Notes: generated by a model from the sequence alone, not told the origin. Positions 1 to 51,288 are shown, counted from the first letter of the stretch. The stretch: DNA of 51,288 bases from an uncultured Candidatus Saccharibacteria bacterium (GCA_947165975.1 CAMVCL010000007.1:1-51288), one strand, 5' to 3'. Numbers and translations: made by a program.

Positions 1-12
1 CATTTTTCCTCC
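1..12 (-). CDS. Start codon and ribosome binding site of a gene leaving the window to the left
   Basis: Read on the minus strand, the first twelve bases give GGAGG, four A, then ATG at positions 3-1. An extended -10 box (TGATAAAAT) lies upstream at 30-38 on the same strand. The coding sequence itself is outside the window, so no product can be named. Confidence 0.5.
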
Positions 13-29
13 ACACTCTCATACATTCT

Positions 30-38
30 ATTTTATCA
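30..38 (-). promoter_or_regulatory. Extended -10 promoter of the leftward edge gene
   Basis: The minus strand reads TGA-TAAAAT, the same extended -10 form used by other genes of this window. It would start transcription near position 23 and leave a leader of about 20 nt with a GGAGG site before the ATG at 3. Confidence 0.4.
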
Positions 39-127
39 TAAACGTGATGAATATACTATATATTTTATGTGTAAAAATGGTATATTTTTTGTCTGAATTG
101 TGGATAAAAGCGAATCAGACCGACTGA

Positions 128-382
128 TGGACGCATTTGTTGGCGCAAAGGAACAAACATTTCGCCTTTACCTTTGTCAATAACCTTGTTCGGAACGTCC
201 TGAATCTTCTTCCTAAAGAAATGCAATTGTGTAAACAATTATTATTTCCGGATGGATTTTGCGTAGATGAAAACAAAAATGTTTACACGCCCAAAATCAG
301 TCCAATTTACAGATTAAAATCAATCAAAAAAGACTCAGATGAGTCTTCAGATTCCCCTGTGGTGCGAGCGAAGAGACTCTAA
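128..382 (+). pseudogene. Possible remnant of the C-terminus of a large serine recombinase
   Basis: An open frame with no credible start or RBS encodes about 80 residues, with segments such as LCKQLLFPDGFCVDENKNVY and TPKISPIYRL. From memory this pattern (a helical stretch, then a LIFPEG-like motif, then TPxISPIYRL) resembles the far C-terminus of large serine recombinases in CPR genomes. It runs into the 3' half of the tRNA-Gly gene on the opposite strand, a usual neighbourhood for integrase debris. The catalytic resolvase domain is absent and an in-frame stop sits just before it at 125-127. Alternative: a chance ORF. The identification rests on recall of the motif only. Confidence 0.35.
322..347 (-). 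terminator. Terminator downstream of tRNA-Gly
   Basis: AAGACTC (330-336) and GAGTCTT (341-347) form a 7-bp stem with a 4-nt loop. On the minus strand it is followed by a run of T (complement of the A run at 325-331). It lies just past the 3' end of tRNA-Gly. Confidence 0.6.
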
Positions 383-436
383 CTCTCGACCTCTTCCTTG
401 GCAAGGAAGCGCTCTAAACAACTGAGCTACGCTCGC
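360..436 (-). tRNA. tRNA-Gly (anticodon GCC)
   Basis: On the minus strand the acceptor stem GCGAGCG pairs with CGCTCGC, followed by A and an encoded CCA (360-362). The anticodon stem CTTCC/GGAAG encloses the loop TTGCCAA, giving anticodon GCC. A TGC-TATAAT promoter lies 11 nt upstream (447-455) and a terminator follows at 322-347. Confidence 0.95.
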
Positions 437-446
437 ATTAATATTT

Positions 447-455
447 ATTATAGCA
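447..455 (-). promoter_or_regulatory. Extended -10 promoter of tRNA-Gly
   Basis: The minus strand reads TGC-TATAAT; transcription would start near 440, about 4 nt before the mature 5' end of tRNA-Gly at 436. Confidence 0.65.
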
Positions 456-504
456 TATTTTTCTAAAAAAACGCAAAAAAGAAATTAAAACGATTTTTTA
501 TTTA

Positions 505-513
505 TGTTATAAT
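505..513 (+). promoter_or_regulatory. Extended -10 promoter of lemA
   Basis: TGT-TATAAT. The predicted start near 520 gives a leader of about 20 nt containing AAGGAG before the ATG at 539. Unlike several other core genes here, lemA therefore has a normal Shine-Dalgarno leader. Confidence 0.6.
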
Positions 514-538
514 GGTTATATAAAATAAGGAGAATATA

Positions 539-1114
539 ATGACTGCAGTAGGAGTTATTATTGTAATAGTTGCAATTATCCTGGTTATTGGTGGAATGAT
601 TGCAGGCATTTACAACAGTTTAGTAAAATTAAATGAGCGCGTAAATGAGGCTTGGTCTGATATTACCGTTCAACTTAAATATCGTGCGGATCTTATTCCG
701 AATGTGGTTGAAACAGTAAAGGGTTACGCTAAGCACGAAAAAGAAACGTTCCAAATGGTAACAGAAGCTCGTACTGCAGCGATGGATGCAAAGACCGTCA
801 AGCAGGCAGCTGCGGCTGAAAAAGAAATGCAAACAGCGCTTGGTAGAATTTTTGCCATTGCTGAGGCCTACCCAGAACTTAAAGCAAACGAAAACTTCAA
901 GACTTTGCAGACTCAACTTCAAGACGTCGAAGATAAGATTCAAGCTGCTCGTAGATTCTATAATTCAGGCGCAAAAGAACTTAATACTAAGATTAAGACT
1001 TTCCCAACCAATGTTGTAAACAATTTTGTCGGCCATTTTAAGATTCGCGAGTATTTTGAAGTTGACGAAGCTGAGAGCAAAAAAATCAAAGAAGCTCCCG
1101 AAGTTAAATTCTAA
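539..1114 (+). CDS. lemA: LemA family membrane protein
   Basis: 191 residues, the usual LemA length. An N-terminal hydrophobic segment (about residues 3-25) is followed by the LemA signature NSLVKLNERVNEAWSDITVQ and LKYRADLIPNVVETVKGY, then long helices (AAEKEMQTALGRIF, QLQDVEDKIQAARRFYN). LemA proteins are helical-bundle membrane proteins of uncertain function, often beside the HtpX protease, as here: htpX follows after a hairpin terminator. The start is set by AAGGAG 7 nt upstream and the TGTTATAAT promoter at 505-513. The assignment is secure; the role is not. Confidence 0.92.
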   Translation: MTAVGVIIVIVAIILVIGGMIAGIYNSLVKLNERVNEAWSDITVQLKYRADLIPNVVETVKGYAKHEKETFQMVTEARTAAMDAKTVKQAAAAEKEMQTALGRIFAIAEAYPELKANENFKTLQTQLQDVEDKIQAARRFYNSGAKELNTKIKTFPTNVVNNFVGHFKIREYFEVDEAESKKIKEAPEVKF

Positions 1115-1128
1115 TTTATATAAAGTAA

Positions 1129-1156
1129 AATACCAGGTTTCAAAGCCTGGTATTTT
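1129..1156 (+). terminator. Terminator between lemA and htpX
   Basis: AATACCAGG and CCTGGTATT form a 9-bp stem followed by TTTTT. The next promoter (TGTTATAAT, 1159-1167) begins directly behind the T-run, so termination and re-initiation are packed into about 40 bp. Confidence 0.75.
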
Positions 1157-1158
1157 TG

Positions 1159-1167
1159 TGTTATAAT
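1159..1167 (+). promoter_or_regulatory. Extended -10 promoter of htpX, nearly leaderless
   Basis: TGT-TATAAT ends 9 nt before the ATG at 1177. A start 6-8 nt after the box would put +1 within about 3 nt of the start codon, leaving no room for a ribosome binding site. Confidence 0.65.
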
Positions 1168-1176
1168 GGAGTTAAT

Positions 1177-2055
1177 ATGTATAAGCAAATTGCGGAGAAT
1201 AAGCGAAGAACCGTATATGTGATTATCGGATTCGTTCTTTTGATTGGTGCAATTGCGGCATTATTTGCATGGGCATATAATGATCCCTATATTGCAATCT
1301 GGACAGTTTTAATTTCAATCATTTATGCAATAATTCAGTACTTTGCAGCTAGTAGGTTAGCGATGGCCATGACGGGAGCAAAGGAAATCCAGAAGAAAGA
1401 TAACCCGAGATTTTATAATATCGTAGAGAATCTATCAATCACGACTGGACTTCCGATGCCAAAAGTTTATATAATTGACGATCAGGCTCCGAATGCATTT
1501 GCGACCGGACGTGACCCGCAACATGCTTCAGTGGCGGCAACGAGTGGCTTGATTAGCATTATGGATGACAAAGAATTAACAGCAGTGATGGCGCATGAGA
1601 TGTCCCATGTGAAGAATTACGATATTCGGGTGTCGATGATCGTGTTTGGGTTGGTATGTGTAATTGGTTTATTTAGTGATTTGGCATTTCGAATGATGTT
1701 TTATGGTGATAGACGCCGAGATAATGAGGGGAGTCCTGTTGGCTATGTGTTAGTACTGGTTGCGGCGATCTTGTCGCCGATTGTGGCGAGTATCGCACAA
1801 ATGGCTGTTTCGCGTCAGCGAGAATATTTAGCGGACGCATCGGCAGTTAATATCACGCGTTATCCGGAGGGAATGATTGCAGCACTGAAGAAGCTACAAG
1901 CTCATTCTCAACCAATGAAGAGTCAAAATATCGCAACGGAAGCGATGTATATCAATAATCCGTTGCGTAAAGGTTTTTTCAATAATTTACTATCTTCACA
2001 TCCGCCAATTGAAAAAAGAATAGAAAGACTTGAACATGGCAAAAAGAACTTCTAA
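1177..2055 (+). CDS. htpX: M48 family zinc metalloprotease HtpX
   Basis: 292 residues from the ATG at 1177. Two N-terminal membrane segments precede the peptidase domain; the zinc-binding HEXXH is HEMSH (in VMAHEMSHVKNYD), and the third ligand is the Glu of SRQREYLADA. Two further hydrophobic segments lie between them, as in HtpX. The family degrades misfolded or damaged membrane proteins with its active site facing the cytoplasm. I chose ATG 1177 because the -10 box at 1162-1167 makes any upstream start (such as 1156) untranscribed. The end overlaps the next gene by 20 bp, suggesting one operon through ligA. Confidence 0.93.
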   Translation: MYKQIAENKRRTVYVIIGFVLLIGAIAALFAWAYNDPYIAIWTVLISIIYAIIQYFAASRLAMAMTGAKEIQKKDNPRFYNIVENLSITTGLPMPKVYIIDDQAPNAFATGRDPQHASVAATSGLISIMDDKELTAVMAHEMSHVKNYDIRVSMIVFGLVCVIGLFSDLAFRMMFYGDRRRDNEGSPVGYVLVLVAAILSPIVASIAQMAVSRQREYLADASAVNITRYPEGMIAALKKLQAHSQPMKSQNIATEAMYINNPLRKGFFNNLLSSHPPIEKRIERLEHGKKNF

Positions 2056-3115
2056 AGTAAAAAAGAATCCGAAAAAAATAACTAAAAAACAGAATTCTTC
2101 AAATAAAAAAACTAAGGAGAAATCGTTTTTTTTGACGAAGATTTTTCATCGTAAAAAGTCAAAAAGCCCACACAAATCATTTAGACGTACGTATCGCGAA
2201 GATTATATTCGTGAAACAAATGTTCCTGGCATGATGTACCATATCTTTAAGAGTTTTAGTATGATTTTTAAAAATTGGAAGTTGTTTTTACCGCTTATTA
2301 TTATAGCGGTTTTAATGAACGTGTTGTTCGTGGGTATTATGAGCGAGAGTAATTATGAACAATTTCAGGATTTAATGGATACTAGTGTCGAGCAGGTAAC
2401 TGGTGGCGATATTGGTAATATTGCGAAAGCGGGGCTACTATTGATCTCGACGGCCACTACTGGTGGTTTGTCGGGTGAATCTTCAGAAGCCGCCGTTGTA
2501 TTTGGTGTGATAATTTTTCTGATTTTGTGGCTAGTGACTATCTTTTTATTGAGGCATTTATTGGCCGGACACAAAGTTAAGTTACGCGACGGCTTATATA
2601 ATGCTATGACGCCACTTTTGTCAACGTTTCTAGTATTCGCCGTGGCGATGTTCCAATGTATTCCAATTTTTATCTTGATTATTGCTTATTCTGCAGCAGT
2701 GCAAACTGAATTTTTGAATACGCCGTTTTACGCTTTGGTATTCTTTGTTTTTGCTGCAGTAATGATTTTGATGTCGGCGTATTTATTATCTTCTTCATTA
2801 ATCGCTTTAGTGGCTGTTTCTGCTCCTGGGCTTTATCCAATGCAAGCCCTACGTGCAGCTTCAGAGGTAATGATGGGTCGAAGGGTGAGATTATTATTGC
2901 GAATCGCAGCTCTGATTTTAACATTGGCGATTGTTTGGGTGTTCGTAATGGTACCTTTGATTGCATTCGATCTATGGATGAAGACTTTTGAATGGACGAG
3001 CGGAATTCCATTTGTGCCGATCTGTTTGACTATTATGACATGTTTTACTTGCGTATATATAACTACATATTTATATTTATATTATAGATGGATGTTGGAT
3101 AATGAAAAAGAATGA
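2036..3115 (+). CDS. Multi-pass membrane protein of unknown function
   Basis: 359 residues from ATG 2036. The first 65 residues are very basic (about a third Lys or Arg) and should be cytoplasmic. They are followed by roughly six hydrophobic segments, starting LFLPLIIIAVLMNVLFVGI, and ending in a Tyr-rich segment before DNEKE. I recognise no catalytic motif; the layout resembles the poorly described multi-pass proteins with a six-helix core (DUF975-like or glycerophosphodiesterase membrane-domain-like). It overlaps htpX by 20 bp and ligA by 14 bp, so the three are almost certainly co-transcribed and translationally coupled. Confidence 0.75.
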   Translation: MAKRTSKVKKNPKKITKKQNSSNKKTKEKSFFLTKIFHRKKSKSPHKSFRRTYREDYIRETNVPGMMYHIFKSFSMIFKNWKLFLPLIIIAVLMNVLFVGIMSESNYEQFQDLMDTSVEQVTGGDIGNIAKAGLLLISTATTGGLSGESSEAAVVFGVIIFLILWLVTIFLLRHLLAGHKVKLRDGLYNAMTPLLSTFLVFAVAMFQCIPIFILIIAYSAAVQTEFLNTPFYALVFFVFAAVMILMSAYLLSSSLIALVAVSAPGLYPMQALRAASEVMMGRRVRLLLRIAALILTLAIVWVFVMVPLIAFDLWMKTFEWTSGIPFVPICLTIMTCFTCVYITTYLYLYYRWMLDNEKE

Positions 3116-5105
3116 GGCAGAAGCTAGAATTGCAAAGTTGCGCGAGTTAATCAACGATTACCGCTATCATTATCATGTTTTGGATGAATCGATTATGAGT
3201 GAGGCGGCGGCAGATTCTCTAAAACACGAGTTGAGTTTGCTTGAAGAGGAATATCCGGATTTGATTACTCCTGATTCACCGACTCAGCGTGTTGCGGGAA
3301 GACCACTTGATAAATTCACGAAAGTACGTCATGAAAAACGTATGATTTCGTTGGCGGACGTTTTTTCGGAAGAAGAAATTCGCGAATGGATCATTAGAAA
3401 TGAGAAATTAATTCCGGACGGAAAGATTCACGAATTTTTTACCGATATAAAAATGGATGGATTGGCGTGTTCATTGAAATATAAGGATGGGCTTTTTGTC
3501 CAAGCTGTGACTCGTGGTGATGGTCTAGTGGGCGAAGACGTAACTTTAAACGTTAAAACTATCCAGAATATTCCTTTGAAACTTGATACAGGTTTTTCAG
3601 AGGTTGAAGTTAGAGGTGAGATTGTGATTTTTAAAAAAGATTTTGCTGAGCTTAATCGAGAGCAGCGCAAAAAAGGTGAGGTTGAATTTGCTAATCCGCG
3701 TAATTTGGCGGCCGGCTCGATCCGACAATTGGATGCTAGAATTGCAGCGGCTAGGCCACTGAGATTCATTGCTTATGACTTAGTTGTGCCTGATACGCCA
3801 ACATGGCATGAGGCATATGAGACGCTTCGGCGATTAGGGTTTCAAACTTCTAACGAGGACAAGGTTTTTGCTAAAAATGAAATGCAACAAATGTTTCATT
3901 ATATTCAAGAATTGGATGAATATCGTAAGGGTTTGAAGTTTAATACGGATGGAATGGTGATAAAAATAAACGATAGAGCCATTTATGATAGATTGGGAAT
4001 TGTCGGGAAAACTCCACGTGGCGCAGTGGCGTTTAAATTTCCGGCCGAAGAATCTACGACGAAAGTACGTGATATTGTGATTTCAATCGGACGTACTGGT
4101 GCGGCGACACCAGTAGCAATTCTTGATCCGGTTAACGTGGCTGGCACAACTGTACGCCATGCGTCTCTACATAATGCAGATGAGATTAAACGGTTGGATG
4201 TAAGGATTGGTGATACCGTAATAATATACAAAGCAGGTGATATTATTCCACAGATTAAAGAGGTATTGACACCTTTACGTCCTGACAATGTCGAACCGTT
4301 TGATTATGTGAAAGCATTAAAAAAACAATATCCCGATTTGGAATTTGAGCGACCCGTTGGAGAGGTGGTGTATCGTGTTAAGGGGGAATCAAGTGATTTT
4401 ATATTAAAGCGAGCAATTGAATATTATGCCTCAAAGTCTGCTTTGAATATTGAGGGATTAGGAGAAAAGAATGTGGTGGCTTTGGTTGATGCTGGATTAG
4501 TTTCATCAATTGCTGACTTGTATAGACTTGACGTTGACGATGTAGCAAAGCTCGAAAGATTTGGTGAGGTGTCGGCGCAAAACTTGGTGAATGCGATTCA
4601 ATTATCAAAAACTCCCGCTTTGGCGAAATTTATTACTGCATTAGGTATTCGTCATGTCGGTGCGCAGACTGCCACAAGCTTGGCGCGTAAATTTAAGGAT
4701 CTTGATAAATTAGTCGCTGCAACTGAAGATGATTTGCTGGCGATACCAGACATCGGTGAGGTTGTGGCTGAAGCGATCATGGCGTGGTTTTCAGATGAAG
4801 AGAATATAGAGTTACTAAATGAATTACGTGAACTTGGTGTATGGCCTATGGAGGAAAATAATAAGGAGCTACCACTTGAAGGTCAGTCATATATTGTGAC
4901 TGGTACTTTGAGCTCAATGGGTAGAGAAGAAGCCGAAGATAGACTACGAGAACTAGGCGCAGTAGTGACATCTTCTGTGACTAAAAATACTACAGCTTTG
5001 ATCGTAGGCGAAAAGCCTGGAAAATCTAAAATTGAAAAAGCTGAAAAACTAGGAATAAAACAGATACATGAAAGTGAATTCTTGGATTTGATTTCTTCTG
5101 AATGA
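3102..5105 (+). CDS. ligA: NAD-dependent DNA ligase LigA without zinc-finger cysteines
   Basis: 667 residues, normal LigA length. Domain Ia: YRYHYHVLDES near residue 21. Adenylation motif KMDG with Lys117. OB fold: GRTGAATPVAILDPV (330-344). Helix-hairpin-helix repeats follow NIEGLGEKNV (449-458). C-terminal BRCT domain: IVTGTLSSMGREEAEDRLRE. It seals nicks using NAD+ in replication and repair. Odd feature: the region that normally holds the four-cysteine zinc finger (about 395-440) has no cysteine at all; the only Cys in the protein is residue 123. The surrounding fold is otherwise preserved. The start ATG overlaps the upstream gene. Confidence 0.96.
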   Translation: MKKNEAEARIAKLRELINDYRYHYHVLDESIMSEAAADSLKHELSLLEEEYPDLITPDSPTQRVAGRPLDKFTKVRHEKRMISLADVFSEEEIREWIIRNEKLIPDGKIHEFFTDIKMDGLACSLKYKDGLFVQAVTRGDGLVGEDVTLNVKTIQNIPLKLDTGFSEVEVRGEIVIFKKDFAELNREQRKKGEVEFANPRNLAAGSIRQLDARIAAARPLRFIAYDLVVPDTPTWHEAYETLRRLGFQTSNEDKVFAKNEMQQMFHYIQELDEYRKGLKFNTDGMVIKINDRAIYDRLGIVGKTPRGAVAFKFPAEESTTKVRDIVISIGRTGAATPVAILDPVNVAGTTVRHASLHNADEIKRLDVRIGDTVIIYKAGDIIPQIKEVLTPLRPDNVEPFDYVKALKKQYPDLEFERPVGEVVYRVKGESSDFILKRAIEYYASKSALNIEGLGEKNVVALVDAGLVSSIADLYRLDVDDVAKLERFGEVSAQNLVNAIQLSKTPALAKFITALGIRHVGAQTATSLARKFKDLDKLVAATEDDLLAIPDIGEVVAEAIMAWFSDEENIELLNELRELGVWPMEENNKELPLEGQSYIVTGTLSSMGREEAEDRLRELGAVVTSSVTKNTTALIVGEKPGKSKIEKAEKLGIKQIHESEFLDLISSE

Positions 5106-5115
5106 ATTCCCATTA

Positions 5116-5124
5116 TGATATAAT
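5116..5124 (+). promoter_or_regulatory. Extended -10 promoter of the cell-wall hydrolase operon, nearly leaderless
   Basis: TGA-TATAAT ends 9 nt before the ATG at 5134, the same spacing as htpX; no Shine-Dalgarno sequence fits between. Confidence 0.6.
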
Positions 5125-5133
5125 ATAGTTATA

Positions 5134-5769
5134 ATGTTTAGTTTTGTTAAACAGCATAAAATTCTTTGTGCAGTTGTCGCTTGTAATCTGATTGTGATTT
5201 TGATTGCAGTGTTGGTGATTGTGATGCATCAAACAAAAACTGCAACGATTGATGTGTATGCAGTTCCTAGTAATGCGATCGTAGAATTAAACGGAAAAAG
5301 GTTCGAAAATTACACTACTAATGAAGTGACACCTGGAGAGTATCATGTGAAGATATCAGCGGATAATTTACAGGTTAAGGAATACGATATCACAATTGAA
5401 AACGGTAGCTTCGTAAGGTTGTGGGATTATCTGGTAGGGGAAAACGAAAGTTTTGATTATTATATTGAGCATGCAGAAGAAGTGCCTGCATTATCAAGGA
5501 TTACGGACGAAAAGGCGAAGAATTTTGTTGCGTATTACGATAAGATTGCCGCAATTCGTGACCAGTTGCCGTTAGAATACTATGAACGAACTGACCCCGC
5601 AAATACTTTTGGAGTTTTTATTGAAGAAAGTGAAAAAGAATGCCATGGCTATATAGTTTGTTTGGTAGTTTACGGTGGCGAAAGACATCGTGATATCGCA
5701 ATGAAATTGATTAAAGATGCGGGATTTGAGCCAACAAATTATCAAATTGAATTTGAAGGGGGAGAATAA
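5134..5769 (+). CDS. Single-pass membrane protein with a PEGA-like domain
   Basis: 211 residues. A signal-anchor (ILCAVVACNLIVILIAVLVI, about 10-29) is followed by a PEGA-like beta domain (IDVYAVPSNAIVELNGKRF, then TPGEYHVKISA), which in known proteins is a small extracytoplasmic fold that binds cell-wall or surface partners. The C-terminal 100 residues are unassigned but end in a segment (NYQIEFEG) reminiscent of the tails of the proteins at 8279 and 9001. It is the first gene of an operon: its stop codon directly abuts the ATG of the peptidoglycan hydrolase at 5770. Probably exported, anchored by the N-terminus. Confidence 0.65.
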   Translation: MFSFVKQHKILCAVVACNLIVILIAVLVIVMHQTKTATIDVYAVPSNAIVELNGKRFENYTTNEVTPGEYHVKISADNLQVKEYDITIENGSFVRLWDYLVGENESFDYYIEHAEEVPALSRITDEKAKNFVAYYDKIAAIRDQLPLEYYERTDPANTFGVFIEESEKECHGYIVCLVVYGGERHRDIAMKLIKDAGFEPTNYQIEFEGGE

Positions 5770-8277
5770 ATGTCTAGAAAAATATCATTAGAAATAATTT
5801 CGACTACGATCTTATTTTGTTGTGCGATTCTGATTGGAGCGAATCAAGCGTCAGCATTGGGGACTTTGTCGGCTGATGAGGAGGCGATGTTCTCGCAAAA
5901 TGATATCTTGTTCTATGAACCATGCAGTACACAATCAACTAGTTCGACTTTAGGTGGGGAAATTACGATTTCAGGCGCAACGGCCGAAGAGAAAGTTTGG
6001 AGTGGTTTAGCGAGTTTCTTAACTGATGAGCAAGCGGCGGGTATTATGGGTAATATTGCTCAAGAGGATGGGAACTATAATCCTTTACGACGTGAAGTTG
6101 GTCAAAGTGGTGGATTGTATAACAGAAGTGTACAAATGGGTTTGGGGTTAGTACAATGGTCGTTTGGTCGAAGAGTGAATTTATTGAATCATGTAAAAGA
6201 ACGTGATTCTTCTTTGATCGAGCATTTTGAAAATGATAGTCTAGCTCAAATTACTGGTGACGAATTGATCAAAAAGCTTGGCGATGACATAGTTAATAAA
6301 CTATATCAAGTTGAGATAGAGTTCTTGAAGAGTGAAATTGATAAAGGTTATAAAGACTATTATAAACAAACCAATCCTGAAGATGCTGCAGTGTGGTTTG
6401 AGAGAGAGTTTGAACGTGCTGGTGTGCCAAATAATGAGTATCGTAAAAAGAAAGCACGGGAAGCTTTTGATAAATATGCGGGAAAGACTATTTCTGGTAG
6501 TTCTGGGAGTGCTGGAGACGGCACTGGGGTGTCTTGTGACGCGAATTTTTCTGGTAGTAACAATATAAATGCTACGGCGGTGGCATTGGCTTGGCCTTAT
6601 GGTACAGACAAAAAAGTGTTTGAATATACACAGTCAAATGGTTTGCAGAGTAAGGCGGCGTATAATAATATCAGTAAATGGACTGGCGGTAAAGCTACGG
6701 ATGCATTTAATAAAGCTATAGATGAAGTGTATCCTAATCGCAAGTGGAGCCAGTGTCCGAGGATTGGGGCATCTTGTGATGTGTTTGTAGGTACTTCTGT
6801 AAGATATTCTGGTTACGATAAAGAATGGCCACGTGGGTTAGGCGATCAGGTTGAGCATGCCAAGAAGAATCCTGAGCTTTGGGAATACTATCCTAATGCG
6901 CATGGAATGGATCCGCAACCAGGCGATGTAGTAAATACTGGTGGACATACTTATATTGTGGTTCAAGACGAGAAGGGAGATTTCTATCGAGCAGAAGCTG
7001 GACTTTGTCATAACTTTGGTAGGATTTCAAGAAAGTTTAACGGATTTGAATCTGGTTCGAGAGTCTTTAGGGCTAAAAAAGCAAATAACTCTACAGCTGG
7101 CGTTTCGGTAACAAAAGGGGTATCGGCATCCTCGACTAGTGGCACTATTAGTAGTAACAGCACGACCGGAAATCATGACATTGGAGCCAGCGCATTTTAC
7201 TTTGCTTGGCCTTATGGTGAATTTCAGAATAAAATGAAACCTGAGTCAAAAGATGCCTGGTATAAGATGGCAAAGGAAAATGGCGTAAATGTAAAAGGAC
7301 ATGTTACTGAGGGCGCCTCTTGTGTGGTATTTGTTTGGGGCACTTTGAGATATGCAGGTTTGATTTCGAATTTTGAGATTTCTGAGAGATTGGATAACCA
7401 ACTAGAAAAAGAGCCGGAATGGCAGAAAGTTGCGGAGGGTAGTATTAAGGAAGAGGATCTGCAGGATGGTGATGTATTGATTAGACGTTGCTATAGGCAC
7501 GGTAAGGATCATTATCCATGCCACTATGGTATCTATGCTGAAAAGGATGGGCAAGGTTATACAGTTGAAGCATCTAACCCGAGTGGGTGTGGCGATAGTG
7601 GCGGCTGTAATTACGCTTATCCTCATGTTTCGAGAAAAGGAGTAGGGAATGGTTGGTCAGAGGCATGGCGCAATTCTAACAATAAACATGGCGGTTCTAC
7701 GAATTGCGATCTTTGTGCCGGTCAAGAAGAAGGCGACGGTAGTGCGGTTGGCTTGAAAGAAGGTGGTATGACATTGGCTGAAGCCAAAGAATTCATAAAG
7801 CAATATCATGATGCGGCGATGGGTAAGTATTACAAAAAGAACATAACAATCAGTTTCCAGGGTGCAACGATTACGGCAGTTGACTGTCCGTTTGGTGTGA
7901 TGAATAACTGTGTGGCTTTTTCACAGTGGTTTATTAATAAATATACTTCGATTGGTCCATCATGGGATCATACTACGAATGGTGTAGGTTTGGCCAATAA
8001 ATTAGTGACAGAGAAAGGCCTGAAGGCTGGTACTGCGCCTAGGCCGTATGCTATTTTTAGCAAGGCTGGACCATCGGCAGCTGGACATACTGGTGTGATT
8101 TTGGGAGTCGATACGAAGAATAAACAGGTAGTTGTAGGTGAAGCTTCGTGCTCTTCTGGTCAGCGTAGCCTTTATTATGAACCGCAAGCTAAAACATATA
8201 CATTTAATGAAATAAAAAGTTGGAATTATGCTTATACTGACGATGTGATAAAGATGAGCGAAGGAGGAGGGATATAA
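5770..8277 (+). CDS. Secreted multidomain peptidoglycan hydrolase: lysozyme plus three cysteine-peptidase-like domains
   Basis: 835 residues. A signal peptide ends near NQASA (about residue 29). Residues about 75-240 look like a phage-tail-type lysozyme (EEKVWSGLASFLTDEQAAGI, MGNIAQEDG, GLGLVQWSFGRR, then an alpha-helical end). Then come two similar NlpC/CHAP-like modules, each with a GASC-type Cys and a His (GASCDVFVGTSVRYSG with GGHTYIVV; GASCVVFVWGTLRYAG with CHYGIYAE), separated by a Ser/Thr-rich linker, and a third CHAP-like module (NNCVAFSQWFI with AAGHTGVILGVD). It should cleave both glycan and peptide bonds of the wall, its own or that of a bacterial host. The GASC module recurs in the protein at 43584. 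Catalytic Cys/His are inferred by position. Confidence 0.82.
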   Translation: MSRKISLEIISTTILFCCAILIGANQASALGTLSADEEAMFSQNDILFYEPCSTQSTSSTLGGEITISGATAEEKVWSGLASFLTDEQAAGIMGNIAQEDGNYNPLRREVGQSGGLYNRSVQMGLGLVQWSFGRRVNLLNHVKERDSSLIEHFENDSLAQITGDELIKKLGDDIVNKLYQVEIEFLKSEIDKGYKDYYKQTNPEDAAVWFEREFERAGVPNNEYRKKKAREAFDKYAGKTISGSSGSAGDGTGVSCDANFSGSNNINATAVALAWPYGTDKKVFEYTQSNGLQSKAAYNNISKWTGGKATDAFNKAIDEVYPNRKWSQCPRIGASCDVFVGTSVRYSGYDKEWPRGLGDQVEHAKKNPELWEYYPNAHGMDPQPGDVVNTGGHTYIVVQDEKGDFYRAEAGLCHNFGRISRKFNGFESGSRVFRAKKANNSTAGVSVTKGVSASSTSGTISSNSTTGNHDIGASAFYFAWPYGEFQNKMKPESKDAWYKMAKENGVNVKGHVTEGASCVVFVWGTLRYAGLISNFEISERLDNQLEKEPEWQKVAEGSIKEEDLQDGDVLIRRCYRHGKDHYPCHYGIYAEKDGQGYTVEASNPSGCGDSGGCNYAYPHVSRKGVGNGWSEAWRNSNNKHGGSTNCDLCAGQEEGDGSAVGLKEGGMTLAEAKEFIKQYHDAAMGKYYKKNITISFQGATITAVDCPFGVMNNCVAFSQWFINKYTSIGPSWDHTTNGVGLANKLVTEKGLKAGTAPRPYAIFSKAGPSAAGHTGVILGVDTKNKQVVVGEASCSSGQRSLYYEPQAKTYTFNEIKSWNYAYTDDVIKMSEGGGI

Positions 8278-8278
8278 G

Positions 8279-9004
8279 ATGTTTAAGAACCTATTAAAGA
8301 ATTTGACGAAAAGCCAGAGAATTGTACTGGGCGTGATAGCACAAGCGTTGTTCATTATCATTTTGATTCTAATTGTACAATCATTTACTGGCGAGAAAAA
8401 ACACCTCTCTATTGATAAAAGTGATACATCAGACGTTGATTTGACGGAAAATGTAGAAAAATTTGTAGCTGATAATATTTGGGAGGTAGTAAAGAATTAT
8501 GTACCTGGAGCAGAGAGTAACGATATTAATGATGCGGTAATTAGGGAGGGTACGTACGAGGAAATAGAGAATGAGGACGGAACTATTGGTGCGGACTTTA
8601 TTGTCGACATTGATTCTTTGAAGCAAACCTATGTTGTCTCTACGGCTTGGTCAAAGGATAAGAGTGTTGTGTATGAGGTGACGGTTAGCTGTCCTCCACA
8701 AAGTGAGATGAAATACTCAGAAACGATTTGCTATTCTGCGTATAATAATACATATTCTTTGGACTTATATCTGCCTTACGCAATCTATCCAGATGGGTTT
8801 GATGCGGAAGATGCGGAGCCAACAGCACCTAATTATATGATTACTGGTAGTGAAGAAGATAAAACTTTGGATATTATGGTGTCACAGTGCGATGCGGATA
8901 AATACAAAAATGAAGCTATGGATTATTTGAAGACGACACCAATCAAGCTTGATGAATATGAGATTATTTATGAAATAAATAGTGTCGATGTGAGGTGTGA
9001 ATGA
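8279..9004 (+). CDS. Single-pass exported protein, paralogue of the next gene
   Basis: 241 residues. A signal-anchor (IVLGVIAQALFIIILILIVQ, about 15-34) is followed by a hydrophilic, acidic extracytoplasmic domain. The C-terminal segment YLKTTPIKLDEYEIIYEI closely matches YLESLPIQLKEYEIIYRV in the next protein, and both contain a Cys shortly before it, so the two are tandem paralogues. RBS AAGGAGG lies 10 nt upstream. The stop overlaps the next start (ATGA), so expression is coupled with the hydrolase. Function unknown; a structural or regulatory partner of the hydrolase is a guess from position only. Confidence 0.65.
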   Translation: MFKNLLKNLTKSQRIVLGVIAQALFIIILILIVQSFTGEKKHLSIDKSDTSDVDLTENVEKFVADNIWEVVKNYVPGAESNDINDAVIREGTYEEIENEDGTIGADFIVDIDSLKQTYVVSTAWSKDKSVVYEVTVSCPPQSEMKYSETICYSAYNNTYSLDLYLPYAIYPDGFDAEDAEPTAPNYMITGSEEDKTLDIMVSQCDADKYKNEAMDYLKTTPIKLDEYEIIYEINSVDVRCE

Positions 9005-9654
9005 AGCAGGGTTATAGTTTAAAAAATCTTTTCAAAAATTTTTCCACTAGACAGATTATAGGTTTTTCAATCGGCGGGATATTAATAATTGTTTTATCGG
9101 GTGTTTTGGTGATGATGCTCGCATCTGGTACAAAGACCGGGGGTGGTAATGAAGAAAGTGATAATAATAGTGTTGTAAGGGAAACATTTGTTAACGATGT
9201 GGGCCAAAATGTTACAACTGAAACGCGAATAGATGAAGATGGGAATTCCCATGTAACAAGCTATACGGAGACTGGTAGCGGAAAGATTCTTATCACGGAA
9301 ACTCAGACCGATGAATATGGGGAGACTGTGATGGTTGAGAAAACCGTTGATAGCAGTGAAAGTGATTCTTTGAGTGGCGGATTAGTCTTGAATGTTGATT
9401 ATGATGAAAAACACACATATACATTGAATGATTATTTGCCATTGGTGCGCTATGAATATCTCGATGATGGTAGTGGCACAAAAGAATATTATGATATCGT
9501 GGAAAATTCGGCAGTTGAAAAAGGGGTAGTGGTTACTGTTAATGGTTGTGATGAAGAAATGAACAAGCGAGACGCCAATAAATATCTGGAGTCTTTACCG
9601 ATTCAGTTAAAAGAATATGAAATAATATATAGAGTAAGAGCTTGCGATAAATGA
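9001..9654 (+). CDS. Single-pass exported protein, paralogue of the previous gene
   Basis: 217 residues. Signal-anchor IIGFSIGGILIIVLSGVLVM at about 19-38, then a Thr/Glu/Asp-rich stalk (repeated TETRIDEDGNSHVTSYTETG-like segments) and a C-terminal domain whose end, YLESLPIQLKEYEIIYRV, is shared with the upstream protein. It starts inside the upstream stop codon (ATGA). Last gene of the operon that begins at 5134. Not assignable to a family from sequence alone. Confidence 0.65.
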   Translation: MKQGYSLKNLFKNFSTRQIIGFSIGGILIIVLSGVLVMMLASGTKTGGGNEESDNNSVVRETFVNDVGQNVTTETRIDEDGNSHVTSYTETGSGKILITETQTDEYGETVMVEKTVDSSESDSLSGGLVLNVDYDEKHTYTLNDYLPLVRYEYLDDGSGTKEYYDIVENSAVEKGVVVTVNGCDEEMNKRDANKYLESLPIQLKEYEIIYRVRACDK

Positions 9655-9744
9655 TTTTTTGATAAGGTTTTTGCAAGAAGTATTAATAACTATTTGTGTG
9701 ATTATTCGGAGTGTTTTTTGAATACTTAGCTTGGGAAAAATGTA

Positions 9745-9753
9745 TGCTATAAT
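9745..9753 (+). promoter_or_regulatory. Extended -10 promoter upstream of the surface protein genes
   Basis: TGC-TATAAT in the 132-bp gap before the surface protein at 9787. The predicted start near 9760 leaves about 27 nt of leader without an obvious Shine-Dalgarno sequence. Confidence 0.55.
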
Positions 9754-9786
9754 GGTTATGTAATAGGTAATACTGAAGAACTGTCC

Positions 9787-11829
9787 ATGACAAAAGAAAA
9801 ACATGCAATATTAGCTCCAATAGGACTAGGTCTGATAGTCTTTGCTGGAGCATTTTTATTGTCTAATGATACTCACGCCGCATCCTACAATCTCACTCTC
9901 TCTTCTTCCAGTTCTCAATCCATTGATGTATCTAACATGGGAGATAAGACTGCCATTAGTGCAGATAATATCAATGTAGCTACTAACTGTAGATATGGCT
10001 ATAACCTTACTCTCTCTACTTCAGTAAATAATAATAATCTATATCTAAATGGTAATAGCTCTAATAATACAACTGGTACATACTTCTCTCCAGTAAATGG
10101 TACTACCTCGTTAAAGAACTCTCCTAATACATGGGGATACTATTATAATAGCTCTACTCCAACTACAGCTCCTACCTCATCTAATGTCTTCTCTCCAGTA
10201 CCAACACTTAGTAATCCTGCTACTATTAAGACTCCACTTACCACACCTAGTTCTTCAGACATTAATGATAACTTTAATGTCTACTATGGTGTAGCATCAT
10301 CAGATGATATGCCTGTAGGCACATATAAACTGATACCAGATACTAATAATTCAAATAATGATGGGACACTTGTCTATAATGCTACTATTGCTGATACATG
10401 TATAGCATATACAGTACATTTTAATCCAACAAGTTACTTTGAAGGAAAAGCTATCACTGGTGCTGGCACTATGAATGACCAGACTATCTATGAAGGTATG
10501 ACTATTTCACTTGCTAACGTAACCTTCTCTAACCCTACTAGAATTGATGGTGTAGATTATTACTTTGCTGGCTGGAATACAGCTCAAGATGGTAGTGGTA
10601 CACAGTATATCAATACTGAAGATGTGACTGACCTAGCAACAGCAGGAAGTAACATCACTCTTTATGCTATATGGACGGATTGTCCAGCAAAAAAAGTTTG
10701 TTATAGCAGTAACGCCACTAGCGGATTAAATGGAACAATGGGCGACGGAAATATAAAGTACAATAGTTATTATATGGATCTGATGGCATCGAACTATTCA
10801 CGTTTAGGATATGGGTTTGCGGGTTGGAATACAAAAAAAGATGGAACTGGAGTTATGTATGGTCCGAACGAAAAACTCTACTATACAACTTATAAGCAGT
10901 ATGATACAGGAGGACTTAAATTGTATGCTATATGGATTCCTGCGACTGGAAATATTCAAAACTGGAATGGTTGCCCTGATATGAACATAGGTGATGTCAC
11001 CGCTCTCACGGATAGCCGTGATAACAATACCTATGCTATAGCTAAGCTTGCAGACGGTAGATGTTGGATGATAGAAAATTTAAGACTAGATCATACGGCC
11101 AACACAAACACTTCTGGTGCTTTGGCTCAAGGGTATAGTTCTAGTTTCGCTGGATTAGCTGAATCGGAATCTGCAAATTTCAGTGAAACGAATATTGCAA
11201 ATAGTCTATATCGTTTAGATACTGATACCACTAGTACGGCAACTATTATCATTGATAGCGCTAGCCATATTGTAGGGACTACCGATTTTTCTAAATACGA
11301 TTTTCCAAGATATAACAACGATAATACCCAAAATAGAGCATCTAGCCCCACCAGTAACGGTAGTAGAAATATTTACTCCCGTGGCAATTACTACACATGG
11401 ACGGCAGCTATTGCTGACACTGATCATTATGAGGGCGGGATTCATAATACTACATCCATTTGCCCGAAGGGTTGGCACTTACCTGTTGGGGGTAACACTA
11501 CGATGAATGAGTTCGGTATGTTATCTAATGCATTGGGCGGTAAACATGATAATAATGGGATAGCACAATCAATGACTGACTATACAACTCCTGCTGGGGC
11601 AACTATGTCTGAAGTCTTTCGTAAATACCCAAACAATTTTATCTATTCTGGGTATTTTCTCGATTCGTCATCATCCAATATAGGTGTATATGGGAACTAC
11701 TGGTCCTCTACTTCATCTGGGGGATATAGGGGGTATGACTTTCATATAAACAATACCGTTGTTTATCCAGCCAATAATGATGATTACAAGTATTATGGAA
11801 ATACTATACGTTGTATTTCTGATTCTTAG
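9787..11829 (+). CDS. Secreted surface protein with InlB-type repeats and a C-terminal FISUMP domain
   Basis: 680 residues. Signal peptide ending near NDTHA (about residue 31). An Asn/Ser/Thr-rich beta-type N-terminal region is followed by two Listeria/Bacteroides (InlB B-type) repeats, YFAGWNTAQDGSGTQY and GFAGWNTKKDGTGVMYG, each ending LYAIW. The C-terminus is a fibrobacter-major-paralogous (FISUMP) domain of the C-type-lectin/formylglycine-enzyme fold: LTDSRDNNTYAIAKLADG, RCWMIENLRLD, SICPKGWHLPVGG, GNYWSSTSSGG, IRCISDS. The DGR target genes carry the same domain, but the end of this gene is AT-rich and does not resemble the template repeat, so it appears to be an invariant paralogue. Likely displayed or secreted. 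Confidence 0.8.
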   Translation: MTKEKHAILAPIGLGLIVFAGAFLLSNDTHAASYNLTLSSSSSQSIDVSNMGDKTAISADNINVATNCRYGYNLTLSTSVNNNNLYLNGNSSNNTTGTYFSPVNGTTSLKNSPNTWGYYYNSSTPTTAPTSSNVFSPVPTLSNPATIKTPLTTPSSSDINDNFNVYYGVASSDDMPVGTYKLIPDTNNSNNDGTLVYNATIADTCIAYTVHFNPTSYFEGKAITGAGTMNDQTIYEGMTISLANVTFSNPTRIDGVDYYFAGWNTAQDGSGTQYINTEDVTDLATAGSNITLYAIWTDCPAKKVCYSSNATSGLNGTMGDGNIKYNSYYMDLMASNYSRLGYGFAGWNTKKDGTGVMYGPNEKLYYTTYKQYDTGGLKLYAIWIPATGNIQNWNGCPDMNIGDVTALTDSRDNNTYAIAKLADGRCWMIENLRLDHTANTNTSGALAQGYSSSFAGLAESESANFSETNIANSLYRLDTDTTSTATIIIDSASHIVGTTDFSKYDFPRYNNDNTQNRASSPTSNGSRNIYSRGNYYTWTAAIADTDHYEGGIHNTTSICPKGWHLPVGGNTTMNEFGMLSNALGGKHDNNGIAQSMTDYTTPAGATMSEVFRKYPNNFIYSGYFLDSSSSNIGVYGNYWSSTSSGGYRGYDFHINNTVVYPANNDDYKYYGNTIRCISDS

Positions 11830-11856
11830 GATAAAGTAGTGTACTGAAAGGAGCGA

Positions 11857-13533
11857 ATGACTAAAACAGTAGATAAACTAACTATAACAACGCTTAGCCT
11901 GGTAGGGCTGACTGTACTTATTGGGGCGAGCCTTTTGTCGTCGGAAGTATCGGCTAATGATAGTGCTATAAGCAATGTCTCAGTTAATGTTCCAGCAGCC
12001 TGTACTATGACTGGTACTGGTATGAATTCTCATAATGCCACTATTCCCAATGGTACCTATCAAGATAATATAGGTACTACTACCATGAAAGCTGTATGTA
12101 ATGATAGCAATGGTTTTGCTATCTATGCTATTGGATATACAGACAATGAATATGGAAAGACTGTACTAACTAATAGTACTTTAGGATCTTCTGCTGACAT
12201 AGCTACAGGAACAGCTACAAGTACAGAAAGTCCTGATGTATCTAACTGGGCTATGAAACTAGCTACAAATTCATCTGCTACTTACCCATTAACTCTAGAT
12301 AATAGCTTTGGTAATTACCACAGTGTCCCAGCAGAATATACCAAAGTAGCACATAGAGATTCTGGTACTGATACAGGAACTAGTGCAGTAGGAAGTGAGC
12401 TAGCAGCTACATATGCTGCTTATATGAGTAAGACTCAACCTGCTGGAACCTACATAGGACAAGTTAAATATACATTAGTTCATCCATCCACCCATGAAGC
12501 TCCAGTAGCATGTAATAATAAGGCTACTACTATATCTGAAGCAGTCTGTCTCCAAGACTTCGCTCATGTCAGTGAAGCTAACAGAAACTCCATCATCGCT
12601 TCTATGACTCCAGAACAACAATACACATTGAAAGACAGCAGAGATGGTAAGAGTTATACTATCGCTAAGTATCAAGTAGGAAACTCAGGTAATTATGATG
12701 TTTGGATGACTAAGAACCTAGACCTAGATCTACAAGCAGGCAATACCTACACTAATGAAGACACTGATATAGGCTACAATACTACAACGAATTCATATGA
12801 AACTGCTGCTTGGAGCCCTATCCGTTCTACTTACCAACCTACTTCCACCCATGTTCATGAATGGTGTCAGGGTGGTACTTGGAATTCACAACATGGTTGC
12901 GAGTTAAACGATACTCCAGAATCCTATGATCCAGGTGATCTGTATTGGAACGCTACAGAAAGTGACTTTAGTGACTGGAATGCCTACTACAATAGCTGTG
13001 ACTTTAGTACCCCTACACCAATCTGCGACCAAACTCTTAATCCCATCTCTACCTACGTATCATCTACTAGCTCTACCCCTCAGTACCATCTAGGTAACTA
13101 TTACAACTGGGCTGCTGCTCTTGCTACTAATGATTCCTCTCAGTTTAATAATTCTGACCTAGTAGAACGATCCATCTGTCCAGCTGGTTGGACTTTGCCT
13201 AGGATTGGTGAGGGTGAAGACTCCTTCTATAGTCTCTGGAACCAATATGGGTTAAGCAGCAGACCTGTAAATGGAAATAATAAACTGTGGACGAGTCCAC
13301 TTTACTTCGCCACGGGTGGGGCCTTTTATGGTGATCTGCGCGACGTCGGGGGCTACGGCGGCTTCTGGTCGTCTGTCCCCGATGGCTCCGACTACGCCAG
13401 GAATGCGTACTTCAGCGTGGATGGCGACTCCGGCCCGTCCGGCAACGGCATTCGGTTCGGCGGTTACTCAATTCGCTGTATAGCGCGTCCAGTAGCCGAT
13501 TCGGTATCCGGCGGAGGTGTTATCCCGGTGTAA
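11857..13533 (+). CDS. DGR target protein 1: secreted FISUMP/C-type-lectin-like protein ending in VR1
   Basis: 558 residues. N-terminal signal segment (TLSLVGLTVLIGASLLSSEVSA). The N-terminal domain (about 30-200) is shared with target 2 at 35610, e.g. MTGTGMNSHNATIPNGTYQ and YAIGYTDNEYGKTVL. The FISUMP domain begins TLKDSRDGKSYTIAKY, continues with VWMTKNLDLDL and ICPAGWTLPRIGEGED, and ends in the variable repeat from about residue 481 (GGFWSSVPDGS, IRCIARPV). The last 240 nt are abruptly GC-rich compared with the AT-rich body, as in target 2. Start chosen from GAAAGGAG 5 nt upstream. In DGRs the lectin-fold C-terminus is the ligand-binding face; the ligand here is unknown. Confidence 0.85.
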   Translation: MTKTVDKLTITTLSLVGLTVLIGASLLSSEVSANDSAISNVSVNVPAACTMTGTGMNSHNATIPNGTYQDNIGTTTMKAVCNDSNGFAIYAIGYTDNEYGKTVLTNSTLGSSADIATGTATSTESPDVSNWAMKLATNSSATYPLTLDNSFGNYHSVPAEYTKVAHRDSGTDTGTSAVGSELAATYAAYMSKTQPAGTYIGQVKYTLVHPSTHEAPVACNNKATTISEAVCLQDFAHVSEANRNSIIASMTPEQQYTLKDSRDGKSYTIAKYQVGNSGNYDVWMTKNLDLDLQAGNTYTNEDTDIGYNTTTNSYETAAWSPIRSTYQPTSTHVHEWCQGGTWNSQHGCELNDTPESYDPGDLYWNATESDFSDWNAYYNSCDFSTPTPICDQTLNPISTYVSSTSSTPQYHLGNYYNWAAALATNDSSQFNNSDLVERSICPAGWTLPRIGEGEDSFYSLWNQYGLSSRPVNGNNKLWTSPLYFATGGAFYGDLRDVGGYGGFWSSVPDGSDYARNAYFSVDGDSGPSGNGIRFGGYSIRCIARPVADSVSGGGVIPV

Positions 13534-13590
13534 CCCTACGGATTAGTTCTTCCTCTAGCCTCCAGTTTGTGTCCTTCCCGTCTTTTCTGA
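13299..13590 (+). repeat. VR1: diverged variable repeat of the DGR
   Basis: This stretch aligns over its coding part with the template repeat at 39512-39804 (minus strand): shared anchors include CTTTACTTCGCC, GACGTCGGG, TTCTGGTC, GCCAGGAAT and, past the stop codon, GTTTGTGTCCTTCCCG. Many differences fall on template adenines (AAC to GGC, TAC, GAC, TTC, CGC), as expected of mutagenic homing. At least a dozen fall on non-adenines (for example GTC to TCC, GTG to GTC, GAC to TAC), and the segment around the stop codon is not conserved. VR1 is therefore either an old copy or was last written from another template. Confidence 0.8.
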
Positions 13591-13610
13591 ACTAATTTGA
13601 TGAACTAAAG

Positions 13611-13638
13611 ATAAGAGCTATTTACAAATAGTTCTTAT
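13611..13638 (+). terminator. Hairpin and T-run after DGR target 1
   Basis: ATAAGAGCTATTT and AAATAGTTCTTAT form a 13-nt inverted repeat (one G-T pair) around AC, followed by ATTTT. It lies about 20 bp beyond the end of VR1, so besides terminating it is placed where DGR variable repeats often carry a target-site hairpin. Confidence 0.6.
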
Positions 13639-13688
13639 ATTTTCCCCATTATTAGCTACTCAAATCTTTTCCTTTCTGCGTCACTCGG

Positions 13689-13714
13689 TATTAGAATAAT
13701 TAATTATTCTAATA
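13689..13714. repeat. Perfect 26-bp palindrome near the left element boundary
   Basis: The 13-base half TATTAGAATAATT is followed immediately by its exact reverse complement. It is pure A/T except two G/C pairs and has no loop. It sits between the last host-like sequence and the first gene of the element, so it could be a recombinase or replication-protein site. Part of it, TTAGAATA, recurs at 35515-35522. Confidence 0.7.
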
Positions 13715-13767
13715 TCCTCGTTTCATTGAAAGGGCGAATTTCGTTCGCCTCCCGTCCAAAATGTGTC

Positions 13768-13810
13768 AGCATAATAAAAATAAGCCCTTTAGGCTTGTTT
13801 TTATTATGCT
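13768..13810. terminator. Bidirectional terminator at the left end of the element
   Basis: Arms at 13768-13786 and 13792-13810 (19 nt, one G-T pair) enclose a 5-nt loop CTTTA. The stem includes A5/T5 tracts, so it can act as an intrinsic terminator in both directions, in particular for the leftward DUF262-HNH gene. A smaller hairpin GGCGAA/TTCGCC precedes it at 13733-13749. The rest of the 13534-13942 gap holds no convincing gene. Confidence 0.65.
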
Positions 13811-13942
13811 GCCATGGTATCTCAAGCTGGAGTGTCAGAATAATCCGTCCCCATTTTTTATTAGTCATAAAGGATACCCCTGTAGAATGGGACATGGGGG
13901 TTCGTATTTGCACGGGGATGGACTACGTTTATCGAAAAAAGA

Positions 13943-15025
13943 TTATCTATCGCTCTTCCTGCGATTACATTCACGGCAGAGCATTTTGCAGTTTTCTGCT
14001 GATGTCTTACCACCTTCAATCCATGGAGTAATATGGTCTCCCTCCATCTCTCCAATATCGAAATGTTCGCCACAATTAGGGCAGATGCCTTTCTGCTTTT
14101 CATATGCCTCACGTTTCTGATTATCCGTAAAAGCTCGGATATTTAGATGCTTTTCATCACCAGTTAGTAAGTATTCGTATATACCACGCTTGTTGGTTAC
14201 ATCTTCATCCTGCATTAATCGTGTCACATCTTCCTCGAGCTTTGTTGCATTATAGCTTGCATTATGATGTTCATTGTAAAGCCTGCCCCAGTCCAAGCCT
14301 TTCATTTCCTTGCGATCTTTAGGAAAGATGGTCTTTACCCAGCTAATTACAGTTTGGAAGTATTGCCAGAGTTCGGAAGCATTGTCATCGTGCTGATGGC
14401 TAGCCATATATTCTTGCCCGTTGCCATTTGAAATCCATTTCAAAACAGTCGCAAGATAATCCTGGCGGATTGGAGATCCAGCCATGTATTTTTCTGCTAA
14501 ACCATAAGCTGGGCAGTTTGTTTTGCTAAAGTGCCTCTTTGCATCCGTAAGCCATGGTCCAGTATAGACTGCATTTAGTAATTCCTGATCGGTTAGCTTT
14601 TCTCCTGCGATATTTACAATCTCGAACCAATCTAGCTTCTCTTTATCAGTTCCTTCGCATATGTAGATTAACAGCTCATAATTTTCAATCTTTTCTCGTT
14701 CATCATTAGTTAGGTTATGGGCGTATTTACCATCAAAGGAGAAATCTCCATCTAGGTATTGGCAAAAGGAGATAGTTCTTTGCTGGCCGTCTAGGACCTC
14801 ATAAGTATCGTCACCAGTTTTTGCCCAATACATAACATTGAGCGGAAAGCCATTCTTTATCGTATTGATTACTGCAGCTCGCTTCTTTTCGTCATAAACG
14901 AATTCGCGTTGGTACTGAGGTCGGATATCTAGTTTGCCACCAAACCCAACTACACCTTCCTCGGCACTATCCTTATAGCCTTCAAAGACTTCTTTGACTT
15001 TGAAATTCTTCGGCTCAATTTTCAT
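13943..15025 (-). CDS. DUF262 and HNH endonuclease domain protein, putative restriction enzyme
   Basis: 360 residues. The N-terminal DUF262 domain has the characteristic DGQQRT motif (residues 79-84) after IRPQYQREFVYDEKKRAAVI; this ParB/Srx-like domain is the NTPase-linked part of GmrSD and Brx-type enzymes. The last 45 residues form an HNH nuclease: CPNCGEHFDIGEMEGDHITP, then CRECNRRKSDR, with two CxxC pairs for zinc. It starts inside the end of the upstream adenine methylase (11-bp overlap, RBS AAGGAGG), which suggests a nuclease/methylase pair rather than a solitary defence protein. Sequence specificity cannot be read. It could also restrict modified DNA, as GmrSD does. Confidence 0.82.
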   Translation of the reverse strand: MKIEPKNFKVKEVFEGYKDSAEEGVVGFGGKLDIRPQYQREFVYDEKKRAAVINTIKNGFPLNVMYWAKTGDDTYEVLDGQQRTISFCQYLDGDFSFDGKYAHNLTNDEREKIENYELLIYICEGTDKEKLDWFEIVNIAGEKLTDQELLNAVYTGPWLTDAKRHFSKTNCPAYGLAEKYMAGSPIRQDYLATVLKWISNGNGQEYMASHQHDDNASELWQYFQTVISWVKTIFPKDRKEMKGLDWGRLYNEHHNASYNATKLEEDVTRLMQDEDVTNKRGIYEYLLTGDEKHLNIRAFTDNQKREAYEKQKGICPNCGEHFDIGEMEGDHITPWIEGGKTSAENCKMLCRECNRRKSDR

Positions 15026-16178
15026 TTTTCCTCCTTTTGATTAATATACGAGCGTATGGTGCGATAAGGTACGGAACATCGTCAGCAGAATAGTATATTT
15101 GATTAATTGGTTGTTCGCTTGGTCTGATAGCTAGTACACAATTGATAGCCCCTCCATTGATGGTGCTGCCATCCTTTAGGTGTTTCATAGGATTAACATA
15201 ATCTTTATTTGGAGTAAAATTATCTCGAGAGTTTCCTAATGCTATTATTTCGAATTGGTCTGGATTGTACTTGTTAAGGAATGTTATAGGAACGCCCATT
15301 ACTCCTTCATAATCCTGTGGTATATCGTTTACGTTATTAATATTAATAGCGTTATAATTATCGTAGGCGGGATAATCTTTTTCATTGTATTTCTTATATA
15401 GAACTAATTCGTCGTGTCTTCTATCAATATCCATATTTGTAAACCAACAAATAGCCGGCACCTTTACATAGCCCTCATCAGGGTCTCTGCCTTTAGATAT
15501 TACAAATTTGCGATTCGCTTCTAATAGATTCGGATATGGTGTTCTGTAGACCATTGATTTATTAAAACCGTATCCAGCCCAAACTTTGTTATCCTTGATT
15601 AGTGGAAAAAACTCCTTATAAGTAATGGCGTTCATGTTTCCCAGGATGACAAACTGCTTATTGTACTTCATTAGCTGTGCTACATATTCACGAAACAATG
15701 AAAAAGGCGGATTAGTTACTACTATGTCCGCCTCTTCTAGGAAACCTATAGATTCTTCACTTCTGAAATCGCCGTCGCCATCTAGTATTGTTAGTGTATT
15801 CTCGTTATTCCTAAGCAGATATTCAATGTCTGCCAAATCCTCTGCGCCATCATCGTTATAGTCTTTTACTTCAGTTATTTCTATCATGTAGGGCATTTTC
15901 TCATTTTGCTTTAATAAGGGTAAATCTTTGAGTTCAGTATGAGCAATAGGAGAACCAGCATAGCATGTACAAATAAGCTTCTTCAGCCCGAGATGATTAA
16001 AGTTCATTGCAAAGTATTTGAAAAAGTTGCTTTCAAAAGGATCATCACAATTACAGAAAACTGTTTTATCTTTAAAGTGTGTTTTATAGTGTCGTAGCTC
16101 TTCTTCTATATCAGAGAGTTGAGTATAAAATTCATCTTTCTTGTTTCTTTGTGCTTCCGAGAAGTCGGCTCTCGGCAT
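15015..16178 (-). CDS. EcoRI-type adenine-specific DNA methyltransferase
   Basis: 387 residues. The catalytic N6-adenine motif is NPPF (156-159, in DIVVTNPPFSLFREYV). The flanking sequence resembles the EcoRI methylase family: RNKKDEFYTQLSDIEEEL at the N-terminus, CNCDDPFESNFFKYFA, LGNMNAITYKEFFPLI, and a C-terminal domain with GVMGVPITFLNKYNPDQFEI. It would protect host DNA by methylating adenine in the site cut by its partner, probably the DUF262-HNH protein encoded downstream in the same operon. RBS GGAGG is 5 nt before the ATG. It is transcribed leftward, divergent from the Vsr/Sau3AI-like cluster across a 375-bp gap. Confidence 0.85.
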   Translation of the reverse strand: MPRADFSEAQRNKKDEFYTQLSDIEEELRHYKTHFKDKTVFCNCDDPFESNFFKYFAMNFNHLGLKKLICTCYAGSPIAHTELKDLPLLKQNEKMPYMIEITEVKDYNDDGAEDLADIEYLLRNNENTLTILDGDGDFRSEESIGFLEEADIVVTNPPFSLFREYVAQLMKYNKQFVILGNMNAITYKEFFPLIKDNKVWAGYGFNKSMVYRTPYPNLLEANRKFVISKGRDPDEGYVKVPAICWFTNMDIDRRHDELVLYKKYNEKDYPAYDNYNAININNVNDIPQDYEGVMGVPITFLNKYNPDQFEIIALGNSRDNFTPNKDYVNPMKHLKDGSTINGGAINCVLAIRPSEQPINQIYYSADDVPYLIAPYARILIKRRKNEN

Positions 16179-16243
16179 GGCGCCTCCTAACTCTTAGACG
16201 CCACTATAAGAATAGACACCTTTCGGTGCCTTTGTATCATATT

Positions 16244-16271
16244 CAAAAATCGAGACACCGCGCGGGTGTCT
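16244..16271 (-). terminator. Hairpin with T-run in the leader of the EcoRI-type methylase
   Basis: AGACACC (16253-16259) and GGTGTCT (16265-16271) form a 7-bp stem; on the minus strand it is followed by CGATTTTTG. It lies upstream of the methylase start at 16178, so it could be an attenuator or a terminator shielding the operon from read-through. Confidence 0.5.
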
Positions 16272-16281
16272 AAACCGTTTT

Positions 16282-16392
16282 TCGCACTTAGAACACTGCT
16301 TGCGCAATATTCGAGATGTATAGCACGGTGCCTCGAGATTTCCTCGAATGCTGCGCTACACATTAAGTGCGAACTGTAGCTTCTAAGTGCGA
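16282..16392. repeat. Nested inverted repeats between the two divergent restriction-modification loci
   Basis: TCGCACTTA (16282-16290) is inverted as TAAGTGCGA at 16364-16372 and again at 16384-16392. Inside it, GCGCAATATTCGAG (16302-16315) is mirrored by CTCGAATGCTGCGC (16343-16356) with two mismatches, and an inner CCTCGAG/CTCGA pair lies between. Both pairs share one centre near 16328, so the region could form a long cruciform or hairpin. It could be an operator array, a structured RNA or a remnant of an insertion. The remainder of the 16179-16553 gap has only hairpins and a TGATATAAA promoter-like box at 16476-16484. Confidence 0.6.
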
Positions 16393-16510
16393 TATATATT
16401 AAATTGGTTTAGACTCTTTAATTATATCACGTTTTTCATAAGTCACTTTGACAATGGAAATCGCCACATAATGTGTGATATAAAAGAAGTAATAGGTGAA
16501 ACGGAAAAGA

Positions 16511-16534
16511 CCTAGAACTTCTAGGCTTCTTTTT
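16511..16534 (+). terminator. Hairpin before the Vsr-like gene
   Basis: CCTAGAA and TTCTAGG form a stem around a single C, followed by CTTCTTTTTC. It lies between the promoter-like box and the RBS of the gene at 16554, so it may attenuate that operon. Confidence 0.4.
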
Positions 16535-16553
16535 CTAGCAGACGGAGGCTACT

Positions 16554-16997
16554 ATGCCAAGAGAACCTCGCTTCCATGGTACAGTTTCAGAACAAAGCCA
16601 TTATACAATGAGCCAGATTCGGGGCAAGGATACCAAGCCTGAGATAGTCTTAAGAAAGGCTTTGTGGAACGAAGGTATCCGTTACCGGAAGAACTATAAA
16701 GCCATCCCTGGACGCCCAGACATAGCTATCACAAAGTATAAGATAGCTATTTTTGTAGACTCTGAATTTTTCCATGGCAAGGATTGGGATGAGAAGAAAG
16801 CTTCAATCGCCAAAGGATCAAACGGTGATTACTGGACCGCAAAGATAGAAAGAAACATAGAACGAGATAAGGAGAAGACTAAGGCTCTGGAGGAATTGGG
16901 ATACTTAGTGATCCGCTTTTGGAGCAGGGATGTCACCAAAAATACAGAGGATTGTATCAGGACCATCCTTGAAGCCATCTCAGAGTGTCAGGGTTAG
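16554..16997 (+). CDS. vsr: Very-short-patch-repair (Vsr)-like endonuclease
   Basis: 147 residues, close to the usual size. N-terminal MSQIRGKDTKPEIVLRKALW is the Vsr signature; the catalytic core is KAIPGRPDIAITKYKIAIFV (Asp56) followed by DSEFFHGKDWD, and WTAKIERNIERDKE follows. Vsr nicks beside T:G mismatches that arise when 5-methylcytosine deaminates. That fits the C5-cytosine methylase two genes downstream. The cysteines that bind zinc in E. coli Vsr around the FxHG motif are not present here. It heads a cluster with the Sau3AI/MutH-like nuclease (21-bp gap). RBS ACGGAGG is well placed. Confidence 0.87.
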   Translation: MPREPRFHGTVSEQSHYTMSQIRGKDTKPEIVLRKALWNEGIRYRKNYKAIPGRPDIAITKYKIAIFVDSEFFHGKDWDEKKASIAKGSNGDYWTAKIERNIERDKEKTKALEELGYLVIRFWSRDVTKNTEDCIRTILEAISECQG

Positions 16998-17018
16998 AAC
17001 ATCATAAGGGGGACGCAT

Positions 17019-18590
17019 ATGGCAGTCAGCCGTACTAATCAGCTTCTTTTAGAACCAAGCAGAAAGAATCTATATGACGAGACTAATCTAGCCTCTATTT
17101 TAGATTACGCTGTAAGGCTAGAAGGTACGACCTTTGAAGAAATCCTCGTAGAGAACGGCCTGAATGATGAAGAGATAGGGTATCTGAGAGAGAAGTCAAT
17201 GCGCAACAAAGGCTTGCTCGGTACACTTATAGAACAGGCTTATTTTGGTTTCCCATCAAACAGCAGACAAGAAGCAGATTTTGCTGAAGTAGGGGTGGAG
17301 CTAAAGAGTACTCCATATGAAGGCACGGGAGATGATATCCGTCCAGGAGAAACGCTATCTCTTACTCAGCTCAACTATCGTCAGCCACAGGAACCAGACT
17401 TCTATCGTTCCCATGCCTGGGAAAAGCTTCAGAAGATTTTGGTAGTCTATTATCGTCGCCAGAAGCAGGAGGCTGAGAGGATAAGATCCAAGCTGTTCTA
17501 TAGTATTGGCTATGTCTTCATGCTGAGGCCGGATGAGAGAGATAGGGCTATTATCGAGGCGGACTATAGAATGCTGGTCGGCTATATGATGCGAGGGGAA
17601 GCCCAACTATTATCCAGAACCCACGGTGAGTATCTGGGCGTAGCACCTAAGAGTGGCAGACGAGAATTTGTAGAGCAATACTATGGTGACCATATCCCAG
17701 CTTTAAAACGAGGCTATGTTTTAAAGATCCCGTACCTTACTCATGTATTAAAGCGAGCTGCAGGTATCATTGAGGACCCGGGCGAGACCATTATCACGGA
17801 TCTTACTGTTCTAGAAGAGATGAGCTTTGCTGAGCTCTTAGAAGAACGAGTCCGTCCGTATATAGGGATGGAAGTTAACTATATCTGGGAGCTTACTAAG
17901 AAACCAGATGAAGGACGCTTGTCTACTGGCAAGAACAAAGAAGCTGTCTTAACTTGCCGGATGCTGGGAGTACAGAATAATCGTGTAGCTGAGTTTACTA
18001 GAGCTGGTATCATTCCTAAGATCATCACTTTCAGAAGAGATAAGAATAAGAACCAGCAGTTTAGGTTGGAAGACATCAACTTCATGGATCTTTATAATGA
18101 AGAGCCAGATTTCCCAGGTGAAGAATTTGATGATAATGAGCGTCATGGCTGGGAGGCTTCAAAGCTGTTTAGTATTCTGGCAGACCGCCAGTATCTTCTG
18201 ATGGTCTTCTGGGAGACAGAAGATGGGATTATCTTTAAAGGCTGTCAGCTGTGGGGTATCTCGGATGAGCATTTAGAGGTAGTACATAGAGCTTGGACAG
18301 AGACAAAAAGGATACTGGGTGAGGGAGTACAGCTTACGCCCGTCACAGACAGAAACGGCAAAGTATCTATAAAGAATAATCTTCCAGGCATGGCAGATAA
18401 TGGAGTATTTCATATCAGGCCTCATGCGACACTCTCATATCATGTGATAAATGGAGTTGGGTATGGAGAAGGTAGTATCAGGGATACAGACCGTCTGCCA
18501 AATGGTGACCGTATTACCAGACAGGCTTATTGGTTGAATCGGAGATTCATTGAGTCTGAGCTACGGCCAGAGCTCGTGATGGAATACTAA
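17019..18590 (+). CDS. Sau3AI/MutH-type restriction endonuclease
   Basis: 523 residues. The N-terminal half contains a MutH/Sau3AI-like catalytic domain: NKGLLGTLIEQAYFGFPSNS with Glu72, then DFAEVGVELKSTP with Asp87, Glu94 and Lys96 (the D-ExK core). The C-terminal half (about 300-523) is long enough for the second, structural MutH-like domain of Sau3AI, which is 489 residues long. Members of this family cut at GATC. It lies between a Vsr-like nuclease and a C5 methylase, the enzyme type that protects GATC in the Sau3AI system, so the three form a coherent module. The GATC specificity is inferred from the family, not visible. Confidence 0.85.
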   Translation: MAVSRTNQLLLEPSRKNLYDETNLASILDYAVRLEGTTFEEILVENGLNDEEIGYLREKSMRNKGLLGTLIEQAYFGFPSNSRQEADFAEVGVELKSTPYEGTGDDIRPGETLSLTQLNYRQPQEPDFYRSHAWEKLQKILVVYYRRQKQEAERIRSKLFYSIGYVFMLRPDERDRAIIEADYRMLVGYMMRGEAQLLSRTHGEYLGVAPKSGRREFVEQYYGDHIPALKRGYVLKIPYLTHVLKRAAGIIEDPGETIITDLTVLEEMSFAELLEERVRPYIGMEVNYIWELTKKPDEGRLSTGKNKEAVLTCRMLGVQNNRVAEFTRAGIIPKIITFRRDKNKNQQFRLEDINFMDLYNEEPDFPGEEFDDNERHGWEASKLFSILADRQYLLMVFWETEDGIIFKGCQLWGISDEHLEVVHRAWTETKRILGEGVQLTPVTDRNGKVSIKNNLPGMADNGVFHIRPHATLSYHVINGVGYGEGSIRDTDRLPNGDRITRQAYWLNRRFIESELRPELVMEY

Positions 18591-18608
18591 AAAAGACAGT
18601 TAAAATAC

Positions 18609-18674
18609 ACACTTCATAGTAGATCTTTGAGGTCAAATATGATAATATGAAGTGTCTGAAATTTTCTTTATAAT
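18609..18674 (+). promoter_or_regulatory. Promoter with operator-like inverted repeat upstream of the C5 methylase
   Basis: ACACTTCATA (18609-18618) is repeated inverted as TATGAAGTGT (18646-18655). A TATAAT box follows at 18669-18674, so the second half-site covers the -35 region. The leader from about 18681 to the ATG at 18770 contains a hairpin CCGCT/AGCGG and a GATC. Such a layout suits a repressed or autoregulated methylase promoter; no controller gene is visible beside it. Confidence 0.5.
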
Positions 18675-18769
18675 AGGTCATTTGATCCGCTAGTCTACAG
18701 CGGTGCTCAGTCTTAAGACAGACCTAAACTACGAGTGGTTGGGTATTTGCCCAGGAGGACTTTAACAAC

Positions 18770-20005
18770 ATGGAAAAGAAGATGGTTGAGTTATTCGCCG
18801 GAGTAGGCGGATTTCGTGTTGGCTTGGATCGCTTAGATTCTGGCTGGGAGACAGTATGGTTCTCCCAGTGGGAGCCAGGTAAGACTAAACAGTGGGCTTA
18901 TGATTGTTATGTGGCTCACTTTGGTGGAAGTGAAGACTTAGATGGTAACACCAAGCGTACAGGTGAGGACATCGCCTTAATGCCAAAAGACCGTATTCCG
19001 GACCATACTCTTCTTGTGGGTGGATTCCCATGCCAGGACTATTCAGTCGCTCATACCCTAGCTACATCTAAAGGTATAGAAGGTAAAAAGGGCGTTTTAT
19101 GGTGGCAGATTAGAGATGTGATGATCGCCAAGCGTCCAGCTTTCTGCATTTTTGAGAATGTAGACCGTCTGTTAAAATCTCCAGCTAAACAGAGAGGAAG
19201 AGACTTTGGTATCATCTTAGCATGTCTCGCTGAGCTTGGCTATTCTGCTGAATGGCGAGTAGTTAATGCGGCTCTGTACGGAGCAGCTCAGAGACGCCGT
19301 AGGATATTCATCTTTGCTTACAGGAATGACACTAAGTATGCAGAGGGTGTAAGGGCAAAGGAGATAAGCCCTGAAGACCTCATCTTAAAGGATGGCTTCT
19401 TGGCAGAAGCATTCCCAGTAGCTTCCATGGATAAGGTGAGAGAAACGACTCTGCCAGAAGATATCGTAGAAGTATCTGATAACTTTGCTTTTTCGTTTGG
19501 CAATGCTGGCTACATGACAGAAAGCCATGTCACTACAGCGGATATCGCAGAAGCGGTTGAAGAGCCAATTCTCTTAGGGCAGATCGTAGAGAAGAATGCA
19601 GATGAGAAATACTACATCTCCATGGATAAGATGCCAAAGTGGATCTATCTGAAGGGCGCAAAGAGAATAGACCGTACTTCAGCCAATGGACATAGTTATG
19701 TATTCTCAGAAGGTCCAGTAGCTTTCCCTGATCCATTAGATCGTCCAGGCAGGACTATGCTGACCAGTGAATCCACACTAAATCGTAGCACTCATATCGT
19801 AGCGGACCCTGGTACAGGGAGACTAAGGACATTGACTCCAGTAGAAGCAGAACGCTTACAAGGATTTGATGATAACTGGACTAATACTGGTATGCCGGAT
19901 AGAATGAGGTTCTTCTGCATGGGTAATGCCTTAGTAGTCCCAATGATCACTAGGATGGGTAAGGTACTGGATAAGATCATTGAACAGGAGCCAACCCAGT
20001 ATTAA
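18770..20005 (+). CDS. C5-cytosine DNA methyltransferase (Dcm/M.Sau3AI type)
   Basis: 411 residues. Motif I is VELFAGVGGFRVGLDR (SAM binding); motif IV GGFPCQDYSVA has the catalytic Cys88; motif VI is FENVDRLL (ENV 129-131); motif VIII is AALYGAAQRRRRIFIFAY; motifs IX-X lie near LTPVEAERLQGFDDNW and MGNALVVPMI. It transfers methyl to cytosine C5 and should protect the site cut by the adjacent Sau3AI/MutH-like nuclease. The gene has its own promoter region and a 90-nt leader, consistent with methylase expression before nuclease on entry to a new host. RBS AGGAGG is 13 nt from the ATG. A strong terminator follows. Confidence 0.95.
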   Translation: MEKKMVELFAGVGGFRVGLDRLDSGWETVWFSQWEPGKTKQWAYDCYVAHFGGSEDLDGNTKRTGEDIALMPKDRIPDHTLLVGGFPCQDYSVAHTLATSKGIEGKKGVLWWQIRDVMIAKRPAFCIFENVDRLLKSPAKQRGRDFGIILACLAELGYSAEWRVVNAALYGAAQRRRRIFIFAYRNDTKYAEGVRAKEISPEDLILKDGFLAEAFPVASMDKVRETTLPEDIVEVSDNFAFSFGNAGYMTESHVTTADIAEAVEEPILLGQIVEKNADEKYYISMDKMPKWIYLKGAKRIDRTSANGHSYVFSEGPVAFPDPLDRPGRTMLTSESTLNRSTHIVADPGTGRLRTLTPVEAERLQGFDDNWTNTGMPDRMRFFCMGNALVVPMITRMGKVLDKIIEQEPTQY

Positions 20006-20029
20006 TACATAAGACTGATATGAACTCAG

Positions 20030-20055
20030 AGTGGTGCGAAAAGCACCACTTTTTA
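20030..20055 (+). terminator. Terminator of the Sau3AI-like module
   Basis: AGTGGTGC and GCACCACT form an 8-bp stem with loop GAAAA, followed by TTTTTA. Confidence 0.85.
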
Positions 20056-20202
20056 TGTACCAGAAAAAGCACACACGATATCCAACAAAAAATGACCTAA
20101 ATCCTACAAAAATCCCACTCGCCAAAAAACGCTTATTGAAACCCTACAATCCTTGTGCTATCACGGAATTACCCCGGGGACAAAATGAAAGGAGCAAGAG
20201 AA

Positions 20203-20409
20203 ATGATAATGACAAGGACTAACAAAGGTTATAGTGTGATGGCTACAGAAGAGGAAGGGAGAGAGTTAGTGATGGAGATGCTGAGAGCCTCATGCCAGGT
20301 GATTCAGGATCTTAGCTTTGAATATGACATTACTTCTGAAGAAGTAATACAGTATATCATAGGCGATATAACGAATACTATGAATAAGGTGGAGGCAACT
20401 ATAAATTAA
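20203..20409 (+). CDS. Small protein of unknown function
   Basis: 68 residues starting MIMTRTNKGYSVMATEEEGR; the rest is predicted mostly helical (ELVMEMLRASCQVIQDLSFE). I chose ATG 20203 because AAAGGAG lies 10 nt upstream; longer in-frame starts lack an RBS. It belongs to no family I recognise. It sits between the restriction-modification cluster and the gene at 20478. Confidence 0.55.
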   Translation: MIMTRTNKGYSVMATEEEGRELVMEMLRASCQVIQDLSFEYDITSEEVIQYIIGDITNTMNKVEATIN

Positions 20410-20477
20410 CAATGCAACAGAGGTGGAACTATGAGATAATCTAGGCAGAAGAAATCTATCTGTCTGGAGGAAACAAA

Positions 20478-21461
20478 ATGGCTAGGGATCTGACTGCTAA
20501 CGAGAAAGAGGCTGTGGAACTTTTAAAGAGTTTAAGATCTAGTGAAGATGCTGCTAATTATAAAAAGGTTTGGAATCAAATCGTGAAGTGCCTTGGTAGT
20601 GACCAGACTGTCTCTGATACAGATATAATCATAGGTATGCTGATTACACTTGTAACCAGGAGATTCGGCTTTGATTATCATCGTGACATCACGCTTATAG
20701 CTCTTGGTCTGATGGCTGATTATGATACGTTGAAAATCACTAGACGTAGACAAAAGTATATTAAAGAACAGGGTCACAGGTTTATTGTATTCCAAGATGA
20801 AGAGAGCAAAAAAACAGATAAGCTAACAGCAGACGCCATCAGAAAGAGAGAGGACAACTACTTCAGAGATGTCATAATTGAACTTTCTGACGGGATTAAA
20901 GAAAAAGGTGAATCTTATCTAGATGAACTGTTTGAAACTGGGGAAAAGACCTATGTAGTTTATTTTTCTAGTTATATGAACGCTTGGGTGTCTAACCTAC
21001 CTAGGATTGGCGATACTAATGCTGAAAAGTTTACTAGTATTTGGAAATTCAAACATGATATAACGACTACAGAAGAGCGAGTCATAGATGAACTTCATCA
21101 ACGTATCTTAGATGGTGAAAAGGTCATTAATACTGGCTCTCTTCTAGGCACTAGTACGTCCTACGTAGGATCGCTATATTATCAAAAGTATAAAGCTTCA
21201 TATGGTGCGATGTTGGGAGTAAATGTAAGCATGTTCAGCGGAAAAAGGCATATTAAACTTCAAATTTGCAAGATGATAGATGATGAAGAGTTAAGTATTA
21301 TGATACCAGCGGATTGGGAAGAGCTAAAACTACTAGCAGATACTATAAAAAATCCATTGTTCAACTACACCTATGAGAGTGATGGAACACCGGATGATAA
21401 ACAGATCCTTCTGTATTTAGAGCAAAAAGGAGTAGTATTCGCCCCAAGTTGGAAATACTAG
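20478..21461 (+). CDS. Hypothetical protein of the element
   Basis: 327 residues with a good RBS (GGAGG, 6 nt). The first 100 residues are helical; about 75-170 are charged (KYIKEQGHRFIVFQDEESKK, DAIRKREDNYFRDVIIELSD). No membrane segment, signal or catalytic motif stands out. It is a single transcription unit closed by the terminator at 21508. I do not recognise the family; the position next to restriction-modification genes would suit a defence, counter-defence or element-maintenance role, but nothing in the sequence shows it. Confidence 0.7.
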   Translation: MARDLTANEKEAVELLKSLRSSEDAANYKKVWNQIVKCLGSDQTVSDTDIIIGMLITLVTRRFGFDYHRDITLIALGLMADYDTLKITRRRQKYIKEQGHRFIVFQDEESKKTDKLTADAIRKREDNYFRDVIIELSDGIKEKGESYLDELFETGEKTYVVYFSSYMNAWVSNLPRIGDTNAEKFTSIWKFKHDITTTEERVIDELHQRILDGEKVINTGSLLGTSTSYVGSLYYQKYKASYGAMLGVNVSMFSGKRHIKLQICKMIDDEELSIMIPADWEELKLLADTIKNPLFNYTYESDGTPDDKQILLYLEQKGVVFAPSWKY

Positions 21462-21507
21462 TAAGCATTTGAAAACACTAGCCCATATTATCCACTGACT
21501 AATTCCT

Positions 21508-21541
21508 GAGTTACGCAGACATATCTGCGTAACTCATTTTT
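21508..21541 (+). terminator. Terminator, copy A of a repeated hairpin
   Basis: GAGTTACGCAGA and TCTGCGTAACTC form a perfect 12-bp stem with loop CATA, then ATTTTT. A degenerate copy of the same hairpin lies at 23453-23480. Confidence 0.85.
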
Positions 21542-21641
21542 GATGCATATACATCTGCTTTTATTTCTCATAATTATATTAACGGACTTATTGCAAATGC
21601 AGTAAGGCTATAAAGCTATTAATTAAACAGGAAGAAAAAAG

Positions 21642-22220
21642 ATGGGTGGTGCGCTCAATAATAAAAAGATAGATAAACGAGTCCTAAAAAAGGATATGGA
21701 TATCTGGAGGGCTATAGTTTCTCTCTCAGAAGATACTGTAGATGAGTTTGCATTTACTGCTGAAGATGTATCTAGATGGCTAGGCAAAGAAAACTCAGGT
21801 ACGACCATCACAAGAAACAGGGGTGGTTTAAAACATATGATTTGCCACAAAAGGGAGGAATTCCTTGAAGATATAAAGCAACTAGTAAATGAAGAGGCTA
21901 CGAATACTGGCGAGATCAGCCTATCGTTTTGTAGGAAGCTAGGATTCCTGATATCCGTCTATAATGTGCTGTTTGTTATAGATATCGTCCAGCATAGCTA
22001 TCGCAACACAGAGCTGCTCCTTGAGCCAGTCAGAGTCCTTATAAACGAAAAGGTATATTTGCTGTTTGGTCCTAGCTTTTATTTATTACTTGTGCGTTGG
22101 TATCACGAGGATGGTTTCACCCGTGAATCAGTCTTAGAGAAATATGAGAACCGCATCCGGGCTCTTTTTTTAAGGTATCAAGTAGTTAGGCCAGATATGT
22201 CTGTGGCAAGTAGAGGGTAA
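21642..22220 (+). CDS. Hypothetical protein of the element
   Basis: 192 residues. A basic N-terminus is followed by helices; the segment EFAFTAEDVSRWLGKENSG could be a helix-turn-helix or winged-helix part, but the match is weak. The middle (KLGFLISVYNVLFVIDIVQH) is hydrophobic without being a clear membrane span. RBS AGGAAG before the ATG. The next gene begins 3 nt after its stop, so the two are coupled. No family recognised. Confidence 0.65.
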   Translation: MGGALNNKKIDKRVLKKDMDIWRAIVSLSEDTVDEFAFTAEDVSRWLGKENSGTTITRNRGGLKHMICHKREEFLEDIKQLVNEEATNTGEISLSFCRKLGFLISVYNVLFVIDIVQHSYRNTELLLEPVRVLINEKVYLLFGPSFYLLLVRWYHEDGFTRESVLEKYENRIRALFLRYQVVRPDMSVASRG

Positions 22221-22223
22221 AAG

Positions 22224-22673
22224 ATGGCTAGAAGTATAGAAAAAGATATCATACCAAGAGTCGTAGGCGGCAAAGTACTAAGTTTGCAAGATGATTGGGA
22301 GAAGAAATTTGAAAAAGGTTTAGAAGAGATGGTAAGGAGCTTCATCTCTTTCCCTAGGCGGTATCCTCAGGATTATCGTGATAGGCAGTTTGCCAGGCAT
22401 CTTCTTTGGCATGTTTTGGATGAGAGAGGCAACTTTGCAATGCTATTTTTGAAGGGCACAGATCCACAAGACCTTAGTTATTTCTGGATCCGTCTTATGC
22501 CCTACATAGATGGACGCTTCCCGGAAAAAGTCCCGAAGACTGATATTAAGCTGGTCAGTCTTAGCAACAAACTCTATGAGCTCTTTAATAGAATCATCAT
22601 GGTTGACGATAGTACTTTTGAAGACCAGATGGACAGAGTGGTGGTAGTGATAAATGAGATTCGAGCTATGTAG
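22224..22673 (+). CDS. Hypothetical protein coupled to the previous gene
   Basis: 149 residues, starting 3 nt after the upstream stop without a strong RBS of its own, so translation probably depends on the upstream gene. Contains a basic stretch (SFPRRYPQDYRDRQFARHLL) and ends in an acidic helix. No membrane segment and no motif I can name. The terminator hairpin overlaps its stop codon. Confidence 0.65.
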   Translation: MARSIEKDIIPRVVGGKVLSLQDDWEKKFEKGLEEMVRSFISFPRRYPQDYRDRQFARHLLWHVLDERGNFAMLFLKGTDPQDLSYFWIRLMPYIDGRFPEKVPKTDIKLVSLSNKLYELFNRIIMVDDSTFEDQMDRVVVVINEIRAM

Positions 22674-22683
22674 CTCGTTTTTT
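22662..22683 (+). terminator. Terminator overlapping the stop codon of the 22224 gene
   Basis: CGAGCTA and TAGCTCG form a 7-bp stem with loop TG, followed by six T. The second arm contains the TAG stop (22671-22673), so ribosomes finishing the gene would influence folding. Confidence 0.75.
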
Positions 22684-22857
22684 AAATAACGAGGATTCCA
22701 ATCTAGGATGCTTAATTCCGTTATTCGGCAGAGTATTCCAGATTTCTCCACTACATTCCCGGAACTTCCAGCTCCAAAATATTGCCTTAAAAATACTGGG
22801 TGATAGGCTAGAACCAGAATAGTTAACACTCTGTTAATTAAGGAGGTGACGCTAAAA

Positions 22858-23145
22858 ATGTATCCAGACACGTTATACCTTAGTGGTAATGTCAGAGCCA
22901 CTGAAGAAAGAGTCCCTTTGGCACTTCAGCACCTGGAATATACAATCATGACGGAACAGAACCGTGCAGTCCTGACACAATATGCGATGAACAGTACTGC
23001 GATCCTGATGGAAAGAGCTGTCGAGATCATGAACGATAATCCGGAATCTGCTGGAGCTTTGAAGGAGATCATGGAAGCTTATCTGGACGCTACTGGAGAT
23101 AGTATCAGAAACTTTGGTAGCCCAAAGACCAGAAGATTTAGGTAA
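22858..23145 (+). CDS. Small helical protein of unknown function
   Basis: 95 residues from ATG 22858, with AGGAGGTGA 12-18 nt upstream (the in-frame GTG at 22846 overlaps the RBS and is rejected). Mostly alpha-helical: ALQHLEYTIMTEQNRAVLTQ and SAGALKEIMEAYLDATGDSI. Basic C-terminus (SPKTRRFR). Forms a pair with the small membrane protein 15 nt downstream. Small helical proteins like this are common in conjugative elements, but I cannot assign it. Confidence 0.65.
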   Translation: MYPDTLYLSGNVRATEERVPLALQHLEYTIMTEQNRAVLTQYAMNSTAILMERAVEIMNDNPESAGALKEIMEAYLDATGDSIRNFGSPKTRRFR

Positions 23146-23160
23146 GAAGGAGGTAAAGAA

Positions 23161-23403
23161 ATGAACCCTATACTTGCAATTCTGTCGCTGATTATCGGAG
23201 GCATAGCGGGCTTCATCCTGGCACACTATATCCTCATGCCCTTATACAGGTATATAGTCAGATCATCAGACAAAAGAAAAATCAAGACGAAAATGCTCAT
23301 GGAAAAATACTATAACGACATTTATGAAGAAGCACTCACAGAAGACATAGACAAAGCAACTAAGAGAGCACATCGTAAAATGTCTAAACTTAAGACTGGA
23401 TAA
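23161..23403 (+). CDS. Small single-pass membrane protein
   Basis: 80 residues. An N-terminal membrane segment (ILAILSLIIGGIAGFILAHY, residues 4-23) is followed by a basic cytoplasmic tail. The order of a hydrophobic N-terminus and short charged tail resembles the N-terminal part of RNase Y (Rny), but the KH and HD domains are missing, so this is not that enzyme. RBS AAGGAGG is strong. Confidence 0.65.
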   Translation: MNPILAILSLIIGGIAGFILAHYILMPLYRYIVRSSDKRKIKTKMLMEKYYNDIYEEALTEDIDKATKRAHRKMSKLKTG

Positions 23404-23755
23404 TAAAGATCCGGCCAAATCGCATAACAGGGGTAGGGCGCTGACAATTTTTGAGTTATGCAGACATATCTGCAGAACTCACGCACTCGGCCCTCGCAAA
23501 AAGCTAAAGTATGATTTAATACGGTCAAGGCAGCTGGACAAGCCACAAGCAATATGTCATAGCAGTTGCAAGAAGCTAAATAAAGTTGCCAATCACGAAC
23601 TTTAACAATTTGGATCAACAAAAGCCCATTCTTTACAGCATCTTTTCTTTTCTAAACCATCCGCATCTAACTAATCCCTCCTAACAAAAGTAATCATTCT
23701 TGTCCTGGGGGTGCTTCGGCACTCCTGGGGCAGGATGAAGAAAGGACCGCTTCAT
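23404..23755. other. Noncoding interval with two hairpins
   Basis: No credible gene. A degenerate copy of the 21508 terminator hairpin lies at 23453-23480 (GAGTTATGCAGA, CATA, TCTGCAGAACTC) but lacks a T-run. A second hairpin at 23703-23735 has the stem GGGGTGC/GCACTCC closed by a TTCG tetraloop, with outer TCCTG/CAGGA pairing, directly before the RBS of the MT-A70 methylase, where it could control translation. CTTTAACAATTT near 23600 resembles the -35 element of the repeats near 28158. Confidence 0.5.
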
Positions 23756-24394
23756 ATGAACATTAAAAACAGTAATATCCAGATCCCTAATCCCGACATC
23801 CATTCTTATCCTAACGAGATGCCAGTAAAGTTTAATGCCATTCTCCTGGATCCACCTTGGGATATCCAGCAGAAAGGACACCTGGGCGCTTCTAACCATT
23901 ATGACCTCATGAGCATGGACGATATCAAAGCCCTGCCAGTGAACGAACTGCTTACTGACAATGCTCACGTCTGGCTTTGGATGACTAATGCAGTACTGCC
24001 TTATCTTCCGGAGCTGATGGAAGCATGGGGGCTCCAGTATCGCTCTATATATACATGGTGCAAGCCAAGACTTGGACTCGGTAACTATCTCAGAAACTGT
24101 ACAGAACAACTCGTACTAGCGACTAAAGGTAAGGCACCGATCCAGTTTAAGGCTCAGATGAACTGGGGCTTCATGCCAGTGCAGGATCATTCTCATAAGC
24201 CAGAAGAGGTCTACGAGACCATTGAACGCTGCTCACCAGGACCATACCTGGAGATGTTCGCAAGACAGCGTCATCCTGGTTGGTATGTGTGGGGCAGGGA
24301 GGTTGAGTCAGATATCGTGATAGAAGACCAGCCTGTACCTAGCTACACAGAAAACGCCAAAGAATGGCTGAAGAAAGTGAGGCAAAATGAATGA
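23756..24394 (+). CDS. MT-A70 family adenine-specific DNA methyltransferase, orphan
   Basis: 212 residues. The DPPW catalytic motif (residues 32-35, NAILLDPPWDIQQKG) is followed by the MT-A70 pattern: HYDLMSMDDIKALPVNELL, AHVWLWMTNAVLP, YTWCKPRLGLGNYLRNCTEQ, LVLATKGK, and RCSPGPYLEMFARQRHPGWY. Members in phages and conjugative elements methylate adenine N6 in DNA, often without a partner nuclease. None lies beside it here, so it may protect the element during entry into a new cell. Start chosen at ATG 23756 (AAAGGA 9 nt upstream). Its stop overlaps the next ATG (ATGA). Confidence 0.9.
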   Translation: MNIKNSNIQIPNPDIHSYPNEMPVKFNAILLDPPWDIQQKGHLGASNHYDLMSMDDIKALPVNELLTDNAHVWLWMTNAVLPYLPELMEAWGLQYRSIYTWCKPRLGLGNYLRNCTEQLVLATKGKAPIQFKAQMNWGFMPVQDHSHKPEEVYETIERCSPGPYLEMFARQRHPGWYVWGREVESDIVIEDQPVPSYTENAKEWLKKVRQNE

Positions 24395-24597
24395 GACGAG
24401 GAGACTATCCAAGGTTCTCTCCCTTCTCTGCGCTTCTAGAATGGCTAGTGACATTAGTCGTAGTTGTCTGGTTAGTCCGGTTAGCCCTGTGCTACCTAGG
24501 AGCTCATCTAGGCATTGTGATCGGAGTCGGGCTTCTCACCATTGGCGGCATCATAGGCTACCGCATCTACGACTACAAGAAGCATACCTTACTGTAG
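24391..24597 (+). CDS. Small two-helix membrane protein
   Basis: 68 residues. Two hydrophobic spans (LVTLVVVVWLVRLALCYL and IVIGVGLLTIGGIIGYRI) with a basic C-terminus (DYKKHTLL). It begins inside the methylase stop (ATGA) and ends 10 nt before the coupling ATPase. The ATPase itself has no N-terminal membrane anchor, which VirD4 proteins usually have; this small protein could supply it (inference from position and topology). Confidence 0.65.
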   Translation: MRRGDYPRFSPFSALLEWLVTLVVVVWLVRLALCYLGAHLGIVIGVGLLTIGGIIGYRIYDYKKHTLL

Positions 24598-24607
24598 GAG
24601 GTGTGCT

Positions 24608-26833
24608 ATGAAGAGTGTAACCATGAGATGGAAGAGGCCATTCAGTATTGAACAAGTGGAGGATGTACTGACTACCTTGGCTGAGATTAGGCCACGAGGA
24701 ATGATCGCATTTGAGATCATCGGACGAGGCGGTAAGGAGACCCAGTACGTCATCAGTGCAGAGGATAGATTTATACCTAGACTAGAGCAAGCGTTCAAAG
24801 CCCACGGCGAGGTAAGGTTTAAGCATTTAGATAACATTACTAAAGGCGAATATATGAGGATCAAACCATACCTCACTACTGCGAGGATGCTGAAGATCAC
24901 CAGGACTAAGTTAGCGCTTAACACTGAGATCTCAGCAGGAATGCTTAGAGCTGGACTAGCGGCACTTGGGAATTTGCAGAAAGGCGAGACAGCAGTGATC
25001 CAGATCATTATCGGAGCTGCTTATCCGCCTACCTTTGCACCAACTGACCAATATGATGTAGATGCTTCATGGCTAGATGTAGTGCTAGGCAATGTGAAGA
25101 AGGCCTCAAGCGAACAAGTCAAAGCTATGCGTGAGAAGACCTCACAATACTCCTTTGACTGTGCTATCAGGATTGGTGCTACTGGTAAAAGAGAGATTAC
25201 CATTCTTAACTCCCTCGCCGGGGTATTTAGGACGATGTCCTCAGCCGGAGCTAGAGTCTTAAGCAAGGAGATAGATCCGGAAGATATCACCTACAATAAG
25301 ATCCCCTGGAAGATGCCACTGAGACTTTCCGTCACAGAATTAGCTATGTGTATGCTGCTTCCTACGGGAGATGAAGATTACCAGGGGGTGGCTGGTATCC
25401 ATCCGTTGGAGCTCACTGTACCAGACTGGTACCATGAACCAACATATCCTAACCTAATAAGGAGCTTTGCTACGGCACCAGATCCAGCAGGCGGAGATGA
25501 TATCAATCTCTCCATCTCGCCTAAAGATGCCTTGGAGCACACCGTAATCATGGGACCAACTGGTTCTGGTAAGAGTACGGTAATGCTGAATCTAATCATG
25601 GCAGATATCAATGCTGGAAGAAGCGTGATCGTGATAGATCCTAAAGCGGATCTTATAAATGACATACTAGCTAGAATGCCAGAGCATCGTTTAGACGACC
25701 TGGTGGTGATAGATCCAGCAGATGACAATGCAGTAGGGTGGAACCCACTTGAGGTTGGCAGTAAGAAGCATCCAGAACTCGTAGCTGATGCGATACTAGC
25801 AGTCTTCAGAGACATCTTTTCAGAGAATTGGGGTATCCGTGCGCAGGAGAATCTCTCGGCAGCACTGCTTACCTTGGTTAACAAGAAAGATGCCACACTG
25901 ATGTGGCTGCCGGCTCTTCTCACAGACGAAGAGTTCAGAAGCCGTGTCATTAGTGGTCCACTAGATAAGATCGCTCTGGGACCATTCTGGGAACAATATA
26001 ACCGGATGAAGGAGAGTGAGAGACGCACCATGATAGAGTCTTCGCTTAACAAAGTGAGACAGATCATGTTCCGTCCAGGCCTCAGGAATATCTTGGGACA
26101 AGCTCATCCTAAGTTCAAACTAAGTGAGCTTTTCACGAAGAGAAAGGTAGTACTAGTACCACTGAACAAAGGTCTCATCGGAGCAGATAGTGCAAGACTA
26201 CTAGGAAGCTTACTGGTAGGAATGACCTGGATAGAAGTGTTATCCAGAGCCAGTATCCCACAGGAAAAACGTCATATAGTATCTATGTATATAGACGAGC
26301 TTCAAGATTATGTGAGTCTCCCAGGAAGCTTTGCTGACTCTTTGGCTCAGGCTAGAGGACTGGGACTTGCGATCACAGTTGCTCACCAATATCGCTCACA
26401 GCTTAGTCCGGATCTTAGAGACGGAGTAGATGCTAACTGCAGGAACAAGATCATCTTTGGTCTGATGGGGAGTGATGCTAGCAACATAACACGCCTCACT
26501 AAGGAGTTAGAACCTGTAGATTTCATGAGTCTGCCCAGGTATCACGTTTATACCAACTTTATGGTGAACGGTAAAAGCACAGATTGGATATCTGCTACCA
26601 CTCGGAAAGCTGGAGAGCCAATCCGCATCCCAGCTGAGGCAAAAGCCATCAGCCAGACAAAATATGGCAAACCTAGTGAAGAAGTTGAGCAGGAGATAAT
26701 CGGAGCATTATTCCCAAAGCCAGATAAGAGTATCGAGGAAGCGAGTAATGCCGTAGATCACATCCTTAGCCCAGATCTAGAAACTAACAAGAACGAAGAA
26801 CCACCAGTTGCAATCGGGAGGAAGAAACTATGA
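24608..26833 (+). CDS. VirD4/TraG-like conjugative coupling ATPase
   Basis: 741 residues, RBS GGAGG. Walker A GPTGSGKST near residue 316, Walker B MYIDELQDY near 560, and GLGLAITVAHQYRSQLSPDL, the sensor-like segment typical of T4SS coupling proteins. The 300-residue N-terminal part is unassigned. IVIDPKADLINDILARMPEH is typical of the DUF87/VirD4-related ATPases of CPR and Gram-positive elements. Such hexameric ATPases pump relaxase-bound DNA into the secretion channel. No N-terminal membrane span is visible. It overlaps the next gene (ATGA), which in turn overlaps a replication-relaxation protein: a processing and coupling module. Alternative: a HerA/FtsK-like DNA translocase. Confidence 0.85.
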   Translation: MKSVTMRWKRPFSIEQVEDVLTTLAEIRPRGMIAFEIIGRGGKETQYVISAEDRFIPRLEQAFKAHGEVRFKHLDNITKGEYMRIKPYLTTARMLKITRTKLALNTEISAGMLRAGLAALGNLQKGETAVIQIIIGAAYPPTFAPTDQYDVDASWLDVVLGNVKKASSEQVKAMREKTSQYSFDCAIRIGATGKREITILNSLAGVFRTMSSAGARVLSKEIDPEDITYNKIPWKMPLRLSVTELAMCMLLPTGDEDYQGVAGIHPLELTVPDWYHEPTYPNLIRSFATAPDPAGGDDINLSISPKDALEHTVIMGPTGSGKSTVMLNLIMADINAGRSVIVIDPKADLINDILARMPEHRLDDLVVIDPADDNAVGWNPLEVGSKKHPELVADAILAVFRDIFSENWGIRAQENLSAALLTLVNKKDATLMWLPALLTDEEFRSRVISGPLDKIALGPFWEQYNRMKESERRTMIESSLNKVRQIMFRPGLRNILGQAHPKFKLSELFTKRKVVLVPLNKGLIGADSARLLGSLLVGMTWIEVLSRASIPQEKRHIVSMYIDELQDYVSLPGSFADSLAQARGLGLAITVAHQYRSQLSPDLRDGVDANCRNKIIFGLMGSDASNITRLTKELEPVDFMSLPRYHVYTNFMVNGKSTDWISATTRKAGEPIRIPAEAKAISQTKYGKPSEEVEQEIIGALFPKPDKSIEEASNAVDHILSPDLETNKNEEPPVAIGRKKL

Positions 26834-27039
26834 GTACAGTAGATGTAACCTATGAGATCCAGAGTTTTGGACAGACGAATGGCAAGACGTATCATGTATC
26901 GTTTAACTGTGAAGAAAACGCAGAAAAGGGCGCTCTTTCCCCTGAGTCCGTCTCAAAGTTGGATAAGACTTTATTACTGTTTAAGGCAGTAATAACTCAA
27001 GCCATCCAGGAGGAGGCCAGCCATGGCATTGACACTTAG
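26830..27039 (+). CDS. Small protein between coupling ATPase and relaxation protein
   Basis: 69 residues, a beta-rich first half (VTYEIQSFGQTNGKTYHVSF) and a helical second half. The start overlaps the ATPase stop (ATGA) and the end overlaps the relaxation gene by 17 bp, so stoichiometric expression of all three is likely. No family recognised; an accessory factor of DNA processing is a reasonable guess from position. Confidence 0.6.
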   Translation: MSTVDVTYEIQSFGQTNGKTYHVSFNCEENAEKGALSPESVSKLDKTLLLFKAVITQAIQEEASHGIDT

Positions 27040-27859
27040 GCAACTGCAGATCATAGAGTACCAGCTGACAGACCGGGACAGGGAGATCCTGAAGCTTCTT
27101 CGTGATACTAAGAGTATGTTCACCTACCAAATCCGGAGAGTATGTTTTTCAGACAGTGTAAATGAAAAGGCTGCAGCTAGAGCAGCTAACCGGAACTTGA
27201 GGAAGCTGAAAGATTTAGGCTTGATCGATGCCCTGGTAGATAGGAGGATCGGAGGCGTTAGAGCAGGTTCGTCATCTTACATCTGGTACCTCACAGAACA
27301 AGGCAACAAGCTCTTAGATATGGACAAAGAGTCTAGCGACGAAAAGAAGCCTAAGCGTAACAGGTTTTATGAACCAGCAGATAGTACCCTGGGGCATAGA
27401 ATGGCAATCGTAGAATGCTTCGTTCAGCTAGTGGAGATCACCAGAAAGCGGAAAAGCTTCAAACTAAAAGAAGTGTTTTTCGAACCGAGCAACTGGCAAT
27501 ACTTCACCTACAAAGATAAGCCTGAGATCTTAAAACCAGATCTCACAATATCCCTTTCTCACCACGGCTACGAGTACCGCTTCTTTATTGAAATGGATCT
27601 CGGCACCGAATCTATAGACACTGTGATCAGCAAATGCATCCGCTATCACAAGTATATGAAGTCCGGAGTAGAGCAGGATAAGCATGGTGTCTTCCCATAC
27701 GTTCTCTGGATCGTAAAAGACGAGAAACGTCAGAACAAACTAGAGACAGCCATTAAAACCCACCTTAAAAAGCATCCTAACATCTTCATCGTTATACCAG
27801 CGGTGGAGCTAGAATCTATCATTACCGCTCGCGATATTCCTGAAGATAAACTTTGTTGA
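27023..27859 (+). CDS. Replication-relaxation family protein, candidate relaxase
   Basis: 278 residues. The N-terminal winged-helix segment (LTLRQLQIIEYQLTDRDREI, LKLLRDTKSMFTYQIRRV, then NRNLRKLKDLGLID and YIWYLTEQGNKLLD) and the GHRMAIVECFVQL motif match the replication-relaxation (Replic_Relax) family. The C-terminal half (RFFIEMDLGTESIDTVISK, then KCIRYHKYMKSG) resembles a restriction-like nuclease fold with E and D-E residues. In plasmids and conjugative elements these proteins relax DNA at the transfer or replication origin. Directly downstream lies a strongly structured noncoding region (27884-28146), a natural candidate target. RBS GGAGGAGG. Confidence 0.85.
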   Translation: MALTLRQLQIIEYQLTDRDREILKLLRDTKSMFTYQIRRVCFSDSVNEKAAARAANRNLRKLKDLGLIDALVDRRIGGVRAGSSSYIWYLTEQGNKLLDMDKESSDEKKPKRNRFYEPADSTLGHRMAIVECFVQLVEITRKRKSFKLKEVFFEPSNWQYFTYKDKPEILKPDLTISLSHHGYEYRFFIEMDLGTESIDTVISKCIRYHKYMKSGVEQDKHGVFPYVLWIVKDEKRQNKLETAIKTHLKKHPNIFIVIPAVELESIITARDIPEDKLC

Positions 27860-27883
27860 TCCTAATCTAACTAGATACGAAGA

Positions 27884-28146
27884 GCACCAAATGGGTGCCT
27901 TCGTCCGAGCAGTTATTCATCTATAAGTCAATAACACTCATACTTTTGTAGCCCTCCTTTTTCTACAGCAATAACAATCACCTCTTAACAATAACTGCTC
28001 GGATGAAGGTATCCTAACCAGGTATCTCGTACATTAAAGGAACGCCCTTCGGTTAAGGGTGAAAGCAGGGACTCCCCCGGTATTTGATCCCTGCGTTCCA
28101 TTCGATTGTTTGGCCAGGGGCGAGCGTACAATCCGCTGCCCTTGGC
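27884..28146. other. Highly structured noncoding region, candidate oriT or structured RNA
   Basis: Nested structures fill this stretch. A 25-nt arm at 27893-27917 is inverted at 27990-28014 with three G-T-compatible differences (core CCGAGCAGTTATT). GGAAC (28039-28043) pairs with GTTCC (28095-28099) around two hairpins, CCCTT/AAGGG (28045-28059) and GCAGGGA/TCCCTGC (28065-28094), a three-way junction. A third hairpin is GCCAGGGGC (28113-28121) with GCCCTTGGC (28138-28146), extended inside by AGCG/CGCT. The region follows the relaxation protein and precedes a promoter. It could be an oriT, a replication origin or a long leader RNA; the sequence alone does not decide. Confidence 0.6.
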
Positions 28147-28157
28147 ACAAAGGCACT

Positions 28158-28192
28158 TTGACAATTTAAGAAGCATTTTCATTATGCAAATC
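28158..28192 (+). promoter_or_regulatory. Promoter with repeat element, copy 1
   Basis: TTGACA (28158-28163), 16 nt, then CATTAT (28180-28185), embedded in a 22-bp element (28171-28192, AAGCATTTTCATTATGCAAA and two more bases) that recurs exactly at 28601-28622. It precedes the gene at 28246. Confidence 0.55.
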
Positions 28193-28245
28193 GCAAGTTT
28201 GATAGCACATTACAAGCCATTAACTTTTATCTAGAAAGGAGATTC

Positions 28246-28506
28246 ATGGACGACGATATAGAGTTTACATGCTTTGCGCTACTTGAAGACGGAGAGACTA
28301 AAGCGATCTTTCCCACGCTAAAGGAAACGATGGACGAGATAACAATCCGTCTAAAGAAAGACACCAAAACACAGTTTGGCTATGAACGCATAGACAGTGG
28401 AAAGGAATTCTTAAAGCGGATCCGGAAGTTCGATGGGTGTGAAGAAGCGTGGTACCGTCACATACTAGCCATAGCATTCATCAAAACGTTCGAGCTAGAT
28501 GGATAG
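28246..28506 (+). CDS. Small acidic accessory protein, cassette copy 1
   Basis: 86 residues, RBS AAAGGAG. Pattern: FTCFALLEDGETKAIFPTLK, then ETMDEITIRLKKD, FGYERID, a Trp (EEAWYRH) and a C-terminal helix (ILAIAFIKTFELDG). The same spacing of residues occurs in the protein at 28682, so the two are diverged duplicates, and they share upstream promoter sequence. No family or fold can be named. The small size and repeated promoters resemble anti-defence or early-entry genes of mobile elements, which is only an analogy. Confidence 0.65.
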   Translation: MDDDIEFTCFALLEDGETKAIFPTLKETMDEITIRLKKDTKTQFGYERIDSGKEFLKRIRKFDGCEEAWYRHILAIAFIKTFELDG

Positions 28507-28550
28507 CTTTTGAAGACAAAAATACAAAGCGCAGTAAGTGATAAAACAGC

Positions 28551-28622
28551 GGTTTGCATAACCAAGTTGCTTCTAGCAACACGCACCTTTACAACAAAAT
28601 AAGCATTTTCATTATGCAAATC
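28551..28622 (+). promoter_or_regulatory. Promoter with repeat elements, copy 2
   Basis: GGTTTGCATAACCAA (28551-28565) is followed by TTGCTTC, GCACCTTTACAACAA with a TTTACA -35 (28588-28593), 16 nt, and CATTAT (28610-28615) in the exact 22-bp element shared with copy 1. GGTT/AACC around TGCAT can form a small hairpin. Confidence 0.55.
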
Positions 28623-28681
28623 ATTGGATCTGGTCTTGGCTCATCATTGTTTATCAACTGTAAGCACTAAGGAGTAAACTC

Positions 28682-28996
28682 ATGGATAAAGACCGTTATA
28701 TGTTTTATGCATTTAATGTTAACGGACGTACTCACTGCATTTTCAATAGCTCAGAAGAAGCCTTAGCGGAACTATCTACATGGCTTAAAGAAGATGATTC
28801 TGATGCATACGGGATAGAGCCAATCGAAGGTATCTGGCGTATGTTGGAAAGATACGGCAACTTTGAAGACCGTTACGACGACAGCTGGATGAAAGAAGTT
28901 TTACGAGTAACTTGTAATATGATCTTTAACGAATCCGGCAATGGAGAAAAGAAAAAGTCTGAGAAGCCTCCCAAAGAAACAAACAGCAAAAAATAA
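28682..28996 (+). CDS. Small acidic accessory protein, cassette copy 2
   Basis: 104 residues, RBS AAGGAG. Matches the 28246 protein in pattern: FYAFNVNGRTHCIFNSSEEA, LAELSTWLKEDDSDAYGIEP, then DDSWMKEVLRVTCNMIFNE, with a Lys/Pro/Glu-rich tail of about 20 residues (EKKKSEKPPKETNSKK) that the paralogue lacks. Function unknown. Confidence 0.65.
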   Translation: MDKDRYMFYAFNVNGRTHCIFNSSEEALAELSTWLKEDDSDAYGIEPIEGIWRMLERYGNFEDRYDDSWMKEVLRVTCNMIFNESGNGEKKKSEKPPKETNSKK

Positions 28997-29025
28997 ACCT
29001 ACCTTGAGACAAACCCGAAATCATA

Positions 29026-29072
29026 TGGTTTGCATAACCAAATTGCTTCCAAGCACCTTTACAACAAGTTTA
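29026..29072 (+). promoter_or_regulatory. Promoter repeat, copy 3
   Basis: GGTTTGCATAACCAA recurs here (29026-29040), followed by ATTGCTTCCAAGCACC and TTTACAACAA, as in copy 2; the 22-bp element is missing. It precedes the gene at 29156 and suggests coordinated control of the consecutive small genes. Confidence 0.5.
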
Positions 29073-29155
29073 TCCCTGCACCTATAAGCAAGAAGGATCA
29101 GAGAAAGAGCCGTTCTTATTAATAGTTCTAATAAAATGGAAAGGAAACTTTACAT

Positions 29156-29524
29156 ATGGGAAAGACTAAATCACAAGCTATAAAGACTAAAAAGAAACCA
29201 AACATTACCTATGGTTATTCAAACTACATAAAGGGTGGAGGTATCTATATTACAGCCTTTATAGACAATGAACCATATGCTGATCTTACGATCAATCTTC
29301 TAAGTCACGGGATCACACCACCACCTGGCTATGTAATGGTACCTACCTACAAGCTTGATACAGTCATCTTCTCCTCCTTCGTAGATGATCTAGTAGAGCG
29401 AGTAGTGACCAGATTTGGCTATGGACCGTTCGATGCTTATGCAGACATGGTGGAGCTTAAGTCAGACTGGAGAGATAAAGCATTTCCTTTAGAGGAATAT
29501 TACATAACTAAAAACGAAGAATAG
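29156..29524 (+). CDS. Accessory protein, possibly DUF4313-like
   Basis: 122 residues, RBS AAAGGAAA. Basic N-terminal tail (KSQAIKTKKKP), then a beta-rich part with IYITAFIDNEPYADLTINLL. That segment resembles the start of DUF4313 proteins of Gram-positive conjugative elements, but the rest matches poorly, so the family is tentative. C-terminal part has FDAYADMVELKSDW. It follows the third promoter repeat. Confidence 0.6.
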   Translation: MGKTKSQAIKTKKKPNITYGYSNYIKGGGIYITAFIDNEPYADLTINLLSHGITPPPGYVMVPTYKLDTVIFSSFVDDLVERVVTRFGYGPFDAYADMVELKSDWRDKAFPLEEYYITKNEE

Positions 29525-29701
29525 GCCTTCATATGAACGCTTCTTGCTTATAGGAGCAGAGATAAACATTCCTTTTCCTACATGGGGAGAGCCTGGTAAT
29601 ACCGGAATCTTCCCACTCATCTAACAGTGACATTCGTCACGACTAGTACCTTAACAATCCAACTTACAACTTATCCCAACGTTCAGGAAGGAGGCTTATT
29701 T

Positions 29702-30127
29702 ATGAACGAAAAAGCGAAGGTAGGGAGAGACGTAAAGCAAAGAGAAGCTGCAAAGCGGTTAGCGAAGCTGGAAGTGAAAGAGGAAGCGATCCAGAACTTT
29801 CTGGAGAATGACCTTATACCAATTTCCTTTCATGGCGTAGACACACTCTATGGCTTAAACAAAGGATCCATGGATAGGATCAAGACATTTGAGGACAAAT
29901 ACAATGGCTTGGTCTACTACGTGATCTTCACACCGACTGGTGTAGGAAACATGGAATCATATCTGTTTGTCAGCGACTATGAAGAGGAGTGGGAGATGGA
30001 CTGGAATGATCTGGATGATAGCTATGCTATGACCTGGACCGAGAACCTGGACCATCCGGAATGGAGTGAATTTGGAAGCATCTCTTTTTCTAAGACGAGA
30101 AGCGGTGCCTTAAGGAGAACAGGCTAG
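29702..30127 (+). CDS. Hypothetical accessory protein
   Basis: 141 residues from ATG 29702, with GGAGG 8 nt upstream; the long in-frame extension to 29627 has no RBS. A basic helical N-terminus (VKQREAAKRLAKLEVKEEAI) is followed by a mixed domain with YYVIFTPTGVGNMESYLFV and a very acidic, Trp-rich segment (DYEEEWEMDWNDLDDSY). No family recognised. The upstream 180 bp contain a GTGAC/GTCAC hairpin and an ACCTTAACAAT sequence like the -35 repeats. Confidence 0.6.
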   Translation: MNEKAKVGRDVKQREAAKRLAKLEVKEEAIQNFLENDLIPISFHGVDTLYGLNKGSMDRIKTFEDKYNGLVYYVIFTPTGVGNMESYLFVSDYEEEWEMDWNDLDDSYAMTWTENLDHPEWSEFGSISFSKTRSGALRRTG

Positions 30128-30178
30128 AAAGCCTAGCTCAATTAATAATGCATTGCTAAAGACGAAGGAGGAAGAAAG

Positions 30179-31054
30179 ATGAACTACACCAAATTTATGA
30201 GTTTTGCTAAATCCCACATTAAGGATTATCTGCCGGAAGAGTACAAGGATGCAGAGGTATCTCTGATGCCAGTAAAGAAATTGGATGAAGAGTATATCGG
30301 CCTTACGGTGAAGAAGGAGGGGCAGATCTCTGCTCCCATCGTAAACATCAAGATGTTCTTTAGAAGATTCCAGGAGAATGAGACTATAGAATCTCTCATG
30401 GAAGAGATGGCGAGGCTTCTTCAGACTGAACCACCGATGGTACTTGATCCAGAGCTCCTTGGCCATTATGACCAGATAAAACCACTGCTGTTTATCAGAG
30501 TATCTTCGGCTGAAAAAGGTGAAGCTATCATACTGGATAGCCCTCACCAGGTGATAGGAGACCTTCTTATCACTTATCACATCTATATCTCAGCTGGAGC
30601 TAACGATAATGGCTGGTTCTCAACACGTGTCACTAACGAGATGCTGGACACACTTAAAGTCTCAGCAGAGACCTTGGCACTGGATGCCTATATCAATACT
30701 CCAAAGCTCTTTACACCGAAATTGGAGTCGCTATTAGAAGCCGTCACAGGAGAACCAGAAGAAGATCCGAAGATGATGGTAGTAAGTAACGGAGACATAG
30801 CTTATGGAGCCAATGCTCTGTTTATCCCAGGCATGATGGAAGATATCTCCAAGAGATTTGGAGGCAACTTCTTTGCCATCCCATCATCTATCCACGAATT
30901 TATCGTGGTAGTAGATGACGGGAGAGTAACAGGCACAGAGCTAAAAGAGATGCTCAAGACAGCCAATCAGACTGTGGTGGAGCCAGAAGATATCCTGTCT
31001 TATCAGCTTTATCACTATGACTCTACTACTAAAGAATTAAACGTTGCAGCTTAA
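30179..31054 (+). CDS. DUF5688 family protein
   Basis: 291 residues, RBS GGAGGAAG. It shows the family pattern I recall for DUF5688: YIGLTVKKEGQISAPIVNI near the N-terminus, a middle DLLITYHIYISAG with TRVTNEMLDTLKVSAETLAL, and a C-terminal KMMVVSNGDIAYGANALFIP, FFAIPSSIHEFIVVVDDG, EDILSYQLYHYD. The function of DUF5688 is unknown. It occurs in mobile elements of Clostridia and relatives, often near DUF5049 and DUF4314 genes, as here. That makes a Firmicutes-type gene pool a likely source of this block. Confidence 0.8.
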   Translation: MNYTKFMSFAKSHIKDYLPEEYKDAEVSLMPVKKLDEEYIGLTVKKEGQISAPIVNIKMFFRRFQENETIESLMEEMARLLQTEPPMVLDPELLGHYDQIKPLLFIRVSSAEKGEAIILDSPHQVIGDLLITYHIYISAGANDNGWFSTRVTNEMLDTLKVSAETLALDAYINTPKLFTPKLESLLEAVTGEPEEDPKMMVVSNGDIAYGANALFIPGMMEDISKRFGGNFFAIPSSIHEFIVVVDDGRVTGTELKEMLKTANQTVVEPEDILSYQLYHYDSTTKELNVAA

Positions 31055-31076
31055 AACAAATGAAAGGAGAAAAACA

Positions 31077-31280
31077 ATGTCCGATAAAGTAAAGATTGAC
31101 CAGGTAGCTCTGGAACAGCTTCTTGAGATAAGAGACTCAGGAGCAACTAATATGTTTGATTTCAACACCGTTCAGCGTCTGGCTTACGAGCAGGACTTCT
31201 ATGAGCTCGTGAACTGGATGGAAGAGCACAAGAACGAATATGGCAGGCTCATCATGTATGGTGCTGAAGGTGATGATTAG
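31077..31280 (+). CDS. DUF5049 family small protein
   Basis: 67 residues from ATG 31077 (AAAGGAG 9 nt upstream). The whole protein follows the DUF5049 pattern: LEQLLEIRDSGATNMFDFNT, VQRLAYEQDFYELVNWMEEH, then KNEYGRLIMYG. The family is widespread in phage and conjugative elements of Firmicutes; the function is unknown. Confidence 0.8.
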   Translation: MSDKVKIDQVALEQLLEIRDSGATNMFDFNTVQRLAYEQDFYELVNWMEEHKNEYGRLIMYGAEGDD

Positions 31281-31294
31281 GAAGGAGGCAACTC

Positions 31295-31561
31295 ATGTCT
31301 AACGGAGTAACAGTTGAGATTGTCAGAAGAATCGGCGTTATCAGAGAACTAGATAACGGTTGGTCTAGAGAGCTTAACATTGTAAGTTGGAACGGTGCAG
31401 AGCCAAAGTACGATATTCGTGAATGGTCACCGGACCATGAACGAATGAGTCGTGGCATCACAATGACTGATGTGGAGATGAGTTCACTGATGACTCTCTA
31501 TATCACCCAGAAAGTAGTAGATGAGGAAGAAGCCTATAACAAGGAGAATGAGCATGAGTAA
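31295..31561 (+). CDS. YdbC-like PC4 family single-strand DNA-binding protein
   Basis: 88 residues, RBS GGAGG. The pattern RIGVIRELDNGWSRELNIVS followed by WNGAEPKYDIREWSPDHERM and SRGITMTDVEMSSL is that of YdbC, a bacterial homologue of transcriptional coactivator PC4 that binds single-stranded DNA as a dimer. In a mobile element it may coat transferred or replicating ssDNA or modulate transcription. Its end overlaps the DUF4314 gene. Confidence 0.85.
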   Translation: MSNGVTVEIVRRIGVIRELDNGWSRELNIVSWNGAEPKYDIREWSPDHERMSRGITMTDVEMSSLMTLYITQKVVDEEEAYNKENEHE

Positions 31562-31793
31562 TTACAGACTAAAGAACATCATGCAGATAAAAGTCCGGGA
31601 AAGACAATACCCACCCGGCACCAGAGTAGAGTTGATCTATATGGATGATCCCTACAGCAGGCTCCAGCCAGGAGACCAAGGTACTGTTACAGCAGTAGAC
31701 TGTATGGGAGACCTGGAGATTGACTGGGACTCTGGTTCTACCCTCAAACTTATCTACGGGGTAGATAGGTTCAAGGTGATAAACAATACCTAA
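31554..31793 (+). CDS. DUF4314 family small protein
   Basis: 79 residues from ATG 31554, AAGGAG 7 nt upstream, overlapping the previous gene by 8 bp. Matches the DUF4314 pattern: YPPGTRVELIYMDDPYSRLQ, PGDQGTVTAVDCMGDLEIDW and DSGSTLKLIYGVDRFKVI, an SH3-like beta barrel. The family accompanies DUF5049 and YdbC genes in Firmicutes elements; the function is unknown. Confidence 0.85.
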   Translation: MSNYRLKNIMQIKVRERQYPPGTRVELIYMDDPYSRLQPGDQGTVTAVDCMGDLEIDWDSGSTLKLIYGVDRFKVINNT

Positions 31794-31801
31794 TACCGAA
31801 T

Positions 31802-31824
31802 GGGGGCGTCGGCATGATGCCCCC
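31802..31824 (+). terminator. Terminator-like hairpin after DUF4314
   Basis: GGGGGCGTC and GATGCCCCC form a 9-bp stem (one G-T pair) with loop GGCAT. The following sequence is TTAACC, so it lacks a proper T-run. A second hairpin CCGGG/CCCGG follows at 31838-31852. Confidence 0.5.
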
Positions 31825-31904
31825 TTAACCATATATGCCGGGAGTTACCCGGTACCATAAATCCTCGCACGACCTAAGACCAAACTTAATCAGAGATAAT
31901 ACCT

Positions 31905-32330
31905 ATGACAGAAGAAGAAAAAGATCAGATTAGAAAATTAAGGACAGAAGGCTATTCGTATCAGCAGATAGCTGATGTTTTCGGGAAGAGTAGAAGTGCG
32001 ATAAGTAATTATTGCCATCGTCACGGAATCAAAGCTCCCGATAAAGAAGTCCAAGCAATCTTAGCAACAGGACAATACAAGCTATGTATGAATTGTCATG
32101 GTCTATTCTTGCTTACTAGCGAGCATAACAGACAGTTCTGCTCTGATAAATGCCGTAGGCAGTATTGGAAAACAGAGCAAAGGACGAGTGAAGCGTTGGA
32201 GCGTGAAGCGAAAAGATGGATGACACTCAAAAAAGAGCTGGACTTATCCTCCGAACAGAGTGATGAATTGGTCAGCGATAAAGCAGTACAGCTTGGTCGT
32301 AAGAAACGTAGAGAACCACAGGAGGTATAA
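31905..32330 (+). CDS. Helix-turn-helix and zinc-finger protein preceding the recombinases
   Basis: 141 residues. The N-terminus is a resolvase/sigma-region-4-like HTH (EEEKDQIRKLRTEGYSYQQI, ADVFGKSRSAISNYCHRHGI). The middle has a treble-clef-like zinc site, CMNCHGLF and FCSDKCRRQYW. The C-terminus is basic (GRKKRREPQ). The stop is directly adjacent to the first serine recombinase, so it is probably a regulator or directionality factor for integration/excision. RBS is weak. Confidence 0.7.
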   Translation: MTEEEKDQIRKLRTEGYSYQQIADVFGKSRSAISNYCHRHGIKAPDKEVQAILATGQYKLCMNCHGLFLLTSEHNRQFCSDKCRRQYWKTEQRTSEALEREAKRWMTLKKELDLSSEQSDELVSDKAVQLGRKKRREPQEV

Positions 32331-33686
32331 ATGGCTACACAAACTAAAACAATTCATTACAATCTGGCTACCAATCTTCGGCAGTTTAAGAAGAGACGAG
32401 TAGCCGTCTATGCGAGGGTGTCCAGGGAAAGTGAAGTCAAACACCTATCTATTGAGGCGCAAAAGAAGCATCTTAAGGAAGACATTAATATGCGTCCAGA
32501 TTGGGAGTTTGTAGATTTCTATGTGGACGAAGGTATTACTGGCACCAGGATGGACCGCCCAGAGTTTAGCCGGATGATGAAGGATGCTAGAGATGGCAAG
32601 CTGGATATCATCCTTACTAAGTCAGTGTCCAGGTTCGGCAGAAACTATACTGCTGTACAAACTATCCTCCAGGAGCTGATAGAACTTGGTGTAATCGTGA
32701 TATTTAACAGCGAGAACATTCGCTCAGATGATCCGGACGCCATGCTATGTTTACAATTCTTGGGCATACAGGCAGAGGCAGAAGCTAAGCAAACTAGTGA
32801 TTACCAAAAATGGGCGATTAGGACTCGCTTCCAGATGGGGATACCTACTTATGCTAGGCCATATGGTTATAAGATGAAAGATTTAAAACTAAACGTGATA
32901 CCAGAGGAAGCTGAAGTAGTGAAGCGGATCTTTGATATGTATCTATCTGGTATGGGTAGAGAAAGAATCTGTAGGCGGTTAACCAATGAAAACATACCTA
33001 GCCCTACTGGAGTAAAGTGGCGAGAGTCTACCATCTGCGGGATTCTGCGGAATGAAAAATATACCGGTAACATGATGCTCCAGAAATGGTATGTGCAGGA
33101 TTTTAAAACCAAGCTGGGAAAACGAAACTGTGGTGAACTGCCTATGTATTTGGTAGAAGATACCCATGAACCAATTATTACTAAAGAAATTTTTGAGGCG
33201 ACACAAGAAGAGATAAAACGCCGGAGTATAAAAGCTAAGAAGAAGACGAAAAACTATAAGCCGAGTACGAGATTATTTAGCCAACTACTGTACTGTGGAT
33301 ATTGCGGCAATAGTATGCATTACAAATTCAGTAAAGGCAATGGGACAAAGCGAGACTTGTGGGTTTGTGAGTATCATACAAGACTTGGACGAGATGCTTG
33401 TCCCACTAAATGCTTAAGAGAATACGTTCTTAAAAAGGCTACATACGAAGTGCTCTTATCTAGGAATCTCATCAGAGAGAATTCGATATTAACTCACGAA
33501 CTCCTAAAAGAGCATATCTACAAAATCATAGTCCTTGAAGATCAACAGTTGGAGTATCACCTGCGTAATGGCGGTGTGGTAATACAGAGATGGGAATATG
33601 AATCTAGAAGTAAGAGTTGGACTCCAGAGATGAGAAAACGAGCTAGAGAAAGAGCTTTGAAGCAGTTTGGAAAGGAGGCAAAATGA
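32331..33686 (+). CDS. Large serine recombinase 1
   Basis: 451 residues, RBS AGGAGG. Resolvase domain with catalytic Ser31 (VAVYARVSRESE) and the Arg-containing TKSVSRFGRNYTAVQTIL. A recombinase domain follows (YGYKMKDLKL, IPSPTGVKWRESTICGILRN, EKYTGNMMLQK), then a zinc ribbon (LLYCGYCGNSMHY with later CEYH and ACPTKC). The C-terminal coiled coil is short compared with recombinase 2. Such enzymes integrate and excise elements at short att sites. It overlaps the next recombinase by 4 bp. Confidence 0.93.
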   Translation: MATQTKTIHYNLATNLRQFKKRRVAVYARVSRESEVKHLSIEAQKKHLKEDINMRPDWEFVDFYVDEGITGTRMDRPEFSRMMKDARDGKLDIILTKSVSRFGRNYTAVQTILQELIELGVIVIFNSENIRSDDPDAMLCLQFLGIQAEAEAKQTSDYQKWAIRTRFQMGIPTYARPYGYKMKDLKLNVIPEEAEVVKRIFDMYLSGMGRERICRRLTNENIPSPTGVKWRESTICGILRNEKYTGNMMLQKWYVQDFKTKLGKRNCGELPMYLVEDTHEPIITKEIFEATQEEIKRRSIKAKKKTKNYKPSTRLFSQLLYCGYCGNSMHYKFSKGNGTKRDLWVCEYHTRLGRDACPTKCLREYVLKKATYEVLLSRNLIRENSILTHELLKEHIYKIIVLEDQQLEYHLRNGGVVIQRWEYESRSKSWTPEMRKRARERALKQFGKEAK

Positions 33687-35341
33687 TGGCTACGACACCG
33701 ACGGTGGTCAACGGGAAGAAAGTGACGATAATCCCAGCGACGAAGAGCTATTATCCAGAGCGTGATGACGTAAAACCAGTGCGTGAGAAGAAACGAGTGG
33801 CAGCTTACTGTCGTGTATCTACCATGATGGAAGAACAGCAAGGCAGTTACAATCTGCAGAAGAGTTACTACGAGTCATTTATCAAAAACAATCCAGCATG
33901 GGAATTCGCTGGTATCTACGGCGATGAAGGAAAGAGCGGAACCTCACTTAGAGGCAGGACAGGATTTCTTGCCATGATGAATGATGTAAGAGCTGGGAAG
34001 ATTGACCTCATTATCACTAAAGCAACCTCTAGGTTCGGAAGAAATAATACTGAATTCATGAACATTCTTGATGAACTAGATTCATACGGCGTAGAGGTAA
34101 AGTTTGAGTCTGAAGGAGTACTGACGTCAGAACAACAGAATCGTATTATGCTCCAGGTAATCGGGGCAACTAACGAGCACTATTCCAGCACACTTAGTAG
34201 TAACGTTCGTTGGTCTAAAGAACGCAATATGCGTAGTGGTAAGGTTACGATCGCTTATAAGACATTCCTAGGTTATGAGAAAGGCCCGGATGGAGAGCCC
34301 AAAATCGTGGAAGAAGAAGCCAAGATTGTCAGACTAATCTACGATCTCTTTCTCGATGGCAAGACCTATACCTATATAGCAAAGTATTTAACTGAACAGT
34401 CCATTCCAACACCTACTGGCAAGAAGACCTGGGGCTCAGGATGTGTGAAAAGTATCCTAACTAATGAGAAGTACGCTGGTAATGCAATACTCCAGAAGAC
34501 CTTTAGACGTAACTATAAAGATAAGCGGATACGCAAGAATGATGGCGAGAAGCCACAGGTGATCGTTGAGAATAATCATGAAGCAATCATAGATAAGGCA
34601 ACCTTTGCAAAAGCGCAGGAGCTGGTGAAGGAGCGTGAAGGAAAACGCACTCAAGGTACAGGAAAAAGTCCTTTTAACGGAAGAGTCATCTGTGCAGATT
34701 GCGGTGAATTCTTCGGACATAAGACTTGGACTAGCCGAGGCAGGATCAAGTATTCCATGTGGGTATGTAACCATAAATATACAGAGGAAACTAGTTATGG
34801 CGGAGATAAGTGTAAGACTGCCAATCTCCGGCAAGAATGGTTAGAGAGTGGCTACATCTATACAATGAACCAACTTCTGGCCCACAGAGGCGAATATTTG
34901 GCGAAATACGAGCGGAAGCTGGCGAGGATAGATCACCGACTTAACTCTGGAAGCATTGAGGAAGAGATAATAAAGCTGGATCAGGAGGCCAAGGAGATTG
35001 ACGAGAGACGAGCCGTTCTGATTGGAGAATGGGAATTCAGCTACAGTGATAATAATAGGTTTAATAATCAGCTTGGTGAGCTTGAAAAACAAGCAGGAGC
35101 TAACATAGCTAAAAAGAATGAGTTAAATACGGAAAAAACAAGACTTAATGCTGAGAAGAAGATACTGGAAAGTTTCACCGATGTCTTCAAAGCATTACCG
35201 GACAAGATGGAAAGATTTAATACTCAGGTATTTACTAAGACCATAGACCATATTGAAGTAGGCCAGTATGTACTGGCTTATTACCTTTACGGAGGCGAAT
35301 GTATTAAAGTAAATCTGAATTTAATTAAGAAGATGATTTAG
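33683..35341 (+). CDS. Large serine recombinase 2
   Basis: 552 residues, RBS AAAGGAGG. Catalytic Ser46 (VAAYCRVSTMMEEQ), TKATSRFGRNNTEFMNIL, recombinase domain (IPTPTGKKTWGSGCVKSILT, NEKYAGNAILQKTF), zinc ribbon (VICADCGEFFGHK with MWVCNHK and GGDKC) and a long C-terminal coiled coil (about 390-500). Full-length architecture of an integrase-type large serine recombinase. Having two overlapping recombinases suggests both are required or that they act as heteromers, as in some Clostridial elements. Confidence 0.93.
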   Translation: MMATTPTVVNGKKVTIIPATKSYYPERDDVKPVREKKRVAAYCRVSTMMEEQQGSYNLQKSYYESFIKNNPAWEFAGIYGDEGKSGTSLRGRTGFLAMMNDVRAGKIDLIITKATSRFGRNNTEFMNILDELDSYGVEVKFESEGVLTSEQQNRIMLQVIGATNEHYSSTLSSNVRWSKERNMRSGKVTIAYKTFLGYEKGPDGEPKIVEEEAKIVRLIYDLFLDGKTYTYIAKYLTEQSIPTPTGKKTWGSGCVKSILTNEKYAGNAILQKTFRRNYKDKRIRKNDGEKPQVIVENNHEAIIDKATFAKAQELVKEREGKRTQGTGKSPFNGRVICADCGEFFGHKTWTSRGRIKYSMWVCNHKYTEETSYGGDKCKTANLRQEWLESGYIYTMNQLLAHRGEYLAKYERKLARIDHRLNSGSIEEEIIKLDQEAKEIDERRAVLIGEWEFSYSDNNRFNNQLGELEKQAGANIAKKNELNTEKTRLNAEKKILESFTDVFKALPDKMERFNTQVFTKTIDHIEVGQYVLAYYLYGGECIKVNLNLIKKMI

Positions 35342-35352
35342 GAGGTAAGACC

Positions 35353-35523
35353 ATGGCAAATAAACAGACTAAGAATAATACTTTTAAAGAAGTCCTGATA
35401 GCCAAGATTGATGACTACATGGATGAGGCGTTTGCAACGCAGGACACAGAGAAAAGGCAGAAATACCGTGAAGTGATCCATGAGATGGAAAAGCTGCTTT
35501 TGTTGGTGTGTGAGTTAGAATAG
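35353..35523 (+). CDS. Small helical protein at the right end of the element
   Basis: 56 residues, starting ATG 35353 with GGAGGT 6 nt upstream. Sequence MANKQTKNNTFKEVLIAKID, followed by helical KRQKYREVIHEMEKLLLLVC. It follows recombinase 2 by 11 bp and is the last gene with element-style translation signals. It could be a recombination directionality factor or a partner of the recombinases; there is no direct evidence. Confidence 0.6.
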   Translation: MANKQTKNNTFKEVLIAKIDDYMDEAFATQDTEKRQKYREVIHEMEKLLLLVCELE

Positions 35524-35564
35524 GTAATACTCATTATGACTATTTTGCTTGCGCTTTTTAAAAG

Positions 35565-35585
35565 TATGTTATAATTTATAACATA
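35565..35585 (+). promoter_or_regulatory. Promoter of DGR target 2 with an operator-like palindrome
   Basis: An extended -10 box TGT-TATAAT (35567-35575) lies within a perfect 9-bp inverted repeat TATGTTATA/TATAACATA with a 3-nt centre. A protein binding the palindrome would occlude the promoter, so target 2 may be repressible. A partial -35 (TTGCTT) lies 19 nt upstream. Confidence 0.55.
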
Positions 35586-35609
35586 AAGGTAAGCCTACGA
35601 AGGATAATA

Positions 35610-37319
35610 ATGATAAAGAACAAAAACTGGATCATCGCTACTCTCGTACTCATGGGGCTAACCATGTTGTCCGGGAGTTTTTTAATTTCTACTTCCGTCT
35701 CCGCTGACGATGTAGTGGATAATATCAACATTACAGTGCCAATCTCCTGCTCACTGTCAGGCACTGGCATGAATAGCCATAACGCTAATATAGTAAATGG
35801 CACTTATCAAGCAGACATAGGATCTACCACACTTAAAGCCTTCTGTAATGATACAAATGGTTTTGCTATCTATGCTATTGGTTTCACAGACAATGAATAT
35901 GGAAAGACCGTGCTCACTAACTCTACACTAGGTTCTTCTGCTGATATTGCTACAGGAACCGCAACAAGCGGAAGCACTAGTAATTGGGCTATGAAGCTAG
36001 ATACTAATGCAAGTGCTACTTATGCCCTAACACTAGACAATAGTTTTGGTAGTTACCATTCAGTACCAGCAGAATATACGAAAGTAGCTCATCGCGATAG
36101 TGGCACAGACATAGGAGTTAGTGCTACTGGTGCCTCCCTCACTTCTACTTATGCCGCCTTTATGGCTCAAACTCAACCTGCTGGGACTTATACTGGACAG
36201 GTTAAATACACTCTAGTTCATCCTTCAGATCATGTAGCTCCAGTAGTATGCAACAGTGATGCAACTACCATAGCAGAAGCTAAATGCTTGCAAGACTTTG
36301 CTCATGTCAGTGATACTAACCGAGCTTCCATCATCGCTTCTATGACACCAGAACAACAATATACCCTTAAAGATAGTAGAGATGGTAAAACCTATACTAT
36401 CGCTAAATATCCTGCAGGTACAGATTCAAACACCAACCAAACTATCTATGATGTTTGGATGACTCAGAACCTAGACTTAGATCTAAATGCTGGAACGACC
36501 TACACCAATGAAGATACAGACATTGGTTATAATACTACAACCAATACCTATGATACTGCGGCCTGGAGCCCAGTAAGATCCACCTACTCTGCTACTTCAA
36601 CCCACATTCATTCCTGGTGTGAGGGTGGTACTTGGAATTCTGAGTATGGCTATTGTGAACTAAACGATACTCCAGAATCCTATGACCCAGGCAACCTCTA
36701 CTGGAATGCTACAGAAAGTGATTACACTGACTGGGATGAATATTACAGTAGCTGTGATTATAGTACTCCTACACCAGTCTGTGACCAATCCAAGAACCCA
36801 ATCTCTACCTACGTAACTAACACTAGCTCTACCCCACAATACCACTTAGGCAACTACTACAACTGGGCCGCAGCTCTAGCTACTAACGATAGTTCTGTTT
36901 ATATAGACGAACAGTATACTGGCAATGTGATTGTAGAACAATCCATTTGTCCAGCTGGTTGGACTCTGCCACGAGTTGGCGAAGGTGAAGATACCTTCTA
37001 TAGTCTTTGGAATCAGTATGGCTTTAGTAACAGTTCTATAAACGGAAACAATAAGTTGTGGACGAGTCCACTTTACTTCGCCGCGGGCGGGGGCTTTAAC
37101 GGTTACCTGTACGACGTCGGGTTCGGCGGGTACTTCTGGTCACCTGTGCCCAATGGCTCCGGCTACGCCAGGGGTGGGGGCTTCAACGTAGATGGCGGCG
37201 TCACCCCGTCAGGCGACGACTATCGGTACGGCGGCAGCTCTGTTCGCTGTGTGGCGCGTCCGGTGGTTAGCTCGGGCTCCGGCGGTGGCGGGGGTGGTCC
37301 CGAGGGGCCTAACGTCTAG
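35610..37319 (+). CDS. DGR target protein 2: secreted FISUMP/C-type-lectin-like variable protein
   Basis: 569 residues. Signal segment IIATLVLMGLTMLSGSFLIS then TSVSA. N-terminal domain about 30-200 (SCSLSGTGMNSHNANIVNGT, FAIYAIGFTDNEYGKTVL) is shared with target 1; FISUMP domain from about 245 (TLKDSRDGKTYTIAKY, VWMTQNLDLDL, ICPAGWTLPRVGEGED). From about residue 488 to the end the protein is encoded by VR2: FAAGGGFNGYLYDVG, FWSPVPNGS, VRCVARPV and a Gly-rich tail. Residues at TR-adenine codons differ from the template, e.g. Asn to Gly, Tyr, Phe, Asp, Thr, Ser or Val. The tail region is abruptly GC-rich. The RBS is GAAGGATAA. The avd-like gene follows after 97 bp. Confidence 0.92.
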   Translation: MIKNKNWIIATLVLMGLTMLSGSFLISTSVSADDVVDNINITVPISCSLSGTGMNSHNANIVNGTYQADIGSTTLKAFCNDTNGFAIYAIGFTDNEYGKTVLTNSTLGSSADIATGTATSGSTSNWAMKLDTNASATYALTLDNSFGSYHSVPAEYTKVAHRDSGTDIGVSATGASLTSTYAAFMAQTQPAGTYTGQVKYTLVHPSDHVAPVVCNSDATTIAEAKCLQDFAHVSDTNRASIIASMTPEQQYTLKDSRDGKTYTIAKYPAGTDSNTNQTIYDVWMTQNLDLDLNAGTTYTNEDTDIGYNTTTNTYDTAAWSPVRSTYSATSTHIHSWCEGGTWNSEYGYCELNDTPESYDPGNLYWNATESDYTDWDEYYSSCDYSTPTPVCDQSKNPISTYVTNTSSTPQYHLGNYYNWAAALATNDSSVYIDEQYTGNVIVEQSICPAGWTLPRVGEGEDTFYSLWNQYGFSNSSINGNNKLWTSPLYFAAGGGFNGYLYDVGFGGYFWSPVPNGSGYARGGGFNVDGGVTPSGDDYRYGGSSVRCVARPVVSSGSGGGGGGPEGPNV

Positions 37320-37362
37320 TTCTGCCTCTATCTTCCGGTTTGTGTCCTTCCCGTCTTTCCTA
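37070..37362 (+). repeat. VR2: variable repeat of the DGR, current match of the template
   Basis: 293 bp, the same length as TR (39512-39804, minus strand). By hand alignment about 35 positions differ, and in every case the TR base is A (to G, T or C); no non-adenine difference was found. Substitutions concentrate in AAC codons. The repeat continues 43 nt past the TAG stop, where two more adenines are changed (CCAG to CCGG, CGAC to CGTC). The adenine of the stop codon itself is unchanged. Confidence 0.97.
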
Positions 37363-37416
37363 AACTAACCTGAAAAAAACATCAAGTAAAAACAATAAAA
37401 TTAACTGTTAAATTGT

Positions 37417-38337
37417 ATGCCAATAAAAAAGAACGAGAAGCCAGAAACCGCTCGCGTCACCCCAACGGGTGACGCGAGTTCTCAAGTGGAAGAAAAATCC
37501 ATCGCTAGAATTGAAGCGAAGATTGAAAGTCTAAAATCATCGCCAAAAGCCAAAAATAAAACTACTCAAGCAGAAATCAAGCGTCTGAAAACTGCACTGA
37601 ATAATGCATACAATGAGTATAAACATCGGGCAATGGATTTTGAGAAGAACAATTCATCTCATTTGCTTTTTGTGCGTTCTACGTCTGGATTTCATAAGTT
37701 GTTCGGGAGGTCATTGTTATTCTATGCCTTTGATATTGCCCCAAAGCTAGAACTGGAAGCCAGAATCTACTCTGATGGGGATTATGAAGCGAAGTCAGAT
37801 GCTGGGGTGATTTCTTTTCGTAGTTTGGATGGAGTGGAAAGTGGACTAACTAGACTGGGGGCGAAGCGGATTAAGCTAGATGATAATACTGGTAATATTG
37901 TGATGTTCAAATTGCCCTGGGAGTATAGCGAGTCTCAGATTGAAAGATATGAGGGAAAAAACACCTACAAGTTGCAGAAATATAATCACGTGATAATGAC
38001 GGAGAATGTGATACCCGTATTATATCTCCATCTAGATGATCTCCTTAAAGCTGTTTATGAGAATGTGCGCAGAATGGAACCGGTAGGACGCGAAACCCTT
38101 GGGAATATGATGGTACAGTTAGCCGCAGAAATGAAGCGGATCTACATAGAAATGGCTAATGGTCGTTTGAGAATTGATGAAGGGTTACGAATGATTATGG
38201 GTAGAATCAACAAGCTGAAATCCCAGTTAAAGATAATCATAGATCTTAAAATCTGGAATGCGAGGGTTTATGCGAGGATTGGAGATATCATCATCAAAAC
38301 GCAAGAAATCATTGAGATAGAATTAAAGAAAAAATAA
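37417..38337 (+). CDS. avd: DGR accessory protein: MutS-domain-I-like module fused to an Avd-like four-helix bundle
   Basis: 306 residues. After a coiled-coil N-terminus (about 25-75), residues 80-170 (SHLLFVRSTSGFHKLFGRSL, then AGVISFRSLDGVESGLTRLG) resemble the mismatch-binding domain I of MutS (LLxFRxGxFYxLFGxDA, then a Gly-Val segment). Residues about 203-300 (YLHLDDLLKAVYENVRRM, RETLGNMMVQLAAEMKRIYI, ARVYARIGDIIIKTQEI) match the Avd pattern, which in Bordetella phage forms a basic pentameric bundle that binds the RT and TR RNA. DGR surveys report separate avd and MutS-like (MSL) accessory genes; here both appear in one chain. The gene lies between VR2 and the RT, 3 nt before the RT. No RBS is evident. 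Confidence 0.75.
   Translation: MPIKKNEKPETARVTPTGDASSQVEEKSIARIEAKIESLKSSPKAKNKTTQAEIKRLKTALNNAYNEYKHRAMDFEKNNSSHLLFVRSTSGFHKLFGRSLLFYAFDIAPKLELEARIYSDGDYEAKSDAGVISFRSLDGVESGLTRLGAKRIKLDDNTGNIVMFKLPWEYSESQIERYEGKNTYKLQKYNHVIMTENVIPVLYLHLDDLLKAVYENVRRMEPVGRETLGNMMVQLAAEMKRIYIEMANGRLRIDEGLRMIMGRINKLKSQLKIIIDLKIWNARVYARIGDIIIKTQEIIEIELKKK
37451..37478 (+). other. Strong GC-rich hairpin 88 bp downstream of VR2, candidate DGR target-recognition structure
   Basis: CTCGCGTCACCC and GGGTGACGCGAG form a perfect 12-bp stem around the 4-nt loop CAAC, inside the first 20 codons of the accessory gene. In the Bordetella phage DGR a GC-rich hairpin/cruciform with a 4-nt loop close to the 3' end of VR increases homing. 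The one here is longer and lies farther away. Confidence 0.6.
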
Positions 38338-38340
38338 GTA

Positions 38341-39480
38341 ATGGGCGGGCGTTTTGACTTTAGTAAATGGTTACTCATTGAGCTGATTGAAGCCTATCAT
38401 GATGCCAGAAGAGGTGGTAAAAGAAAAACTAAGAATACCCATGAGCTGGAGATGAATGAGCTAGAGAACATTGTGGTACTTCGGGACGCTATTATTAATC
38501 ACAAATATAAACCAAGTAGAGGAATTGCTTTCATTATTCATGATCCAGTCATAAGAGAAATCTTTGCAGCTCCATTTGTAGATAGAATCGTCCATCATTT
38601 CTTGTATAAACATGCGATTTTATGGTGGGAGCCAAGATTATGGAAAGGTGCTTATTCTTGTCGTAAGGGCAAAGGTACTCTATATGGGATCATAGATTTG
38701 CAAAAAAATATGCGGACTGCCTCACGAGATGGCTCTAGACGAGCGATAGTAGTAAAAAGAGATTTGCAAGGATTCTTCATGAGTATGGATCACAACAAGT
38801 TATATGCCCGAGTATGTTGGGGACTAGAACGTCAATATAAAGATGGCGGAGAACTATATAGGACTTTGAAATATCTTTGGAAAGAGATAATTTTTGACGA
38901 ACCTACTCGGGGTGTCCGGGTTAGAGGTACGGAGCGTGAGTGGAGCGAATTGCCGATCAGCAAAAGCCTGTTTTACCAGCCGAAATCGCTTGGGATAGTA
39001 ATAGGTAACCTTACTTCGCAACTTTTGTCCAATATCTTCCTAGATATGCTAGATAGGTTCGTGGTTTATGAACTTGGTTACAAATCTTATGGACGTTATG
39101 TAGATGACTTCTACATAGTGGTATCAGAGGATGAGCTGGAAATGCTATTAAAAAGGGATCTGCCTAGAATAGATTTGTTTTTGGGGAAACTGGGTCTTAC
39201 TATACATCCAAAGAAACATTACGAGATAGACATCCGAGATGGAGTCAACTTCTTAGGTGCGAAGGTGTATCGTGATCATATATTGCCTGGACCGCGATCA
39301 CTAAATAACATGGCGGATTTAGTATACTTAGTGGAGACAACTGGAGGGGGTAATTTTTCTGGAATAGGTTCATATGATGGGTTATTTGCTTACTATGATA
39401 GCGAGAAAGCAATCAGGAAGATTTACCAGAAAGTAGGATGGGAATATCATAATTTACCAGATAGAACTCTCAACCTGTAG
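38341..39480 (+). CDS. DGR reverse transcriptase
   Basis: 379 residues. RT motifs in order: IREIFAAPFVDRIVHHFLY (motif 2 region), VVKRDLQGFFMSMDHNKLY with Asp141 (motif A), SLGIVIGNLTSQLLSNIFLD with IGNLTSQ at 221-227, and the catalytic YVDD (253-256, GRYVDDFYIV), then LGLTIHPKKHYE (motif D/E) and FLGAKVY. The (I/V)GNxxSQ motif in place of QGxxxSP is the mark of DGR RTs and separates it from group II intron and retron enzymes. It lacks maturase and endonuclease domains, as expected. It starts 3 nt after the accessory gene. The protein copies TR RNA with errors at adenines; the accessory protein is normally required. Confidence 0.96.
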   Translation: MGGRFDFSKWLLIELIEAYHDARRGGKRKTKNTHELEMNELENIVVLRDAIINHKYKPSRGIAFIIHDPVIREIFAAPFVDRIVHHFLYKHAILWWEPRLWKGAYSCRKGKGTLYGIIDLQKNMRTASRDGSRRAIVVKRDLQGFFMSMDHNKLYARVCWGLERQYKDGGELYRTLKYLWKEIIFDEPTRGVRVRGTEREWSELPISKSLFYQPKSLGIVIGNLTSQLLSNIFLDMLDRFVVYELGYKSYGRYVDDFYIVVSEDELEMLLKRDLPRIDLFLGKLGLTIHPKKHYEIDIRDGVNFLGAKVYRDHILPGPRSLNNMADLVYLVETTGGGNFSGIGSYDGLFAYYDSEKAIRKIYQKVGWEYHNLPDRTLNL

Positions 39481-39978
39481 CGGTTACCGCAAATTGACGC
39501 TTTGTGTAGCGTAGGAAAGTCGGGAAGGACACAAACTGGAAGATAGAGGCAGAACTAGTTGTTAGGTCCCTTGGGACCACCTCCGCCACCGCCGGAGTCC
39601 GAGCTAACCACTGGACGCGCCACACAGCGAACAGAGTTGCCGTTGTTCCGATTGTTGTTGTCTGACGGGTTGACGTTGCCATCTACGTTGAAGTTCCCAT
39701 TCCTGGCGTTGTTGGAGCCATTGGGCACAGGTGACCAGAAGTTCCCGTCGTTCCCGACGTCGTTCAGGTTACCGTTAAAGTTCCCGCCCGCGGCGAAGTA
39801 AAGTCTCTAGCTTTAAAAAGAATCTTTTGACCTCAGCCCACTCCTTGAAATGGACGATGGAACAGTAGTAAACCCATGAATAATTGCATAGGTAGATCCT
39901 TTGCCTTTCCAAATAAATCTGTAAGCGGAGTGGGCATCACCTCGGATCCGCTAGATACAGAAGTGCGGCTAACCGCTA
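39480..39978 (-). ncRNA. Putative TR-containing RNA of the DGR
   Basis: A TGT-TATAAT promoter on the minus strand (39985-39993) predicts a start near 39978, exactly where a hairpin-forming TAGCGGTTAGCCGC begins. About 170 nt of leader follow, including GCCCACTCC/GGAGTGGGC pairing (39836-39844 with 39927-39935), then the 293-nt TR. A second hairpin GCGG-TAA-CCGC lies at 39480-39490, next to the RT stop. The RNA would thus be about 500 nt with a hairpin near each end. No other gene is apparent in 39481-40010. Confidence 0.65.
39512..39804 (-). repeat. Template repeat (TR) of the DGR, inverted relative to RT and target
   Basis: 293 bp, read on the minus strand. It would translate, in the VR frame, to an Asn-rich string such as FNGNLNDVGNDGNFW, because variable sites are AAC or AAT, codons that cannot become stops by adenine mutation. 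Everything except adenines is identical to VR2. Ends: ACTTTACTTCGCC at the start and CTTTCCTA at the end, beyond which similarity stops. Confidence 0.97.
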
Positions 39979-39984
39979 TGGTAT

Positions 39985-39993
39985 ATTATAACA
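39985..39993 (-). promoter_or_regulatory. Extended -10 promoter of the TR RNA
   Basis: The minus strand reads TGT-TATAAT, the form used by core genes and tRNAs here; no good -35 is present. It points into the TR and away from tRNA-Glu. Confidence 0.6.
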
Positions 39994-40184
39994 CTGAGAT
40001 AGTTATAAATGGATGATTATAATAACGGACTTAAAAACAAGGATATAACGGGCGTCTTTGAGAGTTAGAACAGATATGTCGCATCGCTGACGGAGTGTGT
40101 ACAGTAAAATGTGTACACTTGGAAAAAGTGATAAAAATAGACTTTAAATCAATAAATAACCATAATAGAAATATGCAAAAAACG

Positions 40185-40232
40185 AAAAACACCCCTGTAA
40201 AATGGGGTGTTTTTGGAGTGTTATGACACTCC
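40185..40232. terminator. Terminator between the DGR and tRNA-Glu
   Basis: AAAAACACCCC (40185-40195) pairs with GGGGTGTTTTT (40204-40214), giving T-runs in both directions. A second hairpin GGAGTGT/ACACTCC (40215-40232) follows. The 40011-40184 stretch upstream is AT-rich and shows no gene. Confidence 0.75.
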
Positions 40233-40248
40233 ACAAATCATACCCTGA

Positions 40249-40323
40249 TGGTGATCTCGGCGGGAGTCGAACCCGCGTTGTCGGGATGAAAACCCGATGT
40301 ACTAACCGTTATACTACGAGACC
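40249..40323 (-). tRNA. tRNA-Glu (anticodon TTC)
   Basis: On the minus strand the acceptor GGTCTCG pairs with CGAGATC, followed by A and encoded CCA. The anticodon stem TCGGG/CCCGA encloses TTTTCAT, giving TTC. TpsiC arm GCGGGTTCGACTCCCGC is present. Promoter TGTTATAAT lies upstream. Confidence 0.95.
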
Positions 40324-40356
40324 AATTAATATACACTCTCATAAGAGCGTAGGTAT

Positions 40357-40365
40357 ATTATAACA
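40357..40365 (-). promoter_or_regulatory. Extended -10 promoter of tRNA-Glu
   Basis: The minus strand reads TGT-TATAAT; transcription would start near 40350, about 27 nt before mature tRNA-Glu. Confidence 0.6.
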
Positions 40366-40372
40366 ATAATAC

Positions 40373-40867
40373 TTAATAATTGCAAGAGTAGGTTATGTCG
40401 TAGTGATAGTCGGTTTTACCATAAGGTGCATCAATATAAAATTTGATAAACGTTGTGTTTTGATTGCAGTACTTTGTTAAAGATTTAGAATATTCAGCAT
40501 TTTTTTCATTATCGTAAAGTAGTAGCTGCCTAAGGCTGACTGGTGCGAAGCCATATTTATTGTAAATATTCATGACGGAATCGAGATCCTTATTCTTTTT
40601 AAAATCTTTACTGGAAGTGAAATTAGGATAAAAATAGTTTTCGTAATAATCGATAGCGAGTTGTTCAATGCGGGATTCAGTGAGCTTTTGTTTATCTAGG
40701 AATAGAATTGAAAGGCAAGCAATGATTACTGTTATGGCGGCCGCGATTATTACGCTTAGTATGATTTTTTTGGCAAGTGGAGATGAATTGGAAGAAAGAC
40801 GATTTTTCGAGGAATATTTTTTATTATAGTTGATAGTTCGGCGGGTATATTTTTTTGAATTAGCCAT
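40373..40867 (-). CDS. Small single-pass membrane protein with an extracytoplasmic domain
   Basis: 164 residues. A basic N-terminus is followed by one membrane span (IILSVIIAAAITVIIACLSI, about 35-54) and a 110-residue outer domain ending in a Tyr-rich segment. Two cysteines (near YCNQNT and YSCNY) could form a disulfide. Divergent from pyk with 44 bp between the starts; both ATGs lie directly behind TGnTAATAT boxes. No family recognised. Confidence 0.75.
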   Translation of the reverse strand: MANSKKYTRRTINYNKKYSSKNRLSSNSSPLAKKIILSVIIAAAITVIIACLSILFLDKQKLTESRIEQLAIDYYENYFYPNFTSSKDFKKNKDLDSVMNIYNKYGFAPVSLRQLLLYDNEKNAEYSKSLTKYCNQNTTFIKFYIDAPYGKTDYHYDITYSCNY

Positions 40868-40911
40868 ATTAATATATTATCACAACATCGAACTTATGGT
40901 AATATTGTAGT
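40868..40911. promoter_or_regulatory. Compact divergent promoter region of pyk and the small membrane gene
   Basis: Only 44 bp separate the two start codons. Rightward: TGG-TAATAT (40897-40905), 6 nt before the pyk ATG. Leftward: TGA-TAATAT on the minus strand, ending about 8 nt before the ATG at 40867. Both transcripts would be essentially leaderless. Confidence 0.6.
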
Positions 40912-42339
40912 ATGAGTAAATTATTTAAGAGAACAAAGATTTTAGCGACGATTGGACCTTCGACAAACACGGCCGAAATGATTGAACAGATAATTATGGC
41001 TGGCGTTAATGGCTGCAGATTGAATTGTTCACATGGTTCAAATGAGGAACGCGACCAACAGATTAAGTGGATTCGTGAAGCAGCAGCGAAAAAAGGTCGT
41101 AGCGTGGCTATTTTGCAGGATTTGCAAGGACCAAAGATTAGACTTGGTGTATTAAAAGATAACTATCTTGATTTGAAAGTTGGTGATGAGGTAATTTTGG
41201 AATCAAGAGAATTTGAACATGATGGTGGGTTGACTTTGCCAGTTCAATACAATTTGGCAGAAAAAGTTAAAGAAGGTGAGCCAATCTTTATGTTTGATGG
41301 AAAGATTAAGTCTGAGGTTATTGAAATCGTTTCTGATACGGCGGTAAAGGTCAAGATCATGAACGATGGGTTTGTTATGTCGAAAAAAGGCTTAAATTTA
41401 CCGGAAACTGATTTTGGTGGCGATATTTTGACGCCAAAAGATCTGTCTGATATCGAATACGGTGCTGGTTGTGATTATGATTATGTGTCCCTTTCGTTTG
41501 TGCATTCCGCGGAAGATATTCTTAAATTAAAACAGTTATTGTTATCGTATGGCTCTACAGCAAAGGTGATTGCGAAAATTGAAACAAAACAAGCGATATC
41601 TTCAGATGAGATTTTGGAAGAGATCGTTAGAGCTTCGGATGGGATTATGGTAGCACGTGGTGACATGGCTGTAGAAGCTGGTGCAGAGGTGGTACCCATG
41701 ATCCAACGTCGTTTAATTGCACTTTGTCGTAAACATGCAAAATTGTGTATCGTGGCGACCCAGATGATGGCTTCGATGGTTGAATCGCCAGAGCCAACTC
41801 GTGCAGAAGTTTCTGATGTTGCGACTGCAGTGGTGCAGGGTGCAGATGTTGTAATGCTTTCGGATGAAACTGCAAACGGTGAGTATCCACTCGAGACTGT
41901 GAAAGAAATGAAAAAAGTAATTCTTTATACACAGAATCATTCTAAGTTAGCGCCAATTCAGCGTGTGTCTGAAGAAGGGGAAGTGTATCCGGCGATTTCT
42001 AATGCTGCAGCAAGATTAGCAGAAGAGATAGAAGCAGATGTAATCATTTGTCAGACGGCTTCAGGCGTGACGGCGGCAACAATGGCAGGGCAAAGGCCAA
42101 ATTTGCCAATTGTGACCGTAACTTCCAATAAGCGTGTTGCTAATCAATTAGCTTTGCTTTATGCTAATTCAGCATTTGTCAGACCATACTCAGAAGATTT
42201 TGGTTTTGAACTGGCACAAGAATTAAAAGCTTCTGGTTATTTACGAACGAAAGAAGGCGCGAAGGATTTGACGGCTGTAATCGTTTCAGGTGATAGAGAT
42301 AAGATTGGTACCGATACGATAAAGATTCGTAAAATATAG
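40912..42339 (+). CDS. pyk: Pyruvate kinase
   Basis: 475 residues, full length. Signature segments: KRTKILATIGPSTNTAEMIE, GVNGCRLNCSHGSNEER, LQDLQGPKIRLG, the active-site Lys segment KVIAKIETKQAI, DGIMVARGDMAVE, and VVMLSDETANGEYPLETV. It converts phosphoenolpyruvate and ADP to pyruvate and ATP in glycolysis, in the cytoplasm. The C-terminal allosteric domain is present (ADVIICQTASGVTAATMAGQ). Convergent with pgk across a shared terminator. A TGGTAATAT box ends 6 nt before the ATG, so the transcript is probably leaderless. Confidence 0.97.
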   Translation: MSKLFKRTKILATIGPSTNTAEMIEQIIMAGVNGCRLNCSHGSNEERDQQIKWIREAAAKKGRSVAILQDLQGPKIRLGVLKDNYLDLKVGDEVILESREFEHDGGLTLPVQYNLAEKVKEGEPIFMFDGKIKSEVIEIVSDTAVKVKIMNDGFVMSKKGLNLPETDFGGDILTPKDLSDIEYGAGCDYDYVSLSFVHSAEDILKLKQLLLSYGSTAKVIAKIETKQAISSDEILEEIVRASDGIMVARGDMAVEAGAEVVPMIQRRLIALCRKHAKLCIVATQMMASMVESPEPTRAEVSDVATAVVQGADVVMLSDETANGEYPLETVKEMKKVILYTQNHSKLAPIQRVSEEGEVYPAISNAAARLAEEIEADVIICQTASGVTAATMAGQRPNLPIVTVTSNKRVANQLALLYANSAFVRPYSEDFGFELAQELKASGYLRTKEGAKDLTAVIVSGDRDKIGTDTIKIRKI

Positions 42340-42351
42340 AATAATTAAAAA

Positions 42352-42378
42352 AATAAAGCGACTTTTGGTCGCTTTATT
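42352..42378. terminator. Shared bidirectional terminator of pyk and pgk
   Basis: AATAAAGCGAC and GTCGCTTTATT form an 11-bp stem with loop TTTTG; A and T runs flank both sides, so it serves the convergent genes. Confidence 0.85.
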
Positions 42379-42391
42379 CTGTCGGCCTTGA

Positions 42392-43444
42392 TTATTTCTT
42401 GATGGCTTCGAGACCAGGGAGTTTATTGCCAAGTAGAAATTCGAGAGAAGCACCGCCACCGGTTGAAACTAAGGAATAATCTAGATTGGGGTGCTCTTTT
42501 ATGAGATTTTCTACAAAACCAGTAGTGTCTCCGCCACAAATAATTGTGGTTGCACCTTGGTGTTCGCCAATCAATTCTGCGGCGATGGTAGACGAAGTGG
42601 CATATGTTGGATTTTCAGCATAACCGAGTAAACCATTCCATATAATAGTTTTTGCATCGGTGATATAGCCAGCAAGTTTACCGGTTGAGATTGGGCCAAT
42701 ATCTAATTTTTGGCCTTGGTTGTCTTCGTCAAAATCTTCGGCGACATAGATGTTTTTGTGTTTAGGCTTGTAGCCATCGGCGGAGATTTTGCCGCCTACA
42801 ACGATTTGGTCGGCGATTCTGGCAAACTTATCAATTAGAGGTTGTTTATCTTCGACTTTAGCACCACCAATAATTAACAAGACTGGAGATTCTGGGTCCT
42901 TAGTAGCGGCTTCAAGATTATTGATCTCTTTTTCCAGTAAATAGCCGGCATAGACTGGAAGAAAGTTTTTAACTGCATCAGTGGATGCATGAGCGCGATG
43001 AATTACTGCGAAACCATCTTGGACATAGATATCGGCTTTAACCGAATCGATGATATTTTTGATAAATTCGTTAGAATTATCTTCTTCGCCAGGGTCGAAA
43101 CGAAGATTTTCTAGTAGAGCAATTTTAGTTTCTTTAGGGATGGTAATTTCTTGGTTGGCCTTAGGGAGAGGATAATAGCCGATGGTCTGCTTTGGGAGAA
43201 GTTTTTGCAGAGCTTTAGCAACTGGTGAAAGTGTAAATTCTTTGTTAACTTTACCTTCTGGACGACCGAGGTGGGTTATTAGGATGACTTTCTGGGCGCC
43301 TTGTTCAATTAAATAATTAATAGTTGGTAAACTAGCGCGGATACGTAAATCGTTTTCGACTTTGCCGTCTTTTAGTGGAACGTTATAGTCTACGCGTACC
43401 AATACATTTTTGTCTTTGATGTTGATATCTCGAATTGTCTTCAT
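42392..43444 (-). CDS. pgk: Phosphoglycerate kinase, shortened
   Basis: 350 residues, against about 390-420 for typical enzymes. Recognisable motifs: LVRVDYNVPLKDGKVENDLR, THLGRPEGK, ENLRFDPGE, HRAHAST, IIGGAKVEDKQPLIDKF, IVVGGKISADGY, TIIWNGLLGYAE, TIICGGDTTGFVE and VSTGGGASLEFL. The shortfall lies mainly after the GG of VVGGKI, where the canonical helical segment is missing; QDGFAVIHRAHAS replaces the usual NDAFGTAHRAHAS. It transfers phosphate from 1,3-bisphosphoglycerate to ADP. RBS AAGGAG is 6 nt from ATG. Confidence 0.95.
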   Translation of the reverse strand: MKTIRDINIKDKNVLVRVDYNVPLKDGKVENDLRIRASLPTINYLIEQGAQKVILITHLGRPEGKVNKEFTLSPVAKALQKLLPKQTIGYYPLPKANQEITIPKETKIALLENLRFDPGEEDNSNEFIKNIIDSVKADIYVQDGFAVIHRAHASTDAVKNFLPVYAGYLLEKEINNLEAATKDPESPVLLIIGGAKVEDKQPLIDKFARIADQIVVGGKISADGYKPKHKNIYVAEDFDEDNQGQKLDIGPISTGKLAGYITDAKTIIWNGLLGYAENPTYATSSTIAAELIGEHQGATTIICGGDTTGFVENLIKEHPNLDYSLVSTGGGASLEFLLGNKLPGLEAIKK

Positions 43445-43568
43445 GGGATCTCCTTAATCTATAAGCAATATTACTACAGATTATCAGTGAAGGCAAATTG
43501 GATATATGTGTTAATTTATTGTTGTGGAAGTTTTGTGAAAGATAACAATGAGCTTAAGTTGGCGTGCA

Positions 43569-43577
43569 TGGTATAAT
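43569..43577 (+). promoter_or_regulatory. Extended -10 promoter, nearly leaderless
   Basis: TGG-TATAAT ends 6 nt before the ATG at 43584. Confidence 0.6.
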
Positions 43578-43583
43578 GTGCTT

Positions 43584-44717
43584 ATGGATAAACTGAAAAA
43601 GTTGCTTATATTTGTTGCTTTTGGGTCCATGATTATTAGCGCCATAAGTACTTGTAATGTTTTTGCATCTGAAGGTACAGTTGAGACTATATTTTGGGGT
43701 TCGGTGCAAGATGATAACGAAGGCTGTGGTGTATATATGATATTGAATTTGATTTTAGATATTTTAACATATGGTATTGCTATAGCTGCGGCAATTGGTA
43801 TAACTATTTCTGGGATAACTTATTTGACAGCTAAAGATAATGAGCAGCAATCATTAAAAGCACGAAAAAGAATTATCAATATAGTGATTGGACTTGCTGC
43901 ATATGCTGTATTGTTTGTGGGGCTTGGCTTTATCTTGCCTGGTAATCGTTTAAACCAGGGTTCTTCATGCTCGACTACTTCGAAGTCTGGAACGACTAGT
44001 CAGGGTGGTAGTTCTGGTGACTCTTCGAGTGGTTCGGGCGGTGCTTCTAGTAGTTCGAGTAGTTCTAGCAGTTCTTCGAAAAACTCCAGTCAATCTACGA
44101 ACAATTCTTCATATAAAAATAAAACGTATTATAAGCAATGTATGAAAAAGGCGATCATTAAAAATAAAAAAATAAGAGAAGGAATTTGTAAAGAAAAGAA
44201 GGGTTCAGAAAGAATAGCGAAGACTGCAGAGCTTTTGGCGGCATCGTCAAAAAAGGCATCAGTGCAGTGTTATTCTCTAACTTGGAAACCGACAAAATGG
44301 AAACAATTTAAAAAATGTAAGCCAACTGAATATTTTCAATATGCATACGATAAAGTTAGGCCTGACCATTGGAAGAAATACACTAATTACGTAAAGAATG
44401 TGGTGAGAACTGGTGCTTCTTGTGATTATTTTGTTGGTACTGTCGTGAAGACTTCCGGATATGATAGTATAGGTCTTGGACATGATTCGATGAAAAGCAA
44501 TATGACCAAAGACAAGAAGAAATGGAAAAAAGTAAAGAAGGCTAAACGAGGTGATATTTGTCAGAGATTTTCTGGTAATGGTGCACATATTAAAATTTAT
44601 TTGGGTAAGGGAAAGATTGCAGAGGCGAGTAGCGGTTTACAATCTGGAGATAAAAGATGGGGTGGGGTCACAAAAGGAAATTGCAACGGGTATACAGTCT
44701 ATCGCGCTATCAAATAA
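43584..44717 (+). CDS. VirB2/TrbC-like membrane module fused to a cysteine-peptidase-like domain
   Basis: 377 residues from ATG 43584. Signal segment ending near NVFA. Residues about 50-125 have the VirB2/TrbC-pilin layout: NLILDILTYGIAIAAAIGIT, a short polar turn (TAKDNEQQSLKARKRI), then IVIGLAAYAVLFVGLGFILP. A 40-residue Ser/Gly linker leads to a C-terminal domain with GASCDYFVGTVVKTSGYD and, further on, GAHIKIYLGKGKIAEAS, matching the GASC modules of the hydrolase at 5770. Such a protein could tether a wall-cleaving enzyme at a secretion or pilus site. Domain calls are by eye; I chose this start because of the -10 box 6 nt upstream. Confidence 0.65.
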   Translation: MDKLKKLLIFVAFGSMIISAISTCNVFASEGTVETIFWGSVQDDNEGCGVYMILNLILDILTYGIAIAAAIGITISGITYLTAKDNEQQSLKARKRIINIVIGLAAYAVLFVGLGFILPGNRLNQGSSCSTTSKSGTTSQGGSSGDSSSGSGGASSSSSSSSSSSKNSSQSTNNSSYKNKTYYKQCMKKAIIKNKKIREGICKEKKGSERIAKTAELLAASSKKASVQCYSLTWKPTKWKQFKKCKPTEYFQYAYDKVRPDHWKKYTNYVKNVVRTGASCDYFVGTVVKTSGYDSIGLGHDSMKSNMTKDKKKWKKVKKAKRGDICQRFSGNGAHIKIYLGKGKIAEASSGLQSGDKRWGGVTKGNCNGYTVYRAIK

Positions 44718-44760
44718 TGTGAAACTATTTGATAGAAATGCTTTACAAATATTCGTGCTG

Positions 44761-44769
44761 TGATATAAT
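44761..44769 (+). promoter_or_regulatory. Extended -10 promoter of HTH-murA, nearly leaderless
   Basis: TGA-TATAAT ends 7 nt before the ATG at 44777 and excludes the longer upstream reading of the gene. Confidence 0.6.
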
Positions 44770-44776
44770 TATTTTT

Positions 44777-46327
44777 ATGAAAAAGGCACGGAATTATCAA
44801 CAAGTTATCGGTGAAACCGTAGAACATATGCGCCTTGAAAAAGAATGGACGCAGGAAGAGCTTGCTAAAGAAGTCGGCACAAGCCAGTCGGCGATTCATC
44901 GAATTGAAAAAGGTAGACAGAACATTTCGCTTGAGATGATTAAGAAGTTATCAGAAGTGTTTGGAACGCCGATCCTCTCTATAAATGACTCTGCTTCACA
45001 GAGCTTTAGGATTAGAGGTGGGAAAGAATTGTCTGGTGAAATAACTATTAATACTTCTAAGAATGCAGCGGTAGGATTACTTTGTGCATCTCTTCTTAAT
45101 ACTGGTAAGACTGTACTGCATCGCGTAGCTAGAATTGAAGAAGTGTTTAGGATTATTGAAGTTTTGGAGTCGATCGGTGTAAAATGTCACTGGACAAATC
45201 GTCATCGTGACCTGGAAATTATATCACCACGCGAATTAAAACTGGAGGAATTAGACATCGAGGCGGCAAGAAGAACGCGTTCGATCATTATGTTTTTAGG
45301 TCCGTTACTTCATCGTTACAAGAAATTTACTTTACCTTATGCGGGGGGGTGTTCTTTGGGCACGCGTACGGTTGAACCGCATTTGAAGGCTCTTGAACCG
45401 TTTGGTTTAAAAGTTGATGCTACTATTAATAGTGGTTATTATGAGGTTGAAGTTGATCAGGGGATTATGCGAGATCACAATGATAGGTATATCGTAATGA
45501 CAGAGCGCGGCGATACCGTAACCGAAAATGTTTTAATGGCTGCGGCAATGAATCCTGGTAAGACTACTGTTGTTGGCGCTTCGCCTAACTATATGGTGCA
45601 GGATATGTGTTTCTTTTTGGAAAAACTAGGTGTGAAAATTGAAGGCATCGGTACAACGCGTTTAGTGATTCATGGGCGTGCGAGTTTTGATATGGACGTA
45701 GACTACTATATTTCAGAAGACCCGATTGAAGCGATGTCATTTATTGCGGCTGGTTTAGTGACTAATTCAGAGATTACAATTACGCGTGCACCAATTGAAT
45801 TTTTGGAGATAGAATTGGAAGTGTTGAAGAATATGAACGCCGTAATTGAAAGAAGTGAAGAATTTTTGTCAGCAAATGGACGTACTAGGCTAGTTGATTT
45901 AAAAGTAAAAAAATCGAAATTAGTAGCACCTGTCGATAAAATTCATCCAATGCCATTTCCGGGACTTAACATTGATAATCTACCATTTTTCTCGGTGATC
46001 GCGGCGGTTGCTGAGGGACGAACTTTGATTCATGATTGGGTATTTGAGAATCGTGCAGTATATATTACGGAATTATCAAATCTTAATGTGAAAGTTGAGC
46101 TTTTGGATGCACATCGTGTATATATCGAGGGTCCAACTAACTTTCGTCCTACAGAACTGACTGCACCACAAGCTTTACGTCCAGCAGTAGTGGTTTTGAT
46201 TGGTATGTTAGCTGCACCAGGGAAGTCAATTCTTAGAAATGTCTATACCATTAATCGTGGATATCAAGATTTTGCAGCAAGACTCCGACATCTTGGTGCA
46301 GATATTGTGCCGCTCACTGGTATATAG
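44777..46327 (+). CDS. murA: UDP-N-acetylglucosamine 1-carboxyvinyltransferase with an N-terminal Cro/C1-type HTH
   Basis: 516 residues, about 95 longer than standard MurA. Residues 1-70 are a complete XRE-type HTH (VEHMRLEKEWTQEELAKEVG, TSQSAIHRIEKGRQNISLEM). From residue 76 the MurA fold begins: FRIRGGKELSGEITINTSKN with the catalytic Lys95-Asn96, the loop Cys192 in AGGCSLGTRTVE (equivalent of E. coli Cys115), FPGLNIDNLPFF around the catalytic Asp, and RGYQDFAARLRHLGA at the end. It catalyses the first committed step of peptidoglycan synthesis. The HTH might regulate transcription in response to the enzyme's ligand. Strict MurA active-site residues are kept, so activity is plausible. Confidence 0.88.
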   Translation: MKKARNYQQVIGETVEHMRLEKEWTQEELAKEVGTSQSAIHRIEKGRQNISLEMIKKLSEVFGTPILSINDSASQSFRIRGGKELSGEITINTSKNAAVGLLCASLLNTGKTVLHRVARIEEVFRIIEVLESIGVKCHWTNRHRDLEIISPRELKLEELDIEAARRTRSIIMFLGPLLHRYKKFTLPYAGGCSLGTRTVEPHLKALEPFGLKVDATINSGYYEVEVDQGIMRDHNDRYIVMTERGDTVTENVLMAAAMNPGKTTVVGASPNYMVQDMCFFLEKLGVKIEGIGTTRLVIHGRASFDMDVDYYISEDPIEAMSFIAAGLVTNSEITITRAPIEFLEIELEVLKNMNAVIERSEEFLSANGRTRLVDLKVKKSKLVAPVDKIHPMPFPGLNIDNLPFFSVIAAVAEGRTLIHDWVFENRAVYITELSNLNVKVELLDAHRVYIEGPTNFRPTELTAPQALRPAVVVLIGMLAAPGKSILRNVYTINRGYQDFAARLRHLGADIVPLTGI

Positions 46328-46350
46328 TTGTAGATTATTTATAGCTAAGA

Positions 46351-46356
46351 TATAAT
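46351..46356 (+). promoter_or_regulatory. -10 promoter of the ABC transporter operon, nearly leaderless
   Basis: TATAAT ends 6 nt before the ATG at 46363. This is the one core promoter in the window that lacks the TG extension (AGA instead). Confidence 0.5.
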
Positions 46357-46362
46357 CAGAAT

Positions 46363-47067
46363 ATGATTAGGATTTCTAATGTTACAAAAAAGTATGGAGA
46401 TAAAAAAGCTTTAGACAAAGTTTCATTTGAGGTAGGTGATGGGGAGATATTTGCCTTTATTGGTCATAATGGAGCGGGTAAAACTACTTTGATAAAAGCG
46501 ATTGTAGGGATACATGATTTTGATGAAGGTGAAATTTTGATCAATAATAAATCGATTGCGAAAGAGCCCGTGGCTTGTAAAAAAGAAATGGCTTATGTGC
46601 CGGATAATCCTGAGTTGTACGAAAATATGCGAGCGATACAGTTTATTAATTTTATTTGTGACATGTATGAAGTTGATTTGAAGCGGCGAGAAAAGAATAT
46701 CAAAAAGTATGCCGAAATGTTTGAGATTACAAAGAATCTAAATGATACAATTGACTCGTTTTCGCATGGCATGAAACAGAAAGTTGCGCTAATTGCGGCG
46801 TTGGCCCATGATCCAAAGATTATTATCTTAGACGAGCCGTTTGTAGGACTTGATCCTAAGGCGGTATTTGATATGAAGGAATTAATGCATGAAATGGCGA
46901 AAGATGGAAAAACGATTTTCTTTTCTACACACATTTTGGACGTAGCAGAAAAATTATGTACAAAAGTAGCAATAATCAAAAAAGGCAAGATTGTCAAAGT
47001 GGGAAATATGAAAGAAATAAAGGGTGATAAAAGTTTGGAAAAGGTATTTTTGGAGCTAGAAAAATAA
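46363..47067 (+). CDS. ABC transporter ATP-binding protein
   Basis: 234 residues. Walker A GHNGAGKTT (34-42), signature FSHGMKQKVALIAALAHDP, Walker B IIILDEPFVGLDP, and H-loop FFSTHILD. Resembles ATPases of ABC-2 type exporters (bacitracin/multidrug resistance or gliding type). It directly precedes the permease gene (stop and start adjacent), so both form one transporter. The substrate cannot be told. Confidence 0.93.
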   Translation: MIRISNVTKKYGDKKALDKVSFEVGDGEIFAFIGHNGAGKTTLIKAIVGIHDFDEGEILINNKSIAKEPVACKKEMAYVPDNPELYENMRAIQFINFICDMYEVDLKRREKNIKKYAEMFEITKNLNDTIDSFSHGMKQKVALIAALAHDPKIIILDEPFVGLDPKAVFDMKELMHEMAKDGKTIFFSTHILDVAEKLCTKVAIIKKGKIVKVGNMKEIKGDKSLEKVFLELEK

Positions 47068-48681
47068 ATGAATAAGTTTTTCTCGTTACTTAGGGTATCA
47101 ATGTCGGAGGGCATGGGTATTTTTCGTGTGTATGGAAAAAAACAGTCTAGGATAAATAAAATTGGTTTGCCGATAGTTTTGGCCATCATGATTATGCTTT
47201 CGATGGCTGGATACGTTGATATGATGATGGAGCCTCTAACAGAAATAGGGATGGAGTTTGTGGTCTTGACTTTGTTTGTGATAATGGCTGCACTGTTTAT
47301 TTTGGTGGAAGGAATATATAAAGCGAGCGGGCTATTGTTTAATTGTCGTGATGATGATTTGCTTTTATCTTTGCCGGTTAAAAGGTCTACGGTGTTAGCA
47401 ATTCGGATAATGAAGTTTTATTTATTTGAAACAATGATAAATGCGATTGTTTTTGTTCCAGCGATGATTGTTTATGCTATGAAGGTTGGGGTAGGAGCTT
47501 CTTTTTATCTAGTTTCTTTAACGGCGCTTTTTATTCTGCCGATTTTGCCAATCGTGATCGCATCTTTAGTTGGCGGATTAATTGCATTTTCTTCTGCACG
47601 GTTTAAACATAAAAATTTAGTGCAGATTATTCTAACAACCTTAGTGCTTTTGGGGGTATTATTTGTTTCAATTAATATTGAAGATATATTGCAGACTTTG
47701 GCGCAGAATGCAAAAAGTGTGAACGAGATTATTACTAAACTTTATTATCCAGCTGGACAATACATCCAATTGGTATTAGATTTTAAAATTATGGATTACT
47801 TGATGTTTGTCGCCACTAATGTGGGGTTGTTTGTATTGATGTTATTGATGTTAGGAAGCGTGTACTATAAGATTAATTCACGAGTGAAAATCGTGAAGAC
47901 TAATACCGTCTCGTATGAATATAATTTAAAAATTAATCAGCCTTTAGTGGCTTTAATAAAAAAAGAAATTGGAAAGTTTATTTCTTCACCAGTTTTTTTG
48001 ATAAATGCTGGTTTTGGATTAGTTTTGTTTGTGGTAGTTGTGGTTTTGGCGTGTGTTAATATGAATGCAACTTTAGATATGATTTCTAAGATGAGCTTTG
48101 AAATATCTGAGGATACGATAATTAATTACATGCCGGCATGTTTGTTTGGGCTGATTTTCTTTACTTCAATGATGACTTCAATTACGAGCTCGATGATTTC
48201 ATTAGAGAGAAAGTCATTTAATGTATTAAAAAGTTTACCAACGAATTCTATGATGATAATAATGGCAAAAGTGCTGGCCGCGGTTTTAGTAATGATTCCG
48301 ATATTGCTAATTGGAGACATTGTGATGATGGTTAGGTTTAATTTTAATATATGGCAAATCTTGATGATTTTTGCTTCGTCTATTACGATGCCGTTGGTGG
48401 CAGAATTAGTTGGTATATTAGTGAATCTTAAATATCCTAAAATGAATGCACAAGATGATACGGAAGTAGTAAAGCAAAGTATGAGCTCAATGGTAGCTGT
48501 GTTTGTGGGGATGGGATCATCGATTGTAATGCTATATATTATATATAATGCATTTCGTAGTGGGCTTTCGGCTTCGGAGATAGTGGGAGCAGGGTTATTA
48601 TTTAGTGTGATAGCTTTAGTATTGTTGGTGGCTTACCTTTGGAAACGGGGAACTAAAGATTTTAATAGTATTAATGTGTAA
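47068..48681 (+). CDS. ABC-2 type transporter permease
   Basis: 537 residues with about twelve hydrophobic segments. The segment NCRDDDLLLSLPVKRSTVLA is typical of large ABC-2 permeases of the YhaP/Firmicutes type, which have a cytoplasmic motif with LLLSLPV/I. A similar segment recurs in the second half (SLERKSFNVLKSLPTNSMMI), suggesting an internal duplication of two half-permeases. Partner of the ATPase immediately upstream. Likely an exporter; the substrate is unknown. Confidence 0.85.
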   Translation: MNKFFSLLRVSMSEGMGIFRVYGKKQSRINKIGLPIVLAIMIMLSMAGYVDMMMEPLTEIGMEFVVLTLFVIMAALFILVEGIYKASGLLFNCRDDDLLLSLPVKRSTVLAIRIMKFYLFETMINAIVFVPAMIVYAMKVGVGASFYLVSLTALFILPILPIVIASLVGGLIAFSSARFKHKNLVQIILTTLVLLGVLFVSINIEDILQTLAQNAKSVNEIITKLYYPAGQYIQLVLDFKIMDYLMFVATNVGLFVLMLLMLGSVYYKINSRVKIVKTNTVSYEYNLKINQPLVALIKKEIGKFISSPVFLINAGFGLVLFVVVVVLACVNMNATLDMISKMSFEISEDTIINYMPACLFGLIFFTSMMTSITSSMISLERKSFNVLKSLPTNSMMIIMAKVLAAVLVMIPILLIGDIVMMVRFNFNIWQILMIFASSITMPLVAELVGILVNLKYPKMNAQDDTEVVKQSMSSMVAVFVGMGSSIVMLYIIYNAFRSGLSASEIVGAGLLFSVIALVLLVAYLWKRGTKDFNSINV

Positions 48682-48710
48682 TTTAGGCTAAGGGATATTT
48701 TGTTTTTATT

Positions 48711-48719
48711 TGCTATAAT
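48711..48719 (+). promoter_or_regulatory. Extended -10 promoter of uvrD, nearly leaderless
   Basis: TGC-TATAAT ends 6 nt before the ATG at 48726. Confidence 0.6.
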
Positions 48720-48725
48720 GATGTA

Positions 48726-50726
48726 ATGGATAAGATTTTTGAAGGACTGAATCAGGCACAAAGAGAAGCGGTAGAGGATTTGGATGGCCCGCTTTTGATT
48801 TTGGCGGGGGCTGGTTCTGGTAAAACAAAAACCTTGACACATCGGATTGCGAACTTGATTACACATGGTGTAGAACCATCTAGGATTTTGGCGGTAACTT
48901 TTACTAACAAGGCGGCGAATGAAATGCGACGGAGGTTATGGAAGTTGCTATATGATTCTAACGATGAGCCGCCACGATCATTTATGCCATACATGGGAAC
49001 ATTCCATGGAATTGCGGTACGGATTCTACGACAAGAAGCGGATGCGGTGGGGATTGATCGTAATTTTGTGATTTATGATATGGACGATCAGGTGTCTTTG
49101 ATTCGTCGGATTATGAAGGCGTTAAAATTTACGGATGACAAGAGTTTAAAACCAAAATCGATTCAATCAATTATTTCAAACGAAAAAAATCAAGGGCGTG
49201 GTCCGGAAGAATACGAAGCTAGCACCTATTATCCTAATCAAAAGAAGATAGCAAAAATCTTTTATCGTTATGAAGAAGAAAAACAGAAAGCTGGGGCGTT
49301 GGATTTTGATGATCTATTGTTGTATGAGTTGAAATTATTTAAAGAGCATTTAGAAGTACGTAAGCGTTGGCAGGAAAGATTTGAGCATATCTTGATTGAC
49401 GAGTATCAGGATACAAATATAGTGCAATACAATATCGTAAAATCATTGGTGAACGAAAAGAAGAATATTTGCGTGGTGGGGGATGATTGGCAATCAATTT
49501 ATTCATGGCGTGGGGCGGATTTTACGAATATTTTGAATTTCGAAAAAGATTTTCCTGGCGCAAAAGTGATCAAATTAGAACAAAACTATCGTTCGACGGG
49601 AAATATTTTGGAAGCATCACAAAAAATCATTAATGAGAATAAACAACGTACGGATAAGACGTTGTTTACTGAGGCGGGAAAAGGCGAGCCGGTAGATATT
49701 GAATCATTGCAAGACGAAAAAGCGGAAGCAAATTTTGTGGCATTAAAAATTTTGAATATGCAGCGCGATTATCCAGATTTAGCGGATTTCGCGGTATTAT
49801 ATCGAACTAATGCGCAGTCCTATGCATTTGAAAAAGCATTTATGGATATGCATATTCCATATAAAATCGTAGGTGGTGTAAGATTTTACGATCGAAAAGA
49901 AGTGAAAGATGTGTTAGCAATTTTGAGGTTAGTAATAAACCAACGCGACAAGGTAAGCTTGGCGCGGACGATCTCCAATGTATTATCTGGGATTGGCGAG
50001 GCTTCACTTGAAAAAATTCTTTCAGCGATTGACTCAATAAATGATGAAAAACCGCTTTTGAATGCGGATCTTCCTGATGTATTAAAAACGAGTAAAGCGC
50101 GAAATAGTTTTTTAAAATTGGTTAATTATATTCGGAAGTATGAACCTGAAGAAAACCCTAGTGAAACCGTGAAGCGAGCGGTTGAATATTTTGATTTTAA
50201 GAGTCTAACGGATGACGGTACACCGAGTGGCGAAGAAAGAATGCGCAACCTTGAAGTGTTGGTATCGAATGCGGCAGTCTATGACTCGCTCGATGAATTT
50301 TTGGCGGATGCAACTTTGATGTCATCTGCAGATGAAAAAACCGCAAAAAATTCAGTTACTTTGATGACTTTGCATGCGGCAAAGGGTTTAGAATTTCCGG
50401 TAGTATTTATTGTGGGGTTAGAAGAGGGATTATTTCCGGGAAGTCGTTCATTGGAGAACCCGGAAAACTTGGAAGAAGAAAGGCGCTTAGCGTATGTCGG
50501 AATGACGCGAGCAATGCAAAAATTGTTTTTAACTTATGCTTTATCTCGTTTGTCTTATGGTAATCGTAGTTATAACATGCCGTCTAGATTTTTGACAGAG
50601 TTAGGCTATAATCCATATGGTTCAGCTGGTTTTAAGGATAGCGATGGTGATGGATTTACGGATTTTGATGATTTTGGTGATTCAGATTTTGACCCATTTC
50701 CGGATGATGTGCCGGTATTTGAATAA
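48726..50726 (+). CDS. uvrD: UvrD/PcrA-family ATP-dependent DNA helicase with an EF-hand-like acidic tail
   Basis: 666 residues. Q motif GLNQAQREAV, Walker A GAGSGKT (28-34), motif Ia TFTNKAANEM, Walker B LIDEYQDTN, motif III GDDWQSIYSWRGA, motif IV LEQNYRSTG, motif V LMTLHAAKGLEFPVVFI, motif VI RRLAYVGMTRAMQKL. A 3'-5' SF1A helicase for excision repair, mismatch repair and replication-fork clearance. Shorter than E. coli UvrD (720). The end lacks the usual PcrA basic tail and is strongly acidic, with KDSDGDGFTDFDDFGD, a DxDGDGxxDxxD calcium-loop-like motif. Confidence 0.94.
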   Translation: MDKIFEGLNQAQREAVEDLDGPLLILAGAGSGKTKTLTHRIANLITHGVEPSRILAVTFTNKAANEMRRRLWKLLYDSNDEPPRSFMPYMGTFHGIAVRILRQEADAVGIDRNFVIYDMDDQVSLIRRIMKALKFTDDKSLKPKSIQSIISNEKNQGRGPEEYEASTYYPNQKKIAKIFYRYEEEKQKAGALDFDDLLLYELKLFKEHLEVRKRWQERFEHILIDEYQDTNIVQYNIVKSLVNEKKNICVVGDDWQSIYSWRGADFTNILNFEKDFPGAKVIKLEQNYRSTGNILEASQKIINENKQRTDKTLFTEAGKGEPVDIESLQDEKAEANFVALKILNMQRDYPDLADFAVLYRTNAQSYAFEKAFMDMHIPYKIVGGVRFYDRKEVKDVLAILRLVINQRDKVSLARTISNVLSGIGEASLEKILSAIDSINDEKPLLNADLPDVLKTSKARNSFLKLVNYIRKYEPEENPSETVKRAVEYFDFKSLTDDGTPSGEERMRNLEVLVSNAAVYDSLDEFLADATLMSSADEKTAKNSVTLMTLHAAKGLEFPVVFIVGLEEGLFPGSRSLENPENLEEERRLAYVGMTRAMQKLFLTYALSRLSYGNRSYNMPSRFLTELGYNPYGSAGFKDSDGDGFTDFDDFGDSDFDPFPDDVPVFE

Positions 50727-50743
50727 AAATAGACATAAAAATA

Positions 50744-50766
50744 AAGCAAGCTTCTTACTTGCTTTT
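50744..50766 (+). terminator. Terminator of uvrD
   Basis: AAGCAAG (50744-50750) and CTTGCTT (50758-50764) form a 7-bp stem followed by TT; the loop is CTTCTTA. It also ends the leftward tRNA-Pro transcript, with A-rich sequence on that side. Confidence 0.75.
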
Positions 50767-50770
50767 CGTG

Positions 50771-50846
50771 TGGTCAGGGTGATCGGACTTGAACCGACGA
50801 CCTCAGCGTCCCGAACGCTGCGCGCTACCAACTGCGCCACACCCTG
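50771..50846 (-). tRNA. tRNA-Pro (anticodon CGG)
   Basis: Minus strand: acceptor CAGGGTG/CACCCTG, discriminator A, encoded CCA (50771-50773). Anticodon stem CAGCG/CGCTG with loop TTCGGGA gives CGG. D-arm GGCGCAGTTGGTAGCGC and a TpsiC loop GTTCAAGTC are present. Confidence 0.95.
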
Positions 50847-50853
50847 ACAAGTG

Positions 50854-50930
50854 TGGTCTGGGATAGGAGATTTGAACTCCTGACCTCACGCACCCCATGC
50901 GTGCGCGCTACCGGGCTGCGCCAATCCCAG
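50854..50930 (-). tRNA. tRNA-Pro (anticodon GGG)
   Basis: Minus strand: acceptor CTGGGAT/ATCCCAG, A, CCA. Anticodon stem CACGC/GCGTG with loop ATGGGGT gives GGG. Only 7 bp separate it from the CGG tRNA, so both are probably one transcript. Confidence 0.95.
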
Positions 50931-50939
50931 ATAGAATAT

Positions 50940-50948
50940 ATTATAACA
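50940..50948 (-). promoter_or_regulatory. Extended -10 promoter of the tRNA-Pro(GGG)-tRNA-Pro(CGG) pair
   Basis: Minus strand TGT-TATAAT, predicted start about 50933, 3 nt before the mature tRNA. Confidence 0.6.
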
Positions 50949-50990
50949 TCTTGAGTAGGTTTTTAAAAGAGGGGCTTTATCGCTAACAAA

Positions 50991-51012
50991 AATCTCCATC
51001 AGAGTGGAGATT
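50991..51012 (-). terminator. Terminator of tRNA-Pro(TGG)
   Basis: AATCTCCA and TGGAGATT form an 8-bp stem with loop TCAGAG; on the minus strand it is followed by TTTTGTT. Confidence 0.7.
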
Positions 51013-51029
51013 ATGTGTTCATATGCGTA

Positions 51030-51105
51030 TGGTCTGGGTGACTGGACTTGAACCAGCGGCCTCGACTTCCCAAAAGTCGCGCGCTACCAACTGCGCCACA
51101 CCCAG
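51030..51105 (-). tRNA. tRNA-Pro (anticodon TGG)
   Basis: Minus strand: acceptor CTGGGTG/CACCCAG, A, CCA (51030-51032). Anticodon stem CGACT/AGTCG with loop TTTGGGA gives TGG. It has its own promoter (51116-51124) and terminator (50991-51012). Confidence 0.95.
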
Positions 51106-51115
51106 GCGTATATAC

Positions 51116-51124
51116 ATTATATCA
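51116..51124 (-). promoter_or_regulatory. Extended -10 promoter of tRNA-Pro(TGG)
   Basis: Minus strand TGA-TATAAT, predicted start about 51109, 4 nt before the mature tRNA. Confidence 0.6.
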
Positions 51125-51174
51125 CATTTTAGAGATATTATGGTAAAATGGAAGAATAAAAGGAGATAAAATAA

Positions 51175-51288
51175 GTGGCGGAAAATTTACCAAAGAAGTT
51201 ACCGAAGAAGCCTTCTGGGCGAAAAAAAACAAATAATACTTCAAATACGGTGCGAAGCGTTCTATTTACTTTTGTTTTGATCTGTTTT
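51175..51288 (+). CDS. N-terminus of a membrane protein, possibly FtsH (runs off the window)
   Basis: GTG start at 51175 with AAGGAG 10 nt upstream and a TGGTAAAAT promoter box at about 51142. The visible 38 residues are basic and Pro/Lys/Asn-rich (AENLPKKLPKKPSGRKKTNN), then enter a hydrophobic segment (SVLFTFVLICF). A short basic tail followed by a membrane span is the N-terminal layout of FtsH proteases, but too little is visible to be sure. Confidence 0.5.
   Translation, partial: MAENLPKKLPKKPSGRKKTNNTSNTVRSVLFTFVLICF

Follow-up and report, generated by a model that had tools for sequence, protein, structure and literature searches.

A diversity-generating retroelement of Candidatus Saccharibacteria with an antisense, probably independently transcribed template repeat and a structured leader

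The window, a stretch of 51,288 nucleotides from an uncultured Candidatus Saccharibacteria bacterium, carries what is, by the defining features tested, a genuine diversity-generating retroelement (DGR) of derived architecture. Our main reading, held at a probability of about 0.9, is that its template repeat (TR) is antisense to the reverse transcriptase (RT) gene, is transcribed independently and is preceded by a structured leader. The assembly is near-complete (882 kb), and the named genomes to which its RT is related belong to Candidatus Saccharibacteria and include two from goat gut. An earlier note on this DNA had proposed a complete DGR, and this proposal was borne out: an adenine-only pattern, a DGR-type RT, an Avd fold and a FISUMP-like target occur together.

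The repeat pair and the adenine signature

35610..37319, plus strand: target gene 2, 569 aa, with a C-terminal FISUMP-like domain that contains VR2 and, by eye, an N-terminal signal/TM-like segment
37070..37362, plus strand: VR2, the variable repeat at the 3' end of target gene 2, with 35 differences from TR, each at a TR adenine
39512..39804, minus strand: TR, on the strand opposite to the RT gene and downstream of it
11857..13533, plus strand: target gene 1, 558 aa, FISUMP (TIGR02145, 45.2 bits, over the cut-off)
13299..13588, plus strand: VR1, decayed, inside the paralogous FISUMP gene (target 1)

VR2 and TR form an inverted pair. Their ungapped alignment agrees with the claim of the earlier note that both are 293 bp long and differ at about 35 positions, all of them adenines in TR. 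Tabulated by template base, 35 of 66 adenines are mismatched (24 A>G, 10 A>T and 1 A>C; 31 kept) against none of 227 non-adenine positions, and the equal proportion at other bases, which the note had named as refuting, was thus not seen. The chance probability that all 35 mismatches fall on TR adenines is about 10^-26.6. The first mismatches at non-adenine positions are 37363-37364, directly beyond the repeat.

The variable TR codons were said to be AAC or AAT and unable to yield stops. This holds for 18 of the 25 changed codons; the others are GAC (3), GGA (2), CCA (1) and AAG (1), and the last of these, codon 565 of target 2, could mutate to TAG. The stop codon of target 2 (37317-37319) lies inside VR2 and leaves 43 bp of the repeat 3' of it. 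Since three of the changes are synonymous third-position changes (37262, 37292 and 37307) and one lies in the 3' UTR (37337), the pattern is mutational and not the result of selection alone. Since VR2 was last rewritten by homing, its non-adenine positions have diverged by less than 1.3% at 95%. The recent activity that had been claimed for target 2 therefore stands in a relative sense only: the rewriting of VR2 is recent compared with VR1 and with neutral drift.

VR1 was the one further repeat found by a search of the organism's own genome, and the earlier reading had missed it as an old, decayed target. Compared with TR, 37 of 65 adenines and 34 of 227 other positions are changed, an adenine enrichment with P = 8e-12 (Fisher's test, with counts off by one in each class). 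Judged by its sequence, VR1 is a former target that has long drifted. Target 2 itself matches TIGR02145 (FISUMP) with an E-value of 2e-8 and 35.1 bits, under the cut-off of 41.65. In DGRs generally, VR sits at the 3' end of its target gene, as VR2 does, and the protein part concerned commonly has a C-type-lectin-like fold.

The IMH mark and the mutation spectrum

37350..37360, plus strand: IMH-like end of VR2, CCCGTCTTTCC (TR: CCCGACTTTCC), with C or T in VR against A in TR in 7/7 readable clade loci
39514..39524, minus strand: IMH*-like end of TR, CCCGACTTTCC, from clade comparison
37451..37478, plus strand: 12-bp inverted repeat with a CAAC loop, 88 bp past VR2 and within the accessory gene; its role is doubtful

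The ends of the repeats were compared in a clade of eight species whose RTs share at least 62% identity, referred to below as the leader clade. The TR 3' end is GACTTTCC in this clade (GACTTCC in L036), and it is matched by G[C/T]CTTTCC at the VR end in all seven readable loci; L035 was left out of this count, as its repeat as found stops earlier. The site corresponds to position 37354 (A>T) in VR2, is C or T and never A in VR, and is T in VR1. It is probable from these comparisons that the difference at 37354 is an IMH*/IMH mark and not a homing mutation, in which case 34 of the 35 sites record homing. A fixed base at a template adenine points to copying into VR that begins on the 5' side of the mark. 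A comparable IMH/IMH* difference is found in nanoarchaeal DGRs (PMC4372165).

The first adenine of AAC in TR is changed in 69%, mainly to T (56%), and the second in 42%, mainly to G (66%). This spectrum resembles the context bias of BPP-1 bRT (PMC12875486), although selection on the target also shapes the figures obtained here. In BPP-1, a GRNA-loop hairpin lies 4-34 bp after VR (PMC3240598). No such hairpin was found 4-34 bp after VR2, only the CAAC-loop repeat at +88, which is not conserved across the clade.

The reverse transcriptase and the accessory protein

38341..39480, plus strand: DGR reverse transcriptase, 379 aa, best PDB match BPP-1 bRT; phrog_1423
37417..38337, plus strand: accessory protein, 306 aa, with a MutS-I-like N domain (~80-170) and an Avd four-helix bundle (196-306)

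The RT reading frame carries both motifs that had been reported for it, IGNLTSQ (the DGR-type xGNxxSQ motif) and YVDD. Its best relative in the PDB is BPP-1 bRT (8ub7, E = 1.3e-22), whereas group II-type RTs reach 2.5e-7 or weaker; the RT is thus not nearer to those of group II introns, the other outcome that had been named as refuting. It also matches the RT family phrog_1423 with an E-value of 4e-67. An origin from a group II or retron RT was rejected, as matches lie far under the cut-offs (TIGR04416, 61.6 bits against 300). A phage origin was also rejected: there are no close relatives in IMG/VR contigs, and the best phage DGR RT is 37% identical.

The accessory protein has no Pfam match, and its AF2 model has a pLDDT of 92.7. 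The Avd-like protein that had been described is recognizable in its C-terminal bundle, which aligns with BPP-1 Avd at VIA Z scores of 14.4 (8ub7_E) and 14.3 (4dwl_D) with 8% identity. S23-type bundles score higher (2gsc, Z 17.4; 2rld, Z 15.9), and unrelated bundles score 12.7 and below. An Avd-type accessory protein is a usual, though not universal, feature of DGRs.

An additional N-terminal domain had escaped the earlier reading. Residues 60-182 modelled alone give a pLDDT of 93.7. A Foldseek search with this domain returned no significant match, while the top 12 chains in VIA are all MutS/MSH proteins, aligned at the mismatch domain with Z scores of 5.7 at most, which is under the level of proof. 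The domain is collinear with a Patescibacteria MutS-I profile (hhalign P = 5.7e-4, probability 30%), with the FxE motif of MutS-I replaced by aromatic-x-K; a single-sequence HMM comparison with MutS-I scored no better than shuffles. MutS-I was found in 0 of 100 genomes of the genus and in 14 of 59 from the phylum. Taken together, profile and modelled fold suggest that the N domain is likely homologous to MutS-I (PF01624), the resemblance being weak.

An antisense TR as the rule in the genus

A survey covered 108 loci, which apart from L028 belong to the genus or its RT clade, and 84 of them yielded a TR-VR pair. Pooled, these pairs differ at 1784 of 4793 TR adenines and at 72 of 13402 non-adenine positions; the tally describes the set but is no independent test, since the pair search itself favours adenine mismatches and a few of the loci are near-duplicates. 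In 79 of 83 genus loci (L028 left out) TR follows the RT gene downstream in antisense orientation, the exceptions being L021, L079, L113 and L093. Other genera of the class supplied 20 loci with 12 pairs: nine with a sense TR, three antisense-upstream and none antisense-downstream. This genus-wide antisense layout with its own leader had not been noticed in the earlier reading.

All 79 antisense-downstream loci fall within one 84-row group of the RT tree (99/94), whose neighbours have a sense TR, and the orientation switches at a few tips. The tree indicates that the antisense TR is a derived architecture. One inversion of a downstream TR followed by a few reversions looks like the simplest reading; accounting for the orientation label takes six changes, which leaves room for more than one event.

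The predicted promoter and the leader RNA

39985..39990, minus strand: -10 box TATAAT of the predicted TR promoter, placed alike in 8/8 clade loci as TATAAT or TAAAAT
39805..39984, minus strand: structured leader RNA 5' of TR, 38-pair structure; model R1, 149.5 bits

The leader measures 176-198 nt in the clade and about 180 nt here. A structure of five helices fits 90.1% of cells in the clade alignment, and slid versions of it fall to 51% or less. The percentage of paired cells is favoured by construction, since the structure was drawn from the same sequences; compensatory counts are the stronger evidence. It was found that 22 of the 38 pairs are changed on both sides, in 49 cells, and none of 500 shuffles did as well. 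The folding of single sequences is mildly above shuffle stability (z of -1.0 for the leader and -1.6 for the whole RNA). The best-conserved blocks include unpaired, purine-rich stretches. A coding function was rejected, as every frame is interrupted within about 50 codons and indels in the clade do not come in multiples of three.

Comparison of the leader with 4227 Rfam models revealed no family, only the adjoining tRNA, with E-values up to 1. The R1 model scores 142-172 bits at the eight clade loci and otherwise finds two clear partial copies among 174 genomes, L062 and L065, which adjoin orphan target genes. These two were rejected as leader-bearing cassettes; they are remnants, each consisting of a target gene next to part of a leader, and no complete cassette lies in either stretch. 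The R1 fold is limited to the eight species, and other clades share the position and the closing complementarity described below, not the fold.

Complementary ends of the predicted RNA

39970..39978, minus strand: 5' strand of the closing helix, UAGCGGUUA, the bases after the -10 box
39478..39486, minus strand: 3' strand of the closing helix, UAACCGCUA, overlapping the RT stop codon; 0/20000 permutations in the eight-species clade

The two ends of the predicted RNA are complementary, and the strands differ in sequence by species: UAGCGGUUA/UAACCGCUA here, GUAGACCGC/GCGGUCUAC in L005 and GCGAAGAUCGC/GCGAUCUUCGC in L035. When tails were permuted among the clade species, none of 20000 permutations was as good, with a mean of -18.5 kcal/mol for a species' own tail versus -11.2 kcal/mol for others. 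Over 78 antisense loci the z score is -6.2 (-4.5 without the clade), and 46 non-clade loci anchored on a TATAAT-like box again gave 0/20000. The adjoining upstream window partly covers the helix region and gave 1/20000; nothing comparable appeared in windows shifted by -60, -40 or by +20 and more. In the clade test with a 30-nt window an upstream TATAAT was chosen in L004, whose helix is recovered by the whole-leader and anchored tests. The energy of long gapped duplexes proved a weaker test (167/20000 within the clade, 1057/20000 for loci outside it), its signal drowned by long duplexes with bulges, and ungapped helices were used instead.

Proposed mechanism

We propose that the predicted TR promoter drives a transcript of the TR strand that runs toward the RT gene. 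The RNA would be about 510 nt long, made up of the folded leader of ~180 nt, the 293-nt TR and a tail of ~35 nt, which would pair with the first RNA bases and close the molecule. The leader and closing helix would then probably serve to recruit RT-Avd and to fix the start of the cDNA directly 3' of TR, a docking and priming role to which we give somewhat better than an even chance. The ~30 nt between TR and the RT stop codon would place docking in the leader, in the short tail or in RNA antisense to the RT gene. The RT would miscopy template adenines, and the cDNA would replace VR2 as far as the IMH-like motif, diversifying mainly Asn codons of the FISUMP-like surface protein. The MutS-I-like domain N-terminal to Avd might act by binding either the folded RNA or the cDNA-VR duplex with its mismatches.

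A wider proposal is that of a lineage-wide redesign, in which the template became a self-contained convergent ncRNA with paired ends, the structure for RT docking moved from 3' of TR to 5' of it, and Avd acquired a mismatch-recognition-like domain in hosts in which no MutS was found. We would give this even odds.

Alternative explanations

The leader could instead be a regulator and not a dock for RT-Avd, acting as antisense RNA on the 3' end of the RT mRNA or as an expression switch between a local 5' hairpin and the closing helix. The overlap of the 3' closing strand with the RT stop codon, the convergent layout in 79 loci and the local hairpin that the 5' closing bases can form in the clade speak for such a role. 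Conserved, unpaired purine-rich blocks are rather what is expected of protein or tertiary contacts, and in BPP-1 the RNA docking element adjoins TR (PMC12875486), so that regulation seems the less probable role, though a serious one. Less probable again is that the closing repeat acts as DNA and forms the terminal inverted repeats of a TR cassette that can move or invert, an inversion of which produced the antisense TR. With and without G-U wobble the closing signal is about equally strong (z of -6.6 vs -6.1), which makes a DNA role of those bases possible, and the flips at a few tips of the RT tree point the same way. Against this, the position of the repeat is locked to the bases following the -10 box, the enclosed leader helices covary as RNA, and no recombinase was seen tied to the cassette.

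That the element is degenerate and homed only in the past is very unlikely. The decay of VR1 speaks for it, but VR2 has no changes at its 227 non-adenine positions, and the element looks functional and may still be active, with its RT and accessory genes as well as TR and the leader intact. A plain duplication of a gene end, since altered by diversifying selection and lying close to an RT of group II or another kind, can practically be dismissed: the weak group II match to TIGR04416 speaks for it, whereas the adenine-only changes extend to synonymous and 3' UTR sites, the same signature recurs at 84 loci and the RT is nearest to BPP-1 bRT. A DGR with an antisense, independently transcribed TR and a structured leader is thus preferred.

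Significance and comparison with known systems

The making, recognition and priming of DGR template RNA are known mainly from one phage, with a structured RNA 3' of TR in an operon. The loci described here add about eighty natural examples in which TR lies in an apparently separate transcript with complementary ends. The RNA elements for recruitment and priming would then be separable from coding sequence and testable by compensatory mutation. The layout also suggests a compact cassette for the template that could serve in targeted diversification. The genus consists of host-dependent, ultra-small bacteria, and about half of its species carry such elements. DGRs with a MutS-like (MSL) accessory gene were reportedly described by Wu et al. 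in 2018; these too have a MutS-like accessory protein, whereas here the MutS-I-like domain is fused to Avd.

The location of TR and RT on different strands is already known. Inverted DGRs were described as group 4 by Schillinger in 2012 (PMC3521204) and as G5 by Yan in 2019 (PMC6642488), and opposite strands imply separate transcripts there as here. In group 4, TR, VR and target all lie opposite to the RT, whereas here only TR is flipped and VR2 and its target remain on the RT strand. No leader RNA is reported in the available parts of these two descriptions, and in a partial coverage of DGR papers neither a TR leader RNA nor a closing helix was found described. The Patescibacteria clade of Roux 2021 (PMC8144416) consists of cellular DGRs, as is the case here; searched by term, that paper gave no mention of orientation, antisense or Saccharibacteria.

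The closest parallel is the BPP-1 DGR, which the present element resembles in its RT (1e-22), its Avd fold (Z 14.4), the adenine-only TR-VR differences and the IMH/IMH* pair. The TR of BPP-1 shares a strand with avd and brt and is placed between the two, whereas here TR is antisense and downstream, ~30 nt from the RT stop. A structured docking spacer RNA follows TR in BPP-1 (PMC12875486); the RNA structure is thus 3' of TR in the phage and 5' of TR in the present element.

Genomic context of the targets

The stretch separating target 1, a FISUMP gene with a decayed VR1, from target 2, the FISUMP-like gene that carries VR2, resembles a mobile element or an island. Immediately upstream of target 1 lies a third FISUMP gene.

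9787-11829: third FISUMP protein, 680 aa, immediately upstream of target 1
13943-35341: inter-target region, between target 1 and target 2

The inter-target region encodes GmrSD/HNH and an EcoRI-type methylase, a Sau3AI-type nuclease with a cytosine methylase, MT-A70, a TrwB-like coupling protein and a replication-relaxation protein. It also holds two serine integrases, side by side, which end shortly upstream of target 2. This region may have split an original target 1-target 2-DGR block. The third FISUMP protein contains a Listeria-Bacteroides repeat, and no VR was detectable in its gene.

Distribution and target sites

Genus-wide, the RT type of the present DGR was found in 90 of 174 species genomes, with up to four copies per genome. 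Two loci, L062 and L065, have orphan FISUMP targets adjoining a leader RNA fragment in reverse orientation. Neither stretch contains a complete DGR cassette, and both are likely DGR remnants left by deletion.

Downstream of VR2, one inverted repeat was noted, of which no counterpart was seen in the clade relatives.

37451-37478: perfect 12-bp inverted repeat with a CAAC loop, 88 bp past VR2, within the accessory gene

Directly 3' of VR, an A-rich motif resembling GAAAnnCAAAGAAA is common to six loci (L005, L032, L033, L034, L036 and L037). This motif is possibly a target-site element that takes the place of the BPP-1-type hairpin.
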